The position numbers were made by a program, and so were the translations under genes. From contig JAOZHS010000001.1 in assembly GCA_026014745.1 (NCBI GenBank), forward strand, positions 124,001-188,000: a stretch of DNA of 64,000 bases, in the 5' to 3' direction. Source of the DNA: Candidatus Bathyarchaeota archaeon (lineage in GTDB: Archaea > Thermoproteota > Bathyarchaeia > Bathyarchaeales > Bathycorpusculaceae). Positions 1-64,000 of this stretch are shown here, piece by piece (position 1 is the first letter of the stretch; each line of letters starts with the position of its first letter). Under the pieces are notes generated by a model. The model was given only the letters and a program-made list of their open reading frames with translations, did not search any database and was not told the DNA's origin.

Positions 1-11
1 AGTGCCCCTAT

Positions 12-35
12 GCTCTCCCTCATTTAGGGAGCAGC
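12..35. terminator. Hairpin at window edge, possible terminator
   Basis: A six-base-pair stem (CTCCCT/AGGGAG) with a five-base loop, extended by GCT/AGC around one bulged base, followed by a T-rich stretch. It may end transcription of a gene lying before the window. Strand and function are inferred only from the fold. Confidence 0.3.
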
Positions 36-89
36 TTTCTACTGGTTTTTAACATGTTAATGCGCTTGTTTTGCGTCAATAGTGACCTA

Positions 90-173
90 CCCCTCTTAGG
101 TTTCTGCATAGAACCTCTAATAGGCTCCAAATATGCCCGCTTAGCCCCTCCCCCTCTATCGTTTTCTGCATAG
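90..173. repeat. Imperfect 22-bp direct repeat, two copies
   Basis: The sequence at 90-111 (begins cccctct, ends ttctgcatag) recurs at 151-173 with a few changes in the middle. The copies are about 61 bp apart and lie upstream of pyrE. Their function is unknown. They could be paired regulator sites or a chance local duplication. Confidence 0.35.
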
Positions 174-252
174 CTTGAATATTAGCATCCAAAAAGACTG
201 CAAATAGGTCTGTTGGCTTGGTAAAGGTTTTAATCGGCATAAAGATATTCAC

Positions 253-882
253 ATGGTAGAAACCGCTATGTCCAGCTTAATTGACCAAGTTGCAGATGCC
301 CTCTACTTCTCTGAGTGCTTAAAGTTTGGCAGCTTCAAAATCAAATCGGGCGCAATAAGCCCCTACTACATTGACCTCTCTCGCGTGCTATCCGCGCCAA
401 CTCAACTGTGCACACTAGCCGAGGCCGCAGCAGAAAAAATCCGCCAAATAATGGCAACCAGCAAAATCGACAAATTATCCTCCATAGAACTCAAAGGCGC
501 CTTAATTGTACCCAGCATCGCTTGTAAACTAAACCTCCCCTGCGTTATCGTACGCAAAGAAGCCAAAGCATATGGGGTTACAGGTCGAATCGCTGGTGCA
601 GACGTTAACAAAGGCGACAAGATACTCTTCTTTGATGATGTAGTGAGTGAGGGTCTCTCAAAGGTGGAAGGTGTTAAGCCGCTTCAGGAACTTGGTGCCT
701 CTGTTGAGCATATTTTGGTTGTGGTTAATCGTGAGCAGGGCGGTAAGGAAAAACTAGAAAACCTCGGTTACCACGTTCATGCATTAGCAAAAGTTTCTGA
801 GTTGGTGGCTTCACTACAGCGGAATGGACGAATATCCCAAGCACAAGCTGACCAAGTTTTAGATTTCATCAAAAAGTTTTAA
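253..882 (+). CDS. pyrE: Orotate phosphoribosyltransferase
   Basis: Transfers ribose 5-phosphate from PRPP to orotate, giving orotidine 5'-monophosphate in cytosolic pyrimidine synthesis. The 209-residue protein has the usual family length. It carries the RKEAK-x-YG signature near residues 101-108 (RKEAKxHG in most homologues) and the PRPP-binding loop ILFFDDVVSEG near 124-134, in which the usual TTGGS end is replaced by SEGLS. The ATG at 253 is used; an ATG at 268 is also possible and loses only five residues. No other pyrimidine genes are adjacent. The family call is firm. Confidence 0.93.
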   Translation: MVETAMSSLIDQVADALYFSECLKFGSFKIKSGAISPYYIDLSRVLSAPTQLCTLAEAAAEKIRQIMATSKIDKLSSIELKGALIVPSIACKLNLPCVIVRKEAKAYGVTGRIAGADVNKGDKILFFDDVVSEGLSKVEGVKPLQELGASVEHILVVVNREQGGKEKLENLGYHVHALAKVSELVASLQRNGRISQAQADQVLDFIKKF

Positions 883-983
883 GATGCATTTTGTAGCCAA
901 TCAACAATTCTTTCTGTAATCTGCTTGGAGTAACCCATTTCCTGTAACGCCTTCTTTAGTTCTTGTGGTTTTTCTTTCTCCAT
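879..983 (-). CDS. Small helical protein, 34 residues
   Basis: A 34-codon frame starting MEKEKPQELKKALQEMGYSK and ending DWLQNAS. It overlaps the end of pyrE by four bases on the opposite strand. The sequence looks like a compact charged helical (UBA-like) peptide, with the acidic and basic residues spaced as in a real protein. A TATA-like box at 1019-1026 on the same strand lies about 26 nt before a predicted transcript start near 996, which leaves a 13-nt leader. Function is unknown. The promoter and amino-acid pattern make it more likely than chance. Confidence 0.55.
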   Translation of the reverse strand: MEKEKPQELKKALQEMGYSKQITERIVDWLQNAS

Positions 984-1018
984 GTTGATTCCCAATTTAT
1001 TATGACTGACTCGAACTG

Positions 1019-1026
1019 CTTATAAA
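1019..1026 (-). promoter_or_regulatory. TATA box for the 34-residue gene
   Basis: TTTATAAG read on the minus strand. Its centre is about 26 nt from a predicted start near 996, just before the ATG at 983. The assignment rests on spacing alone. Confidence 0.4.
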
Positions 1027-1129
1027 GTTAATCAAATCCCTAAAAATTGAGGGTTAGGTACAACAAAAAGACAGATAGCCCTATATTCATTAACCCCCCA
1101 TTGTGAGTAAACTGCAAAAACGGGTTTAA

Positions 1130-2140
1130 GTGATGTCCCAAAATCAAGTGGTTCAGGCTCTGCTTACGCCGCAAGCGTACCCTGAAGAAACAGGCAAAAT
1201 CGAGCTTATCCAAACACACATATCCTTTGTGTTCATAACCCAAAACTACGTTTACAAAGTTAAGAAAGCCGTAAATTTTGGATTTCTCGACTTCTCTACC
1301 CTAGAGAAGAGGGGTTTGTACTGCCAAAAAGAACTTGAACTCAACAGACGACTCTGCCCCCAAATCTATCTCGAAGTTGACGCAATTACACAAACCGGCG
1401 AGGGTCTAAAAATCAATGGGGCGGGACAAATCGTGGAATACGCTCTAAAAATGCGTAGGCTGCCCCAAGAGAAAATCATGACTCTGCTCTTAAAAGAGGA
1501 TAAAATCAACAAAAAAACAATCGGCAACATTGCTAAAATCGTCGCTGACTTTCACTCAAAAGCTCAAACCAACCCAGAAATCAACGAGTTCGGCTCGCTT
1601 AAAATCGTCAAAACCAACTGGGATGAAAACTTTTCTCAAACAACAAAATACATCAACCAAACAATCCCCGAAAGCGAATTCGGTTTTATTGAAACCAAAA
1701 TCAACAGCTTCATGAAAAACAACGGGGAACTCTTTGCTAGCCGCATAGCTAACAATCGCATTCGTGACTGCCACGGTGACCTGCACTCTGGCAACATATT
1801 TGTAACTCCTGAAGTCTGCATATTTGACGCCATAGAATTTAACGACCGTTTCCGCTATTCCGATGTTGCTTCGGATGTGGCTTTTCTGGCGATGGATTTG
1901 GATTTCCAACAGAAAACCGATTTAGCCGAATACTTCATCACGCAATATATCGCGTACTCCAAAGATTCTCAGCTAACCCAGTTGTTGCCCTTTTACAAGT
2001 GCTACCGTGCATATGTCCGTGGTAAGGTTATCAGCTTCAAGTTGGATGACCCAAACATTAACAGCAAAGAAAAAGACGAAGCAATAACCGAAGCAAAAGC
2101 ATATTTCCATTTAGCGGCTCAATATGCCAAGAGCCTCTAA
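1130..2140 (+). CDS. Aminoglycoside phosphotransferase-like kinase (COG2187 type)
   Basis: Protein-kinase-like phosphotransferase of the COG2187 type; its substrate is unknown. The catalytic loop HGDLHSGN is near residues 215-222 and the metal-binding segment FDAIEFNDRFRYSD follows it, both typical of the APH fold. Residues 30-60 hold the glycine-poor N-lobe (YVYKVKKAVNFGF). The start is GTG 1130, with ATG 1133 as an alternative. In many bacteria this domain is fused to a COG0645 P-loop kinase. Here that partner is a separate gene on the other strand (3014-3619), with a PHP gene between. The last four bases overlap the end of the convergent PHP gene. Confidence 0.8.
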   Translation: MMSQNQVVQALLTPQAYPEETGKIELIQTHISFVFITQNYVYKVKKAVNFGFLDFSTLEKRGLYCQKELELNRRLCPQIYLEVDAITQTGEGLKINGAGQIVEYALKMRRLPQEKIMTLLLKEDKINKKTIGNIAKIVADFHSKAQTNPEINEFGSLKIVKTNWDENFSQTTKYINQTIPESEFGFIETKINSFMKNNGELFASRIANNRIRDCHGDLHSGNIFVTPEVCIFDAIEFNDRFRYSDVASDVAFLAMDLDFQQKTDLAEYFITQYIAYSKDSQLTQLLPFYKCYRAYVRGKVISFKLDDPNINSKEKDEAITEAKAYFHLAAQYAKSL

Positions 2141-3003
2141 AGGAACTGTGTAGCTACCCAACCGGGGATATCCAGGTTACCCATCATGATAGGCTTCTGG
2201 TGGCAGTCGCTACCCCCTGTAGCTAAGAGGTCATGTCGACTGGCAAACGCTAAATAATAGCTGGTGGTTTCAGGCGTGCTTCGAGAATGCCAACATTCGA
2301 TGCCGTCAATGTAGGGCAGCATCTTACCTTTAACAATTGCTATCTGTTCAGACAACGTTTTAGATAATGCAACAAGGGATGTTCCATGCGGATCGTTGGG
2401 GTGGGCCAGTACCAGTTTCCCGCCTGCGCTCCTGATAAGTTTGGAAGCCTCCTCGAGATACAGCGGGTACTTGGGAACATCGCATTTAACGAGGTATTTG
2501 TCGAAGGCTTCTTGTCGGTTGGCAACGATGCCCTTTTTGACAAGATAATCAGCAATATGGGGGCGTCCTAAGGTGCCATCAACAGATTCTTCAATTTGTC
2601 TAAAATCGTTCCCCGTAAGGGCAGGTATGTTTTCTTTTTGGAACTCCAAATTTAGGTTGTCTAAGATTTTCGCGGCTCTCTCAGTTCGGTATTTTGCCAT
2701 GGTTTCCAGTTTACTTTCCAGAGCTGTGTCTGTGGGGTCGTATTGGTAGCCTAAGAAGTCCAAAGAAACTGCTTTGCCGCCTAAAAAGTTGGGGTGTGAA
2801 AAGGTTACGTTTAACTCGACGCCTGTTACGTAGCCGATTCCTGCTTTTTTTGCTTCTTCGGCGGCTTCCCGTTGGCAACTGATGTTGTCATGGTCGCTGA
2901 TTGCCATAAACGCGATGTTTCGCGTCTTAGCTTCTTCTATGATTTGGGCAACGTTGAATTTGCCGTCCGAAGCGTTTGAGTGAATGTGGAGGTCAATTTT
3001 CAT
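2137..3003 (-). CDS. PHP-domain phosphoesterase (TrpH/YciV-like)
   Basis: Metal-dependent phosphoesterase of the polymerase-and-histidinol-phosphatase superfamily. The motifs appear in order: DLHIHSNASDG at residues 4-14, SDHDN near 36-40, GVELN near 60, HPNDPHG near 201, and GGSDCHQ near the C-terminus. These supply the metal-binding His/Asp/Glu set. The 288-residue length fits the TrpH/YciV group, which removes phosphate from nucleoside 3',5'-bisphosphates or short RNA 5' ends; the substrate here is inferred. It lies ten bases downstream of the P-loop kinase gene on the same strand, so the two are probably co-transcribed. Confidence 0.85.
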   Translation of the reverse strand: MKIDLHIHSNASDGKFNVAQIIEEAKTRNIAFMAISDHDNISCQREAAEEAKKAGIGYVTGVELNVTFSHPNFLGGKAVSLDFLGYQYDPTDTALESKLETMAKYRTERAAKILDNLNLEFQKENIPALTGNDFRQIEESVDGTLGRPHIADYLVKKGIVANRQEAFDKYLVKCDVPKYPLYLEEASKLIRSAGGKLVLAHPNDPHGTSLVALSKTLSEQIAIVKGKMLPYIDGIECWHSRSTPETTSYYLAFASRHDLLATGGSDCHQKPIMMGNLDIPGWVATQFL

Positions 3004-3013
3004 GTTGTAGACT

Positions 3014-3619
3014 CTAGACTTTCTCTTCGCCGACGATGAACCATTGGTTCATTTCGTCGTGGCAGGTGTCAACGGTTAGATGCTTGATTTTTAGGTTGGG
3101 GTACTTTGCCTTTAGGGCTGGGAGGTCTATGGGTTCAAACTTGTTTTTGTTGGCTATGTACGCTTCTTCGGTTAGCGCGTTTGATTCATATTTTTCCTTG
3201 GTTCGTCTCTTTATTCTCGCAAGAGATACTTCTTGGGGGCAACTGGTTTGGAGAATTACAAAGGTCATGTTGTTCTTTGCCGCTATCTCTGCTGCGCGTC
3301 CTCGAAGTTCTTGGGTGACAAAGGTTGCATCTAAAATCATGCCGCCCTCCTTTTTTGCCGCCAATTCATCTGCCCGTCGGAACAATTCATCATAAACGGA
3401 TAATCGTTTGTTCATGTTGCCTGCAACTTTGGCGTCAAAAATGTCCTCGTTTTTGAGGACCTCTAATCTGATTAAGTCACTTCGGAGGATAGGGTAACCT
3501 TTGATTTTGGAGATTTCCTCAGAGGTTTCAGTTTTGTAGCTAGCTGGTAATCCACAGGTTATTAGGAGAGTTCTTGGTTCTAATTGTGCTTTAACAAAAG
3601 ACACAAAAGGTTCTTTCAT
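3014..3619 (-). CDS. P-loop kinase (COG0645/AAA_33 type)
   Basis: Small ATP-binding kinase related to gluconate and polynucleotide kinases; substrate unknown. The Walker A region reads GLPASYKT, which keeps Lys-Thr but has Ser and Tyr where most family members have Gly residues. SDLIR and ILDATF segments follow, as usual for the family. ATG 3619 is chosen because GGGTG precedes it by six bases; a GTG at 3628 is the longer option. It is followed at ten bases by the PHP gene. In bacteria the same domain is often the C-terminal half of the APH-like protein encoded at 1130-2140, which suggests the split products still work together. Confidence 0.75.
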   Translation of the reverse strand: MKEPFVSFVKAQLEPRTLLITCGLPASYKTETSEEISKIKGYPILRSDLIRLEVLKNEDIFDAKVAGNMNKRLSVYDELFRRADELAAKKEGGMILDATFVTQELRGRAAEIAAKNNMTFVILQTSCPQEVSLARIKRRTKEKYESNALTEEAYIANKNKFEPIDLPALKAKYPNLKIKHLTVDTCHDEMNQWFIVGEEKV

Positions 3620-3771
3620 TCTGTGCACCCTTTAGTGTAGTTCTAAATGGGGCTGTATTAAGTTTTTCCAGCCTCATCACCTATTACTATATTTGCTGTT
3701 TTCTCTATTTTGTTGGAAGCAAATTCTAAATAGGAAGAGAATACACTTTTTCTTAAAAGAAGGAACATTGC

Positions 3772-5028
3772 ATGGAAGATTTCCAAGTTAAAGATAAAAG
3801 CTTAGCCGCTCAAGGTCACTTACAAATTGAATGGGCAGCCAAACACATGCCTGTCCTAAACATTATAAAAAACCGTTTTGAAAAAGAAAAACCCCTCCAA
3901 GGTCAAACCCTTGCCGCATGCCTGCACGTAACCAAAGAAACAGCTGTACTCATCAAAGTACTCATCGCAGGAGGTGCTAACGTAGCCTTATGTGCCTCAA
4001 ACCCGCTTTCAACCCAAGATGATGTCGCTGCAGCCTTAGCCGACAGCGGTGTTCATGTTTTTGCTTGGAGAGGCCAAAACACTCAGGACTATTACAAATG
4101 TATCGAGAAAGTTTTAGATTTTAAGCCCACCATGACCATGGACGACGGCGCAGACGTAGTCGGCATGATTCACGGTAAACGCCCAGACCTCATAAAAAAC
4201 ATCAAAGGCGGAACCGAAGAAACCACCACCGGCGTTATTCGCCTAAAAGCCATGGAGCAAGATGGTAGCCTCAAATATCCCATAATAGCCGTTAACGATG
4301 CCTACACCAAATATCTCTTTGACAACCGCTACGGCACAGGCCAAAGTACCATCGACGGTATCCTTCGCGCAACTTCTGTTTTGCTAGCCGGCAAGAACTT
4401 TGTCGTAGGCGGATATGGTTGGTGTAGCAGAGGCATTGCCATGCGTGCGCAAGGTCTAGGCGCAAACGTCATAGTAACCGAAGTACAACCCACTCGCGCA
4501 CTTGAAGCTGTCATGAACGGCTTACGCGTCATGCCAATGGCTGAAGCAGCTGAAATCGGTGACATCTTCGTCACTGCAACTGGTGACATCCACGTTATCC
4601 GAAAGGAACACATGGAAAAAATGAAAGACGGAACCATCATCTGTAACAGTGGACACTTCAACGTCGAAATCAACGTGCCTGAATTAGAGGCGCTGTCAGT
4701 TTCTCACCGCACAATGCGCCCTAACATGGAAGAATACACTCTTAATGATGGCAGACACATCTATCTCTTAGCCGAAGGCCGACTAGTAAACCTCTCTGCA
4801 GCCGAAGGCCACCCCAGTGAAGTCATGGACATGTCCTTTGCTAACCAAGCCCTCAGCGCTGAATACGTTGCAAAATCTGCTAAGTTACAAACAAAAGTCT
4901 ACGTAGTTCCTAAAGATATCGATGAAAAAATCGCTGAACTCAAATTGCAGGCAATGGGCGTCAAAATCGACAAGCTTACTCCTGAACAAGAGAAATATCT
5001 TTCAACATGGGAAATGGGGACCACCTAA
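3772..5028 (+). CDS. ahcY: S-adenosylhomocysteine hydrolase (adenosylhomocysteinase)
   Basis: Splits S-adenosylhomocysteine into adenosine and homocysteine, which relieves product inhibition of methyltransferases. The 418-residue length matches archaeal enzymes. The NAD-binding region reads [18 protein letters not shown] near residues 218-235, and [10 protein letters not shown] and [13 protein letters not shown] segments follow, all diagnostic of the family. A TATA-like TCTAAATA near 3725 and an AAGGAA ribosome site six bases before ATG 3772 support the start. It is transcribed divergently from the P-loop kinase gene. Confidence 0.95.
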
Positions 5029-5103
5029 GCGGTTAAGGGTTTGAGCATGGCAAACTTTAAATTGCCTGACAGAATACATGCCTATAAAGTGGTGAATCAC
5101 TAA

Positions 5104-5460
5104 ATGGTTAGCAAAGATCAAGCTATCGGTGGAGCAATACTTGCTGTATGCTTAATAGTCGCTATAGGTTACGCTGTTCTAGTAATTTTCCCAGCAGAAA
5201 TTTACGGACTATTCGGTCAAACCGTTACCTCAAGCACTGGTAACACCATAAGACTGTATGCTGTACTCATTCCGGTGCTGATTGCTTTCCTAGCAATCCT
5301 GTTCATTGGAGCATGGATCGGCTGGACAATGGCAACAACTCCGCCTCCAAAGCCAATTGAAGAGATAACTACCGAAATTGAAGAAAAGAAAGAAGAACCC
5401 GTAGCAGCCCCCCCTGAAGCAGCAGTCGCCGACGAAAAAGCAGCCAAGAAAAAGAAGTAA
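5104..5460 (+). CDS. Small membrane protein with a charged tail
   Basis: Unrecognised 118-residue protein. Two hydrophobic helices (about residues 8-31 and 50-76) are followed by a proline/glutamate-rich tail ending in AKKKK, which probably faces the cytoplasm. GGTGA at 5091-5095 lies eight bases before the ATG, and CTTTAAAT at 5055-5062 is a plausible TATA box. It lies 75 bases after ahcY but appears to have its own promoter. No function can be assigned. Confidence 0.65.
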   Translation: MVSKDQAIGGAILAVCLIVAIGYAVLVIFPAEIYGLFGQTVTSSTGNTIRLYAVLIPVLIAFLAILFIGAWIGWTMATTPPPKPIEEITTEIEEKKEEPVAAPPEAAVADEKAAKKKK

Positions 5461-5532
5461 TCCCAACTTTCCTTATTCTTCTCTTTTCAACTTTTTTACC
5501 TATATTTATTAGACCAATAACCCGAAAATAGG

Positions 5533-5868
5533 CTAGTTTGTTTTCCGCATGTTACGTAGCATGCAATCCACAATATCCTTGCAGACCATGCAGTCCTCAG
5601 GAATAGGCTGATTCTGTTTCCGCTCCCCTAAGTAGCCAAGATGGTACTGGCAAGCCGTTGGTTTTTCTTTAATCAAATTCTCACTTAAAATCGACTTTGA
5701 AGGCGCTTGCTCATTTTTGGCTTCATTTTGCCGCGGGGTAGGTTGTGCAAGTTTTGTTAAGCAATAAGGGCAAGCATTGTAGGGTTGGTCTGGGTCTTCT
5801 TGGAGGTTGAGTGTTTTGAGGGGTGTAGCAAACGTTTTTTTGCATGATGGATTTGGGCAGCTAAACAC
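5533..5868 (-). CDS. Cysteine-rich zinc-ribbon protein
   Basis: Unrecognised 111-residue protein starting at GTG. The N-terminus has CPNPSC at residues 4-9 and CPYC near 33-36, an obvious four-cysteine zinc ribbon. After a polar linker the C-terminal third carries CQYH, CMVC and a final DC pair, a second possible metal site. This suggests a small metal-binding adaptor or nucleic-acid-binding protein. It converges on the membrane-protein gene at 5104-5460 and is separated from it by about 70 bases. Confidence 0.6.
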   Translation of the reverse strand: MFSCPNPSCKKTFATPLKTLNLQEDPDQPYNACPYCLTKLAQPTPRQNEAKNEQAPSKSILSENLIKEKPTACQYHLGYLGERKQNQPIPEDCMVCKDIVDCMLRNMRKTN

Positions 5869-5953
5869 TCATTGTACCTCTTGTTTTAACGTTTAGCTTA
5901 CAATGAGCAGATTGGGGTTTATAGTGTTGATGAATTAAAAATAAAGAGCAAGC

Positions 5954-7150
5954 CTACTCTTCATCGCAGGCCTGCGTGGGCGACGCCAACCGTATCAAAT
6001 CGTCTGCGCCCTCCGCGTATCCTGAAGCTACCAATATGTCTCCAACCTGGATTTTCGCGTCCCCCCTCGGTCGCAAGCATTGTTCGCTTCTTTTAATAAC
6101 CAACACTGACATTCCCGTCTCTTCATTAATCCTTGCTTCCTTTAACGACTTACCGACCAACGGTGAATCGGCTGTAACGCAAGCTTGGACTACTGTTTCA
6201 TCTGCCTCTTTAATTGCTACCTTTAAAATTGGATGTGGCTCAATATCGCGTAGAACAACCTCTGCCATCTCCGCGGCGGCGTCCGCGATTTTTTCTGTCG
6301 CAACTCCTAATCGGATTAATCCCAGAAAACCTGAGGCTTCCTCTTTTTTGAAATCGCTTGTTAATGCAAGCAATTCAAAACTGGTGTGTAGTTGATCCAT
6401 GAGTTCTTCTAGGCGTTCGACTTCTTCGGCTAAATCTTTGCTGTTAAGCATCAAAGCTGTGTAGGCTAAGTCCATCATTAATTCTGATGTATCTTTGAGT
6501 TCTACAAAGCGTGTGACGATTTCTTCGAATTTTGCTCTTTTCTGGGTATCTATGGTTTTTAGAGTACCTTCGGCTAGGTCTTTGAATTCTTTGGTTCCTG
6601 AGGGTGCCCCTCGGGTGATGAGTGTGTCGCCTTGATAGACGCGTTCGTTGTCGGGGGGGTTTAGTATCCAGTCATGGTTTCTGCGGATGGCAATTATGTC
6701 CACGCCCATTCTTGCCGCTAAATCGAGGTCTTCGATGGTTTGTTTAATTATTGTTGAGTTAGGGTTAACGGTGACTTTCATGAGGCGTTCTTCAACTTTC
6801 TCAAAGATTTCTCCCACGATCGGGTGAATTCCAATGTCTCGAATTACAATAGCGGCAATATCAGCCGCGGCATCAGAGATTTTATCGGTAGCTGCAGCAA
6901 CCGTTGAGACTCCGATAAGCGCCTCAGCGTCTTTGATGTCTCGGGCTGCAACCATAATATCTAACTCTAGTAAATACCCTAAATTGTCCACTCGACTCTC
7001 CAAGGCTAAGACATCTTCGGCTAGGTCTTTATCGTTGTAGAGTGCAGCGGAATAAGCCAAATCAATCATTAACTCCGAGAGGTTCTTCATTTCAAGAAGC
7101 ACTTCTCGGACAGGGATCGGTTTATACTCAAATTTTTCGAACTGCGGCAA
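5954..7150 (-). CDS. PhoU/TrkA-C regulatory protein (COG3273 type)
   Basis: Cytosolic regulator of an ion transporter. The protein is an internal duplication: a PhoU-like helical domain (about residues 10-120) and a TrkA-C domain (about 130-195, with GDTLITRGAP), then a second PhoU-like (about 205-310) and a second TrkA-C domain (about 320-390, with GDILVASGYAEG). TrkA-C domains bind nucleotides or other small ligands. It starts at TTG 7150. The MgtE-like permease gene lies 67 bases upstream on the same strand, the standard pairing of COG3273 with COG1824, so it probably gates that permease. Confidence 0.82.
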   Translation of the reverse strand: MPQFEKFEYKPIPVREVLLEMKNLSELMIDLAYSAALYNDKDLAEDVLALESRVDNLGYLLELDIMVAARDIKDAEALIGVSTVAAATDKISDAAADIAAIVIRDIGIHPIVGEIFEKVEERLMKVTVNPNSTIIKQTIEDLDLAARMGVDIIAIRRNHDWILNPPDNERVYQGDTLITRGAPSGTKEFKDLAEGTLKTIDTQKRAKFEEIVTRFVELKDTSELMMDLAYTALMLNSKDLAEEVERLEELMDQLHTSFELLALTSDFKKEEASGFLGLIRLGVATEKIADAAAEMAEVVLRDIEPHPILKVAIKEADETVVQACVTADSPLVGKSLKEARINEETGMSVLVIKRSEQCLRPRGDAKIQVGDILVASGYAEGADDLIRLASPTQACDEE

Positions 7151-7217
7151 TGCTAAAGGAGCGCTCCACCCAAATAATGCGCGTCTCTAGAATATTTTAC
7201 TTATGATTTTCCAGATG

Positions 7218-8387
7218 CTATGCCATAATAACTATTAGCGCAGCAAACAAGGCAGCGGTGGTGATGGCATCGGCTAAGGAGCTTCCTAAAGGTAAAACAA
7301 AGTGGTCAGGGTCTAGCCCTCTTTTAAAAGTAAGTATCGAAATGGCAAATGTGACCAAGGTTATGGCTACAAATGCGATGATGTTGGCAATTAACAGCAG
7401 CCCCAACAGAACCATTATATTCTGTACTCCTAACGCACCGTTTATTGAAAGCGATAGTAATCCTAAAATCATGAAGAGCAATAGCGACGCAAGCCATGCG
7501 CTGAAAATATTTTTTGCATGATTTTTAATTGAAGCGAAGGAGGGTGTAAGGATGCCTAGCGCGAGTTTTGTGGTTGCGGCTGAACCTATCACCAAGCTTA
7601 CGTCTCCCATCATATCAATCATAGCGGGATAAACGGTGTATATTTCACGATTATGCGGGGCAAGGTTGCTTATGCCTTTTAGTATAGTTCCCGTTATGTT
7701 GGCCATGAACGCTACTAAAACCATTGTTAGCAGGGATTCTTTGAGAGTGTTTATGACTTCTTCTTCACGGACATTTTTAGGTAAAATATAGAGAACTAAT
7801 AATACGTTTACCAAACCGAAAACCACGATTGCACCCTGACCGATGTAACCGCCCGAAAAGTAGAGGTTCAACACGGCAATATAGAGGAAAGTTATGATGA
7901 TGCCTGCTATTGTTGAAACCGCGGGGTAAACAATGGTATCTGGGTCTAAGCCTTCCTTAAAGGAGCTAAAGGTGAATTTTACCGTTAGCAGGGTGATGAG
8001 TAATCCAAGCGACATTGTTGAAACCATAACTGCTAATATGGCTGGAAAATCCGCGAGGGTTATCCCCCAAAAGAGGCTTCCGAATACAATCGCGATGGCT
8101 GATATGGTGGCACTTGTTGCTAGCGTCAAGACAATCATGGCTTGGATGAGTTTGTAGAAGGTTTTGGTGTTGTTCCTAAATCTGGGGTAAACGGTGCCTA
8201 AGTGTAAGGCTGTGCTTAAGCGCCCCGTTAATAACCCCGTTATTACGCTTTTGACGCTGACGACAGCTGGGTAGAGTGCTATTGCCCATGGTGATAGCTG
8301 GAAAATGCCCAGTTGCACCGCAATCATAAAACCTGCAACTAAACCGCCAATATCAAACAGGCATGCTACGGCGGTTTCTTTAAACAT
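7218..8387 (-). CDS. MgtE/SLC41-like divalent cation permease (COG1824 type)
   Basis: Integral membrane protein, probably a Mg2+ or related divalent cation transporter. It has about ten hydrophobic helices in two similar halves. DIGGLVAGFM with YPAVVSVKSVITG in the first half matches YPAMIDMMGDVSL with the late LPLGSSLADA segment in the second, as in SLC41-type carriers. There is no cytosolic CBS region; regulation presumably comes from the downstream PhoU/TrkA-C protein. The start is uncertain. A strong GGAGG at 8429-8433 is too far from ATG 8387, and the only in-frame codon at normal spacing is ATA at 8418-8420. Confidence 0.82.
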   Translation of the reverse strand: MFKETAVACLFDIGGLVAGFMIAVQLGIFQLSPWAIALYPAVVSVKSVITGLLTGRLSTALHLGTVYPRFRNNTKTFYKLIQAMIVLTLATSATISAIAIVFGSLFWGITLADFPAILAVMVSTMSLGLLITLLTVKFTFSSFKEGLDPDTIVYPAVSTIAGIIITFLYIAVLNLYFSGGYIGQGAIVVFGLVNVLLVLYILPKNVREEEVINTLKESLLTMVLVAFMANITGTILKGISNLAPHNREIYTVYPAMIDMMGDVSLVIGSAATTKLALGILTPSFASIKNHAKNIFSAWLASLLLFMILGLLSLSINGALGVQNIMVLLGLLLIANIIAFVAITLVTFAISILTFKRGLDPDHFVLPLGSSLADAITTAALFAALIVIMA

Positions 8388-8682
8388 TCCAAAGAAACCT
8401 TTTGAGCCGGCATGTGTTATATTAGACGCCTCCTAAAGTCCAACAGGCTTAGCACAATAAAAAACGTGTCTTTCTGGGTACTTATGGGTTAGTCGACTGA
8501 TTTGTGTATCATCAAAAGTTTTCACTTCAACAGTTCCTTTTTGTGCCTGAGAGGTGTGGACTCCTTCCATAGTATTCGCCTTTCTGTTGTTTTGGCTGTC
8601 CACATTGCACTAACCGCTGTGTTTGCGGGCTGCCAAAGCCTTTTTTATTTGCCTGCCGAAGTTTCTGAGAGTCACCTATGCC

Positions 8683-10761
8683 TTAATAGGTTTTTGGTTG
8701 ATAAACACACCAGGGGTCCTCAGTTAAGTAATCTTTTTTGGCTTTGACTGGCACGTGTAAGTCTCCGCAGTAATCGATGAAGTCACCTGAAAGTCCATAG
8801 GCGCGTGCACGGCAGCCGCCACATATCGTTTTGAATTCGCATGCGCCGCATTTGCCTTTGAGGCAATCTGGGTTACGAAGCGCCTTAAACACTTCAGAGC
8901 CAAACCAGATGTCTTTGAAGCTTTGCTCACGAATATTGCCTAGTTTTATAGGTAAGTAGGGGCAGGGGGTTACGTCTCCGTTGGGGTAGATGCGGCAGTA
9001 ATGCATACCTGCAATGCAGCCCCTAATCCACTGTCTCATATCTAAGCCCATGCCTTTGGCGATACGCATGAATTGTGGTGCACACGAGGGGCGAACGTTT
9101 AATCGATGTTTATGAACTTTGGCGAATGTGTTGGTTATCATGTCTTCGTATTTTTGTGGTGAAATGTCATCTAATTTGACGCCGCGACCGGTGGGTACGA
9201 GGAAGAATAGGTGGAAGTTTTCGACGCCGATGGATTCGGCAAGGGTCATGATGTCGTCTATTTGGTTGTAGTTGTCGTGTGTGAGGGTTGTGTTAACTTG
9301 AACAAGCACGTTGTTCTTTCTTAGCGCTTTACAGGCGTTTACTGCTTTTTCCCATGCGCCCGCTACTCCTCGGAATTCGTCATGCTGCGCTGGAATGTTT
9401 GAATCTAAACTAATGGAAACAGTTGCGATACCTGCTGCTTTTAGCTTCTTGGCTACAGCGTCATCAATTAGGTAACCGTTGCTTCCCAACCCCATCTTTA
9501 ACCCCTTTTTGGAACCGTACTCTATGAGCTCAAAAATGTCGGGGCGTAGCAATGGTTCGCCGCCGCTTAGAATAAGCAGGGGGCTACTAACTTGATAGAT
9601 TTGGTCGATTAGTTCTTTGGCTTCTTTGGTGGTTAATTCATCTTCGAGTTTTTTGTCGGTTGCGTTGATGTAGCAGTGGCTGCATTTCATGTTACATTCG
9701 CGGGTAACATTGTAGGACATGACCAATGGAACATAATGCTCGGTTGATTTTGCCTCGGGCGAATACGCTAGCTTTAGGTAATATTCGCATAAGCCGTCTT
9801 TAGCCATAAGTTTAGGCTGCCAAAGCGTGAATGGAAACGGCAGGACTGTGTCGAGCATTGCTTTGGCGTGTGCAAAACAGAAATTGTTGCAGAATAACGT
9901 GGAAACTTTTGGGTCGATGCCATAGTTTTGTTGGGCGAACTGATGACCGCCATGTATTGGGCAGTTAAGGAATTCCATTTTACCATCAAGAGTTGACCCA
10001 TCCATTGTCATGTTGATGAAGTGGTCTGCTAACATGACTGACTGGAGTTTCTCTCGGCGCATGCCAACCCTTAGTGTTACTTCAAGGGCGATGTTGACGG
10101 TTTTTTGACCAAACTCATCTTTTACCCTTTTCATGGCTGCTTCAACGGCTTCATAACCAAACGTCTTTACGAGCTCCGAAAGAACCAAGAGACCTTTGAT
10201 GGTTTCGTATTCTTGGAGAAACCTCATTAGGACAACTTGCTGCGCCCAGTCATCAAAAAGCTTCTCTAACGCCTGTGCAGCTTTGGGGTCTTTGTTCGCT
10301 AAGAGGGCTTCAACTTGTTTTTGGCCCTGTTTTAGCTTATTGAATAAAGCGATTTTTTCCTCGCTGTTTAAGTGATTATTTTTAGCTATGACGTTTGCAT
10401 CATAGTTTAGGTGCATGACGTCTTTGGTTAATTCTTTGGCGTCTGCGTAGAATTCGCCGTAAATCTTGTTAAGGTTTGAAGTGACGTTAGGCAGTTTGAT
10501 TTGTAACTCGTCAAGCAAGACTTGGGTTTCAGATTCCATCTTGGAGACCATTGCCATATGATAAAGCAGTGAACCCGCCATGCCGGGATCAGGTTGTTTA
10601 CCCATGGCTCCGGCAAAAATTTGGGTGACTACTTTTTTAGCGGAATCAAAATCTTGCTGCTCAATTGCACTGAGTGCTTGGTTTAGTTTGGTTTTGCGTT
10701 CGTTTAGGAGTTGAGCCCATTTATGGCATTGTCTAACATCAAAGTTTGTCATGCGTCGCAT
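8683..10761 (-). CDS. Radical SAM/SPASM protein with a large N-terminal domain
   Basis: The C-terminal half is a radical S-adenosylmethionine enzyme: CNMKCSHC at residues 356-363 holds the [4Fe-4S] cluster, SGGEPLL at 399-405 binds SAM, and a SPASM domain after about residue 565 (CRIYPNGDVTPCPY and CGACEFKTICGGC) should hold extra clusters. This half resembles heme-pathway AhbC/AhbD and peptide-modifying enzymes. Residues 1-330 are an unusual helical extension with CPIHGG (267-272) and CNNFC (291-295), which recalls amino-thiazoline hydrolase-like domains only loosely. The substrate is unknown. It starts at ATG 10761 or 10752. Confidence 0.8.
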   Translation of the reverse strand: MRRMTNFDVRQCHKWAQLLNERKTKLNQALSAIEQQDFDSAKKVVTQIFAGAMGKQPDPGMAGSLLYHMAMVSKMESETQVLLDELQIKLPNVTSNLNKIYGEFYADAKELTKDVMHLNYDANVIAKNNHLNSEEKIALFNKLKQGQKQVEALLANKDPKAAQALEKLFDDWAQQVVLMRFLQEYETIKGLLVLSELVKTFGYEAVEAAMKRVKDEFGQKTVNIALEVTLRVGMRREKLQSVMLADHFINMTMDGSTLDGKMEFLNCPIHGGHQFAQQNYGIDPKVSTLFCNNFCFAHAKAMLDTVLPFPFTLWQPKLMAKDGLCEYYLKLAYSPEAKSTEHYVPLVMSYNVTRECNMKCSHCYINATDKKLEDELTTKEAKELIDQIYQVSSPLLILSGGEPLLRPDIFELIEYGSKKGLKMGLGSNGYLIDDAVAKKLKAAGIATVSISLDSNIPAQHDEFRGVAGAWEKAVNACKALRKNNVLVQVNTTLTHDNYNQIDDIMTLAESIGVENFHLFFLVPTGRGVKLDDISPQKYEDMITNTFAKVHKHRLNVRPSCAPQFMRIAKGMGLDMRQWIRGCIAGMHYCRIYPNGDVTPCPYLPIKLGNIREQSFKDIWFGSEVFKALRNPDCLKGKCGACEFKTICGGCRARAYGLSGDFIDYCGDLHVPVKAKKDYLTEDPWCVYQPKTY

Positions 10762-10907
10762 ACCCTTGAAGCATAAGATTTACAGGTTGACCCTAAAAAA
10801 GACTAGCGAAGTTTCTGCTAGTTAGCTTGTTGCATCTTCAAAAGAAACGTAGACCCAATAGACTAATTAGGCGCCAAGGAAACATAGCCCAAGAAAGGGT
10901 GAACCGT

Positions 10908-11210
10908 TTGGATTTAGATGCAAACATGATCAACCTCATTCTTGCCTTAGTTGGTTTCCTAATTATGTTTGGGTACCTTGGCGGCATTGGCATCAACAAA
11001 CCCCGAGGCATGAGCGTCAAAACGTGGTGCGCAGGCTATCTCGGCGTCGCTATCGTATTCGATATATTAGCCATAATCGGTATGGGCTTTGGCTACATTT
11101 GGTTAACCTATCTGCTTGTTGGTTTAGCGGCAGGCGCCGCCACTGGCTTAGGCCTACACGTAATGCATCACATAAACGAAGAAGACGAACATCCAACCAT
11201 AATGGGTTAA
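10908..11210 (+). CDS. Small three-helix membrane protein
   Basis: Unrecognised protein of 100 residues with three hydrophobic helices and a short acidic C-terminal tail (NEEDEHPTIMG). The frame is open back to 10827, but a GGTGA site at 10898-10902 lies five bases before TTG 10908, so that start is preferred. The upstream residues are charged and look non-coding. It converges on treT and ends inside a palindrome that also carries treT's stop codon. Confidence 0.55.
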   Translation: MDLDANMINLILALVGFLIMFGYLGGIGINKPRGMSVKTWCAGYLGVAIVFDILAIIGMGFGYIWLTYLLVGLAAGAATGLGLHVMHHINEEDEHPTIMG

Positions 11211-11218
11211 ACCCATTA
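11200..11218. terminator. Palindrome over two convergent stop codons
   Basis: A perfect 19-base inverted repeat (TAATGGGT, TAA, ACCCATTA) contains the stop codons of both the membrane-protein gene and the convergent treT gene. It could serve as a compact two-way terminator. Confidence 0.4.
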
Positions 11219-12454
11219 TTCATTTAATAATTCATCAAACAAAATCAAATAATCCCTTATCTGGCAAATAATCAAGAAATTTTTCCGCACATACTCTTTG
11301 CCACTTGCACCCATCTGCATAGCCATATCCCTGTTCTTCAACAAACTAAGCGTTTTCTCTGCTGCCTGATCCACCGTATCGACCAAAAACCCGTTTTCAC
11401 CATCAATAATCTGTAGCGGAATCCCTCCTACCCTGCGTCCAACAACGGGAACCCCCTTCCACAGCGCCTCTGCCACTGTTAAACCAAACCCCTCGCGCGT
11501 AGACATCTGCAACACTACCTGTGAAGCACTCTGAAATGCGTTGACCTCATGATCTTTAACGCCTTTGAGGTCAGTTAACAGGTGAATGTCGGGATCTTCG
11601 GCTGCGTGCCGCGCGGTTTTTTCAAAGTATAGCCAGCCTTCAGGGTCGTCACTTGCCATGCCTGCAATTAAAAGCAGTTGCGCGGTCGGAAACTGCCTCT
11701 TCACTAAGTGATACACATCGATGGCGCCTGAAGGGTCCTTCCAAGGGTCAAACCGCCCCACCTGCGTAATAATAGGCTGGTCGGCTTGGATGTCATATCT
11801 TTCTAGAACTGAGAGAATTTCGGGGTCGGAGAGTTCACGGTTTTTTTCGCTAAGCGGATTAATCGAAGGTGGACGAATAGTCAGCGTAGGCACAGTTAAG
11901 CTGGGAACCACATATTGTTTTGCAGTGAAGATTGCCGCGTCATAACTGGCAATGTAGGGTTCAAGGAACTCCCAAACCGTCAAGTTAGGCGTGGACAAAT
12001 CCACATGGCACCGCCAAATCCACCGATTGCTTTTTTTAGGATAAAATTGGATAAGCGCGGCTGGTTGAGCATCATGAACCATCACGATGTCAGTGTCCAA
12101 TTTTGATAATTCACTGTTTTTTTTGTTATATTCAATATAGGTTTGTTCTTCTTCTTTGCTTAATGTCAGATTCATGCCTTGCAGAGCGTTGTGGATTTTT
12201 TTGGTAACGCTAAAAAATTCAAGGTCTCCTTTGAGAACCTCCCACTGCGTGTCTATGCCGATATCGCGCATTAAGGGTACCATGCTTTGCAATATCTCTG
12301 CTACTCCACCCCCGAACGCTGTTGAATTAACATGCGTCACCGATTTACCCTTGAGTTTTTCGCCGAGTTCTCGAACCGCCTTTATGTTTTCGTCATCCAC
12401 AATGCCCACATAATCTTCAAGCCTAATTTTCTCTTTCAAATCAACCCGCAGCAT
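11216..12454 (-). CDS. treT: Trehalose glycosyltransferring synthase
   Basis: GT4-family transferase that makes trehalose from an NDP-glucose and glucose, reversibly in characterised Thermococcales and Thermoproteus enzymes. The N-terminus has HVNSTAFGGGVAEIL near residues 41-55, a TreT hallmark. The C-terminal GT-B domain has VGRFDPWKDP near 243 and the E-x7-E element in REGFGLTVAEALWKG near 330. The 412-residue length is normal. It lies opposite a treZ-GH57-treY-malQ operon, so trehalose can be made by two routes. A TATA-like CTAAATATT near 12500 fits a short leader before the ATG. Confidence 0.92.
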   Translation of the reverse strand: MLRVDLKEKIRLEDYVGIVDDENIKAVRELGEKLKGKSVTHVNSTAFGGGVAEILQSMVPLMRDIGIDTQWEVLKGDLEFFSVTKKIHNALQGMNLTLSKEEEQTYIEYNKKNSELSKLDTDIVMVHDAQPAALIQFYPKKSNRWIWRCHVDLSTPNLTVWEFLEPYIASYDAAIFTAKQYVVPSLTVPTLTIRPPSINPLSEKNRELSDPEILSVLERYDIQADQPIITQVGRFDPWKDPSGAIDVYHLVKRQFPTAQLLLIAGMASDDPEGWLYFEKTARHAAEDPDIHLLTDLKGVKDHEVNAFQSASQVVLQMSTREGFGLTVAEALWKGVPVVGRRVGGIPLQIIDGENGFLVDTVDQAAEKTLSLLKNRDMAMQMGASGKEYVRKNFLIICQIRDYLILFDELLNE

Positions 12455-12585
12455 AAAAAAACCCCAAAATCAAAATAACCCAAAAATGACAAATAATATT
12501 TAGTTCGCGCCTAATAATAATGTATTCGCGTTTTAACTGCTAACATTAGTCAGCAAAGAGACGATTTAACCTTCTGCTGTAGCTG

Positions 12586-12600
12586 CTTTATAGTTTAAAC
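12586..12600 (+). promoter_or_regulatory. TATA box of the treZ operon
   Basis: CTTTATAGTTTAAAC is centred near 12591. The predicted transcript start near 12617 lies only about five bases before TTG 12622, so the treZ message would be nearly leaderless. Confidence 0.45.
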
Positions 12601-12621
12601 TTGTGGGATTAAGGGAAAAAA

Positions 12622-14457
12622 TTGCGTGTGGGCGCTGATTTTGAGTATGGAACCTGCCGTTTTGTAGTGTGGGCTCCAAACCGCCGCCAAGTCACCTTGT
12701 CTCTGCCCCTAGAGGACCAGTGGTTTGACCTTGACTCTGTCGGCAACGGCTACTGGACTCACACTGTTGAAGGCATAGACCCCAACACCCAATACCTGTA
12801 CCGCCTAGACGGCGATGCTCTAAAACCTGACCCTGCCTCAAATTATCAGCCAAACGGCGTCTTTGGCGCATCCTCAGTTGTTGACCATGACGCCTACAAA
12901 TGGGCTGAAGGCAACTGGCGTGGGTTGGACTTAGCAGACTTGGTTTTTTATGAGCTGCATGTGGGGACTTTTACGCCTGAGGGCACCCTAAAAGCCGCCG
13001 CCCAACGCGTAGGTGAGCTTGCCGATTTAGGCGTTACAGCCTTAGAGTTGATGCCGCTTAACCAGTTCTCAGGCAAACGCAATTGGGGGTATGATGGAGT
13101 TTTTCCCTATGCAGTGCAAAACAGTTACGGTGTTCCCGACGACTTCAAAGCCCTCGTCGACCAATGCCACCGCCATGGTATCGCTTTGTTTTTGGATGTA
13201 GTTATTAATCATCTTGGACCCGAAGGTAACTGCCTCAACGATTATGGACCCTACTTTCCGCTGACGCAAATTGGACGTTGGGGACCCACCGTCAACTTGG
13301 ACAGCGCAGGCAATGAGGGTGTGCGTAACTACTTCAAAGAAAACGTGCTCTACTGGTTTAATCGCTTCCACATAGACGGCATCCGCCTCGACGCTATCTT
13401 ATTTATGCCCGATAACAGTTCCACCCCTTTTCTAGCCGAATTAACCCAAACAGTGCATAACCTTGGAGAACAATTGGGGAAAAAAATTCACTTAATCGCT
13501 GAAACCAGCTACAACCTCCCAAAAGTCTTAACGTCCACTCAGGAAGGCGGATTCGGCTTTGAAGCCCAGTGGTTGGACGATTTCCAACATGCCCTTCACG
13601 CCCTGCTAACGGGTGAACGGGAAGGTTACTACCGTGACTACGGCAGCATAGAAGATGTTGCAGAGGCATTGCGTGAAGCATACGTTTACGTAGGCGACCA
13701 ATCCAGCTATAAACGCAGACAACCCAGTGAATCCACCCAAAACGTTGCAGCCGACCGCTTTGTTGTTTTTGGGCAGAACCATGATCAAGTGGGTAACCGC
13801 CTAAAAGGCGACCGACTAACAACATCCGCAGGTTTAGAAGCCGCTAAACTCGCCGCCGGCATAGTGCTTCTTTCTCCCTATGTCCCGTTGCTTTTTATGG
13901 GTGAAGAATACGGGGAAACCGCGCCTTTTTTGTTCTTCACTGACTATTCCGACCAAATCCTAATCGACAACATCCGCGATGCTAGAAAAAAAGAGTTTGA
14001 ACATTTTCACTGGACAGGCGAGGTTCCTGACCCTCAGAGCACCCATACGTTTTTGGCTTCAAAACTAAACTGGCAGCAACGTAACAGCGAGCAAGGCAAA
14101 AAAGTCACCTGCTACTACCATGACCTGATTTCCTTAAGGAAAAATGGTCTGTTTCGTCCTCAACCTGACCGACAAATAAAGGAGGTTCTAACCGAGCAGA
14201 ACAGCCTTCTTTTAATACATAAACTCTCCGCGGATGTTGAAGCGGTTATTGCTGCAAACTTTTCGAGCCAAAACTGCACTTTCACGTTTCCCTTTTTAGG
14301 TGAGTACCTCAAGGTTTTGGACTCTGCCGACGCCAAATACGCTGGCTCTGGCATTGCTCTCCCCCAAACCACTACTCAAGGTCAGCAACTAACCTTGGCT
14401 GGCTTTACTTTGGCAGTTTACCAAAAACCCCATCAAGGAGACAAAGGCGTTGGCTGA
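12622..14457 (+). CDS. treZ: Malto-oligosyltrehalose trehalohydrolase
   Basis: GH13 enzyme that releases trehalose from the maltooligosyl-trehalose made by TreY. An N-terminal beta domain (FEYGTCRFVVWAPNRRQVTL) precedes the barrel. Catalytic residues are visible in GIRLDAI (nucleophile Asp near 257), AETSYN (acid Glu near 294) and FGQNHDQVGNR (Asp near 388). The 611-residue length is typical. It starts at TTG, with AAGGGA upstream. The GH57 gene starts inside its last eight bases, which indicates translational coupling. Confidence 0.93.
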   Translation: MRVGADFEYGTCRFVVWAPNRRQVTLSLPLEDQWFDLDSVGNGYWTHTVEGIDPNTQYLYRLDGDALKPDPASNYQPNGVFGASSVVDHDAYKWAEGNWRGLDLADLVFYELHVGTFTPEGTLKAAAQRVGELADLGVTALELMPLNQFSGKRNWGYDGVFPYAVQNSYGVPDDFKALVDQCHRHGIALFLDVVINHLGPEGNCLNDYGPYFPLTQIGRWGPTVNLDSAGNEGVRNYFKENVLYWFNRFHIDGIRLDAILFMPDNSSTPFLAELTQTVHNLGEQLGKKIHLIAETSYNLPKVLTSTQEGGFGFEAQWLDDFQHALHALLTGEREGYYRDYGSIEDVAEALREAYVYVGDQSSYKRRQPSESTQNVAADRFVVFGQNHDQVGNRLKGDRLTTSAGLEAAKLAAGIVLLSPYVPLLFMGEEYGETAPFLFFTDYSDQILIDNIRDARKKEFEHFHWTGEVPDPQSTHTFLASKLNWQQRNSEQGKKVTCYYHDLISLRKNGLFRPQPDRQIKEVLTEQNSLLLIHKLSADVEAVIAANFSSQNCTFTFPFLGEYLKVLDSADAKYAGSGIALPQTTTQGQQLTLAGFTLAVYQKPHQGDKGVG

Positions 14458-16885
14458 CCACTTCATATGCATCCATGGTCACTTCTATCAGCCTCCCCGA
14501 GAAAATCCTTGGCTTGAAAAAGTTGATTTCCAAGAATCCGCCCAGCCCTACCATGACTGGAATCAACGTGTAACCGCGGAATGCTACGCCCCCAACGCTG
14601 TATCACGCGTCATGGATGCCGATTGGCGCATAATCGGTTTAATCAACAATTACACCCGCATCAGCTTCAACTTTGGCCCAACCCTGATGTATTGGTTAGC
14701 TAAGCATAAACCCCAAGTCTACCAAGCCATCCTCAACGCGGACCAAGAAAGCATGAACAATTTTGATGGTCACGGCTCAGCCATTGCACAGGTCTATAAT
14801 CATATGATAATGCCGCTTGCTAACCGACGCGACAAAGAAACCCAGGTAAAATGGGCTATACGAGATTTCCAAGTCCGCTTCAACCGCCCCCCGGAGGGTA
14901 TGTGGCTACCTGAAACAGCTGTCGACCTTGAAACCCTTGAGGTACTCGCAGAAAACAACATAAAATTCACTATTCTTGGGCCACAGCAAGCCGCAAAAGC
15001 TCAACGAATAGGTGCAACTGAATGGACTGATGTTTCCGACGGAAAAATTGATCCGCGCCGTTGCTATCTTTGTCGTTTACCCTCTGGAAAAACGATTAGT
15101 TTGTTCTTTTTTGATAAGCGCACCGCCAGCGACATCGCCTTTGGGAATTTGCTGGAGAACGGAGAAGCCTTCGCTAATCGTTTAATTGATGCTTTCCAAG
15201 ACAACGAAGATGACCCCCTAATCGAGAGTGTAGCCAGCGACGGCGAACTCTACGGTCACCATCACCCCCACGGCGACATGACCCTGGCCTACTGCATCTA
15301 CTACATCGTGTCCACCGACGCGGCGAAACTCACAAACTATGGTGAGTTCCTCGAAAAATATCCTCCAACCTTTGAAGTCCAAATTCAAGAAAACACCTCT
15401 TGGAGTTGCATCCATGGCGTGGAACGTTGGCGAAGCGACTGCGGAGATAACATGGGCAAAATCGGTTGGCATCAGGCATGGCGTAAACCTTTGCGTGCCG
15501 CTATGGATTGGCTACGCGATACTTTAGCTCCTCAATTTGAAGCGGAAGCCCAGCAGTACTTCAACGACCCCTGGGGTGCCCGAAACAACTACATCGACGT
15601 CCTATTAGACCGCTCAAAAGAAAACATTGAAGCCTTCCTAGGAAAGTATGCCAAAAAACCCTTAACTGATCCTGAAAAACGGCGTGTCATAAAACTCTTG
15701 GAGATGCAGCGTCATGCCATGCTTATGTATACGAGTTGCGGCTGGTTCTTTGACGAAATTTCTGGTATAGAAACCGTGCAGGTGATGATGTATGCGGCGC
15801 GGGCTATGCAGCTAGCCAAAGAACTATTCAATTTAGACCTTGAAAGTCAATACAAAACCTTCTTAGCCCAAGCCCCAAGTAACATCGCTGAGTTCGAGAA
15901 CGGAGCAAAAATCTACTCCATATTCATCGAACCCGCAATCGTGGACTTCGCAAAAATAAGCGCCCAAAACACAATTATGGACCTGTTTGAAGACAACATA
16001 GCGTCCGATGCATTAAACACCCATAAACCTAACAACTGTTTTCACATAGCTACAAGCGCCATTGAGAAACGCGATGACGGCAAATTCCGTTTCATAATCA
16101 ATCGCTCAACAATTTCTTCGGACATAACTTTGGACGAGGAAAGTTTTGGTTGCGCCGCAATTTGGTTAGGAGACCACAACGTAAGTTGCGGAGCTAAACG
16201 GGACATGCCGGATAGAGCCTTCAAGGCTTTACGCAGAAGGGCGCTGGCGTGTTTTGAGCGGGGACAAATAAACGAGATAATTGTTCTTTTGTCCAAGTAT
16301 TTTGGCGAGAACACTTACTCGCTAAAGGATCTGTTTCGAGATGACCAACGCTATATCCTTGATTTTATTCTTAGCGACGGGTTGAAGAAAGCCAAAGACC
16401 TCTATGACATCATCTACCGAGACAACTCTGCGTTGCTTCGATTCATGAAACAAACCCGAATTCCCTCACCAAAACCGCTCCTAGCCGCAGCCGAAACCGT
16501 TCTAAACATGGAGATAGAGCAAGCATTTTTAGAGCAGACACCTGATTTAGAAAAACTCCAAAAACTAATCGCGGATTCTAAGCAGCTCTCGGTTACGCTT
16601 GACAAAGAAACGTTGGGCTTTCGGGCTAGCCAAAAAATTGCTGAAGAACTCAGCAAATTCCAAGCGAACCCTCAAAACTTTGAAGCCCTTCAATCCATCA
16701 CTGCCCTTATCAAAATGGCTTTAGAGCTTCCCATGCAACTTGACCTTTGGCAATCTCAAAATGTAGCCTTCAAAATCGCCCAGAATCACTACAGAAAACT
16801 CAAAGAACAGCCAGACGCCGACTCTCAAGCTTGGGTCACCGCGTTTTCAGAGTTGTGCAACTTGATTGGGATACGGTTAGCATGA
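14450..16885 (+). CDS. GH57-family glycosidase with DUF3536 region
   Basis: Retaining glycosidase of family GH57, acting on alpha-glucans. HGHFYQPPRENPW near residues 9-21 and GMWLPETAVDLETLEVLAE near 150-168 mark the GH57 barrel. A SDGELYGHHHPHGD segment near 262-275 follows. The long C-terminal half corresponds to DUF3536. The 811-residue protein starts at TTG inside treZ and ends in an ATGA overlap with treY. In Sulfolobus trehalose clusters the debranching enzyme TreX sits between treZ and treY, so a glucan-trimming or debranching role is inferred for this protein. Confidence 0.85.
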   Translation: MADHFICIHGHFYQPPRENPWLEKVDFQESAQPYHDWNQRVTAECYAPNAVSRVMDADWRIIGLINNYTRISFNFGPTLMYWLAKHKPQVYQAILNADQESMNNFDGHGSAIAQVYNHMIMPLANRRDKETQVKWAIRDFQVRFNRPPEGMWLPETAVDLETLEVLAENNIKFTILGPQQAAKAQRIGATEWTDVSDGKIDPRRCYLCRLPSGKTISLFFFDKRTASDIAFGNLLENGEAFANRLIDAFQDNEDDPLIESVASDGELYGHHHPHGDMTLAYCIYYIVSTDAAKLTNYGEFLEKYPPTFEVQIQENTSWSCIHGVERWRSDCGDNMGKIGWHQAWRKPLRAAMDWLRDTLAPQFEAEAQQYFNDPWGARNNYIDVLLDRSKENIEAFLGKYAKKPLTDPEKRRVIKLLEMQRHAMLMYTSCGWFFDEISGIETVQVMMYAARAMQLAKELFNLDLESQYKTFLAQAPSNIAEFENGAKIYSIFIEPAIVDFAKISAQNTIMDLFEDNIASDALNTHKPNNCFHIATSAIEKRDDGKFRFIINRSTISSDITLDEESFGCAAIWLGDHNVSCGAKRDMPDRAFKALRRRALACFERGQINEIIVLLSKYFGENTYSLKDLFRDDQRYILDFILSDGLKKAKDLYDIIYRDNSALLRFMKQTRIPSPKPLLAAAETVLNMEIEQAFLEQTPDLEKLQKLIADSKQLSVTLDKETLGFRASQKIAEELSKFQANPQNFEALQSITALIKMALELPMQLDLWQSQNVAFKIAQNHYRKLKEQPDADSQAWVTAFSELCNLIGIRLA

Positions 16886-19440
16886 CATCCAAGATACCTA
16901 CGGCAACCTACCGCATCCAACTAAACGCCCAATTCACGTTTGCAGACCTCCAAGCAATCCTGCCCTACCTACGCGACCTCGGAGTATCCCACATTTATGC
17001 ATCCCCAATTTTCCAAGCCAAATCTGCAAGCAGCCACGGTTACGACGTCGTTGACCCAAGCACAATCAATCCTGAGTTGGGCGGAAAGGCAGCCTTTGAG
17101 CGCCTTTTGCGGGAGGTAGGGGCTTGTGGTTTAGGCTGGCTCCAAGACATCGTCCCCAATCATGCTTCGTATTCGCTGGAGAATCCATGGGTGTATGACG
17201 TGTTGGAGAAGGGTGTTGAGTCGCGTTTTAGCGGATATTTTGATGTAGACTGGGCTTATTCAGCTAAGCAGTTGCGGGGGAAAATTCTTGCACCCTTCCT
17301 AGCCGAGTCCTACATCAAGTCCCTCAAAGAAGGCAAATTATCCCTAATCCATAATGGCAGCTTCAAAGTCAAATACGACAACACAGAATTTCCCCTCAAC
17401 GCCAAAACCCAACAACACCTAAACAGCGCTCCCATCCCTCAAACCCTCACCCAATATAACAAAAACCCCAAACTCCTACATCAACTTCTCCAAAACCAAA
17501 ACTACCTCCTCACTCACTGGAAAACCGCGTTTTGGCACCTCAATTATCGCCGTTTCTTTGACATAATAGACCTTATTGGCATGCACATGGAAAACCCCTT
17601 CGCCTTCGAAGATACTCACCGCCTCATATTCGAGTTGACCAAAGGCGGGTGCGTTTCGGGGTTACGCGTAGATCATATTGACGGATTATATGAGCCCACA
17701 GAGTATTTGCAGAAGCTTCGGCTGCGTTTGCCCGAGACATATTTAGTTGTAGAAAAAATCTTGACTGGTAATGAGCAGTTGCCTGCCTCTTGGTCAGTTG
17801 AGGGCACCACTGGCTATGACTTCCTCAACTACGTCAACGCGGTGTTTGTTCAAACCAAAGGAGAGCAGGAAATTGATGCGTTTTATAGACAATTCACTGG
17901 AAACCTGCAAACCTTCCACGACACGGTGTACGCTTGTAAGAAAGCAGCTATTGCTGGCTCTTTTTTGGGTGACGTAGCAAATCTTGCTCGACTGTTTAGT
18001 CAGACCCTGTGCAGCCTTGGCATTGAGGAAGTCTTCAGTCGCGATGTGTTGAGGGCAGCAGTTGTGGAGTTGCTGGCTTGCTTTCCCATCTACCGAACAT
18101 ATTTAGACAAACAAAACCCCGACGCAGCGGCTTTAATTGAAGCTTTGGACCGTGCAAAACAAAAAGACCCTCAACTATCTGCTGAGTTTGCGGCTTTTGT
18201 GTGGTTGCTCCAAAAATGTTCCACCTCCCCTGCCGCTTTGCATGCTCTAATGAGGCTTCAACAGTACACGGGTGCTGTGATGGCCAAGGGCTTTGAGGAC
18301 ACCGCCCTATACCGCTACTGTCGGTTGCTGTCTCTAAATGAGGTCGGCGGCGACCCTTCAAAATTCGGTATCTCACTAGAGACTTTTCACGCTTTTATCA
18401 GTCAGCGGCAACAGCATTGGCCCCACACACTAAACGCCTCAAGCACCCATGACACCAAACGCGGCGAAGACCTCCGAGCACGCCTAAATGTTCTTAGCGA
18501 GATACCTGACGAATTCAAAACTAACGCCGAGAAATGGGCGGGATTGGCGGTTCCCCTTAAACAGGTAGTTAGCGACGAAGTTCCGCCTGATCGAAACGTG
18601 GAATATTTCCTTTATCAGACACTGTTGGGAGCTTACCCTTGGAATCCAATTGACCAAGTCGAGTTTCAAAACCGTCTCACACAGTATCTGGTCAAGGCGT
18701 TGCGGGAAGCCAAACGTCACAGCAACTGGATAGCCCCCAACCTACCCTACGAAGCCGCCACCACTGCCTATGTAACCCAATTGCTAAACAACACCGCTTT
18801 CCTTGACGCCTTTCACGCCTTCCAGCGAAAAGTCGCCTTCTACGGCGTCTTTAATAGCCTCAGCCAAACCCTCCTCAAAATCGCCTGCCCAGGCGTCCCC
18901 GACTTCTACCAAGGCACCGAACTCTGGGACCTCAACCTCGTCGACCCCGACAACCGCCGACCAATCAACTACCCCACAAGACAAACCCTTCTTAGAGAAA
19001 TCAATCAACTCGAACCCCACAAATCACCCAAACTGCTCGACAAACCCGACACTGGAAAGGTCAAATTTTACGTGATTTATCGGGCGCTTGAGTTGAGACA
19101 AAAACTGAAGAGCCTCTTTGAGGAGGGTGACTATATTCCTCTGCGCGTTCGGGGGTTCTGCGCTGCAAACGTAGTGGCTTTCTGCCGACATAGAGGCGAC
19201 TGCTATGTTGTAGTGTTAGCATCAAGGTTTCTCACAGAATTGTTGGCTGCGGATGCTGCTTGGCGCGAAGAGGTTGACTGGGTAGACACCTACGTTTCGT
19301 TGCCCGATGGTGCCCCCACAAGATGGACCGATGCTTTAACTGCCCAAATAGTGCCTTCTCAATGTGGTCGTTTGCCTCTCCGCGAAGTTTTAGGCGAGTT
19401 ACCAGTGGCTATGCTTTTTGGAAGTGACTCCAATGGGTAA
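16882..19440 (+). CDS. treY: Malto-oligosyltrehalose synthase
   Basis: GH13 enzyme that turns the reducing end of maltodextrins into a trehalose unit by intramolecular transglycosylation. The frame is open from 16747, but the true start is ATG 16882 in an ATGA overlap with the GH57 stop, giving 852 residues and the standard N-terminus (PTATYRIQLNAQFTFADL). Catalytic regions are GLRVDHIDGL (Asp near 263), VVEKIL (Glu near 291) and SSTHDTKRGED near 520. The C-terminal PGVPDFYQGTELWDLNLVDPDNRR is diagnostic of TreY. Confidence 0.93.
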   Translation: MTSKIPTATYRIQLNAQFTFADLQAILPYLRDLGVSHIYASPIFQAKSASSHGYDVVDPSTINPELGGKAAFERLLREVGACGLGWLQDIVPNHASYSLENPWVYDVLEKGVESRFSGYFDVDWAYSAKQLRGKILAPFLAESYIKSLKEGKLSLIHNGSFKVKYDNTEFPLNAKTQQHLNSAPIPQTLTQYNKNPKLLHQLLQNQNYLLTHWKTAFWHLNYRRFFDIIDLIGMHMENPFAFEDTHRLIFELTKGGCVSGLRVDHIDGLYEPTEYLQKLRLRLPETYLVVEKILTGNEQLPASWSVEGTTGYDFLNYVNAVFVQTKGEQEIDAFYRQFTGNLQTFHDTVYACKKAAIAGSFLGDVANLARLFSQTLCSLGIEEVFSRDVLRAAVVELLACFPIYRTYLDKQNPDAAALIEALDRAKQKDPQLSAEFAAFVWLLQKCSTSPAALHALMRLQQYTGAVMAKGFEDTALYRYCRLLSLNEVGGDPSKFGISLETFHAFISQRQQHWPHTLNASSTHDTKRGEDLRARLNVLSEIPDEFKTNAEKWAGLAVPLKQVVSDEVPPDRNVEYFLYQTLLGAYPWNPIDQVEFQNRLTQYLVKALREAKRHSNWIAPNLPYEAATTAYVTQLLNNTAFLDAFHAFQRKVAFYGVFNSLSQTLLKIACPGVPDFYQGTELWDLNLVDPDNRRPINYPTRQTLLREINQLEPHKSPKLLDKPDTGKVKFYVIYRALELRQKLKSLFEEGDYIPLRVRGFCAANVVAFCRHRGDCYVVVLASRFLTELLAADAAWREEVDWVDTYVSLPDGAPTRWTDALTAQIVPSQCGRLPLREVLGELPVAMLFGSDSNG

Positions 19441-20935
19441 GCGAGCTAGTGGTATACTGTTGCATGTGACTTCTTTGCCCTCGGAGTTTGGCATCGGCGA
19501 CTTAGGCCCACAAAGTTACCGTTTCGCCGATTTATTAGCTGCTCAAAAGCAGCACTACTGGAGTATCCTGCCCCTAAACCCCACTCGGCTAGCCGACGGT
19601 AACTCACCCTACCTAATCAGCTCCGCCTTCGCTGGTAACCCCCTGCTAATTAGCCCACAAAAACTTTTTGAGGCTGGTTTGCTCCCTAAAAAAACGACAC
19701 CCACAACTACGTCGCCAAACAAGGTGGACTATGCGGTTGTCTATAAGCAAAAAGAAGTCCTCCTAGAGCAAGCCCACGTAATCTTCCAAAAAACTAAAAC
19801 TCAACCCCCCGATGCACCCTTCGACTTTGGGGGGTTCTGCGCCGAAAATGCAGCGTGGCTTGATGACTATGCACTTTATGTTACATTGAGACGGAAGATG
19901 CATGTGCCTTGGTACCTCTGGCCCAGCAGCCTCCGTAAACGTGTTCCAGCAGCGATGAATCGAGCCCAGATAGCCTTTAGAAATGAGATTGCGAAGGAAA
20001 AGTTTGTGCAGTACCTCTTTTTCAGCCAGATATGCAGCCTCAAAGCATACTGCAATAAACGCCAAATCCACATCTTAGGCGACTTACCCTTCTATGTGGC
20101 TCATGACAGCGCCGACGTCTGGGCAAACCCAACGCTCTTCAAACTCTACAGCAACGGTAAACCACGATACGTTGGCGGCGTTCCCCCTGACTATTTTAGC
20201 GCCACTGGGCAACTCTGGGGCAACCCTGTCTATGACTGGAAAAACATGGAAGCCACAGATTTTGAATGGTGGCTGAGCCGCATACGCCACAACCTAACCC
20301 TTTGTGACCTGTTGCGTTTGGACCATTTCCGCGGATTTGTGGCTTACTGGCAGGTTTCTGGACACCAAAAAACCGCCCTCAAGGGACACTGGGTAAAGGC
20401 GCCTTCACAAGCGTTTTTTACCGCCCTAAAAAAAGCATTTGTAACTATGCCGTTTATAGCTGAAGACTTAGGCTACATCGACGCACCAGTCCGCGCCGCC
20501 ATCAAACGCTGGCGCCTACCTGGCATGAAGGTGCTGCTTTTTGGCTTTGACGGCGACCCAAAAAATCCGCACCTGCCCAAAAATCACCCCCAAAACGCAG
20601 TTGTCTACACGGGAACCCATGACACTAACACTGCTCAGGGTTGGTATAGTGCTGAGGCATCAGTCAAAGAAAAAAACAACCTGACCAAAATCTTAGGCAA
20701 ACCTCCCACTGCTCGAAACGTCAGCTTTGAGCTGGTGAAGTTGGCGTTGACATCTAAAGCCGATTTATGTATCCTTCCTTTGCAGGATGTGCTTGGTTTA
20801 GGTTCGGATGCCCGCATGAACCATCCCAGCCAACCTTGTCATAACTGGGAATGGCGCGTAACAGCCGCGCAGTTGAAGAGTCCTCGGATAGCCGAATTAG
20901 GTGGTCTTATTGTTGAGTCTGGTCGGGCAGGGTAA
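19433..20935 (+). CDS. malQ: 4-alpha-glucanotransferase (amylomaltase, GH77)
   Basis: Transfers glucan segments between maltodextrins and releases glucose, which supplies longer chains for TreY and glucose for TreT. RASGILLHVTSLPS at the N-terminus, LRLDHFRGF near residue 296, FIAEDLG near 343 and THDTNTAQGW near 396 are GH77 signatures. ATG 19433 is preferred over the upstream TTG 19418 because GGAAGTGA lies five bases before it. The gene overlaps treY by eight bases and ends the operon. The 500-residue length is typical. Confidence 0.93.
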   Translation: MGKRASGILLHVTSLPSEFGIGDLGPQSYRFADLLAAQKQHYWSILPLNPTRLADGNSPYLISSAFAGNPLLISPQKLFEAGLLPKKTTPTTTSPNKVDYAVVYKQKEVLLEQAHVIFQKTKTQPPDAPFDFGGFCAENAAWLDDYALYVTLRRKMHVPWYLWPSSLRKRVPAAMNRAQIAFRNEIAKEKFVQYLFFSQICSLKAYCNKRQIHILGDLPFYVAHDSADVWANPTLFKLYSNGKPRYVGGVPPDYFSATGQLWGNPVYDWKNMEATDFEWWLSRIRHNLTLCDLLRLDHFRGFVAYWQVSGHQKTALKGHWVKAPSQAFFTALKKAFVTMPFIAEDLGYIDAPVRAAIKRWRLPGMKVLLFGFDGDPKNPHLPKNHPQNAVVYTGTHDTNTAQGWYSAEASVKEKNNLTKILGKPPTARNVSFELVKLALTSKADLCILPLQDVLGLGSDARMNHPSQPCHNWEWRVTAAQLKSPRIAELGGLIVESGRAG

Positions 20936-20951
20936 ACGCTTTTGGATTCAT

Positions 20952-21527
20952 CTATCTGTACGTGGCTTGGGCTGCTCTTAGGCACTTCTCGAATCCGTCC
21001 AAAAAAGTAAAAAGCTGCCCCTCAGGCGCCTCTTCAACAACCAACTGCTCTGTGCTTACATGGATGCAGCCGTCCAGCATCAAATTGTCCACGCAGTCCA
21101 CTTCTTCGATGAACATGCCGTTACTGTCACGTAGTTTACAGTCCTCGACTCGGCTAACTTTGCCTTTGAGCGCTTTTATTGTGCGCTCCGTAAACGGCAC
21201 GGCGGTGTTGGTGTAGGCGAACACTTTTTTGCCCAACCCATGCGCAAAGCCCATCTCAAAAGCTGTTCCCACATCAGCGCTTGGACCCCGAAACGGCGTA
21301 ACATTAGCAACTAAAAATTCGCAGGTTTTGATAAGTTCCTCGTTTATGCTGCTGATGCATAAACCGATTTCGCGTTGCGATTTGCCTTCGACGGCGACTT
21401 CTGTATCGAGGGGGAATACGCCTTCGAATCCGTATTTTCTGCAGAGTGCTTTTTTGCGTTCGCCGACTTCTTTGGCTTCTTTGAGGAAAACTTCGGGACC
21501 TGCAAGATACACGCGTTTGGGTGTCAT
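20952..21527 (-). CDS. Nucleoside 2-deoxyribosyltransferase family protein
   Basis: Member of the family that exchanges or hydrolyses the base of deoxyribonucleosides (PF05014), probably in nucleotide salvage or clean-up. VYLAGPEVF at residues 6-14 forms the nucleotide loop. VANVTPFRGPSADVGTAFEMGFAHGLGKKVFAY near 74-106 carries the catalytic Glu of the GTAxExG-type motif. The 191-residue length is usual. It is convergent with malQ, 16 bases away. The exact substrate cannot be told. Confidence 0.85.
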   Translation of the reverse strand: MTPKRVYLAGPEVFLKEAKEVGERKKALCRKYGFEGVFPLDTEVAVEGKSQREIGLCISSINEELIKTCEFLVANVTPFRGPSADVGTAFEMGFAHGLGKKVFAYTNTAVPFTERTIKALKGKVSRVEDCKLRDSNGMFIEEVDCVDNLMLDGCIHVSTEQLVVEEAPEGQLFTFLDGFEKCLRAAQATYR

Positions 21528-21578
21528 GTTATTCCTCGCTTTACTGATGGATGTTGAAGGTAAATAAGCTAAAGGGCG

Positions 21579-22865
21579 TTAGGCTGTTTTGTATCTTAAC
21601 AGCGCGGCAAACCCGCCCAAGGCTTTAAGCTTAGCTTTCTCCTCAGAATCCGTAAATATAACCTCAACCCGCGCGTTTGTCTCTGCGGCAGCGTCTTCAA
21701 AGACCTCTACCATATCCCTCTCAACAACATCAAATTCCACTGCATGGCACCGTTCGCATGCCTTTGACTTCATTTCCTGAAGTGCGTTGGAGTCTTTTTT
21801 GTTGATTATCTGGGTTTTGGGTAGACCGCAGTTTCGACAGACAAGATTAACTTCAACGAAATCTGAGTTATCTGTTAATAGCGCCACCTCGACTTCGCCC
21901 CTCTTCAATCCTTCTAACACGGGGTCCAGTCCAAAAACAGACATACCATCCTGCTTGTTTAGCGAGGTGAGGAGGCGTTCTATAGTTTTCTTCTCTTGAG
22001 GCCCACACATGGTCATGAGTGCATCTTGGGATTTCTCGAACATCTCTCTCAGTCCCGCTTCGCAAGCGGATTGTGTGTCAATTACTTTTAGAACCGCGTT
22101 TTTGAGTTCATAGTTGAGGTAGTCGCCTTTTAGGAAATCATCTTTTGTCTGACCGGGTCCGCCGATAATAATCACGGTTGCCTTTTTGTCTTCCAGAAAC
22201 GCCTTTGTAGCATGCTCCGCGACCCGATGGAAAAAGGCTGTTAGTTCCATGTCTCGTTCGCGCTCATAGCGGCGCTGGCTCTGGCCGCCCTTGCCTGTTT
22301 TTCCCGGGATTCCCGAGGAGAGACTTTCGAGTGACTGAAGGTTTTCACTGGTTGCGAGACCGAGGCTAGCGTCTTTGGCGTCAAGCGCAATTAACCCGAT
22401 GACTCTTTGGTCTCTTAGCATGTCCCGCATGGGGTCTAAGTGGAAATGGTCATCAATGAAGAATTGGTAGCTACTGAGAGGTTGGGGTGGCGCAAGCTCC
22501 TCTATGTGTAGGGCTTCTTTGTCAGATTCGTTTTGGTAGGTTCCAGCGAAGACTGCTAATCCGTTGGAGGGGGTTTCGTTTTGTTGTTTTATGTGTTTGA
22601 GCGTGTTTTTTAGTGCGTCTTGGAGACGGTCGGCTTCTTTTTGGTTTTTTGTAGGAATGCATTCAGCTTCTCTTTTCATAGTCGCGGCTATTTGCTCAGT
22701 GGAGGCTTTTGGGGGGAGGTAGAGTGAGATGAATTCTTTTCCTCTGCCTTGTTTGTTGGAGAGGGAAGCGATGATTTTTTGGAGCTTATGCTGTTTGGCT
22801 GAGTTAGTGGTTGTGAGTTGGCAACCATAAAAACGTGTGATTTTCTCTGATCCCACAATTGGCAC
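21579..22865 (-). CDS. aRF1/eRF1-family protein without stop-codon-reading motifs
   Basis: Three-domain protein of the class I release factor family. The middle domain keeps the peptidyl-tRNA hydrolysis motif GKGGQSQRR (GGQ at residues 193-195) and IIIGGPGQTKDDFLK. The C-terminal domain has a four-Cys zinc site (CRNC and CERC). The N-terminal domain departs from canonical aRF1: where TASNIKS is expected the sequence reads CIPTKNQK (69-76), and the YxCxxxF element is YQFFIDDHF (133-141). The likely role is ribosome rescue or another non-decoding function rather than normal termination. It starts at GTG. Confidence 0.82.
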   Translation of the reverse strand: MPIVGSEKITRFYGCQLTTTNSAKQHKLQKIIASLSNKQGRGKEFISLYLPPKASTEQIAATMKREAECIPTKNQKEADRLQDALKNTLKHIKQQNETPSNGLAVFAGTYQNESDKEALHIEELAPPQPLSSYQFFIDDHFHLDPMRDMLRDQRVIGLIALDAKDASLGLATSENLQSLESLSSGIPGKTGKGGQSQRRYERERDMELTAFFHRVAEHATKAFLEDKKATVIIIGGPGQTKDDFLKGDYLNYELKNAVLKVIDTQSACEAGLREMFEKSQDALMTMCGPQEKKTIERLLTSLNKQDGMSVFGLDPVLEGLKRGEVEVALLTDNSDFVEVNLVCRNCGLPKTQIINKKDSNALQEMKSKACERCHAVEFDVVERDMVEVFEDAAAETNARVEVIFTDSEEKAKLKALGGFAALLRYKTA

Positions 22866-23032
22866 CTGTTAAGCTTTGAGCGTTTATTTCTTATACAAGT
22901 TGCGGCTCAACATGTCTGAGGTGTTTTTGGTTTCTGCTCAGTTAAGATACACCTAAACTGATACTTGAGGAAGCGACAAAGATATATTTTGCCAAATTCA
23001 CCGTTTTAAGTGACGCGTTTTAAACAGTTCGA

Positions 23033-24907
23033 GTGGTTCGAATGCACAACTCCATCAAAGCTGCCGTGCTTCTGCTTAACGTTTTGCTATCACTGATGGT
23101 TTTGTCTAGTTCGGGTGTTGTTGATGGTCAGCAGGTCGATGCCTCAAGTTATTATTCGCAATTCAACGTTTTGAATCATCAATTGTATATCCAAATAACT
23201 CCTTCCCTCTACAACTACTATTGTAATTTGACCCACCGTATACCTTCTGACAGTTACTACGCTAACATGGTGACGCCCCAAGCCGTTAAACCCATAGCAG
23301 AAAACCTCCGAAACCTAACGGCTAACCTCCCAAACAATGACGAACAGTTCGCGAATGCAGTTTTAGCGTTAGTTCACCAAATTCCCTACAATATAACTGG
23401 GGCAAAGTATCCGCTTGAAACCTTGGTGACTAACACCGGGGATTGCGTAGGGCTTTCTTTGCTTGCAGCCTCCATTATGGCGGCTGGGGGGTTGGATGTA
23501 ATATTGATTCACTATGTAGGAATAGACCCTGGGCACATCAATGTGGGTGTCTGTCTTCCTTACGCCCCCCTTTATCATTCTTTTCTTTTTGCGCCTACAA
23601 GCTTTGAATATCAAAATAAAACCTACTGGACTGCAGAAGCAACTGGGAAACTAGATTGGAAAGTAGGCGACCAATCCGACGCACTCTCAGGGGCACAAGC
23701 ACTGATGATTTCTCTAAATCATCCAAATAACCAGTCAAATAGCCTCTCAGCGTGTCTAGACAAACCTCTACTTTCCTCTGAGATTACCCTAAGCATCTCG
23801 CAGCCTCCCTTGAACAATGAAAACCAAACCCGTGGCCTTCTACTTTCAGGGACAATTAACCCTCCGCAAGCCGCTCAAAACGTCACCCTATACATCTCTC
23901 GTAACGGCAAATTACTTGATTGTTTAACGAACTCCACCGATAGCTGTGGCAACTTTGAGATATTGTGGAATTTTACGTTGCTGGGCACCTACTACCTTGA
24001 GGCAAGTTGGAGTGGCGCTTCAGAATATGCTGGAGCTGACAGCGAAACCCTTGCAGTTTTGGTTGGTCCCGAGTTGCTTTTGCAGTTTCAGGCACCGCTT
24101 TATAACTATATTTTTGGGCACGGCATAGGCGCCTATGAACTTCGTCCATTTGTCGGCGTGAACGATTTTCTTAATGTTCCTTTGGGTCAAAATGTGTCTT
24201 TAAGTTGCGATTTTACCTTAATCCAAACGGGACACGGGGCTCCAAATGTTCAAACCCAAACAGTAACTGTGCCTGAAAAAGAGCAAACAGTTATGTCTCA
24301 TCATGGGCAAACAGAAACCATAACAATTCCAAAACAAACAGTCCTTGTTCCTATCAATATTCCAAAGGGTCTGCAGCCTCTATCTTTACCTGACGATTTT
24401 AACCAAACAGTTTACAACAAATTCTGTTTACTTCTGCAAAGTAACCCTGCCGATAACTACAGTTTGAGTTTTAAGGGGTTAAATGACTATGACTTGGCAG
24501 GCATACAAACCAACGAAAATGTTGTGTTAATGAACGCCACCGAGGACGTAAAAGAAAACGTGTGGTATGAGTTTTCCTTGGATATTTCTCTAAGTGGAAT
24601 AACGACGAAGATAACCTGCCCAAATGGCACTACTCTGCAAAGCAGCAACGCCGCCTACGATGAAACTGGCAACAATAGCTTGGCACTGGTGTTAGCAAAC
24701 AATGAGGACAACGCTGTAATCTTCAAAAACCTCGAAATCCAGTCTCTTGACAGCCCTCCAGAGCAACCAACCCCAACACCCACATTCAAAGACACCGACC
24801 AAGTGCGTCTATATCCTGTTGTTCTGCTTCTTTTGGCGATAATTGTCTTTTTTGCAAGTATTGTGTTGATTGCAAAAATAACAAAGTTACAAAAAGCAAA
24901 AAATTAG
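23033..24907 (+). CDS. Exported transglutaminase-like protein, membrane-anchored
   Basis: Surface protein of 624 residues. An N-terminal signal helix spans about residues 8-30 and a C-terminal membrane helix about 592-614, ending in a basic tail. Residues 100-170 look like a transglutaminase/cysteine-protease core: GDCVGLSLLAASIMAAGG supplies Cys and PGHINVGV a downstream His. Ig-like beta segments follow (SGTINPPQAAQNVTLYISRNGK). Residues 405-445 repeat the pattern QTxTxPxKxQTV twice. Many N-x-S/T sites suggest glycosylation. The start is GTG 23033 or ATG 23042. Substrate and partners are unknown. Confidence 0.65.
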   Translation: MVRMHNSIKAAVLLLNVLLSLMVLSSSGVVDGQQVDASSYYSQFNVLNHQLYIQITPSLYNYYCNLTHRIPSDSYYANMVTPQAVKPIAENLRNLTANLPNNDEQFANAVLALVHQIPYNITGAKYPLETLVTNTGDCVGLSLLAASIMAAGGLDVILIHYVGIDPGHINVGVCLPYAPLYHSFLFAPTSFEYQNKTYWTAEATGKLDWKVGDQSDALSGAQALMISLNHPNNQSNSLSACLDKPLLSSEITLSISQPPLNNENQTRGLLLSGTINPPQAAQNVTLYISRNGKLLDCLTNSTDSCGNFEILWNFTLLGTYYLEASWSGASEYAGADSETLAVLVGPELLLQFQAPLYNYIFGHGIGAYELRPFVGVNDFLNVPLGQNVSLSCDFTLIQTGHGAPNVQTQTVTVPEKEQTVMSHHGQTETITIPKQTVLVPINIPKGLQPLSLPDDFNQTVYNKFCLLLQSNPADNYSLSFKGLNDYDLAGIQTNENVVLMNATEDVKENVWYEFSLDISLSGITTKITCPNGTTLQSSNAAYDETGNNSLALVLANNEDNAVIFKNLEIQSLDSPPEQPTPTPTFKDTDQVRLYPVVLLLLAIIVFFASIVLIAKITKLQKAKN

Positions 24908-24958
24908 CCGCAAAATGACGCATGGAAAATCGCGGCGAAATTAGTATCGATCAAATTT

Positions 24959-27676
24959 TCATCTTTTTCTTGTTCGACGCATGAAAAATTTCGTAATCTC
25001 ATCAACCAAAATTAACAAACCCGCAAAAGCAAAACAAATCAACCACTGCTCACTCGTCAACGGGGTTGTGTTGGAGATATCCCGTAACAAGCCTGCTCCG
25101 ACGAAGAGGAAAACCAGCGCCACTATATATAGCCCCAACTGGCGTCCACTGGGCAAAAGGTCCTTAGAGAATATGGTTTCAATTTCACTTCGCGAGGTTA
25201 TGCCTAAGGCAATGCTGAGCAGTGAGAAAACTGCATAACCCATCGTTATCGCCTGATTGTCTGCAATTCCACTGTAATATCCCTCAATGAATAATGTTGC
25301 AACAGCAATTATCAAGCCCATAAAAATGATGCGTATCCACCGATGCAGGGATAGAACTGGCTCAGAGAGGGGACGGGGTTTGCGTTTCATCAAACCGGGC
25401 GAGGGGTCATCAAAGCCCAACGCGATGGCGATGGGGACCTGAACTAGAAAGTTAATCCACAAAACAGTGAGCGGTCCAAATGGGGTGCCTCCTAGAATTG
25501 AGAAAAATGCTGCCCCCAAAAACGTAGCGATAAACGCCACCAGCGTGCCCATCTGGTAACGAATATATTTTACCAGATTATCGTAGATGCCCCGTCCGTA
25601 TTCGACTGCGCCTACGATTGTGGCAAAGTTGTCGTCTGTTAGAATCATTACTGCGGCATCTTTGGACACTTCAGTTCCTGTGATGCCCATAGCTACCCCA
25701 ATATCTGCCTTCTTTAGTGCGGGTGCGTCATTAACGCCGTCGCCTGTCATAGCCACAATGTTGCATTTCTTCTGAAGCAAAGAAACCAACCGCAACTTGT
25801 CCTCAGGAGCCACCCGCGCGATAACCCCTATGTGATCTACTTCTTTTTCGAGTTCTTCATCTTTCATAGCTGAAAACTGTGCGCCACTCAACGCTTTGCC
25901 TCTAATTCCCAATTCTTCACCTATGACGGCTGCAGTCGTTGCGTAGTCTCCGGTGATCATGCGTACTTGGATGCCGGCGCGGTGGCATTTGGCGATGGAG
26001 TCTTTAGCCTCCACCCTTGGGGGATCAACCATGCCAACTATAGACAACAGCGTTATGTCTTTCATTAAATCAAGTAGTTTGGCGTGGGGGTCAAAGGCTT
26101 GGGGGTTAAAGTCTTTGCGACCCACAATAATCACGCGCTCGCCTGCTTTTGCCATACGCTCATTTTCCTCGACGGCTACAGAGCGATTTTGCTCGGTGAT
26201 GGGGAAGATTTTGCCTCCCGGCGTCCAATAGTTGCTGCTGCGGGCGATTAAAACGTCAGGGGCACCTTTGATGAATGCGCGCACGACTGGTTTGCCCTGA
26301 TCGTCTGTTAGGTTATGGAAGGTTGCCATAAACTTGTATTCGGAGTCAAAGGGCACCTCTGCGATTCTTGGATAATTTTTTCTTGCACCCTCAACACTTA
26401 TGCCGCCCTTTTCAGCCAACACAATCAAGGCGCCCTCCGTAGGGTCACCAATCAAATTATTCCCCTCCAAAGTCGCATCGGCACATAACGCCATGGGTAG
26501 CAGTATCTCGTCTAGGTCAATTTTTGCTCCGCCATCATGTAATAGTTGGCCTTGAGTGCTGTATCCTTCTCCTGTTACGCGGTAATGGTTCTTGCCTGGT
26601 ATGGAGAATTCTCGTACCGTCATCTTGTTGAGCGTCAAGGTGCCTGTTTTGTCGGAGCAGATCGCCGAAACTGAACCCAATGTCTCCACCGAGGGCAGTC
26701 GCTTTACGATGGCGTTATGGCTGGCTAAAACACGGGTGCCCTCCGAATACAGAGTTGTCACTACCACGGGCATGCCTGTGGGGATGGCGGCAATCGCCAA
26801 AGCCACTCCCGCCATGAAAAGCGTCTCAAATGCTTGGCCTTGGCGTAGCCCCAAGATAACCATCAAGACAAAGGTGATGCCCGCTATGCCTGCAATTATG
26901 AGGGTTAGTTTGTCGAGTTGTTTTTGTAGTGGGGTCTTTTCGGCTTTGGTTTTGTTGAGTAACTCAGCTATGCGCCCCATCTCCGTGCCCATGCCAGTGG
27001 TTGTGACGATTAGTTCTCCTCGACCGCGGGTGACGGAGGTGTTCATGTAAACCATGCAATGACGGTCACCCAGCGCCGCATCAGGTGCCATGATGGTTTC
27101 GGTGTTCTTGGGTGAGGCAACGCTTTCCCCAGTTAATGCGGCTTCCTCAACCTCAAGCGACGCAGCCACAAAAAGGCGGCCATCAGCGGGGACGCGGTCT
27201 CCAGCCTCGATGAGCACAATATCGCCGGGCACTAACTTTTCTTCTTCAACCTTTGTTATCTGTCCGTTGCGGCGTACTTGTGCTACGTTTTTCATCATTT
27301 TCTGCAACGATTCCAGACTGGCCTGGGCTTTGGCTTCTTGTTTTAGTCCCATCAGGGCGTTGAAAACAGTTAAGCCAAACAATGCCACGCTAGTGCCTAA
27401 CTTGGCGGTGACGATGAGGCTGATTATGGCGGCGGCAACAAGGATGATTTGCATGAAATCTCTGTATTGTCGCGCGAAGGCGTGGAGACCTGATTCTTTC
27501 TTTTTGCTTTCTAACACGTTTGAGCCATATTTCTGCAGGCGAGTTTGGGCTTCAGATGTGCTTAGTCCTTGCGTGGGGTCTACGCCTAGTTTTGTTGCGG
27601 TTTGTTCAGCGCTTAGTTTAAACCATTTTTCGGTTCCGCTTTGTTGGGGGTGTTTAGTTTTTGGTTTTTTTGGCAT
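24959..27676 (-). CDS. P-type cation ATPase with altered ion site
   Basis: Membrane ATPase with P2-like layout. An N-terminal cation-ATPase domain is followed by TGES at residues 182-185, the phosphorylated Asp in SDKTGTLT (D342) and TGDGVNDAPALKKADIG in the P-domain. ATG 27676 follows GAGGTG by six bases and gives 905 residues. In M4 the motif reads IPTGMPVV (298-305) instead of PEGLP. M5 (IRYQMGTLVAFIATFL) and M6 (NFLVQVPIAIALGFDDP) also lack the acidic and Asn residues that bind Ca2+ in SERCA. The transported ion is therefore uncertain. Confidence 0.87.
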   Translation of the reverse strand: MPKKPKTKHPQQSGTEKWFKLSAEQTATKLGVDPTQGLSTSEAQTRLQKYGSNVLESKKKESGLHAFARQYRDFMQIILVAAAIISLIVTAKLGTSVALFGLTVFNALMGLKQEAKAQASLESLQKMMKNVAQVRRNGQITKVEEEKLVPGDIVLIEAGDRVPADGRLFVAASLEVEEAALTGESVASPKNTETIMAPDAALGDRHCMVYMNTSVTRGRGELIVTTTGMGTEMGRIAELLNKTKAEKTPLQKQLDKLTLIIAGIAGITFVLMVILGLRQGQAFETLFMAGVALAIAAIPTGMPVVVTTLYSEGTRVLASHNAIVKRLPSVETLGSVSAICSDKTGTLTLNKMTVREFSIPGKNHYRVTGEGYSTQGQLLHDGGAKIDLDEILLPMALCADATLEGNNLIGDPTEGALIVLAEKGGISVEGARKNYPRIAEVPFDSEYKFMATFHNLTDDQGKPVVRAFIKGAPDVLIARSSNYWTPGGKIFPITEQNRSVAVEENERMAKAGERVIIVGRKDFNPQAFDPHAKLLDLMKDITLLSIVGMVDPPRVEAKDSIAKCHRAGIQVRMITGDYATTAAVIGEELGIRGKALSGAQFSAMKDEELEKEVDHIGVIARVAPEDKLRLVSLLQKKCNIVAMTGDGVNDAPALKKADIGVAMGITGTEVSKDAAVMILTDDNFATIVGAVEYGRGIYDNLVKYIRYQMGTLVAFIATFLGAAFFSILGGTPFGPLTVLWINFLVQVPIAIALGFDDPSPGLMKRKPRPLSEPVLSLHRWIRIIFMGLIIAVATLFIEGYYSGIADNQAITMGYAVFSLLSIALGITSRSEIETIFSKDLLPSGRQLGLYIVALVFLFVGAGLLRDISNTTPLTSEQWLICFAFAGLLILVDEITKFFMRRTRKR

Positions 27677-28081
27677 CAGTTGCACCTCGCGTGTTTGGTG
27701 ATGCTAAGCGTCGCTAATGGAAACCCTGCCTCTGACTCTTGGGGGTGCTCAAAAAAAGCGGTCACCATGTGGATATTCAATAAAACGTCTCCATCGCTGA
27801 CAAGGGATTTTTTGAAAAAGAGAATATCGCCTACAATACTGATTAGCTGGGTATTCCTTAAAAATATTTTTCTTTAAATTAAAGATGCAATATTTTTAAT
27901 TACATTATTTATCGTTTGAACTAAACATTCGGGAAAAGGCTTGTATTTATGCTGTTCTGGCAACTGATTGTGCACTGATATGAAAAAAACTTATCATTAA
28001 GAGACAACATTAAACAGATGCAGAGCATGGTTCTGGACCAGTTATTTTATCAAACCGCAAATATTTTTTTGAGGTGAGGTT
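27677..28081. other. AT-rich intergenic region, 405 bases
   Basis: Divergent region between the P-type ATPase and the first radical SAM gene. It contains the nested palindrome at 27858-27899, several AT-rich TATA-like stretches after 27890, and the GAGGTGA ribosome site at 28071-28077. No coding frame above about 20 codons looks real on the plus strand. I see no RNA gene. Confidence 0.5.
27858..27899. repeat. Nested AT-rich palindrome
   Basis: Two perfect 11-base arms (TTAAAAATATT at 27858-27868 and its complement at 27889-27899) enclose a smaller palindrome, CTTTAA-A-TTAAAG, at 27872-27884. It could be a regulator site in the divergent promoter region or a cruciform-forming element. Confidence 0.4.
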
Positions 28082-29113
28082 TTGAAGGCTACAGTGGTAG
28101 CAAACGTTTTTTCACGTTTCCTTAGAAATTATGGGGAACTAAAATTTGCATTCATCCAAGTTACCACCCGATGCAATGCAAAGTGCTTGGATAGATGCAA
28201 TATTTGGGCTTCAAAACCCGTTGACTTGCCCCTTGACGACGCGACCTTTGCGGTTGACGTGCTGGCAAAAAACGGTTTTTCCTTTGCCTACTTCACGGGG
28301 GGCGAGACTGGGTTGTATCCTCATTTAGCTGAGGTTTTGGCGTATGCAAAGAAGAAGGGTATGGTGACTTCGATAACGTCTAACGGCACAATTAGCCATG
28401 AAACTTTGATGGCTATCCGTAAGGACTTGGATGTTTTGTCGGTTTCTGTGGACCACTACGACGAAAGCCTCTGGGACGAGGCAAAGCATGTCTCTGGAAT
28501 ATCAAAACAAGCTAAAGAAACAATTCATGCAGCGAAAAAAGCTGGACTGAACCTTTACGCAATAACTTTTCTTAACCCCGCCTGGACAGTAACCGATATT
28601 GAACGCATTATACATTACGTTAACGACGAATTAGGCGTCTCATTTGCCTTATCCTACCCTTTTGCTTCCTCGAACAACGGAACATTCACTGTTGGAGGTA
28701 ACCTCTGCCGTTCGCATCTTCAAACCCAAACAAACCTCCGAAACATGGTTGCCAAAGTTTTAGACATGAAGCTTCTTGGCTCTGATGTGGCAACCGTTTC
28801 CGGTTATCTGCGAGATGTGTTGAGTGCTCATGATGGGTTGCCCATACGTTACCCTTGCAAGGCGGGACGAACCTCGCTGGTGATTGATTGTGACCTCAAT
28901 GTTTTTCCCTGTTACATGCGACAAAAAATCTTCAATCTGCGAGATTGTCAAGACCTTAAAAATTGCTGTACTGAAACCGCATGCGGTTGTGAAAAGTCTT
29001 GTTTCATTAACTGTTTTCGAGAAACTTCTCTTGCTTCACGTGCAACCGCGCTTAAAGCAGTGCGGGAAGAAATTCGATCCAATCCGAAATTTTACCTCAA
29101 ATTCCTCCATTAA
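28082..29113 (+). CDS. Radical SAM protein with CX3CX3C motif
   Basis: Radical SAM enzyme of unknown substrate, 343 residues. The cluster-binding motif reads CNAKCLDRC (Cys 31, 35, 39), which is CX3CX3C rather than the standard CX3CX2C. The surrounding TTRCNAKC and CNIWASKP residues are otherwise typical, and FTGGETGLYPH gives the SAM-binding GGE. The C-terminus holds a dense set of cysteines (CDLNVFPC, then CCTETACGCEKSC), a SPASM-like site for further clusters. It starts at TTG, with GAGGTGA four bases upstream. A second radical SAM gene follows 14 bases later. Confidence 0.78.
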   Translation: MKATVVANVFSRFLRNYGELKFAFIQVTTRCNAKCLDRCNIWASKPVDLPLDDATFAVDVLAKNGFSFAYFTGGETGLYPHLAEVLAYAKKKGMVTSITSNGTISHETLMAIRKDLDVLSVSVDHYDESLWDEAKHVSGISKQAKETIHAAKKAGLNLYAITFLNPAWTVTDIERIIHYVNDELGVSFALSYPFASSNNGTFTVGGNLCRSHLQTQTNLRNMVAKVLDMKLLGSDVATVSGYLRDVLSAHDGLPIRYPCKAGRTSLVIDCDLNVFPCYMRQKIFNLRDCQDLKNCCTETACGCEKSCFINCFRETSLASRATALKAVREEIRSNPKFYLKFLH

Positions 29114-29127
29114 GAGCGTTAGGGGGT

Positions 29128-30207
29128 TTGAAAGTGTCAAACTCTGTCCAAATTGGCCTTGCGGCTAATTCTCGGGAGGTCAGCGATGCCTCTAGATTTT
29201 TTGGGGCAGCTCTCTCTTTGGTGAAATCTCGGCTTTGGTTTCATAAGCCCTTCTTTTTGGCGCATGCAATCACTTATGCCTGTAACTCGAAATGCAAAAC
29301 CTGCACCTACTGGCGGATGTCAAAGAGGAAAAACGAGGATTTATCCACCCCGCGTGTTTTTAGGCTGCTTGATGATGCCTACAATTTTGGCATGCGCGGC
29401 TACTACCTATTCGGCGGAGAACCCACCGTGCGAAGCGACATCGGCGCAATCGTCGATTATGCGAAGGCCAAGGGTTTTTTGACAACCATTAACACGAACG
29501 GCTCCTTGCTGGCATCAAAGGCAGAATCCCTGCGAAACGTCGACTTTGCTTTTGTTTCGCTGGACTATTTTAACCCATATCACGACTTCATCCGCGGCAG
29601 GTCAGGGTCATTTAAAGAAGTAATGACGGGAATTGAAGAAATCAGAAAAATTGGTCACACCAAAGTCGTGTTGGTGACTACGATTAGTTCCCTAAACTTT
29701 GATGCTGTTGAACCTATGGCAAAGTTGGCTAAAGATTTGGGCGTGGGCATTTCTTACAATTCCGTAGAGCCCACCGTTCAGCTTAGCTTCGAAAATGGCA
29801 GAACTTCAACACCCGTGGAAGACTTTGGTCTGACTGCAACGCAGCTTCAGACATTCTACAATTTACTTTTGCAACTAAAAAGAGACGGTTATCCGTTGAT
29901 GGAGACCGAACCTGTGTTGAAGCATTTTGTGGAGGGGCGGCCTTGGAAATGTGAGTTTCCAAAGATGTTTGTTTACGTGTCGGCTGACAACAAAATTTTT
30001 AGCTGCACCTACGACCACACCTACGACCTCAATCAAGGGTCCTTTAGTGACTATTTTTCAAGCGGACTCTACCAAGAACACGTCAAGAGAGCAGAAACCT
30101 GCAACGTCTGCATAAGAACATGCGTGAGAGGCTACACCTACACTTACGCGCTCAATCCCCTTCACTTGATGCACCTTGTTGGCGATGCACGAATTCTTCT
30201 ACAATAA
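29128..30207 (+). CDS. Radical SAM protein, second of a tandem pair
   Basis: Radical SAM enzyme of 359 residues. It has the canonical motif CNSKCKTC (Cys 52, 56, 59), YLFGGEPTVR for SAM binding, and a C-terminal cysteine group (SCTYDHTY and CNVCIRTC) that may hold another cluster. The N-terminal 45 residues form an amphipathic or weakly hydrophobic lead-in. It starts at TTG 29128, close behind AGGGGG. It is probably co-transcribed with the preceding CX3CX3C protein, and the two may act in sequence on one substrate, perhaps a lipid or small peptide. No precursor peptide was recognised with confidence. Confidence 0.75.
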   Translation: MKVSNSVQIGLAANSREVSDASRFFGAALSLVKSRLWFHKPFFLAHAITYACNSKCKTCTYWRMSKRKNEDLSTPRVFRLLDDAYNFGMRGYYLFGGEPTVRSDIGAIVDYAKAKGFLTTINTNGSLLASKAESLRNVDFAFVSLDYFNPYHDFIRGRSGSFKEVMTGIEEIRKIGHTKVVLVTTISSLNFDAVEPMAKLAKDLGVGISYNSVEPTVQLSFENGRTSTPVEDFGLTATQLQTFYNLLLQLKRDGYPLMETEPVLKHFVEGRPWKCEFPKMFVYVSADNKIFSCTYDHTYDLNQGSFSDYFSSGLYQEHVKRAETCNVCIRTCVRGYTYTYALNPLHLMHLVGDARILLQ

Positions 30208-30240
30208 CCTCATGATTACTAAAAAGGAGCCGATGGTGGG

Positions 30241-30375
30241 TTGACGCGTGTGGAAGGCAATCTTGACATAATCGCTTTCTTTGGCAGTGACCCCCATTTC
30301 ATGAAGTCGGCTAAAGATCTCTACGGGTACTACTGGGAACAGGGTGAAGTCCTGAGCAAATCAACAACAACTTAG
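30241..30375 (+). CDS. Possible small protein, 44 residues
   Basis: Frame starting TTG with product MTRVEGNLDIIAFFGSDPHF and ending SKSTTT, 33 bases after the tandem radical SAM genes on the same strand. GGAG lies 11 bases upstream. The peptide has a plausible protein composition, with hydrophobic and aromatic residues (KDLYGYYWEQGE). It could be a small co-transcribed protein, a radical SAM substrate, or the remnant of a longer gene. Evidence is weak. Confidence 0.35.
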   Translation: MTRVEGNLDIIAFFGSDPHFMKSAKDLYGYYWEQGEVLSKSTTT

Positions 30376-30394
30376 CTGCAAAAGAAATGTGTTT

Positions 30395-31603
30395 CTAGAA
30401 AGAGATGACTAAACTTTTCAGTGCTTTAGCTACCTCAACAAGCTTATTGTAGTCAATTATTTCGGGGCGGTCTCTTGGAGAATGCGTTATGGTTGCCATT
30501 AATTCCTGTACCCTTTCCGCAGTCAGTGCTATTGTTGGTATTTGTTTTTGTGCAAAAATCATGTGATCACCTTGATACCACTGTTCTCCCTCCAGCAAAC
30601 CTCCAAACTTGTTGAATGCCGTTTGTGCTTTTTTGCAAGTCTCCCCTGAACATTCATAGAAGGAGTATGCCGTTTTACCCTTGAAGTAACCAACATCATC
30701 TATATTTATAGCTACACAAATCTGATTCAAGCTGCCGCTGTATCGGTTCAGGTAATCCATTTGTCCTGCGACGCTATAATGGTCCTCTCCGTTGAAGGCA
30801 ATTATTTCGATGCCCAACTTATCCGCGTAGTCTTTTAACAACTCTGCCACAAGCATCAAAACAGCAACACCTGAAGCGTTATCTGACGCGCCAGGGCTAT
30901 CCTCGACTGCGTCTATGTGGGCGCAAATTATAATTTTCTTATTAGCCTTGGGGTTCTTGGAAGCTATAACATTGCATGCTGTCGTCGGAATACGTTTAGC
31001 TTCTACTCTCAACTCAAACGGTTTCCCTGCTTTAGTCGCTATTTCTTCTCCAACTATGTCGGTGCAATAGAGAGAGGGGATGTCAAAGTCTCCGTCGTTT
31101 ATTAATGGAAAAGGGTAGATGTTGCCTACCATCTGTGGCTTTTTGCTTGTTGCAGTAATAATTGCTTTGGGTTGTTTCTCTTCAAGTAGAGCGTATATTC
31201 TTTTATGGTGGTCGGGGTTGTAAAATACAAAGTTTTTGGGCATTAATTGCTCGGCGCAGATTTCATCTTTTATGAGCAGAATTTTACCGTGGCAATCGCA
31301 TGTTTCTAGTTCGGTTATTGTTGACGCAACCACCAATTCGGCGTTTGCATCGCAACCTAAAGAATACGGGCTAATCTTGACCGCAAAGGGCCTGTCCTTG
31401 TAGGTTAACGATGGCTCTTTGCTTTCGTAATCTAAGCACTTAAAGGGCGTAGCATCGACTAAATAGCCCCAAGAACTCACTTTCTGCGCAAAAAAGTCTG
31501 TTGCAGCACGGTTCCCCGGCGAACCAACTCGTCTGTTCGGTGTCACGCTGCAAAGGGTATTTAGATAGTCTTTTGCTTTTGTCGAATTATCGCTAGTGTT
31601 CAT
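30395..31603 (-). CDS. M28-family zinc aminopeptidase
   Basis: Metallopeptidase of 402 residues that removes N-terminal amino acids or dipeptides. The two-zinc site is visible: CAHIDAVEDSPGASDNASG near residues 227-245 (His and bridging Asp), FNGEDH near 271-276 (catalytic Glu and ligand), INIDDVGY near 300 (Asp) and ITHSPRDRP near 377 (His). A PA-like insert occupies roughly residues 90-190. There is no signal peptide, so it is probably cytosolic. A start at ATG 31603 fits. It faces the radical SAM pair. Confidence 0.87.
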   Translation of the reverse strand: MNTSDNSTKAKDYLNTLCSVTPNRRVGSPGNRAATDFFAQKVSSWGYLVDATPFKCLDYESKEPSLTYKDRPFAVKISPYSLGCDANAELVVASTITELETCDCHGKILLIKDEICAEQLMPKNFVFYNPDHHKRIYALLEEKQPKAIITATSKKPQMVGNIYPFPLINDGDFDIPSLYCTDIVGEEIATKAGKPFELRVEAKRIPTTACNVIASKNPKANKKIIICAHIDAVEDSPGASDNASGVAVLMLVAELLKDYADKLGIEIIAFNGEDHYSVAGQMDYLNRYSGSLNQICVAINIDDVGYFKGKTAYSFYECSGETCKKAQTAFNKFGGLLEGEQWYQGDHMIFAQKQIPTIALTAERVQELMATITHSPRDRPEIIDYNKLVEVAKALKSLVISF

Positions 31604-31698
31604 TGCTCTATGCTTCCTTGATTGTTTTTTGCTTTGTTAAATTTTGGATATTAAAATTATTGAAATAAACATGGCAAATAGTCAAAAGCAGAAATTTT

Positions 31699-31821
31699 TG
31701 GCGCCGGGGAAGGGATTCGAACCCCTGCGAGCCGAAGCCCACCAGCTATCTTGCCATTTTTGATCTGGCGCCCCATTGTTTGATCTCGAGGCTGGCGCGA
31801 TAACCACTCCGCCACCCCGGC
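31699..31821 (-). tRNA. tRNA-Ser(CGA) with intron
   Basis: Type II tRNA. The acceptor stem GCCGGGG/CCCCGGC is at 31815-31821 and 31703-31709. The discriminator is G at 31702, followed by an encoded CCA (31699-31701). The D-arm GCGG...CGC, anticodon stem CCAGC/GCUGG, a long variable arm (GGGC-UUCG-GCUC) and the T-arm with UUCGAAU are all present. The loop CUCGAG-A has anticodon CGA at 31786-31788. A 37-base intron interrupts it after position 37. Confidence 0.95.
31748..31784 (-). other. tRNA-Ser intron, 37 bases
   Basis: Removing these bases rejoins the anticodon loop CUCGAG with A plus the 3' stem GCUGG, giving a normal seven-base loop. Position 37/38 is the canonical archaeal site cut by the splicing endonuclease at a bulge-helix-bulge. 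The exact cut sites could shift by a base. Confidence 0.85.
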
Positions 31822-31974
31822 ACACAGCCATATGATTTGCCTCGCTAACTATTAGAGTTTTCAGTCCACCCAAGATAAAGAAAACTTTGAAATATTTGCC
31901 GTCAACTGAGAACGCGTCTGGAATTCCCAGTGCCTATTTATGGTTTAAACAAGGGCGGAATTATCCATTAAAAC

Positions 31975-32151
31975 ATGCTTGATCTGTTGACTCAGCTCCC
32001 CGAGATTGAAATTATGTTACTTATTTATGCAAGCGTGTTGTTTAGTGTTGCAAACGATAGCGTATCGTTTAAGGGTGCATCTAGGGTGCTTCAGGTCCTG
32101 AAATTCGATGATGGTTTTTTCAACAGGTTGTCATGCCTTTTGCGTTTTTGA
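31975..32151 (+). CDS. Possible 58-residue protein upstream of rpl3
   Basis: Open frame beginning MLDLLTQLPEIEIMLLIYAS and ending CLLRF, with a hydrophobic stretch near residues 13-26. It ends just before the TATA box of the ribosomal operon. No clear ribosome site was seen. It is the only sizeable content of the stretch 31822-32206. It may be a real small gene or a chance frame. Confidence 0.25.
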   Translation: MLDLLTQLPEIEIMLLIYASVLFSVANDSVSFKGASRVLQVLKFDDGFFNRLSCLLRF

Positions 32152-32158
32152 CGGCAAC

Positions 32159-32166
32159 GTTTATAA
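32159..32166 (+). promoter_or_regulatory. TATA box of the ribosomal operon
   Basis: GTTTATAA at 32159-32166 places a start near 32188, about 19 bases before the rpl3 ATG. A GGATGAT element (32198-32204) directly before the ATG can pair with the 16S tail. Confidence 0.45.
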
Positions 32167-32206
32167 CCTCTTATACTATTTGAGAAAGGCGCGAAGCGGA
32201 TGATCA

Positions 32207-33220
32207 ATGGGACATCGTAAAGTACACGCTCCAAGACATGGTTCACTAGCTTATTTACCTAGGCACCGCGCTAAGAAACCAACAGCGCGGATACGATACT
32301 GGCCAGAAATTACGTCAGAATCTCCTAGGCTACTTGCTTACTCAGCCTACAAGGCAGGTATGACCTACGTCTTCACTATCGAAGACCACAAACGTTCCCC
32401 TAACTTTGGGAAAGAAGTCATGCGGGCAGCAACAATACTTGAAACGCCGCCAATCCTTGTTTGCGGCGTAAGAACTTACTCTAAAACTCCATACGGACTC
32501 AAAAACATAACCGAAGCCTGGATGAAAGATCCCCCAGCAATACTGGATCGACTCTTGGTTTTGCCAGAAAACTTTGACACCGATGCGATGCTTGAAAAAT
32601 TACAGCAAAACATTGAACAAACCAATATAGTCCGAGTTATCGCTGCTACTCAACCCTCCCAGACTAAGCTTTCAAAGAAGAAGCCAGACACTTGGGAAAT
32701 CCAAATCGGCGGCGGAACAATCCAGCAACAAATCGAATATGCAAAACAGCTTTTGGGCAAAACCGTTACCCCTGAAGAAGTCTTCAAAGACGGTCAATAC
32801 GTCGACATTGCCGGCGTCACCGTAGGAAAAGGCATCCAAGGTCCAGTGAAACGTTGGGGCGTTACTAAACTCCAGCACAAAGGTCGAAAAACCAAACGCG
32901 GCATCGCCACGCTCGGTCCATGGAACCCCCACCACTTGATGTACAGCGTTGCACGCTCTGGTCAGATGGGTTATCACCAACGCGTCGAATTTAACAAACG
33001 TATCCTCAAAATCGGCAAAAACGGCAAAGAAGTTACCGTTAAAGGCGGCTTCGTCCGTTATGGCGAAGTGACCGGACCCTACATCATTATCGACGGTAGC
33101 ATTCCTGGCACTGAAAAACGCCAAATTCGCCTCCGCGTACCCGCACGTCCACCCACCGAAGCCCCTGAAGCTGCTCCACAAGTAACTTATGTCTCACTAG
33201 AATCCACTCAAGGAAAATAG
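32207..33220 (+). CDS. rpl3: Large-subunit ribosomal protein uL3
   Basis: Core 23S-binding protein near the peptidyl transferase centre. MGHRKVHAPRHGSLAYLPR at the N-terminus and the conserved GVTKGKG-like loop (AGVTVGKGIQGPVKRWG near 205-220) identify archaeal/eukaryal L3. The 337-residue length is right. It is the first gene of the L3-L4-L23-L2-S19 operon, with its own TATA box. rpl4 begins 11 bases after its stop. Confidence 0.97.
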   Translation: MGHRKVHAPRHGSLAYLPRHRAKKPTARIRYWPEITSESPRLLAYSAYKAGMTYVFTIEDHKRSPNFGKEVMRAATILETPPILVCGVRTYSKTPYGLKNITEAWMKDPPAILDRLLVLPENFDTDAMLEKLQQNIEQTNIVRVIAATQPSQTKLSKKKPDTWEIQIGGGTIQQQIEYAKQLLGKTVTPEEVFKDGQYVDIAGVTVGKGIQGPVKRWGVTKLQHKGRKTKRGIATLGPWNPHHLMYSVARSGQMGYHQRVEFNKRILKIGKNGKEVTVKGGFVRYGEVTGPYIIIDGSIPGTEKRQIRLRVPARPPTEAPEAAPQVTYVSLESTQGK

Positions 33221-33231
33221 GTTGAATAGAA

Positions 33232-34014
33232 ATGGCACAAACCGCAGAAATCTACGATTTACAAGGCAAAGCAACAGGAAAAATTACTTTGCCAGATGTT
33301 TTCTCTACCCCGTTAAGACCCGACGTTATCAAACGTGCCGTCTTAGCAATACAATCTAGCAGGATCCAACCCCAAGGACGAGATCCAATGGCAGGCAAGA
33401 AAACCACCGCGGAATCACGTGGTACAGGTAGCGGAATTGCAAGAGTTCCCCGTGTTAAGGGTGGAAGCGGACGCGCAGGATTCGCCCCTAGCACCGTTAA
33501 AGGTCGCCAGCCTCATCCGCCTCGTGCAGAAAAAATCATAGTCAAAAACATACCCAAAAAAGAAGCCAAATTAGCCTTAACCTCCGCTATTGCAGCAACC
33601 GCACAAAAAGAAACCGTTGCTCTACGTGGTCACAAAATCGACAAAGTAGTTGCCTTGCCCTTAGTGGTCGCAGACGCATTTGCAGCTTTAACTAAAGCTA
33701 AAGAAGTCGAAGACGCATTCGCAAACCTCGGCTTATCCGATGATGTTACACGCGTCAAAGACAGCCGCAACATACGTGCAGGCAAAGGCAAACACCGCGG
33801 CAGAAAAATGAAGCAAGCCGTCGGTCCACTCATCGTGGTAGCGGACGACACACCTTTAGTAAACGCCGCAAGCAACGTTCCAGGCGTTGAAGTGACAACA
33901 GTCTCTAACCTAAACACTGAAATGTTGGCTCCAGGCACTCACCCCGGCAGATTAACCGTTTGGACTAATGGCGCTATCGAAAAACTAAACACCCTCTATG
34001 GAGAATCAGCATAA
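33232..34014 (+). CDS. rpl4: Large-subunit ribosomal protein uL4
   Basis: Binds 23S rRNA and extends a loop into the exit tunnel. The basic loop region GTGSGIARVPRVKGGSGRAG near residues 63-82 and the Arg/Pro-rich RQPHPPRAEK that follows are conserved L4 features. It is 260 residues long, normal for archaea. Its stop overlaps the rpl23 start as TAATG, which indicates coupled translation. Confidence 0.96.
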   Translation: MAQTAEIYDLQGKATGKITLPDVFSTPLRPDVIKRAVLAIQSSRIQPQGRDPMAGKKTTAESRGTGSGIARVPRVKGGSGRAGFAPSTVKGRQPHPPRAEKIIVKNIPKKEAKLALTSAIAATAQKETVALRGHKIDKVVALPLVVADAFAALTKAKEVEDAFANLGLSDDVTRVKDSRNIRAGKGKHRGRKMKQAVGPLIVVADDTPLVNAASNVPGVEVTTVSNLNTEMLAPGTHPGRLTVWTNGAIEKLNTLYGESA

Positions 34015-34274
34015 TGAACATTGATGAAATAATCTCATACCCACTGATGACTGAATCCGCAAGTTTAATGGTTGAGCGAGACAACAAACTCATCTTTGTT
34101 GTCAGCCTAAAAGCAGGCAAAGAAGACATTAAACGCGCCGTCGAATTGCTCTACGAAGTTAAAGTCAAAAAAATCAACGTACTCATTACTCCGCAAGGCG
34201 TAAAGAAAGCGTTCGTGAAGCTTACCCCTGAATACAAAGCTTCAGATGTCGCAATCAAATTAGGAATACTCTAA
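34014..34274 (+). CDS. rpl23: Large-subunit ribosomal protein uL23
   Basis: Sits at the tunnel exit and forms the docking site for the signal recognition particle. The 86-residue protein has the L23 pattern YPLMTESASLMVERDNKLIF, then VELLYEVKVKKINVLITPQG and a final KAFVKLTPEYKASDVAIKLG. It starts at the A of the TAATG shared with rpl4. Confidence 0.96.
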   Translation: MNIDEIISYPLMTESASLMVERDNKLIFVVSLKAGKEDIKRAVELLYEVKVKKINVLITPQGVKKAFVKLTPEYKASDVAIKLGIL

Positions 34275-34294
34275 ACATAACGAAGGCATGACTT

Positions 34295-35035
34295 ATGGGA
34301 AAACGTATTCGTGTTCAAAGAAGGGGTCGTGGTGGTCGTAACTTCCGCGCCTCAACTCACAAACGTGTTGCTCCAGCCAAATATCCAGCTATTGCTCCAA
34401 AAGAAAGCTTTGAAGCCGAATTAGTCGGCGTCATCGTTGACTTGGTCCATGACCCTGGCCGCGGTGCCCCGCTTTCACTGATCGAATTTGAAAATGGCTT
34501 ATCTGTTTACAGCATTACTCCAGAAGGCGTATATGCCGGTCAACAAATCGTCTACGGCGGAAAAGCTCCCGCAGAAATCGGCAACATCTTACCGCTTGGT
34601 AAAATGCCTGAAGGCACCTTAGTGTGCGACCTTGAACTTCGCCCCGGCGACGGAGGCAAGATGGCTCGGTCTTCTGGTGCATACGCCACTGTTGTCGGCC
34701 ATACACCTCAAGGCACTATGATTCGTTTACCTTCACGCAGAACACGTTACGTTGACGATTATTGTTTGGCCACTGTGGGTGTAATTTCTGCTTCTGGACG
34801 CATTGAGAAACCGTTCCTTAAAGCAGGCGAGAAATTCCATCTCATGAAAGCCAAAGGTCACAAGTACCCACGTACTAGCGGTCGCAAAATGGTCCCTGCT
34901 GTTCACCCCTATGGTAGCAGCAAACGTAGCGCACGCAGAACCACAACAACATCGCACGGTGCTCCTCCAGGACAGAAAGTCGGCTTAATCGCTGCTCGCG
35001 GTCCAGGACAGAAAAAGAAACGTGCCATTAGATGA
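34295..35035 (+). CDS. rpl2: Large-subunit ribosomal protein uL2
   Basis: Joins the subunits and supports peptidyl transferase. MGKRIRVQRRGRGG at the N-terminus, RPGDGGKMARSSGAYATVVG near 108-127 and VPAVHPYGSSKRS near 200 (the VAMNPVDHPHGGG region in bacteria, shortened as in archaea) identify L2. It has 246 residues and follows rpl23 by 20 bases. Confidence 0.96.
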   Translation: MGKRIRVQRRGRGGRNFRASTHKRVAPAKYPAIAPKESFEAELVGVIVDLVHDPGRGAPLSLIEFENGLSVYSITPEGVYAGQQIVYGGKAPAEIGNILPLGKMPEGTLVCDLELRPGDGGKMARSSGAYATVVGHTPQGTMIRLPSRRTRYVDDYCLATVGVISASGRIEKPFLKAGEKFHLMKAKGHKYPRTSGRKMVPAVHPYGSSKRSARRTTTTSHGAPPGQKVGLIAARGPGQKKKRAIR

Positions 35036-35078
35036 TAAAACTTAAATGTTAAGGAAAAAAGTTAGGTGTAGATGAAAG

Positions 35079-35486
35079 ATGCCCCTCAAAGAATTTAGCT
35101 ACCGTGGACACAGCCTTGCCAGTTTGTCAGGTATGTCTATGGATGAATTCATCAACCTCCTCCCGTCACGACAACGCAGAAGTCTGCAACGCGGATTAAC
35201 CCCTGAACAGCGTATACTGTTAGAGAAACTCCGTGAAGCTAAAGAATCACAAAAACAGGGCAAAGAAGCGGGGATAAAAACCCACGTCCGAGACCTGATT
35301 GTTCTGCCGGAAATGGTTGGCTCAAAGATCAGTGTGCACAACGGCAAAGAATTCGTCGCAATTGACATAAAACCCGACATGATTGGTCATTACCTCGGCG
35401 AATTTGCCATAACCAACAAACCAGTGCGTCATGGAACGCCCGGTATTGGTGCATCTCGTTCTTCGATGTATGTGCCTCTGAAGTAA
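35079..35486 (+). CDS. rps19: Small-subunit ribosomal protein uS19
   Basis: Protein of the 30S head that binds 16S rRNA with uS13. [20 protein letters not shown] at the N-terminus is the archaeal/eukaryal S15e-type lead. The C-terminus has [19 protein letters not shown] and the final GIGASRSS. It is 135 residues long. The next genes usual for this cluster (uL22, uS3, uL29) are absent; a T-rich tract follows and then a surface-protein gene. Confidence 0.95.
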
Positions 35487-35746
35487 ACCTTTTTTTCTTC
35501 TTTCTTTTCTTATGTTTGTTGATGCTTTTGTATACGGTAGTTTTTGGTTACTTTGTTTTAATTGAGTATGCCTGGTGTATAGCTTTCAGTGATCCCCCTT
35601 CCCTTATATAAAGCGCTCAAGCGCTCCTTTTTGTGTTATTGTTGGACGTTAAAAAATTAGTTTTTTTTATTATTTGTCTAATCATTTATATGTTTTTGAA
35701 GATTTTTTAAAAAAATGCTAGTAGTAAGCGCCACTTGTTACACACC

Positions 35747-35754
35747 TATAAATA
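35747..35754 (+). promoter_or_regulatory. TATA box of the surface-protein gene
   Basis: TATAAATA at 35747-35754, a strong archaeal match. A start about 26 bases on falls at 35776-35778, directly before the hairpin at 35779. The stretch 35487-35838 also holds a T-rich tract after rps19 and another TATA-like element (TTATATAAAG) near 35605. Confidence 0.6.
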
Positions 35755-35778
35755 ACAACTTATCCTATAAGGCAATTC

Positions 35779-35817
35779 TACCGAACAAGCCCTTACCTTA
35801 GGGGCTTTGTTTCGGTA
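35779..35817 (+). promoter_or_regulatory. Hairpin at the predicted 5' end of the surface-protein mRNA
   Basis: TACCGAACAAGCCC and GGGGCTTTGTTTCGGTA form a long stem with two small bulges and an eight-base loop. It starts within a few bases of the transcript start predicted from the TATA box and ends 21 bases before the ATG. The downstream ribosome site (TAAGGAAA, 35822-35829) stays free. A 5' terminal stem of this kind would protect a highly expressed mRNA from decay. This role is inferred. Confidence 0.55.
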
Positions 35818-35838
35818 AAAATTAAGGAAACTGAAAAA

Positions 35839-38658
35839 ATGATAAATAAAAACAGAAAGAACAAATCTACTTTAATCGCCCTAATAGCAGCAGCACTAAT
35901 GCTCTCTTCAGTCTTCATGGCACCAGCAGTTGATGCAGCTACCAATCACTACAACACTTGGATCTACGTTGCAACTAGCGCTCCCGCAAGCGGCACCCAA
36001 GTTGGCGCAACTATGTTGATCGTCGCTTGGACAGCCGAAATGCCTCCGGACACTGGAGAAATTAGCCACGTGGTTAATTCTCCCTCTGGCAGAGCCGGAT
36101 GGTATGGCATGAAAGTACAAGTCTGGGACCCTGACAACGAAACACAAATAATCGAGATGCCCTACAGCGACTCCGTCGGCGCCAACTACGTCCAGTATAC
36201 CCCTGAAAAGTTAGGCACATACAAAGTACAAGCAATCTTCCCTGAAACTGACAAAGAACTAAAAGTGGACTTAGTCTCTGGTGGAAGCACTTTCCACGCA
36301 GGCGACCACTACATCTACAGCGCAGCTGTAAGCCCAATCACAACCTTCCTAGTTGTTGAAGACGCCCCAACGAAATGGGTTGAGTCACCTCTTCCCAGCG
36401 ATTACTGGACCCGCCCAATCAGTGGCGCATCCAGAGAATGGTACCCTCTTGCAGGCAACTGGCTAGGTAGCGCAGCAGATGTGTGGCCACTAGGCAGCGC
36501 AGGCGGCAACATAGAGACATATGCCTACGGTACGGCACCTGAATCTTCCCACATTCTATGGTCGAAACCCTTCTATATTGGCGGTATAGCGGATGAACGC
36601 TTCGGCGACAGCGCTTTTGCGACAGCTCACTATCAAGGTGTACAATTCTCTCCAAACGTAATTCTTGATGGCAAAATCCACTGGTCTCCCTACATGACAC
36701 ACACAGGAACGAAAGGTTGGGAAGTAATCGACCTATACACAGGTGAAACACTATACCTTAATCGTTCTCAAAACGCGCCAAGCATGGGCTCAGTCTACCA
36801 ATACGAATCACCCAACCAACATGGCGAATTTGCCTATCTATGGGACACCGGTACCGGCGGCGGCTTCTTTGGAGGCGGCACACCAGCTACATTACCACAA
36901 ATCGTAACCTTATCCAATGCCAGTCAAAGAGTCTCTGACCTCAGCGTATACAAAGTAGGAAACCCCTATGTGGTGAATAGAAGCCAAACACCCATAACCT
37001 CAGGCACTGTTTGGAGAATGGTTGATGCACACACATTAAACACCGTTTGCTACATTGCTAACGTCTCTTCTTCTGGAACACAGGTTTACGGCAAAGACGG
37101 CAGTTATCTCTACTACAATGCAGTTAATCTTGGAAATTCCACAAATCCAAAGTATTACTGTACCGTCTGGAATTCTTCAGCAGGCACAATGGTTGCTAGC
37201 GAAACAGGAACAGGCTATTGGCAATGGCGACCCGCAGGCGGCGACTTCGGTGCAGAAAACCCATACTTCGGTACTGGTAACTTCTTTGTTTCAATGCCCA
37301 TGAACTACGACATCGTTCACAACGGTAACCTCTTCTACTCGCAGAACTTCTCAATACCCAACATATCAGGCGGCTCAATCCAAGCTATTCGCCAAGATGA
37401 AATAATGATTGTTGGAACCGCTGGCTCAAATACCAAGAACGGAGTTACTCAAGGATGGTTGATGGGTATCAGCCTAGAACCCTCAAACAGAGGCTCCCAA
37501 CTTTGGAAAACAACCTTCACACCGCCATTCGTTGACCTAGACAAAAACATCACTCTGGCAGCCATGTTCACAGGCGGCTTCAGCATGACCGGCGTATATC
37601 CAGAAGATGGCGTATTCACATTCGGCGAAACAAAGCAGCTAAAGACATGGGTCTTCGACTTAGGCTCAGGCCAAGAACTCTGGTCAACCAATGAAACCTA
37701 CTCAGCCGATAACCAATACAACTTCTACGGCCAAGACCAAATAGTCATAGACGGAAAACTAATCCTCTACGGTGGATATGCAGGCAAAATGACTGCTTTT
37801 GATATCCAAACTGGCAATGTCGAGTGGGTCCACAACTGGCAAAGCATCGGTGACGAATCACCCTACGGTAACTACCCCATTCAGATAAGTGCAGTCTCAG
37901 GCGACAAAATCTACACAACAACTTGGGAACACTCCTACACCATTCCGCTCTACCGTGGTCCTAACCTAACCTGCCTCAACGCCACAGATGGAACAGTAAT
38001 CTGGGACATCTTAGACTTTGGCGGCGGTGTAGCAATCGCAGATGGACGACTAGTCGCTGGCAATAGCATGGACAACCAAATCTACTGCTACGGCATGGGT
38101 CCAAGCGCAACCACAGTTGACGCACCCCAAATCATCCCAACACTAGGCACAGGCGTAATGATCACTGGCACCGTCACAGACCAAACAACCACTGGCAGAC
38201 GCAACACCAACGACCAGGTAGACTTCACACTCCAAGGCACCCCCGCTGTCTCTGATGAGACCATGAGTGCATGGATGGAATACCTCTTCATGCAGCAACC
38301 CTACCCAACCGACGGAACAGGCGTCGAAGTCACCTTAGCCACCATTGACCCCAACGGCAACTACTACGACATAGGCACAGTCACCACCGACCTAAATGGC
38401 AAATACGCTCTACCCTTCAACCCTGAAGTCCCCGGCAACTACCAAATCATTGCAACATTTGCAGGCTCCAAATCGTACGGGTCATCCTCAGACACAACCT
38501 ACCTATCAGTAGCCGAAGCACCAGCAACAGCTTCACCCGTCCCCGCAGCTAACCTACCACCCACAGAAACCTACTTCGCAATCTCAACAGTAGCAATCAT
38601 CATCGCAATCGCCATTGTTGGCGCATTAGTAATGATGATGCTAAGAAAACGGCCATAA
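35839..38658 (+). CDS. Large secreted beta-propeller surface protein (S-layer candidate)
   Basis: Protein of 939 residues. It has a signal peptide at residues 9-34 (cut after VDAA-like residues), many Trp/Gly-rich blocks typical of PQQ-like beta-propeller repeats (GWEVIDLYTGETLYL, AFDIQTGNVEWVHNW, CLNATDGTVIWD), an Ig-like domain near 815-890, and a C-terminal membrane helix followed by RKRP. Numerous N-x-S/T sites suggest N-glycosylation. The strong TATA box, 5' hairpin, codon use rich in C-ending codons and isolated position point to high expression. An S-layer or major envelope role is inferred. Confidence 0.75.
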   Translation: MINKNRKNKSTLIALIAAALMLSSVFMAPAVDAATNHYNTWIYVATSAPASGTQVGATMLIVAWTAEMPPDTGEISHVVNSPSGRAGWYGMKVQVWDPDNETQIIEMPYSDSVGANYVQYTPEKLGTYKVQAIFPETDKELKVDLVSGGSTFHAGDHYIYSAAVSPITTFLVVEDAPTKWVESPLPSDYWTRPISGASREWYPLAGNWLGSAADVWPLGSAGGNIETYAYGTAPESSHILWSKPFYIGGIADERFGDSAFATAHYQGVQFSPNVILDGKIHWSPYMTHTGTKGWEVIDLYTGETLYLNRSQNAPSMGSVYQYESPNQHGEFAYLWDTGTGGGFFGGGTPATLPQIVTLSNASQRVSDLSVYKVGNPYVVNRSQTPITSGTVWRMVDAHTLNTVCYIANVSSSGTQVYGKDGSYLYYNAVNLGNSTNPKYYCTVWNSSAGTMVASETGTGYWQWRPAGGDFGAENPYFGTGNFFVSMPMNYDIVHNGNLFYSQNFSIPNISGGSIQAIRQDEIMIVGTAGSNTKNGVTQGWLMGISLEPSNRGSQLWKTTFTPPFVDLDKNITLAAMFTGGFSMTGVYPEDGVFTFGETKQLKTWVFDLGSGQELWSTNETYSADNQYNFYGQDQIVIDGKLILYGGYAGKMTAFDIQTGNVEWVHNWQSIGDESPYGNYPIQISAVSGDKIYTTTWEHSYTIPLYRGPNLTCLNATDGTVIWDILDFGGGVAIADGRLVAGNSMDNQIYCYGMGPSATTVDAPQIIPTLGTGVMITGTVTDQTTTGRRNTNDQVDFTLQGTPAVSDETMSAWMEYLFMQQPYPTDGTGVEVTLATIDPNGNYYDIGTVTTDLNGKYALPFNPEVPGNYQIIATFAGSKSYGSSSDTTYLSVAEAPATASPVPAANLPPTETYFAISTVAIIIAIAIVGALVMMMLRKRP

Positions 38659-38680
38659 ACCAGCAAAAAAACAATCCCTC

Positions 38681-38698
38681 CCCCCTTTATTTTTTTTT
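38681..38698 (+). terminator. Pyrimidine/T-run terminator
   Basis: A C-rich tract running into a nine-T run 22-40 bases after the surface-protein stop. Archaeal RNA polymerase stops readily at T-runs without a hairpin. Confidence 0.5.
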
Positions 38699-38819
38699 AA
38701 TTAACTTTTCGTCATACCTGACCATCTTTTGTGTACCCTCAAAAAAAACAAAAGTACCCTTGGGATTAGCGGCACAGAAACCTTGCAACTAAAAATGTGG
38801 GTTGCCCCAAGAATTGGGG

Positions 38820-39248
38820 TTATGCGCTGTAGTCTCTGCCTACAGGTTTTGAGCTTGGCGGTTTGCCTGCTTCAGGAATCTGTGGCAACGGAATTGCAGG
38901 CGGCACATTCAACGTTCTTGAAATGAGTACTGATTCAATGAAGACAACGTTGGATATGGATTGGATGATTATTTGTGCTGGCGGCTTTTTTTGTTCATAA
39001 TCTTTGAGGACTTTTTCTAACTCGTTTTTTTCGCCGGTTACATATGCGTTGCCTTTGATTGTCATCTGTGCAATCGAGGGATTATACATGATTGATAAAA
39101 CGAATGGTACCTCCAAGTTTTCGTCTTGCTTCTTCTCCATGCCCACCACGTTAATGTTGGTGTTAATTTGAATGGGCGGTACAGGCTTGCGGATATCCCA
39201 GAAGCGTTCAGCCGATATACTTGAAATTATAACGTTAACTCTAAGCAT
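38820..39248 (-). CDS. Uncharacterised archaeal protein downstream of eS31
   Basis: Unrecognised 142-residue protein. The sequence alternates short beta-type segments (VNVIISSISAERFW, PIQINTNINVVGME, FVLSIMYNPSIAQMTIKG) with a helix (KNELEKVLKDYEQ) and ends in a proline-rich tail (LNVPPAIPLPQIPEAG). This layout recalls SecB-like chaperones, but only loosely. It follows the eS31 gene by 45 bases on the same strand and is probably the last gene of the rpo7-spt4-eS24 cluster. Confidence 0.6.
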   Translation of the reverse strand: MLRVNVIISSISAERFWDIRKPVPPIQINTNINVVGMEKKQDENLEVPFVLSIMYNPSIAQMTIKGNAYVTGEKNELEKVLKDYEQKKPPAQIIIQSISNVVFIESVLISRTLNVPPAIPLPQIPEAGKPPSSKPVGRDYSA

Positions 39249-39293
39249 GTTGGTTCAAAAAAGAATAAGTGCAGAGGGGAGATTTAAAACTGC

Positions 39294-39521
39294 TTATTTC
39301 TGCTTGTAGCGAGTAAATCCACAGTGGCCACAGGTGTATCGGTCATGGTGGTCTGCCATGAAGTAGCCTGGTCCGCAACGTTCGCAGGTTGGTCGAGCAC
39401 GTGTAAATTTTTCGCCATCAACTTTGTACATGGCTTTGATGCCTTTTTCTCCGCCTTTACCTTTCTTTTCTGATTTGGCTTTTTCAGCGGGTTTTGCGTC
39501 TGCGGCTGGTTTAGGTGCCAT
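39294..39521 (-). CDS. rps27ae: Small-subunit ribosomal protein eS31 (S27ae)
   Basis: Zinc-ribbon ribosomal protein of archaea and eukaryotes. The C-terminal half has CERCGPGYFMADHHDRYTCG-type spacing with Cys pairs CERC and CGHC. The N-terminal 28 residues are an Ala/Lys-rich tail that is longer than in many archaea. It starts in an overlap of one base with the eS24 stop. It has 75 residues. Confidence 0.93.
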   Translation of the reverse strand: MAPKPAADAKPAEKAKSEKKGKGGEKGIKAMYKVDGEKFTRARPTCERCGPGYFMADHHDRYTCGHCGFTRYKQK

Positions 39522-39829
39522 TATGCATTCTCCTCTTCTTTGGGTTTTTGTGGATTGTTCCGTTTGCGGATGTATTCAGGTTCAACCAGTTTAGCTTGAG
39601 CGACTGATTGATATACGTTAGCGGTTCCCTCAGTGATGTTGGTTCCAGTTTTGGTGCGCATACGTTTCACAAACACCACTTCGTCGCCGATTTTCATCTC
39701 TGTGGCTACGGCTTTTTTGACTTCCAACCGCTGCGGAGTTTTCTCTTTTGGACCCTGAATGATAGTGAAGCCTACTTCTTTCCGTTTGAGAAGCGGATTA
39801 TCTTTGGTTGATTCTATTTTGATTTGCAT
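39521..39829 (-). CDS. rps24e: Small-subunit ribosomal protein eS24
   Basis: Archaeal/eukaryal 30S protein, 102 residues. NPLLKRKEVGFTIIQG near residues 12-27 and VVFVKRMRTKTGTNITEGTA near 52-71 are the family's hallmark segments. It lies between the dephospho-CoA kinase and eS31 genes, the usual archaeal order. Confidence 0.93.
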   Translation of the reverse strand: MQIKIESTKDNPLLKRKEVGFTIIQGPKEKTPQRLEVKKAVATEMKIGDEVVFVKRMRTKTGTNITEGTANVYQSVAQAKLVEPEYIRKRNNPQKPKEEENA

Positions 39830-39872
39830 TAATGTTCACTTGAGGCGTAAGTTCATACAATAATCTTCTTAT

Positions 39873-40403
39873 TTAGCTTTTCGCGGGTTTCATGCCTTTT
39901 AGTAACCCTTCTACCTGAGCTTTCTTTTCAAACGATGCCCTAACCACCACTACGCCAACATGCGGCTGCCCATAAACTACAAACGCGTTTTGAGGAGCAT
40001 ACAAAACAGCAACAAGCGTCAGGAGGTCTTCTTCGCCATCCACCACAATGTGCGTGTGGTCACCCTTGGTGAGAGTTTCTTGGATGGCTTCTATGGCTTC
40101 CTCTGTAATGGTTCCCTGTGGATTCTTCACGTTAACGGTTCTCTCCCCGTGGGGCTCTAACGGCAAAGGTTTTTTGCTCCGCAAAGAAATATGATCAATA
40201 ACCGTTAGCTGCGGATGCATCCCGTAGGTGTGGAGGTTTTTTGAAACAACATCCCCGACGGATATGACCATCGGTGGCTTTTCTTTGTTGATTTGCTCTT
40301 TTAGTTTAGCCATTGTTTGGTCGGGGGTGCCTTCAATTAGGCTGCCGAAGGGTTCCTTAAGGAAAATGCGTAACTGAGGGGTAAGCGTGTAAACTATATT
40401 CAT
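39873..40403 (-). CDS. GTP-dependent dephospho-CoA kinase (DUF359)
   Basis: Phosphorylates dephospho-CoA with GTP in the last step of archaeal coenzyme A synthesis, a role shown for the Thermococcus homologue. GDVVSKNL near residues 50-57, VVDGEEDLLTLVAVLYAP near 119-136 and VYGQPHVGVVVV near 143-154 are conserved DUF359 motifs. The 176-residue length is usual. It lies in the standard spt4-DUF359-eS24 order. Confidence 0.9.
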   Translation of the reverse strand: MNIVYTLTPQLRIFLKEPFGSLIEGTPDQTMAKLKEQINKEKPPMVISVGDVVSKNLHTYGMHPQLTVIDHISLRSKKPLPLEPHGERTVNVKNPQGTITEEAIEAIQETLTKGDHTHIVVDGEEDLLTLVAVLYAPQNAFVVYGQPHVGVVVVRASFEKKAQVEGLLKGMKPAKS

Positions 40404-40470
40404 GGCTGGAGCCTGACAAAAGATGAAGGGTTATCTAAGATAAGAAACTGCCGCAGAAAACCCAAAAGGT

Positions 40471-40656
40471 TTAGCGGACTTTGAGTGCGTATCGGCCCTT
40501 TTCTTTGATGCCCATGGCTTTAGCGACGGCGGAGTGTTCAGGGTCAAACATAACCACTAAACCACTGTAGTCTTCGCTAAAACTTGTTGACCGACATTTG
40601 GGGCAAACATTTTCTTTTGTTATAAAATGACAATTAGTGCATGCTTTTTCGCTCAC
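40471..40656 (-). CDS. spt4: Transcription elongation factor Spt4 (RpoE'')
   Basis: Zinc-binding partner of Spt5 that keeps RNA polymerase processive. CTNCHFITKENVCPKCRS at residues 6-23 gives the four-Cys zinc site, followed by the short beta domain. It is 61 residues long and lies 11 bases after rpo7, its usual neighbour. Confidence 0.95.
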   Translation of the reverse strand: MSEKACTNCHFITKENVCPKCRSTSFSEDYSGLVVMFDPEHSAVAKAMGIKEKGRYALKVR

Positions 40657-40667
40657 AGTTTTTACCC

Positions 40668-41252
40668 CTATTCTGCTCCTGTTTCAGGCTTCTTTTCGCC
40701 AGCTGCATCTTTAGCTTGATCCATCCTGAGCCACTCGAGTTTGCCCAAGAAGGGTTGTCTTGCGGTGACGCCGATTTTGCCGCTGCTGCCTGCCCGACCC
40801 AAAGAGACGGCGGTTATGCGAACGCGCACTTGGTCGCCTGTGGTGAGTTTACGTTTAGTTTCTTTGCCTAACAGGACGCCTTGTTTTTCGTCATAGCTGA
40901 TGTAGTCATCCATAAGTTGTGATACGTGAAGTAAGGCATCGACGGGTCCGATGCGGACGAATGCGCCGAAATCTGCGATTTCAACTACGTCGCCTTCGAC
41001 GACTTCTTGGATTATTGGATAGAATGTTAATAGTGAAAAGGTAACTTTGTGGTAGGTTGCGCCGTCACCGGGGATGATTTTTCCGATAGGGCTAACCTCT
41101 ATTCCTGTAACTGCAATAACATAGCCCAATTCCTCATCCACGACGCCCTCGTATTTCTGTTTAACTTGTTCGCGGCCCACTTTCTCGAGTGGGTTACCGA
41201 AGGTCTCGGGTGGGATGCGGATAGTATCTTGAAGAGTAATCAGTTTGAACAT
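40668..41252 (-). CDS. rpo7: RNA polymerase subunit Rpo7 (E')
   Basis: Stalk subunit of archaeal RNA polymerase that binds emerging RNA. An N-terminal tip domain (TLQDTIRIPPETFG, then GEVSPIGKIIPGDGATYHKV-like sequence) leads into an S1 RNA-binding domain (EGDVVEIADFGAFVRIGPVDALLHVSQL near 84-111). It has 194 residues. It directly abuts the PIN gene stop and precedes spt4. Confidence 0.95.
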   Translation of the reverse strand: MFKLITLQDTIRIPPETFGNPLEKVGREQVKQKYEGVVDEELGYVIAVTGIEVSPIGKIIPGDGATYHKVTFSLLTFYPIIQEVVEGDVVEIADFGAFVRIGPVDALLHVSQLMDDYISYDEKQGVLLGKETKRKLTTGDQVRVRITAVSLGRAGSSGKIGVTARQPFLGKLEWLRMDQAKDAAGEKKPETGAE

Positions 41253-41675
41253 CTACGATATCAACCCGTCTATGTCAAGACGCGATTTTTGTCTCACATA
41301 AATCACTGGCACACTTATATCTCTTAGCCTCTTCTTTAAGATTCTATCGTTTGTGAAAACCGGTGAATTCCATTTTTTTGCCACTCGAACAATAACATCA
41401 TCCGTAGCTTCCTTACAATCTTCAACCGGGACGAGTTGACATTTCTCTGCAAACCGCAACGCTAAACCTGCTTCTCTTTGCAGTTTTGGTTCTTCTTTTT
41501 GGGTGAGCAACTCCAATTCATGTTTAACTGGAGAGAGCAAAACATACTCCACATTTCGGTTAAGCAATTGTTTGAGCTCCTCAAAGATGTCTATTTTGAA
41601 TTTTAAGGGCACAAAGAAGGCGTTTGAGTCTAAAATCACTTTTAGTGGCGTTTTTTTAGTGGTTGAAGCCGACAC
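41253..41675 (-). CDS. PIN-domain protein (Fcf1/VapC-like nuclease)
   Basis: PIN-fold ribonuclease family protein, probably working in rRNA processing as its eukaryal relatives Fcf1/Utp24 do. ILDSNAFF carries the first catalytic Asp, a central Glu lies in VKHELELL, and ATDDVIVRVA plus VFTNDRILKKRL supply the later acidic residues. The frame is open to 41735, but GTG 41675 with GGAG about ten bases upstream is preferred, giving 140 residues. It leads the PIN-rpo7-spt4 cluster, a conserved archaeal order. Confidence 0.85.
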   Translation of the reverse strand: MSASTTKKTPLKVILDSNAFFVPLKFKIDIFEELKQLLNRNVEYVLLSPVKHELELLTQKEEPKLQREAGLALRFAEKCQLVPVEDCKEATDDVIVRVAKKWNSPVFTNDRILKKRLRDISVPVIYVRQKSRLDIDGLIS

Positions 41676-41766
41676 TTGACAGGGCTCCTGACTTCTTAAC
41701 GTACTTTGAGGGCTTAAACGTTTCCCTAAGACCACGACGATAAGTGCTGCCCTGATTTAGTATTAC

Positions 41767-41774
41767 TTTAAATA
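41767..41774 (+). promoter_or_regulatory. TATA box of the NUDIX gene
   Basis: TTTAAATA lies about 26 bases before 41796-41798, so the transcript should start at or next to the ATG. The message is probably leaderless. Confidence 0.55.
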
Positions 41775-41797
41775 TCTTGAATCTATGAATTCAGCCA

Positions 41798-42244
41798 ATG
41801 GTGAGTACAGTGCTTCGCGAGAAATCCTGTGGCGCAGTTGTTTACCTTAAAAAGGCTGATGAAACAACAAAGTATCTTTTGCTAAATTACGCCGCGGGGC
41901 ACTGGGACTTCGTTAAAGGCAACGTAGAAGTCAACGAATCGGAAAAGCAAACCGTCACCCGTGAACTCCGAGAAGAAACCGCCATAACCGAGGCCCAATT
42001 TGTTGAGGGCTTCCGAGAATCCATAGCCTATTTTTATCGGCGCCAAGGTTTAACTGTGCATAAAGAAGTTGTCTTTTTTATTATGGAATCTCAAACTGGA
42101 GATGTTACCATTAGCTTTGAGCATGTGGGCTTTGTCTGGCTTGATTATCAGCAGGCTCTACAGAAATTAACTTTTAAAAATGCAAAAGTTGTGCTGATTA
42201 GAGCACATGAATTCCTAAAAAACAAGGGAATAATAAAAGAATAA
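41798..42244 (+). CDS. NUDIX hydrolase (diadenosine tetraphosphatase-like)
   Basis: Hydrolyses nucleoside diphosphate compounds, most likely Ap4A or related alarmones. The NUDIX box GNVEVNESEKQTVTRELREE runs from about residue 47 to 66 and matches Gx5Ex7REUxEE. The lead SCGAVVYLKKADETTKYLLL is typical of the archaeal/animal Ap4A hydrolase group. It has 148 residues. It converges on aIF2-gamma with a three-base gap and is probably translated from a leaderless mRNA. Confidence 0.88.
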   Translation: MVSTVLREKSCGAVVYLKKADETTKYLLLNYAAGHWDFVKGNVEVNESEKQTVTRELREETAITEAQFVEGFRESIAYFYRRQGLTVHKEVVFFIMESQTGDVTISFEHVGFVWLDYQQALQKLTFKNAKVVLIRAHEFLKNKGIIKE

Positions 42245-42247
42245 CCG

Positions 42248-43495
42248 CTACTTTACCAAGCCGTATCCGATAAGGCGCCAGCGGGCAGTTATTTTTCTGC
42301 TTATTGCTACTCTGGAGTCTGGTAGGGCACAGATTGGTCGGGTTAGTTTCACTTTTATGATGTTTTGTTTGATAGAGATGACTTTGCCTATGTTGACGGC
42401 TGCGCCTATGTGGAGTAGTAATGCTTCGTCTGGGTTGATTTTTTCGACTTTGAGGAGTTCTTTTGTGCCTACAGCGCGTTCTAAAACATGAGTTTCCAAT
42501 GTGAGTTCTGTTGTTGTGGGTGGTAGCATGCCTGTTTTGCCTGCGATGCTGCCTGTTAAGCCGTCTGCTTTGGAGTAGGATGGGTCTAGAAGAGTTCCGA
42601 TGCCGACTAATCCGCCGCTGGTGGCTTCTTTGACGTCTTGTTGTCCTGCTTGGAGGCTGACGATTTCGCTGATTAGTGGGTCATAGACTACTTTGCCTTC
42701 ACGTTCTGCCATGATGCCTGGGCGGATTTCGATTTCTTCGCCTACTTCAAATTTGCCTTGTGCAATTGTGCCGCCTAAGATGCCGCCTTCTAAGTCTTCG
42801 ATGCTTGTTCCTGGTTTGTTAACATCAAAGGAGCGGATGATGTACATTAGGGGCTGTTTGGTGGGGTCATGTTTGGGCGTAGGGATGATAGTCTCTATGG
42901 CGTCTAGAAGCACGTCGATGTTTATTCCTCGTTGGGCTGAAACAGGAATGATGGGTGCGTTTTCAGCGACCGTGCCTTTTACGAACGCTTTGATTTCTTT
43001 GTAGCTTTCCAATGCCCTTTTTTCGTCGACGATGTCGATTTTGTTTTGTACGATAATCATGTTTTTTATGCCGCTGACTTCTGCCGCTGCGAGGTGTTCG
43101 CGCGTTTGGGGTTGAGGGCAGGGTTCATCTGCGGCTATAACGAGGATTGCGCCGTCCATGATTGCTGCGCCTGAAAGCATTGTAGCCATCAACGCTTCGT
43201 GTCCGGGTGCGTCAACAAAGCTTATAGCGCGGACAAATTCTGCGGGTGAGTTGCAGTTATCACAGACAGGTTTGTTGGTGTAGTTTTTTGGCTGTGGGCA
43301 TTTGGGGCATTTGAAAATTGGCATGTCCGCGTAGCCGAGTTTGATTGTGATGCCTCGTTTGAGTTCTTCGCTGTGCCTAGACGCCCAAGTTCCAGTTAAA
43401 GCTTGTACAAGGGTTGTTTTTCCGTGGTCAACATGACCGATGGTTCCAATGTTGACTTCGGGCTGTTTCGGCAGAGCTTTTGGTGCGTTACTCAT
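42248..43495 (-). CDS. eif2g: Translation initiation factor aIF2 gamma subunit
   Basis: GTPase that brings initiator tRNA to the small subunit. G1 is GHVDHGKTTL near residues 20-29, G3 is DAPGHE near 94-99 and G4 is NKID near 151-154. A four-Cys zinc knuckle (CPKCPQPKNY then CDNC) lies at 61-80, as in archaeal and eukaryal gamma subunits. It has 415 residues. The eS6 gene lies 91 bases upstream on the same strand, the common archaeal pairing. Confidence 0.96.
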   Translation of the reverse strand: MSNAPKALPKQPEVNIGTIGHVDHGKTTLVQALTGTWASRHSEELKRGITIKLGYADMPIFKCPKCPQPKNYTNKPVCDNCNSPAEFVRAISFVDAPGHEALMATMLSGAAIMDGAILVIAADEPCPQPQTREHLAAAEVSGIKNMIIVQNKIDIVDEKRALESYKEIKAFVKGTVAENAPIIPVSAQRGINIDVLLDAIETIIPTPKHDPTKQPLMYIIRSFDVNKPGTSIEDLEGGILGGTIAQGKFEVGEEIEIRPGIMAEREGKVVYDPLISEIVSLQAGQQDVKEATSGGLVGIGTLLDPSYSKADGLTGSIAGKTGMLPPTTTELTLETHVLERAVGTKELLKVEKINPDEALLLHIGAAVNIGKVISIKQNIIKVKLTRPICALPDSRVAISRKITARWRLIGYGLVK

Positions 43496-43586
43496 AATTT
43501 TCTTCTTCTTTTCAGTAAATACGAGTTAGTAAAGGATGAATTAAGGATGGGAGTTTATAAGGTTTAACTCTTAAACTTGGCAGGAA

Positions 43587-43973
43587 TTATTGCGACTTTG
43601 CCGATTCGATGGGTTTCGCGCCTGCTGGGCGTTCGACGATTTTCATGTTTATCTGCACGATTTCGTCGGTGATTGTGTCGCCTCGGACGGTTTTGCGTCT
43701 TCGTTCGCCTTTTCTGTGGGGGTTAAATCCTGCTCCGCCGCTTAAAACCACAGCTCTGCGTACACCGCCATGAACGTTTCCTCTCATGGGGACGCCGTCT
43801 TTGTCGGAGCCACCTAAAATCTGCACTTTGTGTGCTGGTAAATCGACCACTGCGCCGTCTAAGGTTTCGTTTAGTTTTCTGCCTATGAACGGGGTTGCGC
43901 GTGCTTCTTCGAGTTCAACTACTTTGGATGTTCCTGCTTGTGGGTCGGAAACTATGACTTTGAATTTTGCCAT
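43587..43973 (-). CDS. rps6e: Small-subunit ribosomal protein eS6
   Basis: Archaeal/eukaryal 30S protein, 128 residues. MAKFKVIVSDPQAGTSKVVE at the N-terminus and the core GGSDKDGVPMRGNVHGGVRR near 54-73 identify eS6. A GGAG site sits before the ATG, and a TATA-like AT-rich stretch lies near 44020-44030. Confidence 0.95.
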   Translation of the reverse strand: MAKFKVIVSDPQAGTSKVVELEEARATPFIGRKLNETLDGAVVDLPAHKVQILGGSDKDGVPMRGNVHGGVRRAVVLSGGAGFNPHRKGERRRKTVRGDTITDEIVQINMKIVERPAGAKPIESAKSQ

Positions 43974-44302
43974 TTACTGATTAACTCTCCAGCGGAGATA
44001 TGAAGTTGGAGGGTCTCTCTATTAAGTATTTATCCCGTTGAGGCTACAATTTATTTGAAACTGCCTTCCAGAAGCGTGATTTTAAGTCAAACGAAAACTT
44101 CAAGATAGTTATCATTTTGCAGGAGGTACTTTCTTTTTAGTGGTTGATAAATCCGCAGGGGGCTGATGGGTGTTTCTGTGCTTTTGGTTCAAACTTATCT
44201 AATCAAATTCAATGTTATCTTGCGTGGCAGAGACCTAATTTCTGTAAACTAATAATTGAGTGGGTAAATGTTTTAATCTGACCTCCGAGTGCTCTCTGAG
44301 CT
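43974..44302. other. Divergent intergenic region, 329 bases
   Basis: It lies between eS6 and an MFS gene. It contains the eS6 promoter near 44020-44030 (minus strand) and a TATA-like GTTTTAAT near 44269-44276 that would start the MFS message about nine bases before its ATG. No further gene or RNA was recognised. Confidence 0.45.
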
Positions 44303-45547
44303 ATGTGGCGGCTAGGGTTCTTCTTTCACGACATGGCCTTTGGTTTACTAACAGTCTTCATACCGCTATATGTGGTGACTTTCCAAAATACCAGCCTGCT
44401 AGGCGGACCCCTCCTAGCTTTAGGTGTAATGACCTCGATAGCCATTTTCTGTTCGATTCCCGCATCGTTTATTTGGGGTTACCTTTGCGATAAAACGCGC
44501 CACTACAAAGCCTTCATTCTGCTGTCTTTCCTTTCAATAGCAATAATTCTTTTCCTGATGACTTTGCCCTTTGCTCAGAACCTAATCGTATTTGTTGTCC
44601 TCTATGTTATGATGCAAATGCTCCATGTAGCCCATGAGTCTCCAAAAAATGTGCTTGTCACAGAAAACTATAGTCGTAGCGACTGGGAACGCGCCTTTGG
44701 CTTCTATGAGGGCCTTACCGAAATCGGCTTCATCATAGGCTTAGCTATCGGCATGTTCATGTTCGCTTCAAGCGTTGCTTTCTCTGTTTTAGCCAACTAC
44801 GCCCTCTATATCTGCAGCGGTTTAAGTGTAGTTTCCTTGGTGTTGGCTGTGGCTTTGATTGCCGATCCACTGATGATTTTTGAAAGACGCCTCGTCGGTA
44901 TTGAAAGAAAAATCGACTTTACCTGCCGCGGCGTTGAATGCTCAAGTAGAATGATGGATGGATTGCGTTGGGATGGATCCCTAAAACAGGACAGCTTTGT
45001 TGGATTTGCTGTTGCGATAGTTCTGTTTTCCCTTGCTTCTAGCCTGTTCTTCACTCCTTTACCTATTTACCTCAAAGGATTATTCGGCGGGCAAGCTCAA
45101 TATGTGTATTTAGCCTACATCCTGAATTCTGTTGGCGCAACGGTTGGTTACTTCCTTATTCGCAGACAGGCAAGATCTATTAACATAAGAAAGCAGATGC
45201 CCCGCTTTATCCTCCTTCGTAGCCTTTTAGTTTTTGCTCTTGTCGGCGTAGTTTCTTTCGCTATTGCGCCAACTACCTTAACGTGTGTTTTGCTAGTCGG
45301 TTTAGGCTTCGTATACGCTATGTACTATATCATGATGCTTGCCCTTTCGATGGAAATTATTCCTGAAGGAAAAGCTGGTCTCTTTGATGGAATGGTCGGT
45401 TTAGGTAGCGCAGTAGGCGCGTTTTTAGGACCTTTCCTTGCTTACAGCTTTACCTATCTTCCAAACCAATTCGTTTATGTTCCAATCTTCATAATTACTG
45501 CTGTTCTCTTTTTAGTCGCGTTCCTCGTGATAAAAATCTGTAGATAA
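44303..45547 (+). CDS. MFS transporter
   Basis: Membrane carrier of the major facilitator superfamily with about twelve helices in 414 residues. WGYLCDKTRHYK near residues 55-66 is the loop 2-3 motif (GxLxDrxgrr). A second, weaker copy lies in the C-half (IRRQARSINIRKQ). A central cytosolic loop near 195-225 contains ERRLVGIERK. The substrate is unknown; the family includes sugar, drug and metabolite carriers. It converges on the Fae-Hps gene across a T-loop hairpin. Confidence 0.78.
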   Translation: MWRLGFFFHDMAFGLLTVFIPLYVVTFQNTSLLGGPLLALGVMTSIAIFCSIPASFIWGYLCDKTRHYKAFILLSFLSIAIILFLMTLPFAQNLIVFVVLYVMMQMLHVAHESPKNVLVTENYSRSDWERAFGFYEGLTEIGFIIGLAIGMFMFASSVAFSVLANYALYICSGLSVVSLVLAVALIADPLMIFERRLVGIERKIDFTCRGVECSSRMMDGLRWDGSLKQDSFVGFAVAIVLFSLASSLFFTPLPIYLKGLFGGQAQYVYLAYILNSVGATVGYFLIRRQARSINIRKQMPRFILLRSLLVFALVGVVSFAIAPTTLTCVLLVGLGFVYAMYYIMMLALSMEIIPEGKAGLFDGMVGLGSAVGAFLGPFLAYSFTYLPNQFVYVPIFIITAVLFLVAFLVIKICR

Positions 45548-45564
45548 CGCAAAAAAAGAAGTTT

Positions 45565-45580
45565 GGAGCTTTTTTGCTCC
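45565..45580. terminator. GGAGC-T6-GCTCC hairpin between convergent genes
   Basis: Five-base-pair stem with a six-T loop, located 18 bases after the MFS stop and eight bases beyond the Fae-Hps stop. The same design occurs at 63234-63249. Confidence 0.4.
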
Positions 45581-45587
45581 CTTTAGT

Positions 45588-47027
45588 TTATTCGGTGTGG
45601 ACTCTGTAGAGGTCGATGTCTTCACGCATGCTGGGCGTGAGCTCAAGGAAGTCGCGTACTGACCGCTCGACATCTTTGGATTGTGTCACGTATCTGCCGA
45701 CGATTAGGATGTCTGCTCCTTGCTCGAGGGCTTCTTTGGCTGTTTCAGGGACGATGCCGCCTGCAACTGCGATGAGGAGTTTCTTGTTGGGGAAGGCTTT
45801 GCGAATCATCTGGATGCGTTCAAGTCCGCAGCTTCTGCCAGTTTCTTGGTCAATTCCGCGGTGTAAGATGACGATGTCTGGCAACTCTTTGAGCGATTTT
45901 AGTTTAGCTAAAACATCTTCAACGTTAAGCATGTCGATGACCGGGTAGATGCCTAAGCGTTTGGCTTCTTGGACGGTTGCATCCAGCGTTTCGGGGGGCG
46001 CTAAACCCGCTGCGACAACGGCGTCTGCGGTATCTTCGTAGGCGATGTCAGCTTCCACTTTGCCTACGTCGAGGGTTTTGAGGTCTGCGATTATAAATTT
46101 GTCTTTGGCTACTTGTCTAAGTTCGCTAATTACTCGTGTGCCGTAGCGTTTGATGAGTGGTGTTCCGACTTCAATGATGATGCGGTCGCTGCCCGGCAGT
46201 TGCTCTATGACCTTCTTTGCTCCTTCAAGTGAGGGTGCATCCAGTGCAATCTGGAGGTAGGGTGGTCTCCATAATCTTGGAACTTTAAAGCCCATGATGG
46301 GGTGCTTGGCGCGGTCTTTATCGTAAATGATTTTGTCCAAGGAGGGGTACTGATTGAGCGCACGTTGAAGCGCCATTTTGGTTGCGCCATAGTTATATTG
46401 GTAGATTTTGCGGTAATCGGTTGCTTGAGGGTGAATAAATACGCTGCATACGATAACCCATTCGTCAAGTTTGTCAACTGGAATGACGCCTTCCTCGGCG
46501 GAGTCAGCGATGGCTTTTGCAACTGCAGCTTGAGCAGGACCAAATATTTTGCCCGTGTCTTCCATGTTTTTGATGGTGACTTTGGGGACGATGAGCGTGT
46601 GGGGTTTAGGCGGTAGGTTTGGTCTGATGACTGCAAGTAATGGCGTGTGACCTGCGGATAGGCTGGTCATGCCATTTGCGAATGCTTGACCTATGGGGCC
46701 ATTTTTGTCGCCTATCATAAGGTCAATGTGCGCAACTTCGTTTCCTTCTCCAACCAGTGATTCACCGATGAAGAATGCTGGTTCACTGTTAACGGGCGCG
46801 GCGTCATCGATTGTCGGCATATTATCGATGATTTCTTTGAAATCGACATTATACTCTTTTAGCCAAGAATAAAGTGTGTCTCTGTGAATATCCATCTTTT
46901 TTGCTGTTCCAATAACTGTCGGTTTTGTTGGTTTGCCTTTCGAACAAACCTCTTTTTTTGCGGCTTCTGTTAAAATTTTTATGAATTCTTCTTTGTTTTG
47001 TGGCTTTCTAAAATCCGTTCCCGACAT
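45588..47027 (-). CDS. fae-hps: HTH - formaldehyde-activating enzyme - hexulose-6-phosphate synthase fusion
   Basis: Residues 80-245 are Fae ([20 protein letters not shown]; His100 matches the catalytic His), which condenses formaldehyde with tetrahydromethanopterin. Residues 255-475 are Hps ([30 protein letters not shown]), which joins formaldehyde and ribulose 5-phosphate, or runs in reverse to make pentoses. The Fae-Hps fusion is known in archaea. Here an extra N-terminal helix-turn-helix (residues 10-65, core [20 protein letters not shown]) precedes it. A TATA box at 47065-47074 and GAGG ten bases before the ATG support the long form. Met70 is a possible internal start. Confidence 0.9.
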
Positions 47028-47064
47028 TAACTATTAACCTCGGTGTTTTTGGTTAACTTACCCC

Positions 47065-47074
47065 GATATTTAAG
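47065..47074 (-). promoter_or_regulatory. TATA box of HTH-Fae-Hps
   Basis: CTTAAATATC on the minus strand predicts a start near 47044, 17 bases before the long-form ATG at 47027. GAGG at 47038-47041 is the ribosome site. Confidence 0.5.
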
Positions 47075-47224
47075 ACTCTCGGATAAGGTCCAAAAGATGT
47101 TTAGGCGGTTTGAGACGCCTCCCTTTTTCCTGTTTATGATTTGCTGAAGTTTTGCAGCGTTTTTATCCTCTAAATCTTTATATTTCAAGCCTCGCATTGA
47201 ATGCCTAACTCGTGGGGAACAGTT

Positions 47225-47419
47225 ATGTCAAGGATTGACTGGATCTTAGCCGCCATATTTGCAGTCGGTTTCCTGCTTTTCCTCTACGGCGCCAACGTCT
47301 ACAACGCAATGGTGGGCTACGCCGGCGTCTACATGTTCATCGGCTCAATTGCCGCCTACATCCTGATTTATCTCTATAAAGAACTCACCAAGACACCCGC
47401 CGCCGCTCAAAACCCATAA
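47225..47419 (+). CDS. Small two-helix membrane protein
   Basis: Unrecognised 64-residue protein with two hydrophobic helices (WILAAIFAVGFLLFLYGA and VYMFIGSIAAYILIYLY) and a short polar tail. The frame is open from ATG 47201, but the TATA box TTTATAT at 47177-47183 places the transcript start near 47206, after that codon. ATG 47225, with GTGGGGA seven bases before it, is therefore chosen. Its last 13 bases overlap the end of the convergent carboxypeptidase gene. Confidence 0.55.
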   Translation: MSRIDWILAAIFAVGFLLFLYGANVYNAMVGYAGVYMFIGSIAAYILIYLYKELTKTPAAAQNP

Positions 47420-48933
47420 AGCAAACTGTACTTCTGGGTTAAGTATTGCAGAAACGGCTTGGCATCCAAGTTGTTTCCTGTCGCCAGCTTGATTAGTTCT
47501 TGAGGGTCATAGAGGTCGCTTCTGAGGTGAATGTTTTCTTTTAGCCAATCGTTAACGGGCCCAAGGTTGCCTTCTGCGAGTTGGTTTTGCCAGTTAGGGC
47601 AGTCTTTGTTGATTTGAGCCCTTATTTGGCCCCCATAAATGTTACCTAACGCGTAACTGGGGAAGTACCCATACAAGCCGCTTGCCCAATGTGTATCCTG
47701 CATAACCCCCTCCGCATCATCCTCAACCTTGGCGCCCAAGTACTCGGCGTATTTCTCTTTCCAAACCTGCGGTAACTCATCCACCGTGATTTTGCCCGCG
47801 AAGAGGTCACGTTCCAACTCGAAGCGGATAATTATGTGGAGACTGTAGGTGACTTCGTCGGCTTCAATGCGGATTTTAGAACGTTCCACCCTGTTAATGG
47901 CCTCAACAAAGGGGTCTAACTCTAATCTGGCGAGGCTTGGCGCGGCTTTTTTGAGTTTAGGCAGAAAAGCCATCCAGAACTCTTTGGAGCGTCCAATCAT
48001 GTTTTCGTAGAATCGCGATTGGGATTCATGGATGCCATACGAGCAGGTGGAGCCGACGGGTTGATACTCCCATTCTGGGTTTAGATGCTGCTCATATAGG
48101 GCGTGTCCGCTTTCGTGAAGTACTGAAAAGATTGAGCTAGCAAAGTTGTCTGGGTAGTAATGGGTGGTTATGCGCACGTCACTGTAGTAGCCTGTGGTGA
48201 AGGGATGCTCTGTCTCATCAACTCTTCCCGCCGCGTCAGCTGAGGCGGTGTCATAGCCAAGCGTCTGCGTTATAAGTTGAGTAATTCTGCGCTGCTCTTC
48301 AACGGGCACATGCTGACTTAGTATTTTTGAAGGCTGAGTTTGATAGGCTTCAATTTTGGCGATTAAAGGCTTCAAACCAGCCAGCAACTCCCTAAACGTA
48401 GCCGTTATGTTTTCGGTTGACATGTTAGGTTCAAAATTATCAATCAAAGCGTCATATGGCGTTTTGGCGCCTTTAACCTTCATTAGAATTTCTGCCGCTT
48501 CTTGGCTGAGTTCGAAAAGTTTTTGGAGGTCCGCTTTGTAGAGGTTGAAGTCTTTTTTTGCTTTTGCCTTTTTCCAGTTGTTCACAGTTACAGCTTCTTG
48601 CATGGCAAGGTCGGAAACCAGTTTTTCAGGTAGCGCGGTTTGTTCTTTGTAGGTTTTGTTGATAAGGTAGAGGTTACGTTTCTGGGTTTGTCCCATTGCT
48701 TTGTATTGGCTGCTGGTTTGGATGGCGTCTAAGAGTTTCCCGATTTGGGGGTCAGTGGCTAATTGGTGGTGGATGCGGCTAAGCAGGGCAAGCTGTTGGC
48801 TGCGTTGCTCGACCGCTTTGGGTGGCATCATGGTTTCCATATCCCAGTGTATGATGCCTTCCGCTGTGGAAAGGACCGTGGCGTCTTTGGTTTTTGCTAA
48901 AAGTTCCTTGTAAGCTGATTCTGTGTTGTTCAA
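47407..48933 (-). CDS. M32 carboxypeptidase (Taq type)
   Basis: Zinc carboxypeptidase of 508 residues with broad specificity. The HExxH zinc motif is in SVLHESGHALYEQHL near residue 270, and the downstream Glu lies in GIHESQSRFYENMIGRS near 300, both family signatures. The IRIEADEVTYSLHIIIRFELE segment near 355-375 is also conserved. It has no signal peptide, so it is probably cytosolic. Confidence 0.92.
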   Translation of the reverse strand: MNNTESAYKELLAKTKDATVLSTAEGIIHWDMETMMPPKAVEQRSQQLALLSRIHHQLATDPQIGKLLDAIQTSSQYKAMGQTQKRNLYLINKTYKEQTALPEKLVSDLAMQEAVTVNNWKKAKAKKDFNLYKADLQKLFELSQEAAEILMKVKGAKTPYDALIDNFEPNMSTENITATFRELLAGLKPLIAKIEAYQTQPSKILSQHVPVEEQRRITQLITQTLGYDTASADAAGRVDETEHPFTTGYYSDVRITTHYYPDNFASSIFSVLHESGHALYEQHLNPEWEYQPVGSTCSYGIHESQSRFYENMIGRSKEFWMAFLPKLKKAAPSLARLELDPFVEAINRVERSKIRIEADEVTYSLHIIIRFELERDLFAGKITVDELPQVWKEKYAEYLGAKVEDDAEGVMQDTHWASGLYGYFPSYALGNIYGGQIRAQINKDCPNWQNQLAEGNLGPVNDWLKENIHLRSDLYDPQELIKLATGNNLDAKPFLQYLTQKYSLLYGF

Positions 48934-49122
48934 GACTTTTTCTCCCCTTTTCCTATAAGCTGCGGTTTTATTTACTGTTACTCCTAAAAAGCAATCGTTA
49001 CTTTTTGGTTCTTTTTAGCCCTAACTTGCCTCTTATTTAAGCAGGGGATGGATGAAGTAATCATAGGCTTGAAAAAGCTTTTATTTGTAAACTACTGCCA
49101 TTTTATTGAGGATATTCTTAAA

Positions 49123-49827
49123 ATGAGTAATTTAGAATCCAATAAAACAATGGCTATGATCGGTTCGATACTACTGATTATCGGTGGAATTCCCTTTGTT
49201 CCTTATCTTGGCGTATTGAGCCTCGTCGGCGTAATCCTGCTGCTCATGGCATTCAAAGGCTTCTCGCAGAGTTATCAAGACCCAGCAATGTATAGCAATG
49301 CTCTCAGAGGTTTCATTTACTACATAATTGCTGCAATTGTGTTAGCTGTCTCCGTTGCCTTATTATGGGCCAGTATTGCTAGCTTCGCAACAATATTCCT
49401 TATAGGGCTTGGACTCATTGGTATCGTAGGTTTCTTTGTAGCTCTGGTGGTCGCTTTCATATTCTACGTCATGGCTGCCAAACGACTAAGAACATCACTT
49501 AATGCGCTATCTCAAAAAACTGGCGAAAAATCCTTTGAAACCGCTGGTACACTCCTGTATTGGGGTGCCATCTTAACGATAATCTTGATAGGCGGCATCT
49601 TGATCTTCATCGCTTGGATCTTTGCAACCATCGGCTTCTTCTCCATGAAAACCACTGGACAACAGCAACAATATAGCCAACAACCATACGGCTACACACC
49701 CCCTCCCCCTCCGCCACCCCCAACAGAACAACCAGCATCTGCCGCACGGTTCTGTTCCAACTGTGGAGCATCCATTCAGTCTGGCGTAACCTTCTGCCCT
49801 AGCTGTGGCAAACAACAATCCCCATAG
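49123..49827 (+). CDS. DUF996 membrane protein with C-terminal zinc ribbon
   Basis: Uncharacterised membrane protein of 234 residues. MSNLESNKTMAMIGSILLII is the usual DUF996 N-terminus. There are about five hydrophobic helices, then a proline run (TPPPPPPPPTEQP) and a zinc ribbon, CSNCGASIQSGVTFCPSCG. The frame is open to 49048, but a TATA-like box near 49077-49084 and TGAGGA at 49107-49112 support ATG 49123. Confidence 0.7.
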   Translation: MSNLESNKTMAMIGSILLIIGGIPFVPYLGVLSLVGVILLLMAFKGFSQSYQDPAMYSNALRGFIYYIIAAIVLAVSVALLWASIASFATIFLIGLGLIGIVGFFVALVVAFIFYVMAAKRLRTSLNALSQKTGEKSFETAGTLLYWGAILTIILIGGILIFIAWIFATIGFFSMKTTGQQQQYSQQPYGYTPPPPPPPPTEQPASAARFCSNCGASIQSGVTFCPSCGKQQSP

Positions 49828-49923
49828 CCCTTCTTCTTCTTTTTTCCTTTTTATGTTGCCTCCTTCTGAAGCCACATATGTTTAGATGTCAGTAGGCACG
49901 TTTCTTCTTTGAAGGTTTTCTCT

Positions 49924-50127
49924 ATGGAAAAGAATGCCTCGTTACCCAATCGCTCTGTTTATCCCAAAGCTCCGCCGGTGCCTGAAGAACCAACTGATAC
50001 TGTACCACACGGAGAACTCGTGTGTGAGATATGCGGCAAAGTCTTCAAAACTCACAGCCAGCTTGATCGCCACCTAGAAAACATGCATGGTACGCCCGAA
50101 AAAACCCATACTGCCCCTCACCTCTAA
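49924..50127 (+). CDS. Small single C2H2 zinc-finger protein
   Basis: Protein of 67 residues with one classical C2H2 finger, CEICGKVFKTHSQLDRHLEN followed by MH (C-x2-C-x12-H-x4-H), flanked by proline-rich and disordered segments. Single C2H2 fingers in archaea are usually DNA-binding or protein-binding adaptors. GAAGGT eight bases before ATG 49924 supports this start over TTG 49909. It follows the DUF996 gene by about 100 bases. Confidence 0.7.
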   Translation: MEKNASLPNRSVYPKAPPVPEEPTDTVPHGELVCEICGKVFKTHSQLDRHLENMHGTPEKTHTAPHL

Positions 50128-50183
50128 ACCTGCCGAGTTACCTCTAACCTTGGGTACATCTCAATGATAGTACCGGTTGACGA

Positions 50184-50831
50184 TTAGTTTTCGTTCTGAT
50201 GATGAACTGATCGGATGATGGAGCGGAACTTTTGCAACGATTCTGGCTTATCCAACAACCTGTCAAGTGTAATGGGGATAGCTGCCTGAGCGCCGTATTC
50301 AATCTTGAGGCGGTCTGTCGGCGCGAGCTTAAGGTTCATCTGGCCAAGAATATCTCTGTATGCAACTCCTGCTTCCTCAATGGCAGCCTCTAAAAGTGCG
50401 ATGGTGTCTTTGAATACTTGCGCTTTAGCCTCAGCGGAATAAGTCAAGCCAAGTATGCTGAAGAGCTTCTCGACTTCAGGCTCGCCTACGCCAAGGATTT
50501 GCTTTGTTGCTTGTTTTTTGGGTGGAACAGGGCCTCTAACAGGCAAATCCTCCGTACTAAGAGCCACTAAGTAAGAGGAGGTTGTTACTTCATAGAATTT
50601 TTCAGTCAAGTTGTTGTTAACAACTTTGGTGCTTGCTAACTTGATGAAGCCTGCTGCTTCAAGTTTTTTGATGTGATATAGGACTGCTACTGGTGTTATC
50701 TTTAGTGTTCTGGCTATTTGGCTTATTGATTGGGGTCGAGTAGCGATGTCTTGGAGGATTTTTATGCGGGTTTCGCTGGCTAAGGCTTTTGCTTTCTTTG
50801 GGTCGGTGACTAGTTGGATTTTGGGTTGCAT
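50184..50831 (-). CDS. ArsR-type winged-helix regulator
   Basis: Transcription regulator of 215 residues. A winged-helix domain at residues 8-80 (ALASETRIKILQDIATRPQS, then SISQIARTLKITPVAVLYHI) is followed by a helical C-terminal region of unknown ligand. The frame is open to 50873, but GGAG seven bases before ATG 50831 marks the likely start. It is divergent from an MFS exporter with an inverted repeat between, so it probably represses that exporter and itself. Confidence 0.82.
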   Translation of the reverse strand: MQPKIQLVTDPKKAKALASETRIKILQDIATRPQSISQIARTLKITPVAVLYHIKKLEAAGFIKLASTKVVNNNLTEKFYEVTTSSYLVALSTEDLPVRGPVPPKKQATKQILGVGEPEVEKLFSILGLTYSAEAKAQVFKDTIALLEAAIEEAGVAYRDILGQMNLKLAPTDRLKIEYGAQAAIPITLDRLLDKPESLQKFRSIIRSVHHQNEN

Positions 50832-50854
50832 CGCGGTTCTCCTATTAAATGAAT

Positions 50855-50879
50855 GTTTAAAAGAAGTTCCCAATTAAAC
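50855..50879. promoter_or_regulatory. Operator candidate between regulator and exporter
   Basis: GTTTAA at 50855-50860 and its complement TTAAAC at 50874-50879 form an inverted repeat with a 13-base gap. AAACGTTT (50876-50883) is a second small palindrome. It overlaps TATA-like sequences for both genes, as expected for a winged-helix repressor site. Confidence 0.45.
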
Positions 50880-50903
50880 GTTTCCCTAAAAGGAGACACA
50901 AAA

Positions 50904-52148
50904 ATGCAAAACCAAACCAACAAAACTTTCAACCACTACCTACTATTTTGGTCAGGTCAAATAACCTCTACACTAGGTTCATCAATCGTACAATTTGTCA
51001 TCATATGGTGGATAACCCTCCAAACGCAAAGCGGCATCTACCTCTCCTTGGCGGCGTTTCTGGGTCTAATGCCTGTTATACTATTGAGTCCCTTCGCTGG
51101 CGTGCTCATCGACCGATGGAACCGCAAAGCCCTAATCGCAATTGCAGACTCCGCACAGGCAATAGCTACATTTGCACTTATCATTCTGTTCTGGCTAGGG
51201 TTGGCGTCGGTTTGGAGTGTCCTTGTAATTCTTGCGGTTCGTGGCGTCTGCCAAGCATTCCATTCTCCAGCAGTCATCGCAGTTACCCCCTCAATGGTTC
51301 CCGTTGACAAGTTAAGTCGCATAAACGGACTCAGCTTCTTCTTTTCGGGAACAGTAAACTTGGTCGGTCCCGTGTTAGCGGCGTTGCTGTTGTCATTTTG
51401 GAGCCTCAACCAGATTCTTTGGGTCGACATCGCAACCTTCGCAGTCGCCATCGCCCCGTTATTAGCAATAAAAATTCCCTCTGTAGCCCAATCAAACGCA
51501 ACTCATCCTTCCTTTAAGGCGGATTTCAAACGGGGTTTTGTCCACATAAAAAGCCACCGTGGCTTTTTGCCTCTAATACTGCTTTCAATGCTGCTTAATT
51601 TGCTGATTACGCCTCTAACAACGCTTCTGCCTTACTTTATCAAATTTGATCACTTCGGCAGTGTTTCTGATTTAGCGTTGATAGAGGCAACCTTCGAGGG
51701 CGGCATTCTTGCTGGCGGGTTGATAATGTCGATGATTGTTGGTTTTAAGAGAAAAGCCCTCGTAATGGCTGTTTCATTTTACGCTATCTTCTTTGGGTAT
51801 CTGCTGTTTGCCCTTGCGCCAACAGGTTTTTTCCTATTTATGGCTGTGACCAGTTTGATGGCGGCTGTCTGTGTTCCTATCGTTAACGTGGTAGTGGCAA
51901 CTATTATCCAAACGGTTATTCCATTAGATATGCAGGGTCGGGTTAACTCTGTTAATTTGTCATTGGCTACTGCGGCAGCGCCCATCGGCATAATCGCGTC
52001 CGGGGTGCTTGTGACTTTTGTTGCAACTAACGTTCTCTTCGCCGTATGTGCCATCACGGGTTTAGTGGCGGTTACGTTGGTGTGGATGTTTACGGATATA
52101 CGGAGTGTAGAAAGAATGGAGTTACCGCAACAGAATTTGAGTGTGTAG
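50904..52148 (+). CDS. MFS exporter (MFS_3/EntS-like)
   Basis: Twelve-helix proton-driven exporter of 414 residues, related to enterobactin and macrolide efflux carriers. FWSGQITSTLGSSIVQFVIIWW in the first helix and LSPFAGVLIDRWNRK near 58-72 (the GxxxDrxxRk loop) are characteristic. AAGGAGA at 50890-50896 lies seven bases before ATG 50904, so the longer frame from 50853 is not used. It is divergent from the ArsR-type regulator. Its stop overlaps tRNA-Glu by two bases. Confidence 0.83.
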   Translation: MQNQTNKTFNHYLLFWSGQITSTLGSSIVQFVIIWWITLQTQSGIYLSLAAFLGLMPVILLSPFAGVLIDRWNRKALIAIADSAQAIATFALIILFWLGLASVWSVLVILAVRGVCQAFHSPAVIAVTPSMVPVDKLSRINGLSFFFSGTVNLVGPVLAALLLSFWSLNQILWVDIATFAVAIAPLLAIKIPSVAQSNATHPSFKADFKRGFVHIKSHRGFLPLILLSMLLNLLITPLTTLLPYFIKFDHFGSVSDLALIEATFEGGILAGGLIMSMIVGFKRKALVMAVSFYAIFFGYLLFALAPTGFFLFMAVTSLMAAVCVPIVNVVVATIIQTVIPLDMQGRVNSVNLSLATAAAPIGIIASGVLVTFVATNVLFAVCAITGLVAVTLVWMFTDIRSVERMELPQQNLSV

Positions 52149-52223
52149 TGCTCCGGCCGGGATTTGGACCCGGGTCGCCGACTCGAAAGGCCGGCATACT
52201 TGGCCGGACTATACTACCGGAGC
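52147..52223 (-). tRNA. tRNA-Glu(UUC)
   Basis: Acceptor stem GCTCCGG/CCGGAGC at 52217-52223 and 52148-52154, discriminator A at 52147, D-stem GUAU/GUAU, anticodon stem CCGGC/GUCGG with loop CUUUCGA (anticodon UUC), and T-arm CCGGG/CCCGG. No intron. CCA is not encoded, unlike in tRNA-Ser. The 3' end overlaps the MFS stop codon on the other strand by two bases. Confidence 0.95.
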
Positions 52224-52352
52224 ACAACTATGGAAAGCACAACCAAAATACAACTTCACTCGAATAAACCTTACCCTTCTATTACAAGTTGACAATGCAG
52301 TTTTCAGCGATTTTTAGGCGAGACCCTGCGGGTTTGTTATCTCGGCGGAGCG

Positions 52353-52886
52353 TTACTTTTTGGGTGTTTTCTTAGGTTTTTTAGTAAACAAAAACTCCGT
52401 TATCTGCTCAACAAGCTTGCCCGTTGACTCCGAACTTTTCTCAAGTTGCTGCACTCTTTTATCCAAATCATTCGAGATTATCCTGCCCTCAATGCGGTTC
52501 GCTGAGCGGAACATCAAAAGCATCTTGAAAACCTCTTTAACGGCTTCTTCTTGTTCTCTAGCTGAGGCAGATTTGATTCCTGCAACAATTGAGAGCAACT
52601 CGATGTAGTGCTCTTTTATTTTTAGTTCTGCATTAACTGAGGGGTCGGTTGGGAAGGCTATGCTTAGCGGAGTTTTCTTGGATAGTTCAGCCGCGGTGGG
52701 AAATCGGATAATGATGTCGCCACGTATCCATGATGCCACAAACTCGCTGACGTATTTGCGGACGTCTTGGTCTGAAAACAGGGGCTCTGCCTGCGGTTCG
52801 TTTTTTGGTTCGGGTTTGCTTTTTATTCGCACGCTAATTATGCCCTTATCGCTTGTGTTCCCTTGAGTTTGGGGTTCCTTGGACAC
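52353..52886 (-). CDS. Uncharacterised protein with coiled-coil tail
   Basis: Unrecognised protein of 177 residues. A disordered N-terminal 35 residues is followed by a mixed domain (DQDVRKYVSEFVASWIRGDI, then HYIELLSIVAGIKSASAREQ) and a C-terminal coiled coil ending in FTKKPKKTPKK. GTG 52886 is chosen over TTG 52934 because a TATA box at 52938-52946 places the transcript start near 52917. It is downstream of the HD gene on the same strand. Confidence 0.55.
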   Translation of the reverse strand: MSKEPQTQGNTSDKGIISVRIKSKPEPKNEPQAEPLFSDQDVRKYVSEFVASWIRGDIIIRFPTAAELSKKTPLSIAFPTDPSVNAELKIKEHYIELLSIVAGIKSASAREQEEAVKEVFKMLLMFRSANRIEGRIISNDLDKRVQQLEKSSESTGKLVEQITEFLFTKKPKKTPKK

Positions 52887-52937
52887 TTTACACGCTTCCC
52901 TGTAAACGTTTGTTGTTTGGTTCTTAAGCAACACCTA

Positions 52938-52946
52938 GTATTTAAG
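52938..52946 (-). promoter_or_regulatory. TATA box for the coiled-coil protein
   Basis: CTTAAATAC on the minus strand. Its position rules out the longer TTG start at 52934. Confidence 0.4.
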
Positions 52947-52962
52947 AAACAGCTTTGCAGCT

Positions 52963-54243
52963 CTAAAAAGAGATTTTTGTTGCTGAAGGGATTTTTCCTA
53001 AGATTTTGGCGGTTGCTTTCTCTACTTCGGCGCGGTGGGTCTGGTCGGTGTATACTCGTAGGATGTTCATGAAGCCCTTGAGGGTTTCAATAATCTTTGA
53101 GCTTTCACTGAGGCGTTGGAGCATTTTTTCTCCTGCTTGGCGCCGCGTGAACACGGGGATCTCCATGGATTCCATGAGTACCGCGTGATGGTAAGGTACC
53201 GACGCGACAGTTGGTACATCAATTATGACTGCGTCAAGGTCTACTTGGGCTTCTTTGGCGATTTCGCTCTGTATCTGCCGGCGGTAGGATTCTCGTCCAA
53301 ATAAGTTTGAACTCAGGGTGTCTTTTTCGTAGAAGGTACGTTCGTAGGCGCATTTGAGCATGCGGCGGTTTTCAAGGTTGTTTATGATTTCTTGGGAGGC
53401 TTTGCATCTTTTGAGTGCAGTCCACACCGTGTAATCGTCCAGCTCCAGGTATTCTTCGGGGGTTGTAAAGCTGGTTAAGTTGAGTTCGTTGTTGGCTTTC
53501 TCCATGGCGGCGGCTAGCATAATTTGGGCAGCTCTTCCCACACGATGGAAATAGATGCTTTTGAACGATTCAATACGGGCAATCATGAATGCCTCTAGTG
53601 CTGAGAGCGCCCCCAACTCTACTGCCAAGTTCTCACCTAAAATGTCAAGTGCATGGATTAGGCGGTAAACATCTATGAAGCCATACTCTGCACCCGTGTG
53701 GTAAGTGTCGCGCATAATGTAGTCCTGTTTATCCACATCCACTGCGCTGCTGATGATTTGGTCCAAAAACGCCCTGCTTGGCTTATGTAACTTGCCTACC
53801 GCTAAGGCGGCGACTTGTCGGGGGTCAAAGCCTCTTTTGGAGAGTTTGTCGGCTAATTCACTTTTCTCAATAATCCATGCGGTTAGGTCTTCATGGGTTT
53901 TTTCAAGGTTTTTTATTAACAGATGCTCAAACACGTGGGAGAAGGGACCATGTCCACAGTCATGAAGTAGGGCGGCGATGCGGCAGACATCCACTTCTTC
54001 GTCGTTGACTACGCGGGAGATGTTGGGGTTAACCAGCACTTGACCTGCAAGATACATGACGCCTAAGCTGTGTTCGAAGCGCGTATGGTTGGCGCCGGGG
54101 TACACGTATTCTGAGCCTGCCAGTTGGCGGAGTCTACGTAGCCGCTGCATGGGGTAGGAGTCAATGATGATTTTTTCTGCATCCGTAACGTAGACATATC
54201 CATGGACGGGGTCTTTGATTTCTCCCCAGTAAGCTTTCGGCAC
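52963..54243 (-). CDS. HD-superfamily phosphohydrolase (COG1078)
   Basis: Metal-dependent phosphohydrolase of about 426 residues, related to dGTPases and SAMHD1, probably cleaving dNTPs or other nucleotides. ANHTRFEHSLGVMYLAGQ near residue 52 supplies the first His, and ALLHDCGHGPFSHVFEHL near 91 is the HD pair. A later DYIMRDTYHTG near 184 supplies the last Asp. GTG 54243 is preferred, with GAGGT six bases upstream. It is divergent from thymidylate kinase, which fits a nucleotide-pool role. Confidence 0.88.
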   Translation of the reverse strand: MPKAYWGEIKDPVHGYVYVTDAEKIIIDSYPMQRLRRLRQLAGSEYVYPGANHTRFEHSLGVMYLAGQVLVNPNISRVVNDEEVDVCRIAALLHDCGHGPFSHVFEHLLIKNLEKTHEDLTAWIIEKSELADKLSKRGFDPRQVAALAVGKLHKPSRAFLDQIISSAVDVDKQDYIMRDTYHTGAEYGFIDVYRLIHALDILGENLAVELGALSALEAFMIARIESFKSIYFHRVGRAAQIMLAAAMEKANNELNLTSFTTPEEYLELDDYTVWTALKRCKASQEIINNLENRRMLKCAYERTFYEKDTLSSNLFGRESYRRQIQSEIAKEAQVDLDAVIIDVPTVASVPYHHAVLMESMEIPVFTRRQAGEKMLQRLSESSKIIETLKGFMNILRVYTDQTHRAEVEKATAKILGKIPSATKISF

Positions 54244-54318
54244 AACCAAACCTCGTTGTAAGCTATATTTAGGTAACTTCCATTAATGTGTAACGCTAAA
54301 CCCAAGGAGTAGACGGAC

Positions 54319-54930
54319 ACGGCAAAAAAAGGCGTTTTTCTGGTTATCGAAGGCTTGGATGGAAGCGGAAAAACCACCCAAGCTCAGTTGCTGGCCAAAA
54401 AATTAGCTCCAAACTACCCAATTTTCCTCACTGCTGAGCCAAGTTACGGCAAGACGGGCACCTTCATTCGCGAATGCTGCCTCTATGAACAACAGCGTCT
54501 TCCCACAGAAGCCGAAGCCCTTCTCTTCGCCGCAGACCGCATTGAACACATGTATAACGAAATCAAGCCTGCATTAGAGGAGGGTAAACTTGTGATTTGC
54601 GACCGCTACCTTTACTCGTCGTTGGCTTATCAGGGTAGTGCAGGGCTGAGTTTAGATTGGATAAAAACCATCAATGCTAGGGCTTTGCAGCCGGATTTTA
54701 GTGTGCTTTTGGATGTGCCTGCGGAACGTGTGCTTGAGCGATTGCAACGGCGTAAATCAGTGATGGAAACGTTGGAGACTCAGCAGAAAGTCCGCGAAAT
54801 CTATATGCAGTATGTGGAGAAAGGCGAGTTGATTTGTGTTGACGGGGACCGTTCAAGAGAGGTTGTGGCACAGGATTTGTATGAGCGGGTTCTGGGCTTA
54901 CTTAAAACTGCTGAGAGTTTTGTGCCGTAA
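54319..54930 (+). CDS. tmk: Thymidylate kinase, apparent ACG start
   Basis: Phosphorylates dTMP to dTDP. The first ATG/GTG/TTG in frame is TTG 54355, which would cut into the P-loop GLDGSGKTT and delete the first beta strand. Reading back gives an ideal N-terminus, (M)AKKGVFLVIEGLDGSGKTT, starting at ACG 54319, with GGAG at 54306-54309 nine bases upstream and a stop at 54310-54312. The remaining motifs are normal: TAEPSYG, CDRYLYSSLAYQ, and a RRKSV lid. The product is 203 residues. ACG may be a true non-AUG start or a point change or sequencing error from ATG. Confidence 0.88.
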   Translation, partial: TAKKGVFLVIEGLDGSGKTTQAQLLAKKLAPNYPIFLTAEPSYGKTGTFIRECCLYEQQRLPTEAEALLFAADRIEHMYNEIKPALEEGKLVICDRYLYSSLAYQGSAGLSLDWIKTINARALQPDFSVLLDVPAERVLERLQRRKSVMETLETQQKVREIYMQYVEKGELICVDGDRSREVVAQDLYERVLGLLKTAESFVP

Positions 54931-55000
54931 ACCTATCTGCATTCTTTAGGCTACATATTTCTAATATTTACAAAAAGAAGAGAAGAAGGGGGGTGGCGGT

Positions 55001-56116
55001 TTAGTCTTCTCTCCACTTAAACAGTTTAACTGCCAAAGTGAAGATAACCACCGTTATGACTGCAAGGACAACAATGTCAAAGATTGCGTTTGGTATGTTG
55101 TTGTACACCATGACGTTGTTTAAGCCTTCAGTCACGTAGAATAATGGCAGTACGTGGGCGAAGGCTTGCAGGTACTCGGGCATGCTGCTGATGGGGAAAA
55201 ACGTGCCTGCCAAGAACATCATGGGGAATGTGACGATGTTGCCGATGACGCCTGCTGTTTCAGGACTCTTGGTTACTGTGCCGACCAGCATACCTAACGC
55301 TGCAAAGAGCATTGGACCCAAAACCAAGAAGGGTATTAACCATGGTGATAGGGTAACGTGGGCGCCGAAGACTAAGATGCCGACGCCGACCATCAAAAGG
55401 AACCCTGCAATTGTGAGCACGATGTACCAGATGACTTTGGAAGTTAACCACTCCATCTTGGTTAGTGGGGTCAGGGAGAGCTGTTTGAAGAGCTTGTTCT
55501 TCTTGTATTCCGAGGATATGTTGACTAGGGAGAACATTGGGCTGGTTAGGATGGAGAAACCGATTAAGCCTGGGATAAGGAAGTCGACGTAATTGGTTTG
55601 TTGGGTGTTGACGGTGGCGGTGGTCATGCCAATGACGTTGGTTCCGTTGTATCTTTGCAGGTTGAAGTAGTTGGCGTATCCACTAACGGTTCCGCTGACT
55701 ATGCCACTGGTGCTCGAGGCTGGGTTGCCATAAACTGTAATGTTCACTTTGTTTCCAGCAATATAGTCCGCTGAGAAATGTGCAGGTATAACTATGCCAT
55801 CCGATGCCGAATGCGAGGCTAAGTAATCAGCAAAATTCTCTGAAGCATTAACCGTTATCACTCTGATAGTGCTTGATTCGTTAAGTGCCGATAGAAATTG
55901 GGAGCCAATATCCATCTGAGGCACCGCAAATGGACCCGTATCTTGGTTTTGTACATAGACATTTACGGTTCCGGAGCTGCCGCCTGAAAAGATGGCGCCG
56001 AAAATCAAAATCAAGATTACTGGGAAAATTAACCCGAAGAATAATCCGAATTTGTTACGTAGATATCCGACACTGAATACTTTAAAGTCTGCAAATATGC
56101 GTTTTGGATTTGCCAT
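55001..56116 (-). CDS. ABC-2 type transporter permease
   Basis: Membrane subunit of an ABC exporter, 371 residues. One N-terminal helix (FGLFFGLIFPVILILIFGAI) is followed by a large extracellular domain of about 130 residues with several N-x-S/T sites, then five helices, including GLIGFSILTSPMFS and GNIVTFPMMFLAGTFFPI, the ABC-2 signature region. Its ATPase gene ends three bases upstream on the same strand. The substrate is unknown; relatives export drugs, lipids or polysaccharides. Confidence 0.85.
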   Translation of the reverse strand: MANPKRIFADFKVFSVGYLRNKFGLFFGLIFPVILILIFGAIFSGGSSGTVNVYVQNQDTGPFAVPQMDIGSQFLSALNESSTIRVITVNASENFADYLASHSASDGIVIPAHFSADYIAGNKVNITVYGNPASSTSGIVSGTVSGYANYFNLQRYNGTNVIGMTTATVNTQQTNYVDFLIPGLIGFSILTSPMFSLVNISSEYKKNKLFKQLSLTPLTKMEWLTSKVIWYIVLTIAGFLLMVGVGILVFGAHVTLSPWLIPFLVLGPMLFAALGMLVGTVTKSPETAGVIGNIVTFPMMFLAGTFFPISSMPEYLQAFAHVLPLFYVTEGLNNVMVYNNIPNAIFDIVVLAVITVVIFTLAVKLFKWRED

Positions 56117-56118
56117 AT

Positions 56119-57081
56119 TTAGCGCCTCCGTTTTTTACTTTTGTTTTCCTCTGTTGGCATCTCTTCTGACGATTCGCCAAGGGGTTCGCTGACGAGTTTT
56201 ATGAAAACGTCGTCGAGGCTATCCATTCGAGTTTGAATGTTGCCCCAATCCATTCCAGACTGCTCTGCCGCTGCTAACGCTGCTAAAGCATCAATTCTCT
56301 TTTTGAGGGGAATTGTGATTACTTCTTTAGCTGCGTCGAAGTCTACCTGTAATTCCGTGTTAGCTTTTATGTAGTCAGCTAATTTTTGGTCGCCCTGTAT
56401 TTCTAGGCGTTCGCCTGAGCCATGTTTCTGGATGATCTCTTCGGTGGTCCCCATAGCAACGATGTGGCCGTGATCCATGATTGCAACTCTGTCGCTTAGT
56501 TGTTGGGCTTCGTCTAAGTAGTGGGTGGTTAAGATGATGGTTTTGCCTTTGGCTTTAAGGCGGCGGATGACTTCCCAGATGGCGCGTCGCGCATTAGGGT
56601 CCAAGCCTGTGGTTGGTTCGTCAAGAAAGAGCAACTCTGGCGAGTTAACCAGTGAGAGGGCAAGACCTGTTTTTTGTTTTTGCCCGCCGGAGAGGTTTTC
56701 AAAGTTTGTGTTTGCCATATCTTCTAAAAGAACCTCTCGCAGAATCTGGTCTGCGTCAACTTTGGTGTCAAATAGACTTGCGTAGTAGTTGATGGCTTCT
56801 CTGGGCGTTGTCTTTTCGAAGAACGTGAAGTTCTGGGGGATGACGCCGATTTTTTTGTGTAGCGCATACCCATTTTTCCAGGGGTCGAAGCCGAGGATTT
56901 TGACGTCTCCGGCGTCGCGTTCACGCAGTCCTTCCATGATTTCGATGGTTGTGGTTTTGCCTGCGCCGTTAGGTCCCAGTAGCCCGAAGACTTCGCCTTC
57001 TTTGACGTCGAAGCTGATGCCGTCAACTGCTTTGAGGCTGCCATACGCTTTTTTAAGTGAGGTCACTTCAATCGGTAACAT
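56119..57081 (-). CDS. ABC transporter ATPase (DrrA-like)
   Basis: ATP-binding subunit of the exporter with the following permease. Walker A is GPNGAGKTT at residues 36-44, the Q-loop is IPQNFTFFE, the signature is NLSGGQKQK near 134-142 and Walker B is LLFLDEPTTGLD near 155-166. Residues 230-300 form the extra C-terminal domain (DUF4162-like) seen in DrrA/CcmA-type ATPases. The C-terminus is a charged KSKKRRR tail. It has 320 residues. Confidence 0.92.
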   Translation of the reverse strand: MLPIEVTSLKKAYGSLKAVDGISFDVKEGEVFGLLGPNGAGKTTTIEIMEGLRERDAGDVKILGFDPWKNGYALHKKIGVIPQNFTFFEKTTPREAINYYASLFDTKVDADQILREVLLEDMANTNFENLSGGQKQKTGLALSLVNSPELLFLDEPTTGLDPNARRAIWEVIRRLKAKGKTIILTTHYLDEAQQLSDRVAIMDHGHIVAMGTTEEIIQKHGSGERLEIQGDQKLADYIKANTELQVDFDAAKEVITIPLKKRIDALAALAAAEQSGMDWGNIQTRMDSLDDVFIKLVSEPLGESSEEMPTEENKSKKRRR

Positions 57082-57190
57082 GCCTAATTTGGCTCCTTTT
57101 GGATTTTAAAGGATAAATTGGTTCTTTTCTTAGGTACATTATGGGACAGATATAACTTTCGGCTATAACCACAATATCCGCATTTACAGT

Positions 57191-57712
57191 TTATATAGCG
57201 CTGTCGGGGGCTGTTTCTTTGAGAATTTTTCGTTTGGATGATGAGTTGACAAAATTTACAATAATTTCAACCAATTCCTGCGGCGAAAGATAACGTGGCC
57301 CACGCTCATGAAACACCTGCACCTCAAAGGTTTCCTTACCAAACCCCGTTCGCAACATGTAATAATCAAACTTTAACGCCTTCTTCTTGTCCCCGTTTAC
57401 TTTATAGTAACGTATGGAGCAGAAAAAATCCAAACTGCCCATGCGGGTTTTATTTATTGTTTCGAGGGCTTTTTTGAGTTCTTCAGCATCGATAAAGGTG
57501 AAGGCATCCTCTTCTGCTATGCCAAACTCAAAAATTACTCTACCCTCGGGGAGGGTGGGGTTTGCGACTTCTTCAAAACTAAACTCTCTACGATTAACCT
57601 CTTGGAGAACTTGGATTAGTTTTTGCTGAAGTTGACGACTGGACAGGGTAGTTTTGAATTTATCAATGTGGTGGATGTTTTGGGGAAAGTTTTGATAATA
57701 ACCCAGCGTCAA
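57191..57712 (-). CDS. Uncharacterised protein in operon with p27-like gene
   Basis: Unrecognised 173-residue protein with an alternating alpha/beta pattern (KLIQVLQEVNRREFSFEEV, EGRVIFEFGIAEEDAFTFID, LDFFCSIRYYKVNGDKKKAL). The middle block KALKFDYYMLRTGFGKETFE and the end GPRYLSPQELVEIIVNFVN look well ordered, with no membrane helix or zinc site. It starts ten bases after the p27-like gene stops, so the two are co-transcribed. No function is known. Confidence 0.6.
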   Translation of the reverse strand: MTLGYYQNFPQNIHHIDKFKTTLSSRQLQQKLIQVLQEVNRREFSFEEVANPTLPEGRVIFEFGIAEEDAFTFIDAEELKKALETINKTRMGSLDFFCSIRYYKVNGDKKKALKFDYYMLRTGFGKETFEVQVFHERGPRYLSPQELVEIIVNFVNSSSKRKILKETAPDSAI

Positions 57713-57722
57713 AGGGGTCGCT

Positions 57723-58100
57723 TCAGGTTTTCATTTTTTTAATTTTATCCAGACTGTTAAGTAGCTCGCTTAGAGCCAAGGTGAGTTTTTGGATTTCGTC
57801 TATGTCCTCGGTTTTTTCTATGCGAGCCTGCAAATCAGCTACTTTGGCCATTAGAGTGGCTTCGAGTTTATCGTATGGTCCATTAGAGGCGGCGGTTGGG
57901 TTGGCGGCTTGTTTGGGTGGTTCTTCGCCTTCTTTGACGATGATGACTTTTTTCTCGTCTTTAGCGCACCATAGGGTGCCGTTTTTTAGTCGGAATAGGG
58001 GGGACGCGCAGACCGGGCAGGAGAGGTCGGTTAGGGTGGCGCCTTGCCGCAGTAATTCAGCCATACGTTTGATGGGAGTGTTCTGTTTGTCTGGTTGCAT
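57723..58100 (-). CDS. Autoantigen p27-like zinc protein
   Basis: Protein of about 125 residues belonging to the Sjogren's/scleroderma autoantigen 1 family (PF06677), whose archaeal role is unknown. RMAELLRQGATLTDLSCPVC and LWCAKDEKKV provide a C-x2-C...C zinc element near residues 29-52, and the C-terminus is a coiled coil (EATLMAKVADLQARIEKTED). ATG 58100 is used, behind a GGGGT site. The TATA box at 58132-58139 is shared with the divergent UPF0147 gene. Confidence 0.8.
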   Translation of the reverse strand: MQPDKQNTPIKRMAELLRQGATLTDLSCPVCASPLFRLKNGTLWCAKDEKKVIIVKEGEEPPKQAANPTAASNGPYDKLEATLMAKVADLQARIEKTEDIDEIQKLTLALSELLNSLDKIKKMKT

Positions 58101-58131
58101 ATAAGACCCCAAAGTAAATACGTGTCAATGC

Positions 58132-58139
58132 TTATATAA
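58132..58139. promoter_or_regulatory. Symmetric TATA box serving two divergent genes
   Basis: TTATATAA is its own complement. Starts about 26 bases away on each side fall at about 58110 (p27-like gene, ATG 58100) and 58163 (UPF0147 gene, ATG 58176). No other TATA-like element lies in the 75-base gap. Confidence 0.5.
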
Positions 58140-58175
58140 CTGCTCACTGCCTCATCAGTGGAAGGGGAATTATTT

Positions 58176-58454
58176 ATGGTTCGGAAAAAGAAAGCTGAAG
58201 AATACGAAGCTAAAATTAAGCAGGCTTTAGTTGTGCTGGGCGAAGTTTCTGAAGATAGCACGACTCCACGTAACATTCGGCGAAGCGCCAAAGACGCCAT
58301 GAACGCTCTGCAAGGCACCGAATACACCGCCGCAGTGAAGGCTTCTAACGCGGTTGCGCTCCTAGACGAGATTCTCCAAGACCCTAACATGCCACCCTAC
58401 ACCAGAGTTAAACTCTGGAACGTTATGAGCTTCATAGAAGCCATAAAAGATTAA
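58176..58454 (+). CDS. UPF0147 family protein
   Basis: Small helical archaeal protein of 92 residues, function unknown. The family core is present: VLGEVSEDSTTPRNIRRSAK, then VALLDEILQDPNMPPYTRVK and a final LWNVMSFIEAIK. ATG 58176 is preferred over the frame's first codon at 58158 because GGAAGGGG (58160-58167) lies eight bases before it and the predicted transcript starts near 58163. Confidence 0.88.
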   Translation: MVRKKKAEEYEAKIKQALVVLGEVSEDSTTPRNIRRSAKDAMNALQGTEYTAAVKASNAVALLDEILQDPNMPPYTRVKLWNVMSFIEAIKD

Positions 58455-58529
58455 GCCGACATACGGCTACTGTTTTCTTTCTAAATTTAGTTGCTTGCTA
58501 TGATTTGTAAGGGAATATCAGATTGGCTG

Positions 58530-58991
58530 TTATTTTTGTTTGGCTGCTTTTTTGCATTCTTTGTATGACTTGGCACAATGTATGCAGCAAAACGCCATCT
58601 CTACGCCGTCTATGACTTCGCGGTAGGCGCCTTCGTAAACTTTACAGCCGCAATGTGCACAGACGTCAAGGCTGGGTTCAATGGCTATGGTTACCAGCTC
58701 GGCGAAGCGTTTGAAGAGACCTGTGCAGAGTTCTCTGCCTGCAGGGGTTAGCTCGAAGATTTTGCGTTCTTTTTCGCCGACGGGTTTTTCGGTGTGGGTA
58801 ACGAGTCCTTTTTCTTCAAGTTGCTGTAGGAAGGGGTAGACGAGGCTGGGGCTGATTTCTTTTTTGACGCGTCGTTTGAATTGGCTGATTATGCTATATC
58901 CGTGGACGGGGCCTTCGTAGAGTATGGTGAGTATGTAGAAGCGGCTAAAATCGCTGAGTAACTCGTCTATGTTGTCGGGTTTTGTTGCCAT
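58530..58991 (-). CDS. PadR-type regulator with TRASH-like metal tail
   Basis: Winged-helix transcription regulator of 153 residues. The PadR domain covers residues 12-95 (YILTILYEGPVHGYSIISQF, SLVYPFLQQLEEKGLV). The C-terminal 45 residues carry CAHCGCKVYEGAYREV followed by FCCIHCAKSYKE, matching the TRASH metal-binding pattern seen in metal-sensing archaeal regulators. It probably responds to a heavy metal or to redox state. A palindrome at 59041-59048 overlaps its TATA box. The divergent FAD dehydrogenase is a possible target. Confidence 0.8.
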   Translation of the reverse strand: MATKPDNIDELLSDFSRFYILTILYEGPVHGYSIISQFKRRVKKEISPSLVYPFLQQLEEKGLVTHTEKPVGEKERKIFELTPAGRELCTGLFKRFAELVTIAIEPSLDVCAHCGCKVYEGAYREVIDGVEMAFCCIHCAKSYKECKKAAKQK

Positions 58992-59040
58992 TTGTGTTCT
59001 TCTTTTGACTGTGTCGGTTTGTTGTAATAAATGTTTATCA

Positions 59041-59048
59041 GATATATC
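59041..59048. promoter_or_regulatory. GATATATC palindrome in the padR/FAD promoter region
   Basis: A perfect eight-base palindrome that coincides with a TATA box for the PadR-type gene (start near 59018). A GATATC repeats at 59063-59068. It is a candidate autoregulatory operator. Confidence 0.35.
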
Positions 59049-59153
59049 TTAAAAATACACACGATATCCGCCCGTTTCACTCAAGCTTGGGGGCACTAAC
59101 AAATATATTGCACCTGTTATATGTAATTCAGGGTTCCAGGGGAGAGATTTCCT

Positions 59154-60542
59154 TTGAAATATGATGTGATAATTGTAGGCGCAGGCCCCGCAGGCATATT
59201 CTCAGCATTAGAATTAACCCAGAACACAAACCTAAACGTACTCGTCCTAGATAGAGGGCAAGAAATCGACAAACGCAAATGCCCCTCTAAACGAGGCTTT
59301 GAATGTGTCCATTGTGAACCTTGCGCTATTCTTTCCGGCTGGGGCGGAGCAGGCGCCTACAGTGACGGCAAACTCACCTTATCCACCGAAGTCGGCGGCT
59401 GGCTAAACCAGTATGTCTCACACAAAGAATTAGCTGATTTAGTCAAATACTGCGACGAAATCTACCTCAAATTCGGCGCAAGCGAAACCGTATATGGCAC
59501 CGTAAATGAGGAAGTTGAAAAAATAGAAAAAGAAGCCTCCCTTGCAGGATTAAAACTCATCAAGCAAGAAGTCCGCCACATGGGCACCGACAAATGCCTC
59601 GAAGTCCTAAAACGCATGTTCAAAGCGCTCGAGGGCAAAATAACCTTCAAACCCAAAACAGACGTTAAAGGCTTAATCGCTGAAAACCACGTTATCCAAG
59701 GCGTTGAAACCACAAACGGCGACAAATACTACGCCAAATACGTCATTATTGCCCCCGGCAGAGGCGGAGCAGAATGGCTCCAGACCGAAGCCCAAATTCG
59801 CGGGTTAAAAACAGTTAACAACCCCGTCGACATCGGCGTTCGTGTGGAAGTTTTGGCGTCTGTTATGGAGAGACTCACCAAAGTTCTCTATGAACCTAAA
59901 CTGATCTATTATTCACGGCAATTCGATGACCAAGTTCGCACATTCTGTGTTTCACCCTACGGCGAAGTTACAACCGAATCCTACGATGGCGTCTTAACTG
60001 TTAACGGCGGAAGCCAAGCTGAAAGCAAGACTAGCAACACAAACTTCGCTATACTGGTCAGCACCTCCTTCACTGAACCCTTCAAAGAACCCATCGCTTA
60101 TGGCAAATACATCGCGCGACTCAGCAACCTGCTTAGCGGCGGAGTCATGGTTCAACGTTTAGGCGACTTAACTGCAGGCAGACGCTCAACCCCTGAACGG
60201 CTAGCACGAAGTGTAGTTCAACCAACCCTCAAGAATGCCACGCCCGGTGACTTAAGTTTCGTCTTGCCTTACCGATATTTATCTGACATACGTGAAATTC
60301 TCCAAGCCCTCGACGTAATCGCCCCCGGCGTCCACTCACGTGACACGCTACTCTACGGTGTCGAAGTCAAATTCTACAGCAGCCACCTCCAACTTAACGA
60401 CGCCTTGGAAACCAAAATCCAAAACATGTTCACCATCGGCGACGGCGCAGGCGTCACACGCGGACTCATTCAAGCTTCAGCTTCAGGCGTTATCGTGGCT
60501 AGAGAAATCCTAAAACGAGAAAAGCTGCTGAAGGCAAAGTAG
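59154..60542 (+). CDS. FAD-dependent dehydrogenase (COG2509)
   Basis: Flavoprotein oxidoreductase of 462 residues. The dinucleotide fold is VIIVGAGPAGIFSALEL at residues 5-21, followed by the family's cysteine segment CPSKRGFECVHCEPC near 43-57 and LSGWGGAGAYSDGKL. The C-terminus has FTIGDGAGVTRGLIQASASG, the second FAD-binding motif. Substrate unknown. It starts at TTG, with GGGGAGA upstream. Its stop is one base before the zinc-ribbon gene, so it could be co-transcribed with the SPFH module. Confidence 0.85.
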   Translation: MKYDVIIVGAGPAGIFSALELTQNTNLNVLVLDRGQEIDKRKCPSKRGFECVHCEPCAILSGWGGAGAYSDGKLTLSTEVGGWLNQYVSHKELADLVKYCDEIYLKFGASETVYGTVNEEVEKIEKEASLAGLKLIKQEVRHMGTDKCLEVLKRMFKALEGKITFKPKTDVKGLIAENHVIQGVETTNGDKYYAKYVIIAPGRGGAEWLQTEAQIRGLKTVNNPVDIGVRVEVLASVMERLTKVLYEPKLIYYSRQFDDQVRTFCVSPYGEVTTESYDGVLTVNGGSQAESKTSNTNFAILVSTSFTEPFKEPIAYGKYIARLSNLLSGGVMVQRLGDLTAGRRSTPERLARSVVQPTLKNATPGDLSFVLPYRYLSDIREILQALDVIAPGVHSRDTLLYGVEVKFYSSHLQLNDALETKIQNMFTIGDGAGVTRGLIQASASGVIVAREILKREKLLKAK

Positions 60543-60543
60543 C

Positions 60544-61290
60544 ATGACGGCGGTAGCTAAGGCAATCCGTTGTTCCCACTGCGGTGCCCCCGTCGAATTC
60601 AAGCCGGGCGAAATCATAGCTACCTGCAAATACTGCGGCTTCACCACCGTCATCGAAACGGGTCAAGCCTTCAACTTCGAACATTCTCTTCTTCTTAACG
60701 TCTACACTCCAGAGCAGATGGATAATCTCATCCGTGACTGGATGCGTTCGGGATTTATGAAACCTGGCGACTTCGCCAAAAAATCCAAAATATCCGAAAA
60801 AACCCTCACTTACCTTCCCTTCTGGGTTGTCACCGTTGAAGCCTCAACCAAATACAAGGGCATCTTTGAGCGGATTGCGCCCCCGATTGTTAAGGAAGGC
60901 GAAATCAAAAAAGAATACAACTGGCTTGTGTTGGCGCGGGCAGCTTCTGATTTTCCCACCCGTGAATATGATGTGCCTCTCTCGGGCAAGGTTCCCTATG
61001 ATTTTCGCAAAATCGAAGGCTTCGCCAAGCTGCTAAACAGCGAAATGGAACGCGACCAAGCTGTCGAAATTGCTCGCCAACAGATTGATGCTCATCATCG
61101 GTTTTTGCTTGAGCAAGACATCGACCGTGTGGTAGATGCTGCAACATCGGTGAACCTCAAGCAGATGGTGTATTTGCATGCGCCTGTCTGGTTCATACGC
61201 TATGAGTATAGAGGCAGCGCCTATCAGATGCTTGTTGATGGTGCAGTGGGCATGGTTTTGAGGGGCGATATCCCTTCTGGCAAATTTTAG
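60544..61290 (+). CDS. Zinc-ribbon protein of the SPFH module (YdjG-like)
   Basis: Cytosolic protein of 248 residues. The N-terminal ribbon is CSHCGAPVEFKPGEIIATCK followed by YC (residues 9-30), and the remaining alpha/beta domain (LTYLPFWVVTVEASTKYKG, then LHAPVWFIRYEYRGSAYQML) repeats a PFW/PVW-type strand motif. It resembles the zinc-ribbon protein beside SPFH genes in bacterial YdjFGHI-type clusters. It starts two bases after the FAD gene and is followed by the coiled-coil and SPFH genes. Confidence 0.65.
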   Translation: MTAVAKAIRCSHCGAPVEFKPGEIIATCKYCGFTTVIETGQAFNFEHSLLLNVYTPEQMDNLIRDWMRSGFMKPGDFAKKSKISEKTLTYLPFWVVTVEASTKYKGIFERIAPPIVKEGEIKKEYNWLVLARAASDFPTREYDVPLSGKVPYDFRKIEGFAKLLNSEMERDQAVEIARQQIDAHHRFLLEQDIDRVVDAATSVNLKQMVYLHAPVWFIRYEYRGSAYQMLVDGAVGMVLRGDIPSGKF

Positions 61291-61359
61291 CTGACTTGAA
61301 TAACCTTTAAAAGCAAGCGCATTTCTATAACGGAATGCAAAAAATAGGGGAAATTCGAA

Positions 61360-61899
61360 ATGAGCGAAAATAAAGATGTGTATGCCCAAGCGAAAAGCCA
61401 AATGAGGCTCTCTGAGCGCATAGCCGCGGCGCTTCCCGGTTTCCGTGGATACAAAGAGAAAGAACTGCGGCGAGAATCTGATAAACTCATCCGAAATCAC
61501 CTTCACCTCAAGTTATCCAAAGATAAAGATAACGTCCGCAGCATCGCCCAAAAAATCGCGGACAAACGCTACCTCGACATCCTGCCCGACATCGACCGCT
61601 TAAACGCCAAGATGGACCGCATAACCGAGAAAGTCAACCACGCTTCTTATGGGTACAGCGGCTTCTTTGATGTCGTTAAAATCAAAGAGGAAAACCTTGA
61701 CCGCATGATTGCCTACGATAACCAGCTCTTAGAAAGCGTCAGCACCCTATCCGACAGCATCGATGCCCTCAAAACCCAACTGTTGAGCGGTGACTATGGT
61801 AACCTCAAAGACAAAATCCAAGCCATAGCCGACAAGTTTGAACTCTTCGAGGATGCCTTTGATAAACGATCAGAAATCATCATAGGAGTGACTGCATAA
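61360..61899 (+). CDS. Helical coiled-coil protein of the SPFH module
   Basis: All-helical protein of 179 residues. The N-terminal part, ALPGFRGYKEKELRRESDKL followed by IRNHL, resembles a family found next to SPFH genes in bacteria. The remainder is long helices (KIADKRYLDILPDIDRLNAK, LDRMIAYDNQLLESVSTLSD). It has no membrane segment. Its stop overlaps the SPFH ATG by one base. A TATA-like CCTTTAAAAG near 61304-61313 may give this part of the module its own promoter. It may act as a scaffold in place of PspA. Confidence 0.6.
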   Translation: MSENKDVYAQAKSQMRLSERIAAALPGFRGYKEKELRRESDKLIRNHLHLKLSKDKDNVRSIAQKIADKRYLDILPDIDRLNAKMDRITEKVNHASYGYSGFFDVVKIKEENLDRMIAYDNQLLESVSTLSDSIDALKTQLLSGDYGNLKDKIQAIADKFELFEDAFDKRSEIIIGVTA

Positions 61900-62876
61900 T
61901 GCCACAAGTAATAGAATGGACCAATGTAGGTTCTGAAGATATTGTCTGGCGCTACCCCAACGAAGACATCACATGGGGCGCACAGTTAATCGTCCACGAA
62001 TACGAGATGGCGGTGTTCTTCCGCGACGGCAAAGCCTACGACGTATTCGGCGCGGGCAGACACACGCTGACCACCCTGAATTTGCCCCTGCTCACCAGCT
62101 TACTTACAAGACTTGTAGGCTTTGGAGGCAACAAACCGTTTAAAGCCACTGTGCTCTTCATCAGCACCAAAGTGTTCGCGGGCAAATGGGGAACAAAGGC
62201 ACAGACCACCGAACTCGCCCCTCTTCAGACCTATGGGCAATTCTGGTTCAAAGTCGGCGACGCCTCACTCTTCGTTAACGAAGTGGTCGGCGGACAAAAC
62301 GCTTACACCACACAGGGCGTTAACGATTTCTTACGCGGGTTCCTAAACGAGAAAATCATCGATGAACTCAGCCACTACGACCTCGTTACCGTCTTCACCC
62401 GACTCGACGAAACCAGCGTCATCGTCAAAAACAGCCTCATCGACTACTTCAAACGCGTAGGCATCGAACTAACCGATCTGCGATTCGAAGGTATCGACAC
62501 CACACCCGAGTACCGTGAACGTCTCTTCTGGCTCAAAACTGGCCAGACCGCACCCGGCGACGTGTTACGTATGGAAACCATGAAGAGCGCGGCAGAGTCT
62601 CTTGGCAAAGGAGGCGGCTCAGGCGCACTCGGAGCCGGCATGGTGCTTATCCCACAAATCATGAGCCAAACAGGCGCACCACAGGCAGCACCCGCAGCGG
62701 CACTGGTCATATGCCCCAAATGCGCAGAGAAAGTCCCCGCAACCAGCAAGTTCTGCCCCAACTGCGGAACCAACCTTACCCCGCCCTCGCAAGGAGCCAT
62801 GAACTGCCCCAAATGCGGCAAATCCATCCCAGCCAACAGCAAATTCTGTCCTGAATGCGGAACCAAAATCGAATAG
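61899..62876 (+). CDS. SPFH-domain protein with two zinc ribbons (YdjI-like)
   Basis: Membrane-associated SPFH protein of 325 residues. The SPFH region runs from about residue 10 to 215 (IVHEYEMAVFFRDGKAYDVF, FGAGRHTLTTLNLPLLTSLL, ELTDLRFEGIDTTPEYRERL). A Gly-rich linker follows (GKGGGSGALGAGM), then two zinc ribbons: CPKCAEKVPATSKFCPNCG and CPKCGKSIPANSKFCPECG. This is the architecture of bacterial YdjI, which anchors PspA-type stress proteins at membranes. A membrane-domain organiser role is inferred. Confidence 0.85.
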   Translation: MPQVIEWTNVGSEDIVWRYPNEDITWGAQLIVHEYEMAVFFRDGKAYDVFGAGRHTLTTLNLPLLTSLLTRLVGFGGNKPFKATVLFISTKVFAGKWGTKAQTTELAPLQTYGQFWFKVGDASLFVNEVVGGQNAYTTQGVNDFLRGFLNEKIIDELSHYDLVTVFTRLDETSVIVKNSLIDYFKRVGIELTDLRFEGIDTTPEYRERLFWLKTGQTAPGDVLRMETMKSAAESLGKGGGSGALGAGMVLIPQIMSQTGAPQAAPAAALVICPKCAEKVPATSKFCPNCGTNLTPPSQGAMNCPKCGKSIPANSKFCPECGTKIE

Positions 62877-62884
62877 GACCACCA

Positions 62885-63226
62885 ATGATGACTGAAAGCA
62901 ATCGCCAACTCTTAAGCATCGGCGTCCTCATCCTCACAATCGCAGTAGCCGTTGTGCTCTACGTGGCTAGCTTAATCGGCTGGACCCTGATTGTTCCAGT
63001 CGTGTTGCTGCTGTTTGGGTTGTGGATGATTGGGCTTGGTGCCATCCGAGCAGGCAAACCCATCAAGTACGAACGTAGCCCCTTCAGCACCGTAGCCATA
63101 GGCTGCTGTATAGCCGCTGTGGGAGGCGCATGGTTCCTTTTCAGCTACAACTGGCTCTACTCGCTGATAGTAGTGCTGGTGTTCGTTGCTGTATTGGCAA
63201 TTGTTGCCGCCCAAAGACGCAAATAG
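62885..63226 (+). CDS. Small polytopic membrane protein of the SPFH module
   Basis: Protein of 113 residues with four hydrophobic helices (VLILTIAVAVVLYVASLI, WTLIVPVVLLLFGLWMIGLG, VAIGCCIAAVGGAWFLFSYN, LIVVLVFVAVLAIVAA) and a basic C-terminus. ATG 62885 lies eight bases after the SPFH stop; the ORF upstream of it is not needed. It is the likely membrane partner of the SPFH protein. A T6-loop hairpin follows the stop. Confidence 0.65.
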   Translation: MMTESNRQLLSIGVLILTIAVAVVLYVASLIGWTLIVPVVLLLFGLWMIGLGAIRAGKPIKYERSPFSTVAIGCCIAAVGGAWFLFSYNWLYSLIVVLVFVAVLAIVAAQRRK

Positions 63227-63233
63227 TCTCTTT

Positions 63234-63249
63234 GAGCCTTTTTTGGCTC
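63234..63249 (+). terminator. GAGCC-T6-GGCTC hairpin
   Basis: Five-base-pair stem closing a six-T loop, eight bases after the membrane-protein stop and 51 bases before lysS. It has the same form as the hairpin at 45565-45580. Confidence 0.45.
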
Positions 63250-63300
63250 TAAACATTTTTCTATACCCCTGCACAGTCACTTTCTACAGAAGGCACGCTA

Positions 63301-64000
63301 ATGAGTGAAGAAACCATAATTGGCCACGGCACATGGTATGACATGATGGCTAAGAAAGTCATCGAACGCGAACAGTCCCTAAACCGCGATATGAGTCGGG
63401 TTCGCACAGAAATGGGGTTAGGCGCTTCAGGTTTTCCCCACATCGGCAGCTTAGGCGACGCCAGCCGCAGCTACGCCGTCACGTTAGCCCTCAAAGATAT
63501 GGATTGTAATTCTGAGTTGATTGCCTTCTGCGACGATAAAGATGGCTTACGCAAAGTTCCCGCGGGGTTGCCGCCAGAGATGGCGCAGAACTTGGAGAAG
63601 TATCTTGGTTACTCGGTTTCCACGATTCCTGACCCGTTTGGTTGCCATGAAAGCTACGGTAAACACATGAGTAGCCTACTTCTGGAAGCTCTTGACAAGT
63701 GTGGTATCCAATACAAGTATTACTCAGCCAAAGAAGTCTACGATAAGGGCTTACTGCTAAACGAAATTCGTACCCTTCTAACTAACGCTAAACAAGTCGG
63801 CGAAATCGTCAAAGAAGAAGTAGGACAAGAAACCTACACTGAAGTGCTGCCGTTTTTTGCAGTCTGCGAAAATTGCGGTCACCTCTACACCACCCGCGCC
63901 TACAAGTTTGACCCCAAAACCGACAAAGTAACCTACAAATGCGAAGGCCTAGAAATTCGCGGCAGAAAAATTCCGGGTTGCGGTCATGAAGGTGAAGTTG
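63301..64000 (+). CDS. lysS: Class I lysyl-tRNA synthetase, 5' part
   Basis: Charges tRNA-Lys. The visible 233 residues run off the window end. SGFPHIGSLGDASRSYAV near residues 43-60 is the class I HIGH region (HIGS), and LIAFCDDKDGLRKVPAGLP near 74-92 is typical of archaeal class I LysRS. A zinc-binding stretch begins at CENCGHL near 196. The KMSKS region lies beyond the window. The ATG at 63301 follows AGAAGGCACGCTA, with a plausible ribosome site. Confidence 0.93.
   Translation, partial: MSEETIIGHGTWYDMMAKKVIEREQSLNRDMSRVRTEMGLGASGFPHIGSLGDASRSYAVTLALKDMDCNSELIAFCDDKDGLRKVPAGLPPEMAQNLEKYLGYSVSTIPDPFGCHESYGKHMSSLLLEALDKCGIQYKYYSAKEVYDKGLLLNEIRTLLTNAKQVGEIVKEEVGQETYTEVLPFFAVCENCGHLYTTRAYKFDPKTDKVTYKCEGLEIRGRKIPGCGHEGEV

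Follow-up and report, generated by a model that had tools for sequence, protein, structure and literature searches.

The locus raises the question of what a protein of the aRF1 family does when the motifs that read stop codons are missing from it: whether it still terminates translation, or whether it has been given over to another task in the ribosomal A site. The gene lies on the minus strand of the window, which is the whole 64,000-nucleotide stretch of DNA analysed here. In a profile search, the encoded protein scored 334 bits against the aRF1 model TIGR03676 (cut-off 234.7), and all three eRF1 Pfam domains were found in it; it is a member of the aRF1 family, far beyond chance. The parts of the gene are listed below in window coordinates.

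21579..22865, minus strand: aRF1-family paralogue gene, GTG start at 22865, TAA stop, 428 aa
22806..22865, minus strand: N-terminal extension (residues 1-20), FxxCQxxTxxSxK, kept in the Bathyarchaeia copies and absent from canonical aRF1
22638..22661, minus strand: CIPTKNQK (residues 69-76) where TASNIKS is expected; unconserved and variable in length among the paralogues
22443..22469, minus strand: YQFFIDDHF (residues 133-141) at the YxCxxxF site; Cys replaced by Ile
22275..22289, minus strand: catalytic loop G193-G194-Q195-S196-Q197 (GGxSQ)
21747..21839, minus strand: zinc-site region of the C domain, Cys 343, 346, 370 and 373
21591..21617, minus strand: C-terminal GGFAALLRY (residues 417-425), counterpart of the GILRY motif

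An extra copy beside a canonical aRF1

A first-pass annotation of this DNA had reasoned that, were this the only aRF1 in the genome, stop-codon reading would call for another explanation, and it had proposed a search for a second aRF1 with TASNIKS. Such a gene, with TASNIKS, YRCDSRF and GGQ, was found at G000:C2:651768-652994 in the same genome (2.7 Mb, 3 contigs, 97.5% complete), which excludes the premise of a sole aRF1 and, with it, the altered genetic code that was considered. PylS was not found over the cut-off in any of the 14 paralogue-carrying genomes, so a link to pyrrolysine was also discarded. Pelota is encoded in the host genome as well (C3:214009-215076, 249.6 bits). The window gene is an extra copy, and its product joins canonical aRF1 and Pelota as a third protein of their superfamily in this cell. 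A 240-aa protein on the same contig as Pelota (G000:C3:182456-183037; L006:1492-2214, minus strand) gave a weak Pelota match of 37 bits, with eRF1 domain 3 just below the Pfam cut-off (24.5 vs 25.8) and the N-terminal domain not found; it is possibly a further degenerate release-factor-like protein.

A canonical aRF1 accompanies the paralogue in 13 of the 14 genomes. The exception is the gapped MAG SRBZ_4 (G059); because the Ftr gene, which adjoins aRF1 in the relatives, is missing there too, the aRF1 segment was probably left unassembled. These counts bear on the view that the protein is an ordinary aRF1 whose odd motifs still allow it to read stop codons, or else a decaying duplicate. Such a view could draw on that one MAG and on the passing of the aRF1 equivalog cut-off; with the canonical factor present in every other genome, and the exception also short of aRF1's usual neighbour, we consider it very improbable. 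Although the window protein passes the aRF1 model and carries GGQ, both TASNIKS and YxCxxxF are absent, and since these are two defining motifs it is not a canonical aRF1.

Stop-codon-reading elements and the catalytic loop

The 15 members of the paralogue family were compared column by column with 61 canonical aRF1 proteins. The NIKS region (residues 63-82) was the most eroded relative to the canonical proteins, with a mean conservation of 0.50 among the paralogues versus 0.77, and TASNIKS was absent from all 15. The Cys of YxCxxxF was likewise gone from every paralogue, most of which have V or I in its place, and erosion also extends to the GTx-loop Thr and to the Glu that precedes TASNIKS; taken together, NIKS, this Cys and the GTx Thr are gone in all or nearly all of the members. 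The FFIDDHF segment aligns onto YRCDSRF: an aromatic residue still takes the place of the Tyr, and the final Phe (F141) is invariant across the aligned set. The earlier claim that both reading motifs had been replaced therefore stands for NIKS, which is lost, and only partly for YxCxxxF. The N-domain model PF03463 gave 35-41 bits for the paralogues (nothing for one of them, L091) versus 67-84 bits for six canonical proteins. As the loss of the reading elements is common to the whole family, we favour a rescue-like role that does not depend on the codon.

The remodelled N domain could instead serve a release factor that answers to another A-site signal, such as a subset of the stop codons, a modified codon or the end of an mRNA. 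The structural model retains an N domain with the eRF1 fold, and a set of residues has become invariant in it (C15, T19, K24, H26, A33, E123, L143, P145, R147 and R151). In the alignment, the N-terminal extension and the positions just after it hold C15, T19, S22, K24 and H26, all invariant among the paralogues. The loop at the NIKS position, however, differs in length among the members and contains no residue common to all of them, so that no common codon-reading motif is visible there, and PylS, as stated above, did not pass its cut-off. We regard this alternative as improbable.

The GGQ reported by the first-pass annotation at residues 193-195 was confirmed (22281-22289, + strand numbering). 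What had been missed is that its Gln is not conserved within the protein's own family and that Gln 197 is. Residue 195 is Gln in 61/61 canonical proteins, while among the paralogues it is Gln in seven, Ser in seven and Trp in one. Residue 197 is Ala in 61/61 canonical aRF1 proteins versus Gln in 15/15 paralogues. With S196 also invariant in the 15, the family loop reads GG[Q/S/W]SQ, set against the canonical GGQSA (61/61). On the tree, Gln 195 was lost twice, once in a GGS clade (support 99/96) and once to GGW, and Gln 197 never changes. The loop and the helix that follows (residues 184-206) form the most conserved segment of the paralogues (0.92). As GGxSQ rather than GGQ is the invariant motif, the candidate catalytic Gln is shifted by two residues. 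The earlier prediction of peptide release without choice of stop codon, as in ribosome rescue, gains from the family-wide loss of the reading elements; its argument that an intact GGQ implies release was too simple, with GGS or GGW in 8/15 members.

GGxSQ is the motif reported for the VLRF-1 proteins of archaea (aVLRF-1) and actinobacteria (acVLRF-1) by Burroughs and Aravind (PMC6514570). Stop-codon-independent release by yeast Vms1 depends on its GxxQ motif, and the protein lost its function when GGSQ was shortened to GGQ (PMC5989216). A longer loop is described for the VLRF-1 proteins (PMC6514570); the paralogue loop carries no insertion relative to canonical aRF1.

Outside the loop, the middle domain and the C-terminus were the best-conserved parts of the paralogues in the same comparison. 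The C-terminal GGFAALLRY corresponds to a motif implicated in GTPase binding (PMC2613156), and the zinc site was intact in the window protein, as had been noted before, with all four cysteines in place. The paralogue of AM-2014_bin-0583 (L089:3724-4836, the same gene as L048/L153; 370 aa, frame open) does not contain the zinc-ribbon segment, which shows that not every family member has the zinc site. Genes resembling dnaK, grpE and dnaJ, as read by eye, lie just downstream of it.

Known families, origin and neighbourhood

Canonical aRF1 (TIGR03676) and the paralogue share a three-domain fold, a full-length alignment at 28-41% identity, GGPGxTK, the zinc cysteines and the C-terminal GG(F/I)AA(L/I)LRY, and the window copy shares GGQ as well. 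The paralogue differs in its missing TASNIKS and YxCxxxF Cys, its changed GTx loop, its GGxSQ in place of GGQSA, its N-terminal extension and the dispensability of Gln 195 in its family. An AlphaFold model of the window protein predicted the aRF1 fold (mean pLDDT 82, pTM 0.62), with an uncertain placement of the domains and a full-chain TM of 0.58. The best PDB match of the model was the archaeal aRF1 4af1 (E 1.9e-35), followed by eRF1s, and the Balon and Pelota structures matched at weaker E-values.

The VLRF-1 clade (aVLRF-1, acVLRF-1 and Vms1/ANKZF1), compared by its published motif, resembles the paralogue in the GGxSQ loop and in the predicted stop-codon-independent release. In contrast, the paralogue keeps its N, middle and C domains, where aVLRF-1 has no C-terminal Pelota domain and acVLRF-1 no N domain, and it has no loop insertion. 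The window protein scored 34.1 bits against acVLRF1_NCBI (NF041024; cut-off 125), no better than canonical aRF1, and its Pfam acVLRF1 match of 49.8 was rejected as non-specific, most canonical aRF1s scoring 40-43. As both the profile and the domain architecture failed, and as the paralogues are nested among aRF1s of the Nitrososphaeria side, the VLRF-1-type motif looks convergent.

Another possibility is that the paralogue is an A-site factor that does not hydrolyse, either hibernating on idle or stalled ribosomes, as Balon does, or splitting them without peptide release in the manner of Pelota. Balon, which belongs to the aeRF1 family and has neither NIKS nor GGQ, parks ribosomes (PMC10901736). 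Potential archaeal Balons occur in genomes that also have aeRF1 and were reported in Methanosarcinia, Syntropharchaeia and Thermoplasmatota, not in Bathyarchaeia (PMC13324472). Like the Balon family (the Rv2629/Msmeg1130 hibernation factors and the potential archaeal Balons), the paralogue has an aeRF1-type fold, lacks NIKS and coexists with the main factor. The loss of the GGQ Gln in 8/15 members, the well-conserved middle domain and C-terminus and a patchy presence in peat and permafrost MAGs, which fits a stress role, agree with this possibility, as do some neighbours of DnaK/GrpE, ClpB or two-component type (by eye; not conserved). Against it, the seven remaining members, the window protein included, retain an intact GGQ, and the Gln 197 gained in 15/15 would be needless for a pure plug. 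The zinc-site cysteines, present in 14/15, also set the paralogues apart from the Balon family. The Balon hibernation-factor model NF052289 gave 30.7 bits for the window protein and 28-35 for its relatives, far under the cut-off of 320. Archaeal Pelota/Dom34 (TIGR00111) shares the superfamily, the middle and C domains and a likely A-site binding without a stop codon; the paralogue, however, has an N domain of the eRF1 type, scored 56 bits against a cut-off of 177.65, and would find the Pelota role already taken by the genuine gene elsewhere in the genome. We judge a non-hydrolysing factor to be less likely than a hydrolysing one, though it is the main rival.

The family consists of 15 copies; 13 come from one Bathyarchaeia family, spread over 12 genomes, and two from other archaea. 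The twelve other Bathyarchaeia copies are ~49-59% identical to the window protein, and the two further ones, from YF1.bin6 and Maxine3, were found at 45-47% in a scan of 84,980 species. No paralogue was detected elsewhere among 257 Bathyarchaeia genomes, where scores fall from 383 to 287 bits, the level at which canonical aRF1s begin. The samples of the relatives include palsa, bog and Chersky, among others. One MAG (G048, palsa_989; 6% contamination) holds two different GGS-type copies (L083 and L085), which points either to a further duplication or to mixing of genomes in the bin. No paper describing this family was found in the open-access library searched, which does not extend to subscription journals. 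We class the 15 copies as a new aRF1-derived paralogue family, additional to the aRF1, Pelota, VLRF-1 and potential Balons (the last in some cases only) already known from archaea.

An IQ-TREE tree of 76 proteins placed the 15 paralogues in a single clade (100/100), sister (98/95) to the canonical aRF1s of isolate 13_2, G549 and YF1.bin6, on the Nitrososphaeria side. An origin from the Bathyarchaeia aRF1 was rejected by a constrained grouping (p-AU 0.0043), and a viral origin was set aside, no relative having been found in viral contigs with exact-peptide seeds of limited sensitivity. In the simplest history, which we infer from the tree, the gene was probably born by duplication of aRF1 in a lineage of the Nitrososphaeria side and then transferred to Bathyarchaeia. 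The family is under purifying selection: dN/dS was about 0.2-0.26 for the least saturated pairs, and ~0.26 for the closest (dN 0.148, dS 0.572). Together with 100/100 monophyly across genera, these low ratios argue against the decaying duplicate mentioned above.

The gene neighbourhood was also inspected. A conserved operon was rejected, as neighbours are common to close relatives only and no gene of translation keeps a linkage to the paralogue throughout the family. Immediately downstream of the window gene, and also on the minus strand, lies a nucleoside 2-deoxyribosyltransferase (window 20952-21527, minus strand; PF05014, 108 bits), a pairing not seen at other paralogue loci. Beyond it, on the plus strand (window 16747-20935), an alpha-amylase-family gene (897 aa) and a 4-alpha-glucanotransferase (PF02446, 541 bits) probably form a glycogen or trehalose cluster. 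The plus-strand gene at 23033-24907 encodes a 624-aa protein that, judged by eye, resembles transglutaminases and has a membrane segment at its C-terminus; it had no Pfam match at E 0.001, and a homologue also adjoins the paralogue in L087 (3736-5514).

A putative rescue factor and its meaning

The presence of canonical aRF1 and Pelota in the same genome suggests that the paralogue was freed from termination and from standard no-go rescue, and the invariant Gln gained in its catalytic loop tilts the prediction towards hydrolysis. We propose, with slightly less than even confidence, that the protein is an A-site factor which has lost the reading of stop codons and hydrolyses peptidyl-tRNA through Gln 197. 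Its delivery to the A site would probably fall to aEF1A, by way of the C-terminal motif that it has kept, and it would bind there without reading a stop codon. Gln 197, in a VLRF-1-like GGxSQ geometry, would then hydrolyse the peptidyl-tRNA of stalled ribosomes or of large subunits, and the protein would work in rescue much as the release factors Vms1 and VLRF-1 do. Several points speak against this hydrolase: without a loop insertion Gln 197 may fall short of the catalytic centre, the GGS and GGW members could be dead hydrolases, the window protein is not a VLRF-1 by profile, and no conserved neighbour at the paralogue loci points to quality control.

For annotation, the family matters in a direct way. 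TIGR03676 passes all four paralogues tested (313-358 bits vs 234.7), the GGS and GGW forms included, so automatic annotation will name the paralogues aRF1, and a bin that had lost its true aRF1 would wrongly seem to have one. The occurrence of GGQSQ, GGSSQ and GGWSQ in one family offers a natural test of which Gln performs aRF1-type chemistry. A broader idea, which we hold with more doubt than confidence, is that aRF1-derived rescue factors moved the catalytic Gln by two residues (GGQSA to GGxSQ) and converged on the VLRF-1/Vms1 loop with all three domains kept. If this were true, the members with both Gln residues and those with the new one only would be intermediate steps on the path from a termination factor to a codon-independent rescue enzyme.

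Follow-up and report, generated by a model that had tools for sequence, protein, structure and literature searches.

The thymidylate kinase gene (tmk) of an archaeon that apparently belongs to the genus Candidatus Bathycorpusculum (Bathyarchaeia) raises the question of which codon starts its translation. The gene lies in a window of 64,000 nucleotides, C1:124001-188000 of a genome of 2.7 Mb in three contigs that is 97.5% complete (G000 below); positions without a contig name refer to this window. The open frame at 54313-54930 on the forward strand holds 205 codons after an in-frame TAG (54310-54312), which closes it on the 5' side, and runs unbroken to TAA 54928-54930. Its first in-frame ATG, GTG or TTG (standard start codons below) is TTG 54355, which encodes the leucine of the P-loop EGLDGSGKTT (GAA GGC TTG GAT GGA AGC GGA AAA ACC). 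A sequence-only reading had placed the start at ACG 54319 and had left two explanations side by side, namely a rare non-AUG start in an essential gene or an ATG turned into ACG by sequence error. It is argued here that tmk is very probably translated from ACG 54319, positioned by a Shine–Dalgarno (SD) sequence, as one case of a genus-wide habit of near-cognate starts.

The tmk gene and its candidate start codon

A translation from ACG 54319 scores 181.3 bits against TIGR00041 (dTMP kinase; cut-off 83.25) over profile positions 2-195 of 196, and 167.4 bits against PF02223 (cut-off 27) over positions 1-184 of 185. It is 74-79% identical to eight genus orthologues. The coding sequence, 54319-54930 with the stop codon, is predicted from these whole-profile matches above curated cut-offs to encode dTMP kinase, the catalytic function being part of that prediction. 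A search of the genome with the Tmk protein matched one place. The second PF02223 match in the genome, with 22.2 bits, or 29.7 together with its frame neighbours (cut-off 27), belongs to a 595-aa protein on contig C2 (L002:1237-3024, reverse strand) whose C-terminal half includes a region weakly resembling thymidylate kinase; owing to this weak resemblance it was rejected as a second tmk. The gene at 54319 is read as the only canonical tmk found in the genome.

The sequence around the start is ccc aag gag TAG acg gac ACG gca aaa aaa ggc gtt. A start at TTG 54355-54357 would leave an ORF of 191 aa that lacks strand beta-1 and the beginning of the P-loop. The coding sequence upstream of this TTG is conserved in all five genomes compared, and identity by codon position before the first standard start codon is 0.82/0.85/0.53, which indicates constraint on that stretch. 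The claim that a conserved N-terminus and P-loop precede the first standard start codon is thereby borne out, TTG 54355 lying inside the P-loop itself. ATG 54286-54288 on the same strand is in frame, but TAG 54310 ends it after eight codons. Two ACG codons remain before the P-loop. ACG 54313 stands only 3 nt after GGAG and outside the start column of the relatives. ACG 54319-54321 follows the SD sequence AGGAG (54305-54309, a 5-nt match to AGGAGGTGATC) by 9 nt, a spacing of 3 nt in the AGGAGGTGATC register (register spacing below), which is also the most frequent value in the genus, and it is aligned with the starts of relatives. The sequence-only reading was correct both in calling the GGAG well spaced and in taking ACG 54319 as the sole usable candidate.

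A TATA-like sequence, CTATATTTA, occupies 54263-54271 on the forward strand. If it acts as a promoter, it would place the transcript start near 54293 and give a leader of about 26 nt that holds the SD sequence. Of the 20 genus relatives that have the tmk start column, 15 carry the motif TATATTTA no more than 100 nt before it. The divergent neighbour of tmk is a gene for an HD-domain protein (52963-54249, reverse strand; PF01966, PF19276), mentioned for context, for which the mechanical ORF list suggests TTG 54249 as the start. The two genes share an intergenic region of 69 bases (54250-54318), and in many genus relatives this region carries, by eye, the block TATATTTA ... TATAATGTGTAACGC or a close variant, which looks like a two-way promoter.

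The start column in related genomes

The search for tmk covered 61 genomes including the own one and gave a match in 59. Fifty loci were inspected (the own and 49 from relatives); the P-loop pattern anchored 40 of them, and the ten unanchored loci were excluded. Comparison of the codon across relatives, which the sequence-only reading had suggested, established a start column: in 20 genus relatives the position of ACG 54319 holds ATG (18), GTG (1) or TTG (1). ACG occurs in the own genome only, that is, in 1 of the 21 genus loci with that column. In eight further members of the genus the start lies two codons later, while G026 was too divergent to place, G004 was unanchored and G030 gave no match. 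In this alignment the tmk ACG appears as a one-base change, specific to the own genome, in an established start column.

The SD sequence before the column also differs among these loci. Its longest match is 5 nt in the own genome, and in the relatives 3 nt (15 of 20) or 4 nt (5 of 20); a match of 5 nt is also present in G020, one of the genomes in which the start lies two codons later. A longer SD at the ACG is what compensation for a weaker codon would look like, as a single case that gives no proof.

A survey of start columns in the genus

The own C1:1-468000 was compared with stretches of eight genus relatives, which limits the survey to portions of nine genomes from a single genus. Because the key genes were discovered within this genus, the standard starts of their orthologues elsewhere give a biased comparison. 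In a first set of six genomes, 163 own genes had orthologues in at least two genomes, and 11 of these showed conservation upstream of the first standard start codon. Four were retained on coding conservation, third-position divergence and the lack of a usable standard start: tmk (ACG), cdhD (ACG), a gene for an MgtE-like transporter (ATA) and a helix-turn-helix (HTH) gene (ATC). The other seven (G000_1097, 2191, 2229, 207, 2782, 181 and 84) were dropped as conserved non-coding upstream sequence, ordinary TTG or ATG starts, or antisense shadows. The register spacing in the own genome is 3 for tmk and the MgtE-like gene and 4 for cdhD and the HTH gene; among standard starts of the genus with an SD sequence it is 2-5 in 602 of 707, with a mode of 3.

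Nineteen orthogroups passed the coding filter, and nine were read as having near-cognate starts. The remaining ten were set aside for the same non-coding, ordinary-start or antisense reasons, or for stretch edges or N. A screen for SD-spaced columns listed 15 orthogroups, four of which were used; in the other 11 the column fell within or next to a gene with an ordinary start, or in sequence that is antisense or belongs to an RNA gene. Several columns remain at lower strength. The purF gene has ATA in all three genomes, with no SD by the measure used and an upstream ATG in G015; sufS has ATA in one of three genomes versus GTG in two, its SD being 8 nt away in register; and two further orthogroups tentatively show CTG opposite TTG. 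In the own genome, CTG was read as the start of G000_1955 and of a sugar nucleotidyltransferase-like protein (LKALILAGGFATRLRPLS; named by eye), for which CTG also occurs in G012 and G017. With the MarR-like regulator described below, near-cognate starts were read in 7 of 222 own frames after removal of shadows, although some of these 222 frames may themselves be shadows; this recurrence makes an isolated sequencing error the weaker explanation.

The frequency of such codons was estimated from 271 orthogroups aligned over the nine genomes. A consensus column with a standard start and an SD was present in 168, giving 854 rows: ATG in 547, TTG in 179, GTG in 87 and another codon in 41. Among these 41, the rows with an SD and without an alternative standard start with SD comprised eight near-cognate codons (CTG 4, ACG 2, ATA 1, AAG 1) and one other codon, which corresponds to a CTG displaced by one codon. 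An in-frame standard start without an SD lies upstream in six of the eight, and the AAG row is less plausible as a start. Near-cognates thus make up about 1% of the rows at consensus start columns (8/854). The excess of eight over one proves little alone, because any single change of ATG yields a near-cognate codon; the evidence for function lies in the conservation of near-cognates across species and not in an excess over random codons. Orthologues of cdhD (TTG or ATG), of the MgtE-like gene (ATG) and of a MarR-like regulator (ATG, in G013) share their start column with near-cognates. SD matches were longer at non-standard than at ATG starts (29 versus 547 rows, rank test P ~9e-6), a difference that is only suggestive, since the rows come from related genomes and both sets were partly chosen by SD.

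A separate observation concerns a block of some 90 bases that precedes a long gene (own C1:119841 onward). It is conserved in four of six genomes and shows no coding pattern, in that third positions are not more variable; it is possibly an RNA element or a promoter.

Genes with recurrent near-cognate codons

The cdhD gene was identified by matches to PF03599 and TIGR00381. The codon behind the motif GGTGA was compared at 30 loci and is ACG in 13, TTG in 15 and ATG in one, the last locus (G021) being uninformative. In the own genome the start column holds ACG and no usable standard start lies upstream. In this genome and in G015, G008 and G018, all with ACG, the TGA of GGTGA leaves no upstream standard start. 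In the other nine ACG genomes GGTGA contains a GTG in frame, three codons upstream, as a formal alternative start; no SD was seen before this GTG in the two leaders inspected (G012 and G017).

In the HTH gene, which encodes a small protein, 22 of 30 loci have a near-cognate codon in the register of the own ATC (ATA 11, ATC 6, ATT 5), while the remaining eight show other codons or layouts. The own gene has no upstream standard start. Seven of the 22 have an in-frame standard start upstream (G011, G012, G010, G024, G023, G022 and G006), and one lies downstream by four codons in G012, G022, G006 and G003 and by three codons in G002. Neither an upstream in-frame standard start nor one within the next four codons is present in 13 of the 22. 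The G010 gene has almost no SD.

The MarR-like regulator (C1:117879-118694, PF01047) has ACG in its start column in eight of nine genomes and ATG in one (G013). An SD match of 4-7 nt precedes the column in all nine, and that of the own genome is weak (TGAT, 4 nt). Five of the eight ACG genomes have no in-frame standard start upstream, and G000, G012 and G024 have one. The own regulator has an ATG five codons upstream, so that the absence of an upstream standard start does not hold for it. The codon before the ACG is ATC in seven of the eight and ATT in one, and the start could be this preceding codon, which would still be near-cognate; ACG is favoured over it by its distance from the SD and by the ATG that G013 has in the column.

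The MgtE-like transporter gene (7218-8420, reverse strand; PF01769, 64.6 bits) has ATA 8420-8418 in its start column behind an AGGAGG SD at 8429-8434 on the same strand. The column was read at 24 of 30 loci, with ATA in six, ATT in five, ATC in one, ATG in ten and two unclear. Of the ten ATG codons, five share the register, two are displaced by one codon and the other three occur at other places close to the N-terminus. Among the 12 loci with ATA, ATT or ATC, three (G006, G013 and G003) are one codon off in protein register, and two of these three share the same DNA alignment column; the offset is consistent with the loss of one codon from the own gene. The own gene offers no standard start before its conserved coding region. 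Its first in-frame ATG follows 11 codons after the ATA, and this downstream ATG counts against the ATA start, while the codons between them are conserved with third-position divergence.

Alternative explanations

The alternative left by the sequence-only reading, that base 54320 is a consensus or assembly error and the organism has ATG, draws on the ATG in 18 of the 20 genus relatives with the tmk column and on the ACG being a singleton there. Against it stand the near-cognates at consensus columns described above, some of which are common to separate assemblies; at their frequency of about 1%, a genuine change would be more likely a priori than a substitution error that happens to hit a start codon. 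In addition, none of the other 20 loci with the column has an SD as long as the one before this ACG, and the own genome, with 3 split-gene candidates among 180 targets, falls within the range of 1-5 counted in the other eight genomes. An error is therefore considered unlikely. The recurrence of near-cognates in other genes and the long SD strongly favour non-AUG initiation; as the case does not stand alone, the word "rare" in the original formulation needs qualifying. A lost start, with tmk as a young pseudogene or a strain-level variant, would agree with the change of the codon relative to relatives. Pseudogenisation is nevertheless very unlikely, because the gene is the sole canonical tmk found in a nearly complete genome and its frame of 205 codons is unbroken; the codon-position identities upstream of the first standard start speak for constraint as well.

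Two further explanations keep an AUG as the start. TAG is recoded in some archaea, and a start at the in-frame ATG 54286 with readthrough of TAG 54310, for example by pyrrolysine, could be imagined on that basis. It is scarcely credible here: the best PylS match in the own genome, at 34 bits, stays below the cut-off of 178, the stretch from ATG 54286 to the start column varies among relatives in length and frame by eye, and transcription directed by the TATA-like box at 54263-54271 would begin only after this ATG. Editing of the mRNA from C to U would turn a genomic ACG into AUG and account for the ACG cases, and according to the accessible text of a study of chloroplasts, such ACG-to-AUG editing of starts is known there (PMC9845219). 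The start columns of the same genus, however, also hold AUU, AUC and CUG, from which editing of this kind yields no AUG, and it is highly improbable as the explanation for tmk.

Proposed mechanism of initiation

Direct initiation at ACG 54319, the preferred reading, would proceed with ordinary components. The strong SD (AGGAG) would position the 30S subunit so that the ACG, at normal distance, lies in the P site. The ordinary Met-tRNAi (CAU) would then initiate there by pairing at two of three positions, with the middle one mismatched. By the same route, a small fraction of the genes of the genus may use ACG, AUA, AUU, AUC or CUG as conserved start codons, with methionine as the first residue and a longer SD offsetting the weaker codon.

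The own initiator tRNA has the anticodon CAU, the pair A1-U72 and GGG/CCC in the anticodon stem, features that we take to mark it as an archaeal initiator, and it looks ordinary, 30 of the 44 tRNA places having been examined. The initiation factor aIF1 of the relative G010 matches aIF1 of PDB 4mo0 over residues 1-101 with 114 bits and looks ordinary in sequence. As far as these comparisons reach, neither the own initiator tRNA nor the aIF1 of G010 stands out as unusual. The reports consulted in part describe aIF1 as destabilising initiation on non-AUG codons in Sulfolobus and as having a fidelity role in Pyrococcus (PMC6237735, PMC8211752). Since aIF1 acts against non-AUG starts, a relaxation would be expected on or around it, although this is an expectation only. 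In a broader and tentative reading, somewhat less probable than even, relaxed start selection would be a trait of Bathycorpusculum or of the wider Bathyarchaeia. The SD and the CAU tRNA would suffice at CUG, ACG, AUA, AUU and AUC in about 3% of genes, essential ones included, through changed initiation fidelity (aIF1, aIF1A or aIF2, rRNA or tRNA modification), and selection would be retaining some of the near-cognate codons as fixed translational throttles.

Relation to known systems and significance

Starts of the infC and pcnB kind, at AUU or AUC, are known in a few bacterial genes, and discrimination by IF3 is used there for autoregulation. The present cases resemble them in having a single near-cognate codon behind an SD and a weak start that is conserved in some genes. 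They differ in that several unrelated genes of one archaeal genus are involved and in that ACG and CUG are included. Non-AUG starts of chloroplasts, as presented in the accessible text of one report (PMC9845219), are likewise kept in certain genes and have been proposed as a regulatory layer. However, initiation in chloroplasts is of bacterial type, and that text mentions ACG in connection with editing and with a petA start mutant, but not among conserved starts (PMC9845219).

Near-cognate initiation in yeast, according to the part of the study consulted, uses UUG, ACG and AUU, a set that overlaps with the present one in ACG and AUU (PMC6898956). It is described there as low-level (PMC6898956), whereas in this genus initiation would be directed by the SD, and some conserved genes apparently have no start other than the near-cognate codon. 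Among archaea, the accessible text of a Ribo-seq study of Methanosarcina mazei gives CTG starts for 5% of 314 unannotated small ORFs (PMC11456600). Near-cognate CTG starts in an archaeon are thus shared with the present case; the difference is that they belong to unannotated small ORFs, that ACG and ATA are absent from its main text and that its accessible text describes no conservation of these starts between species (PMC11456600). For Haloferax volcanii, the portion consulted of another report lists 82.0% AUG, 17.8% GUG and 0.2% UUG (PMC4574771). Work on prokaryotic start-codon switches, in the text available, indicates that weaker start codons tend to pair with stronger SD sequences, as at the own tmk; this concerns AUG, GUG and UUG, and its main text contains neither ACG nor AUA (PMC5622118). 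Among the open-access papers that the searches listed, none describes initiation at ACG in archaea or start codons in Bathycorpusculum, subscription papers lying mostly outside the scope of the search. Near-cognate initiation is known elsewhere; what appears to be new is that an archaeal genus uses it recurrently and conserves it.

Such starts also bear on annotation. Prokaryotic gene finders generally accept only ATG, GTG and TTG, and under this limit such genes would be truncated or missed, among them tmk and the gene for the acetyl-CoA synthase subunit CdhD. To our knowledge, ACG is absent from the start list of NCBI table 11, and if the reading proposed here is real, it would add a codon from outside that list. 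The genus would then be a natural test of the stringency that start-codon selection needs in archaea, and of whether weak starts are conserved for regulation.
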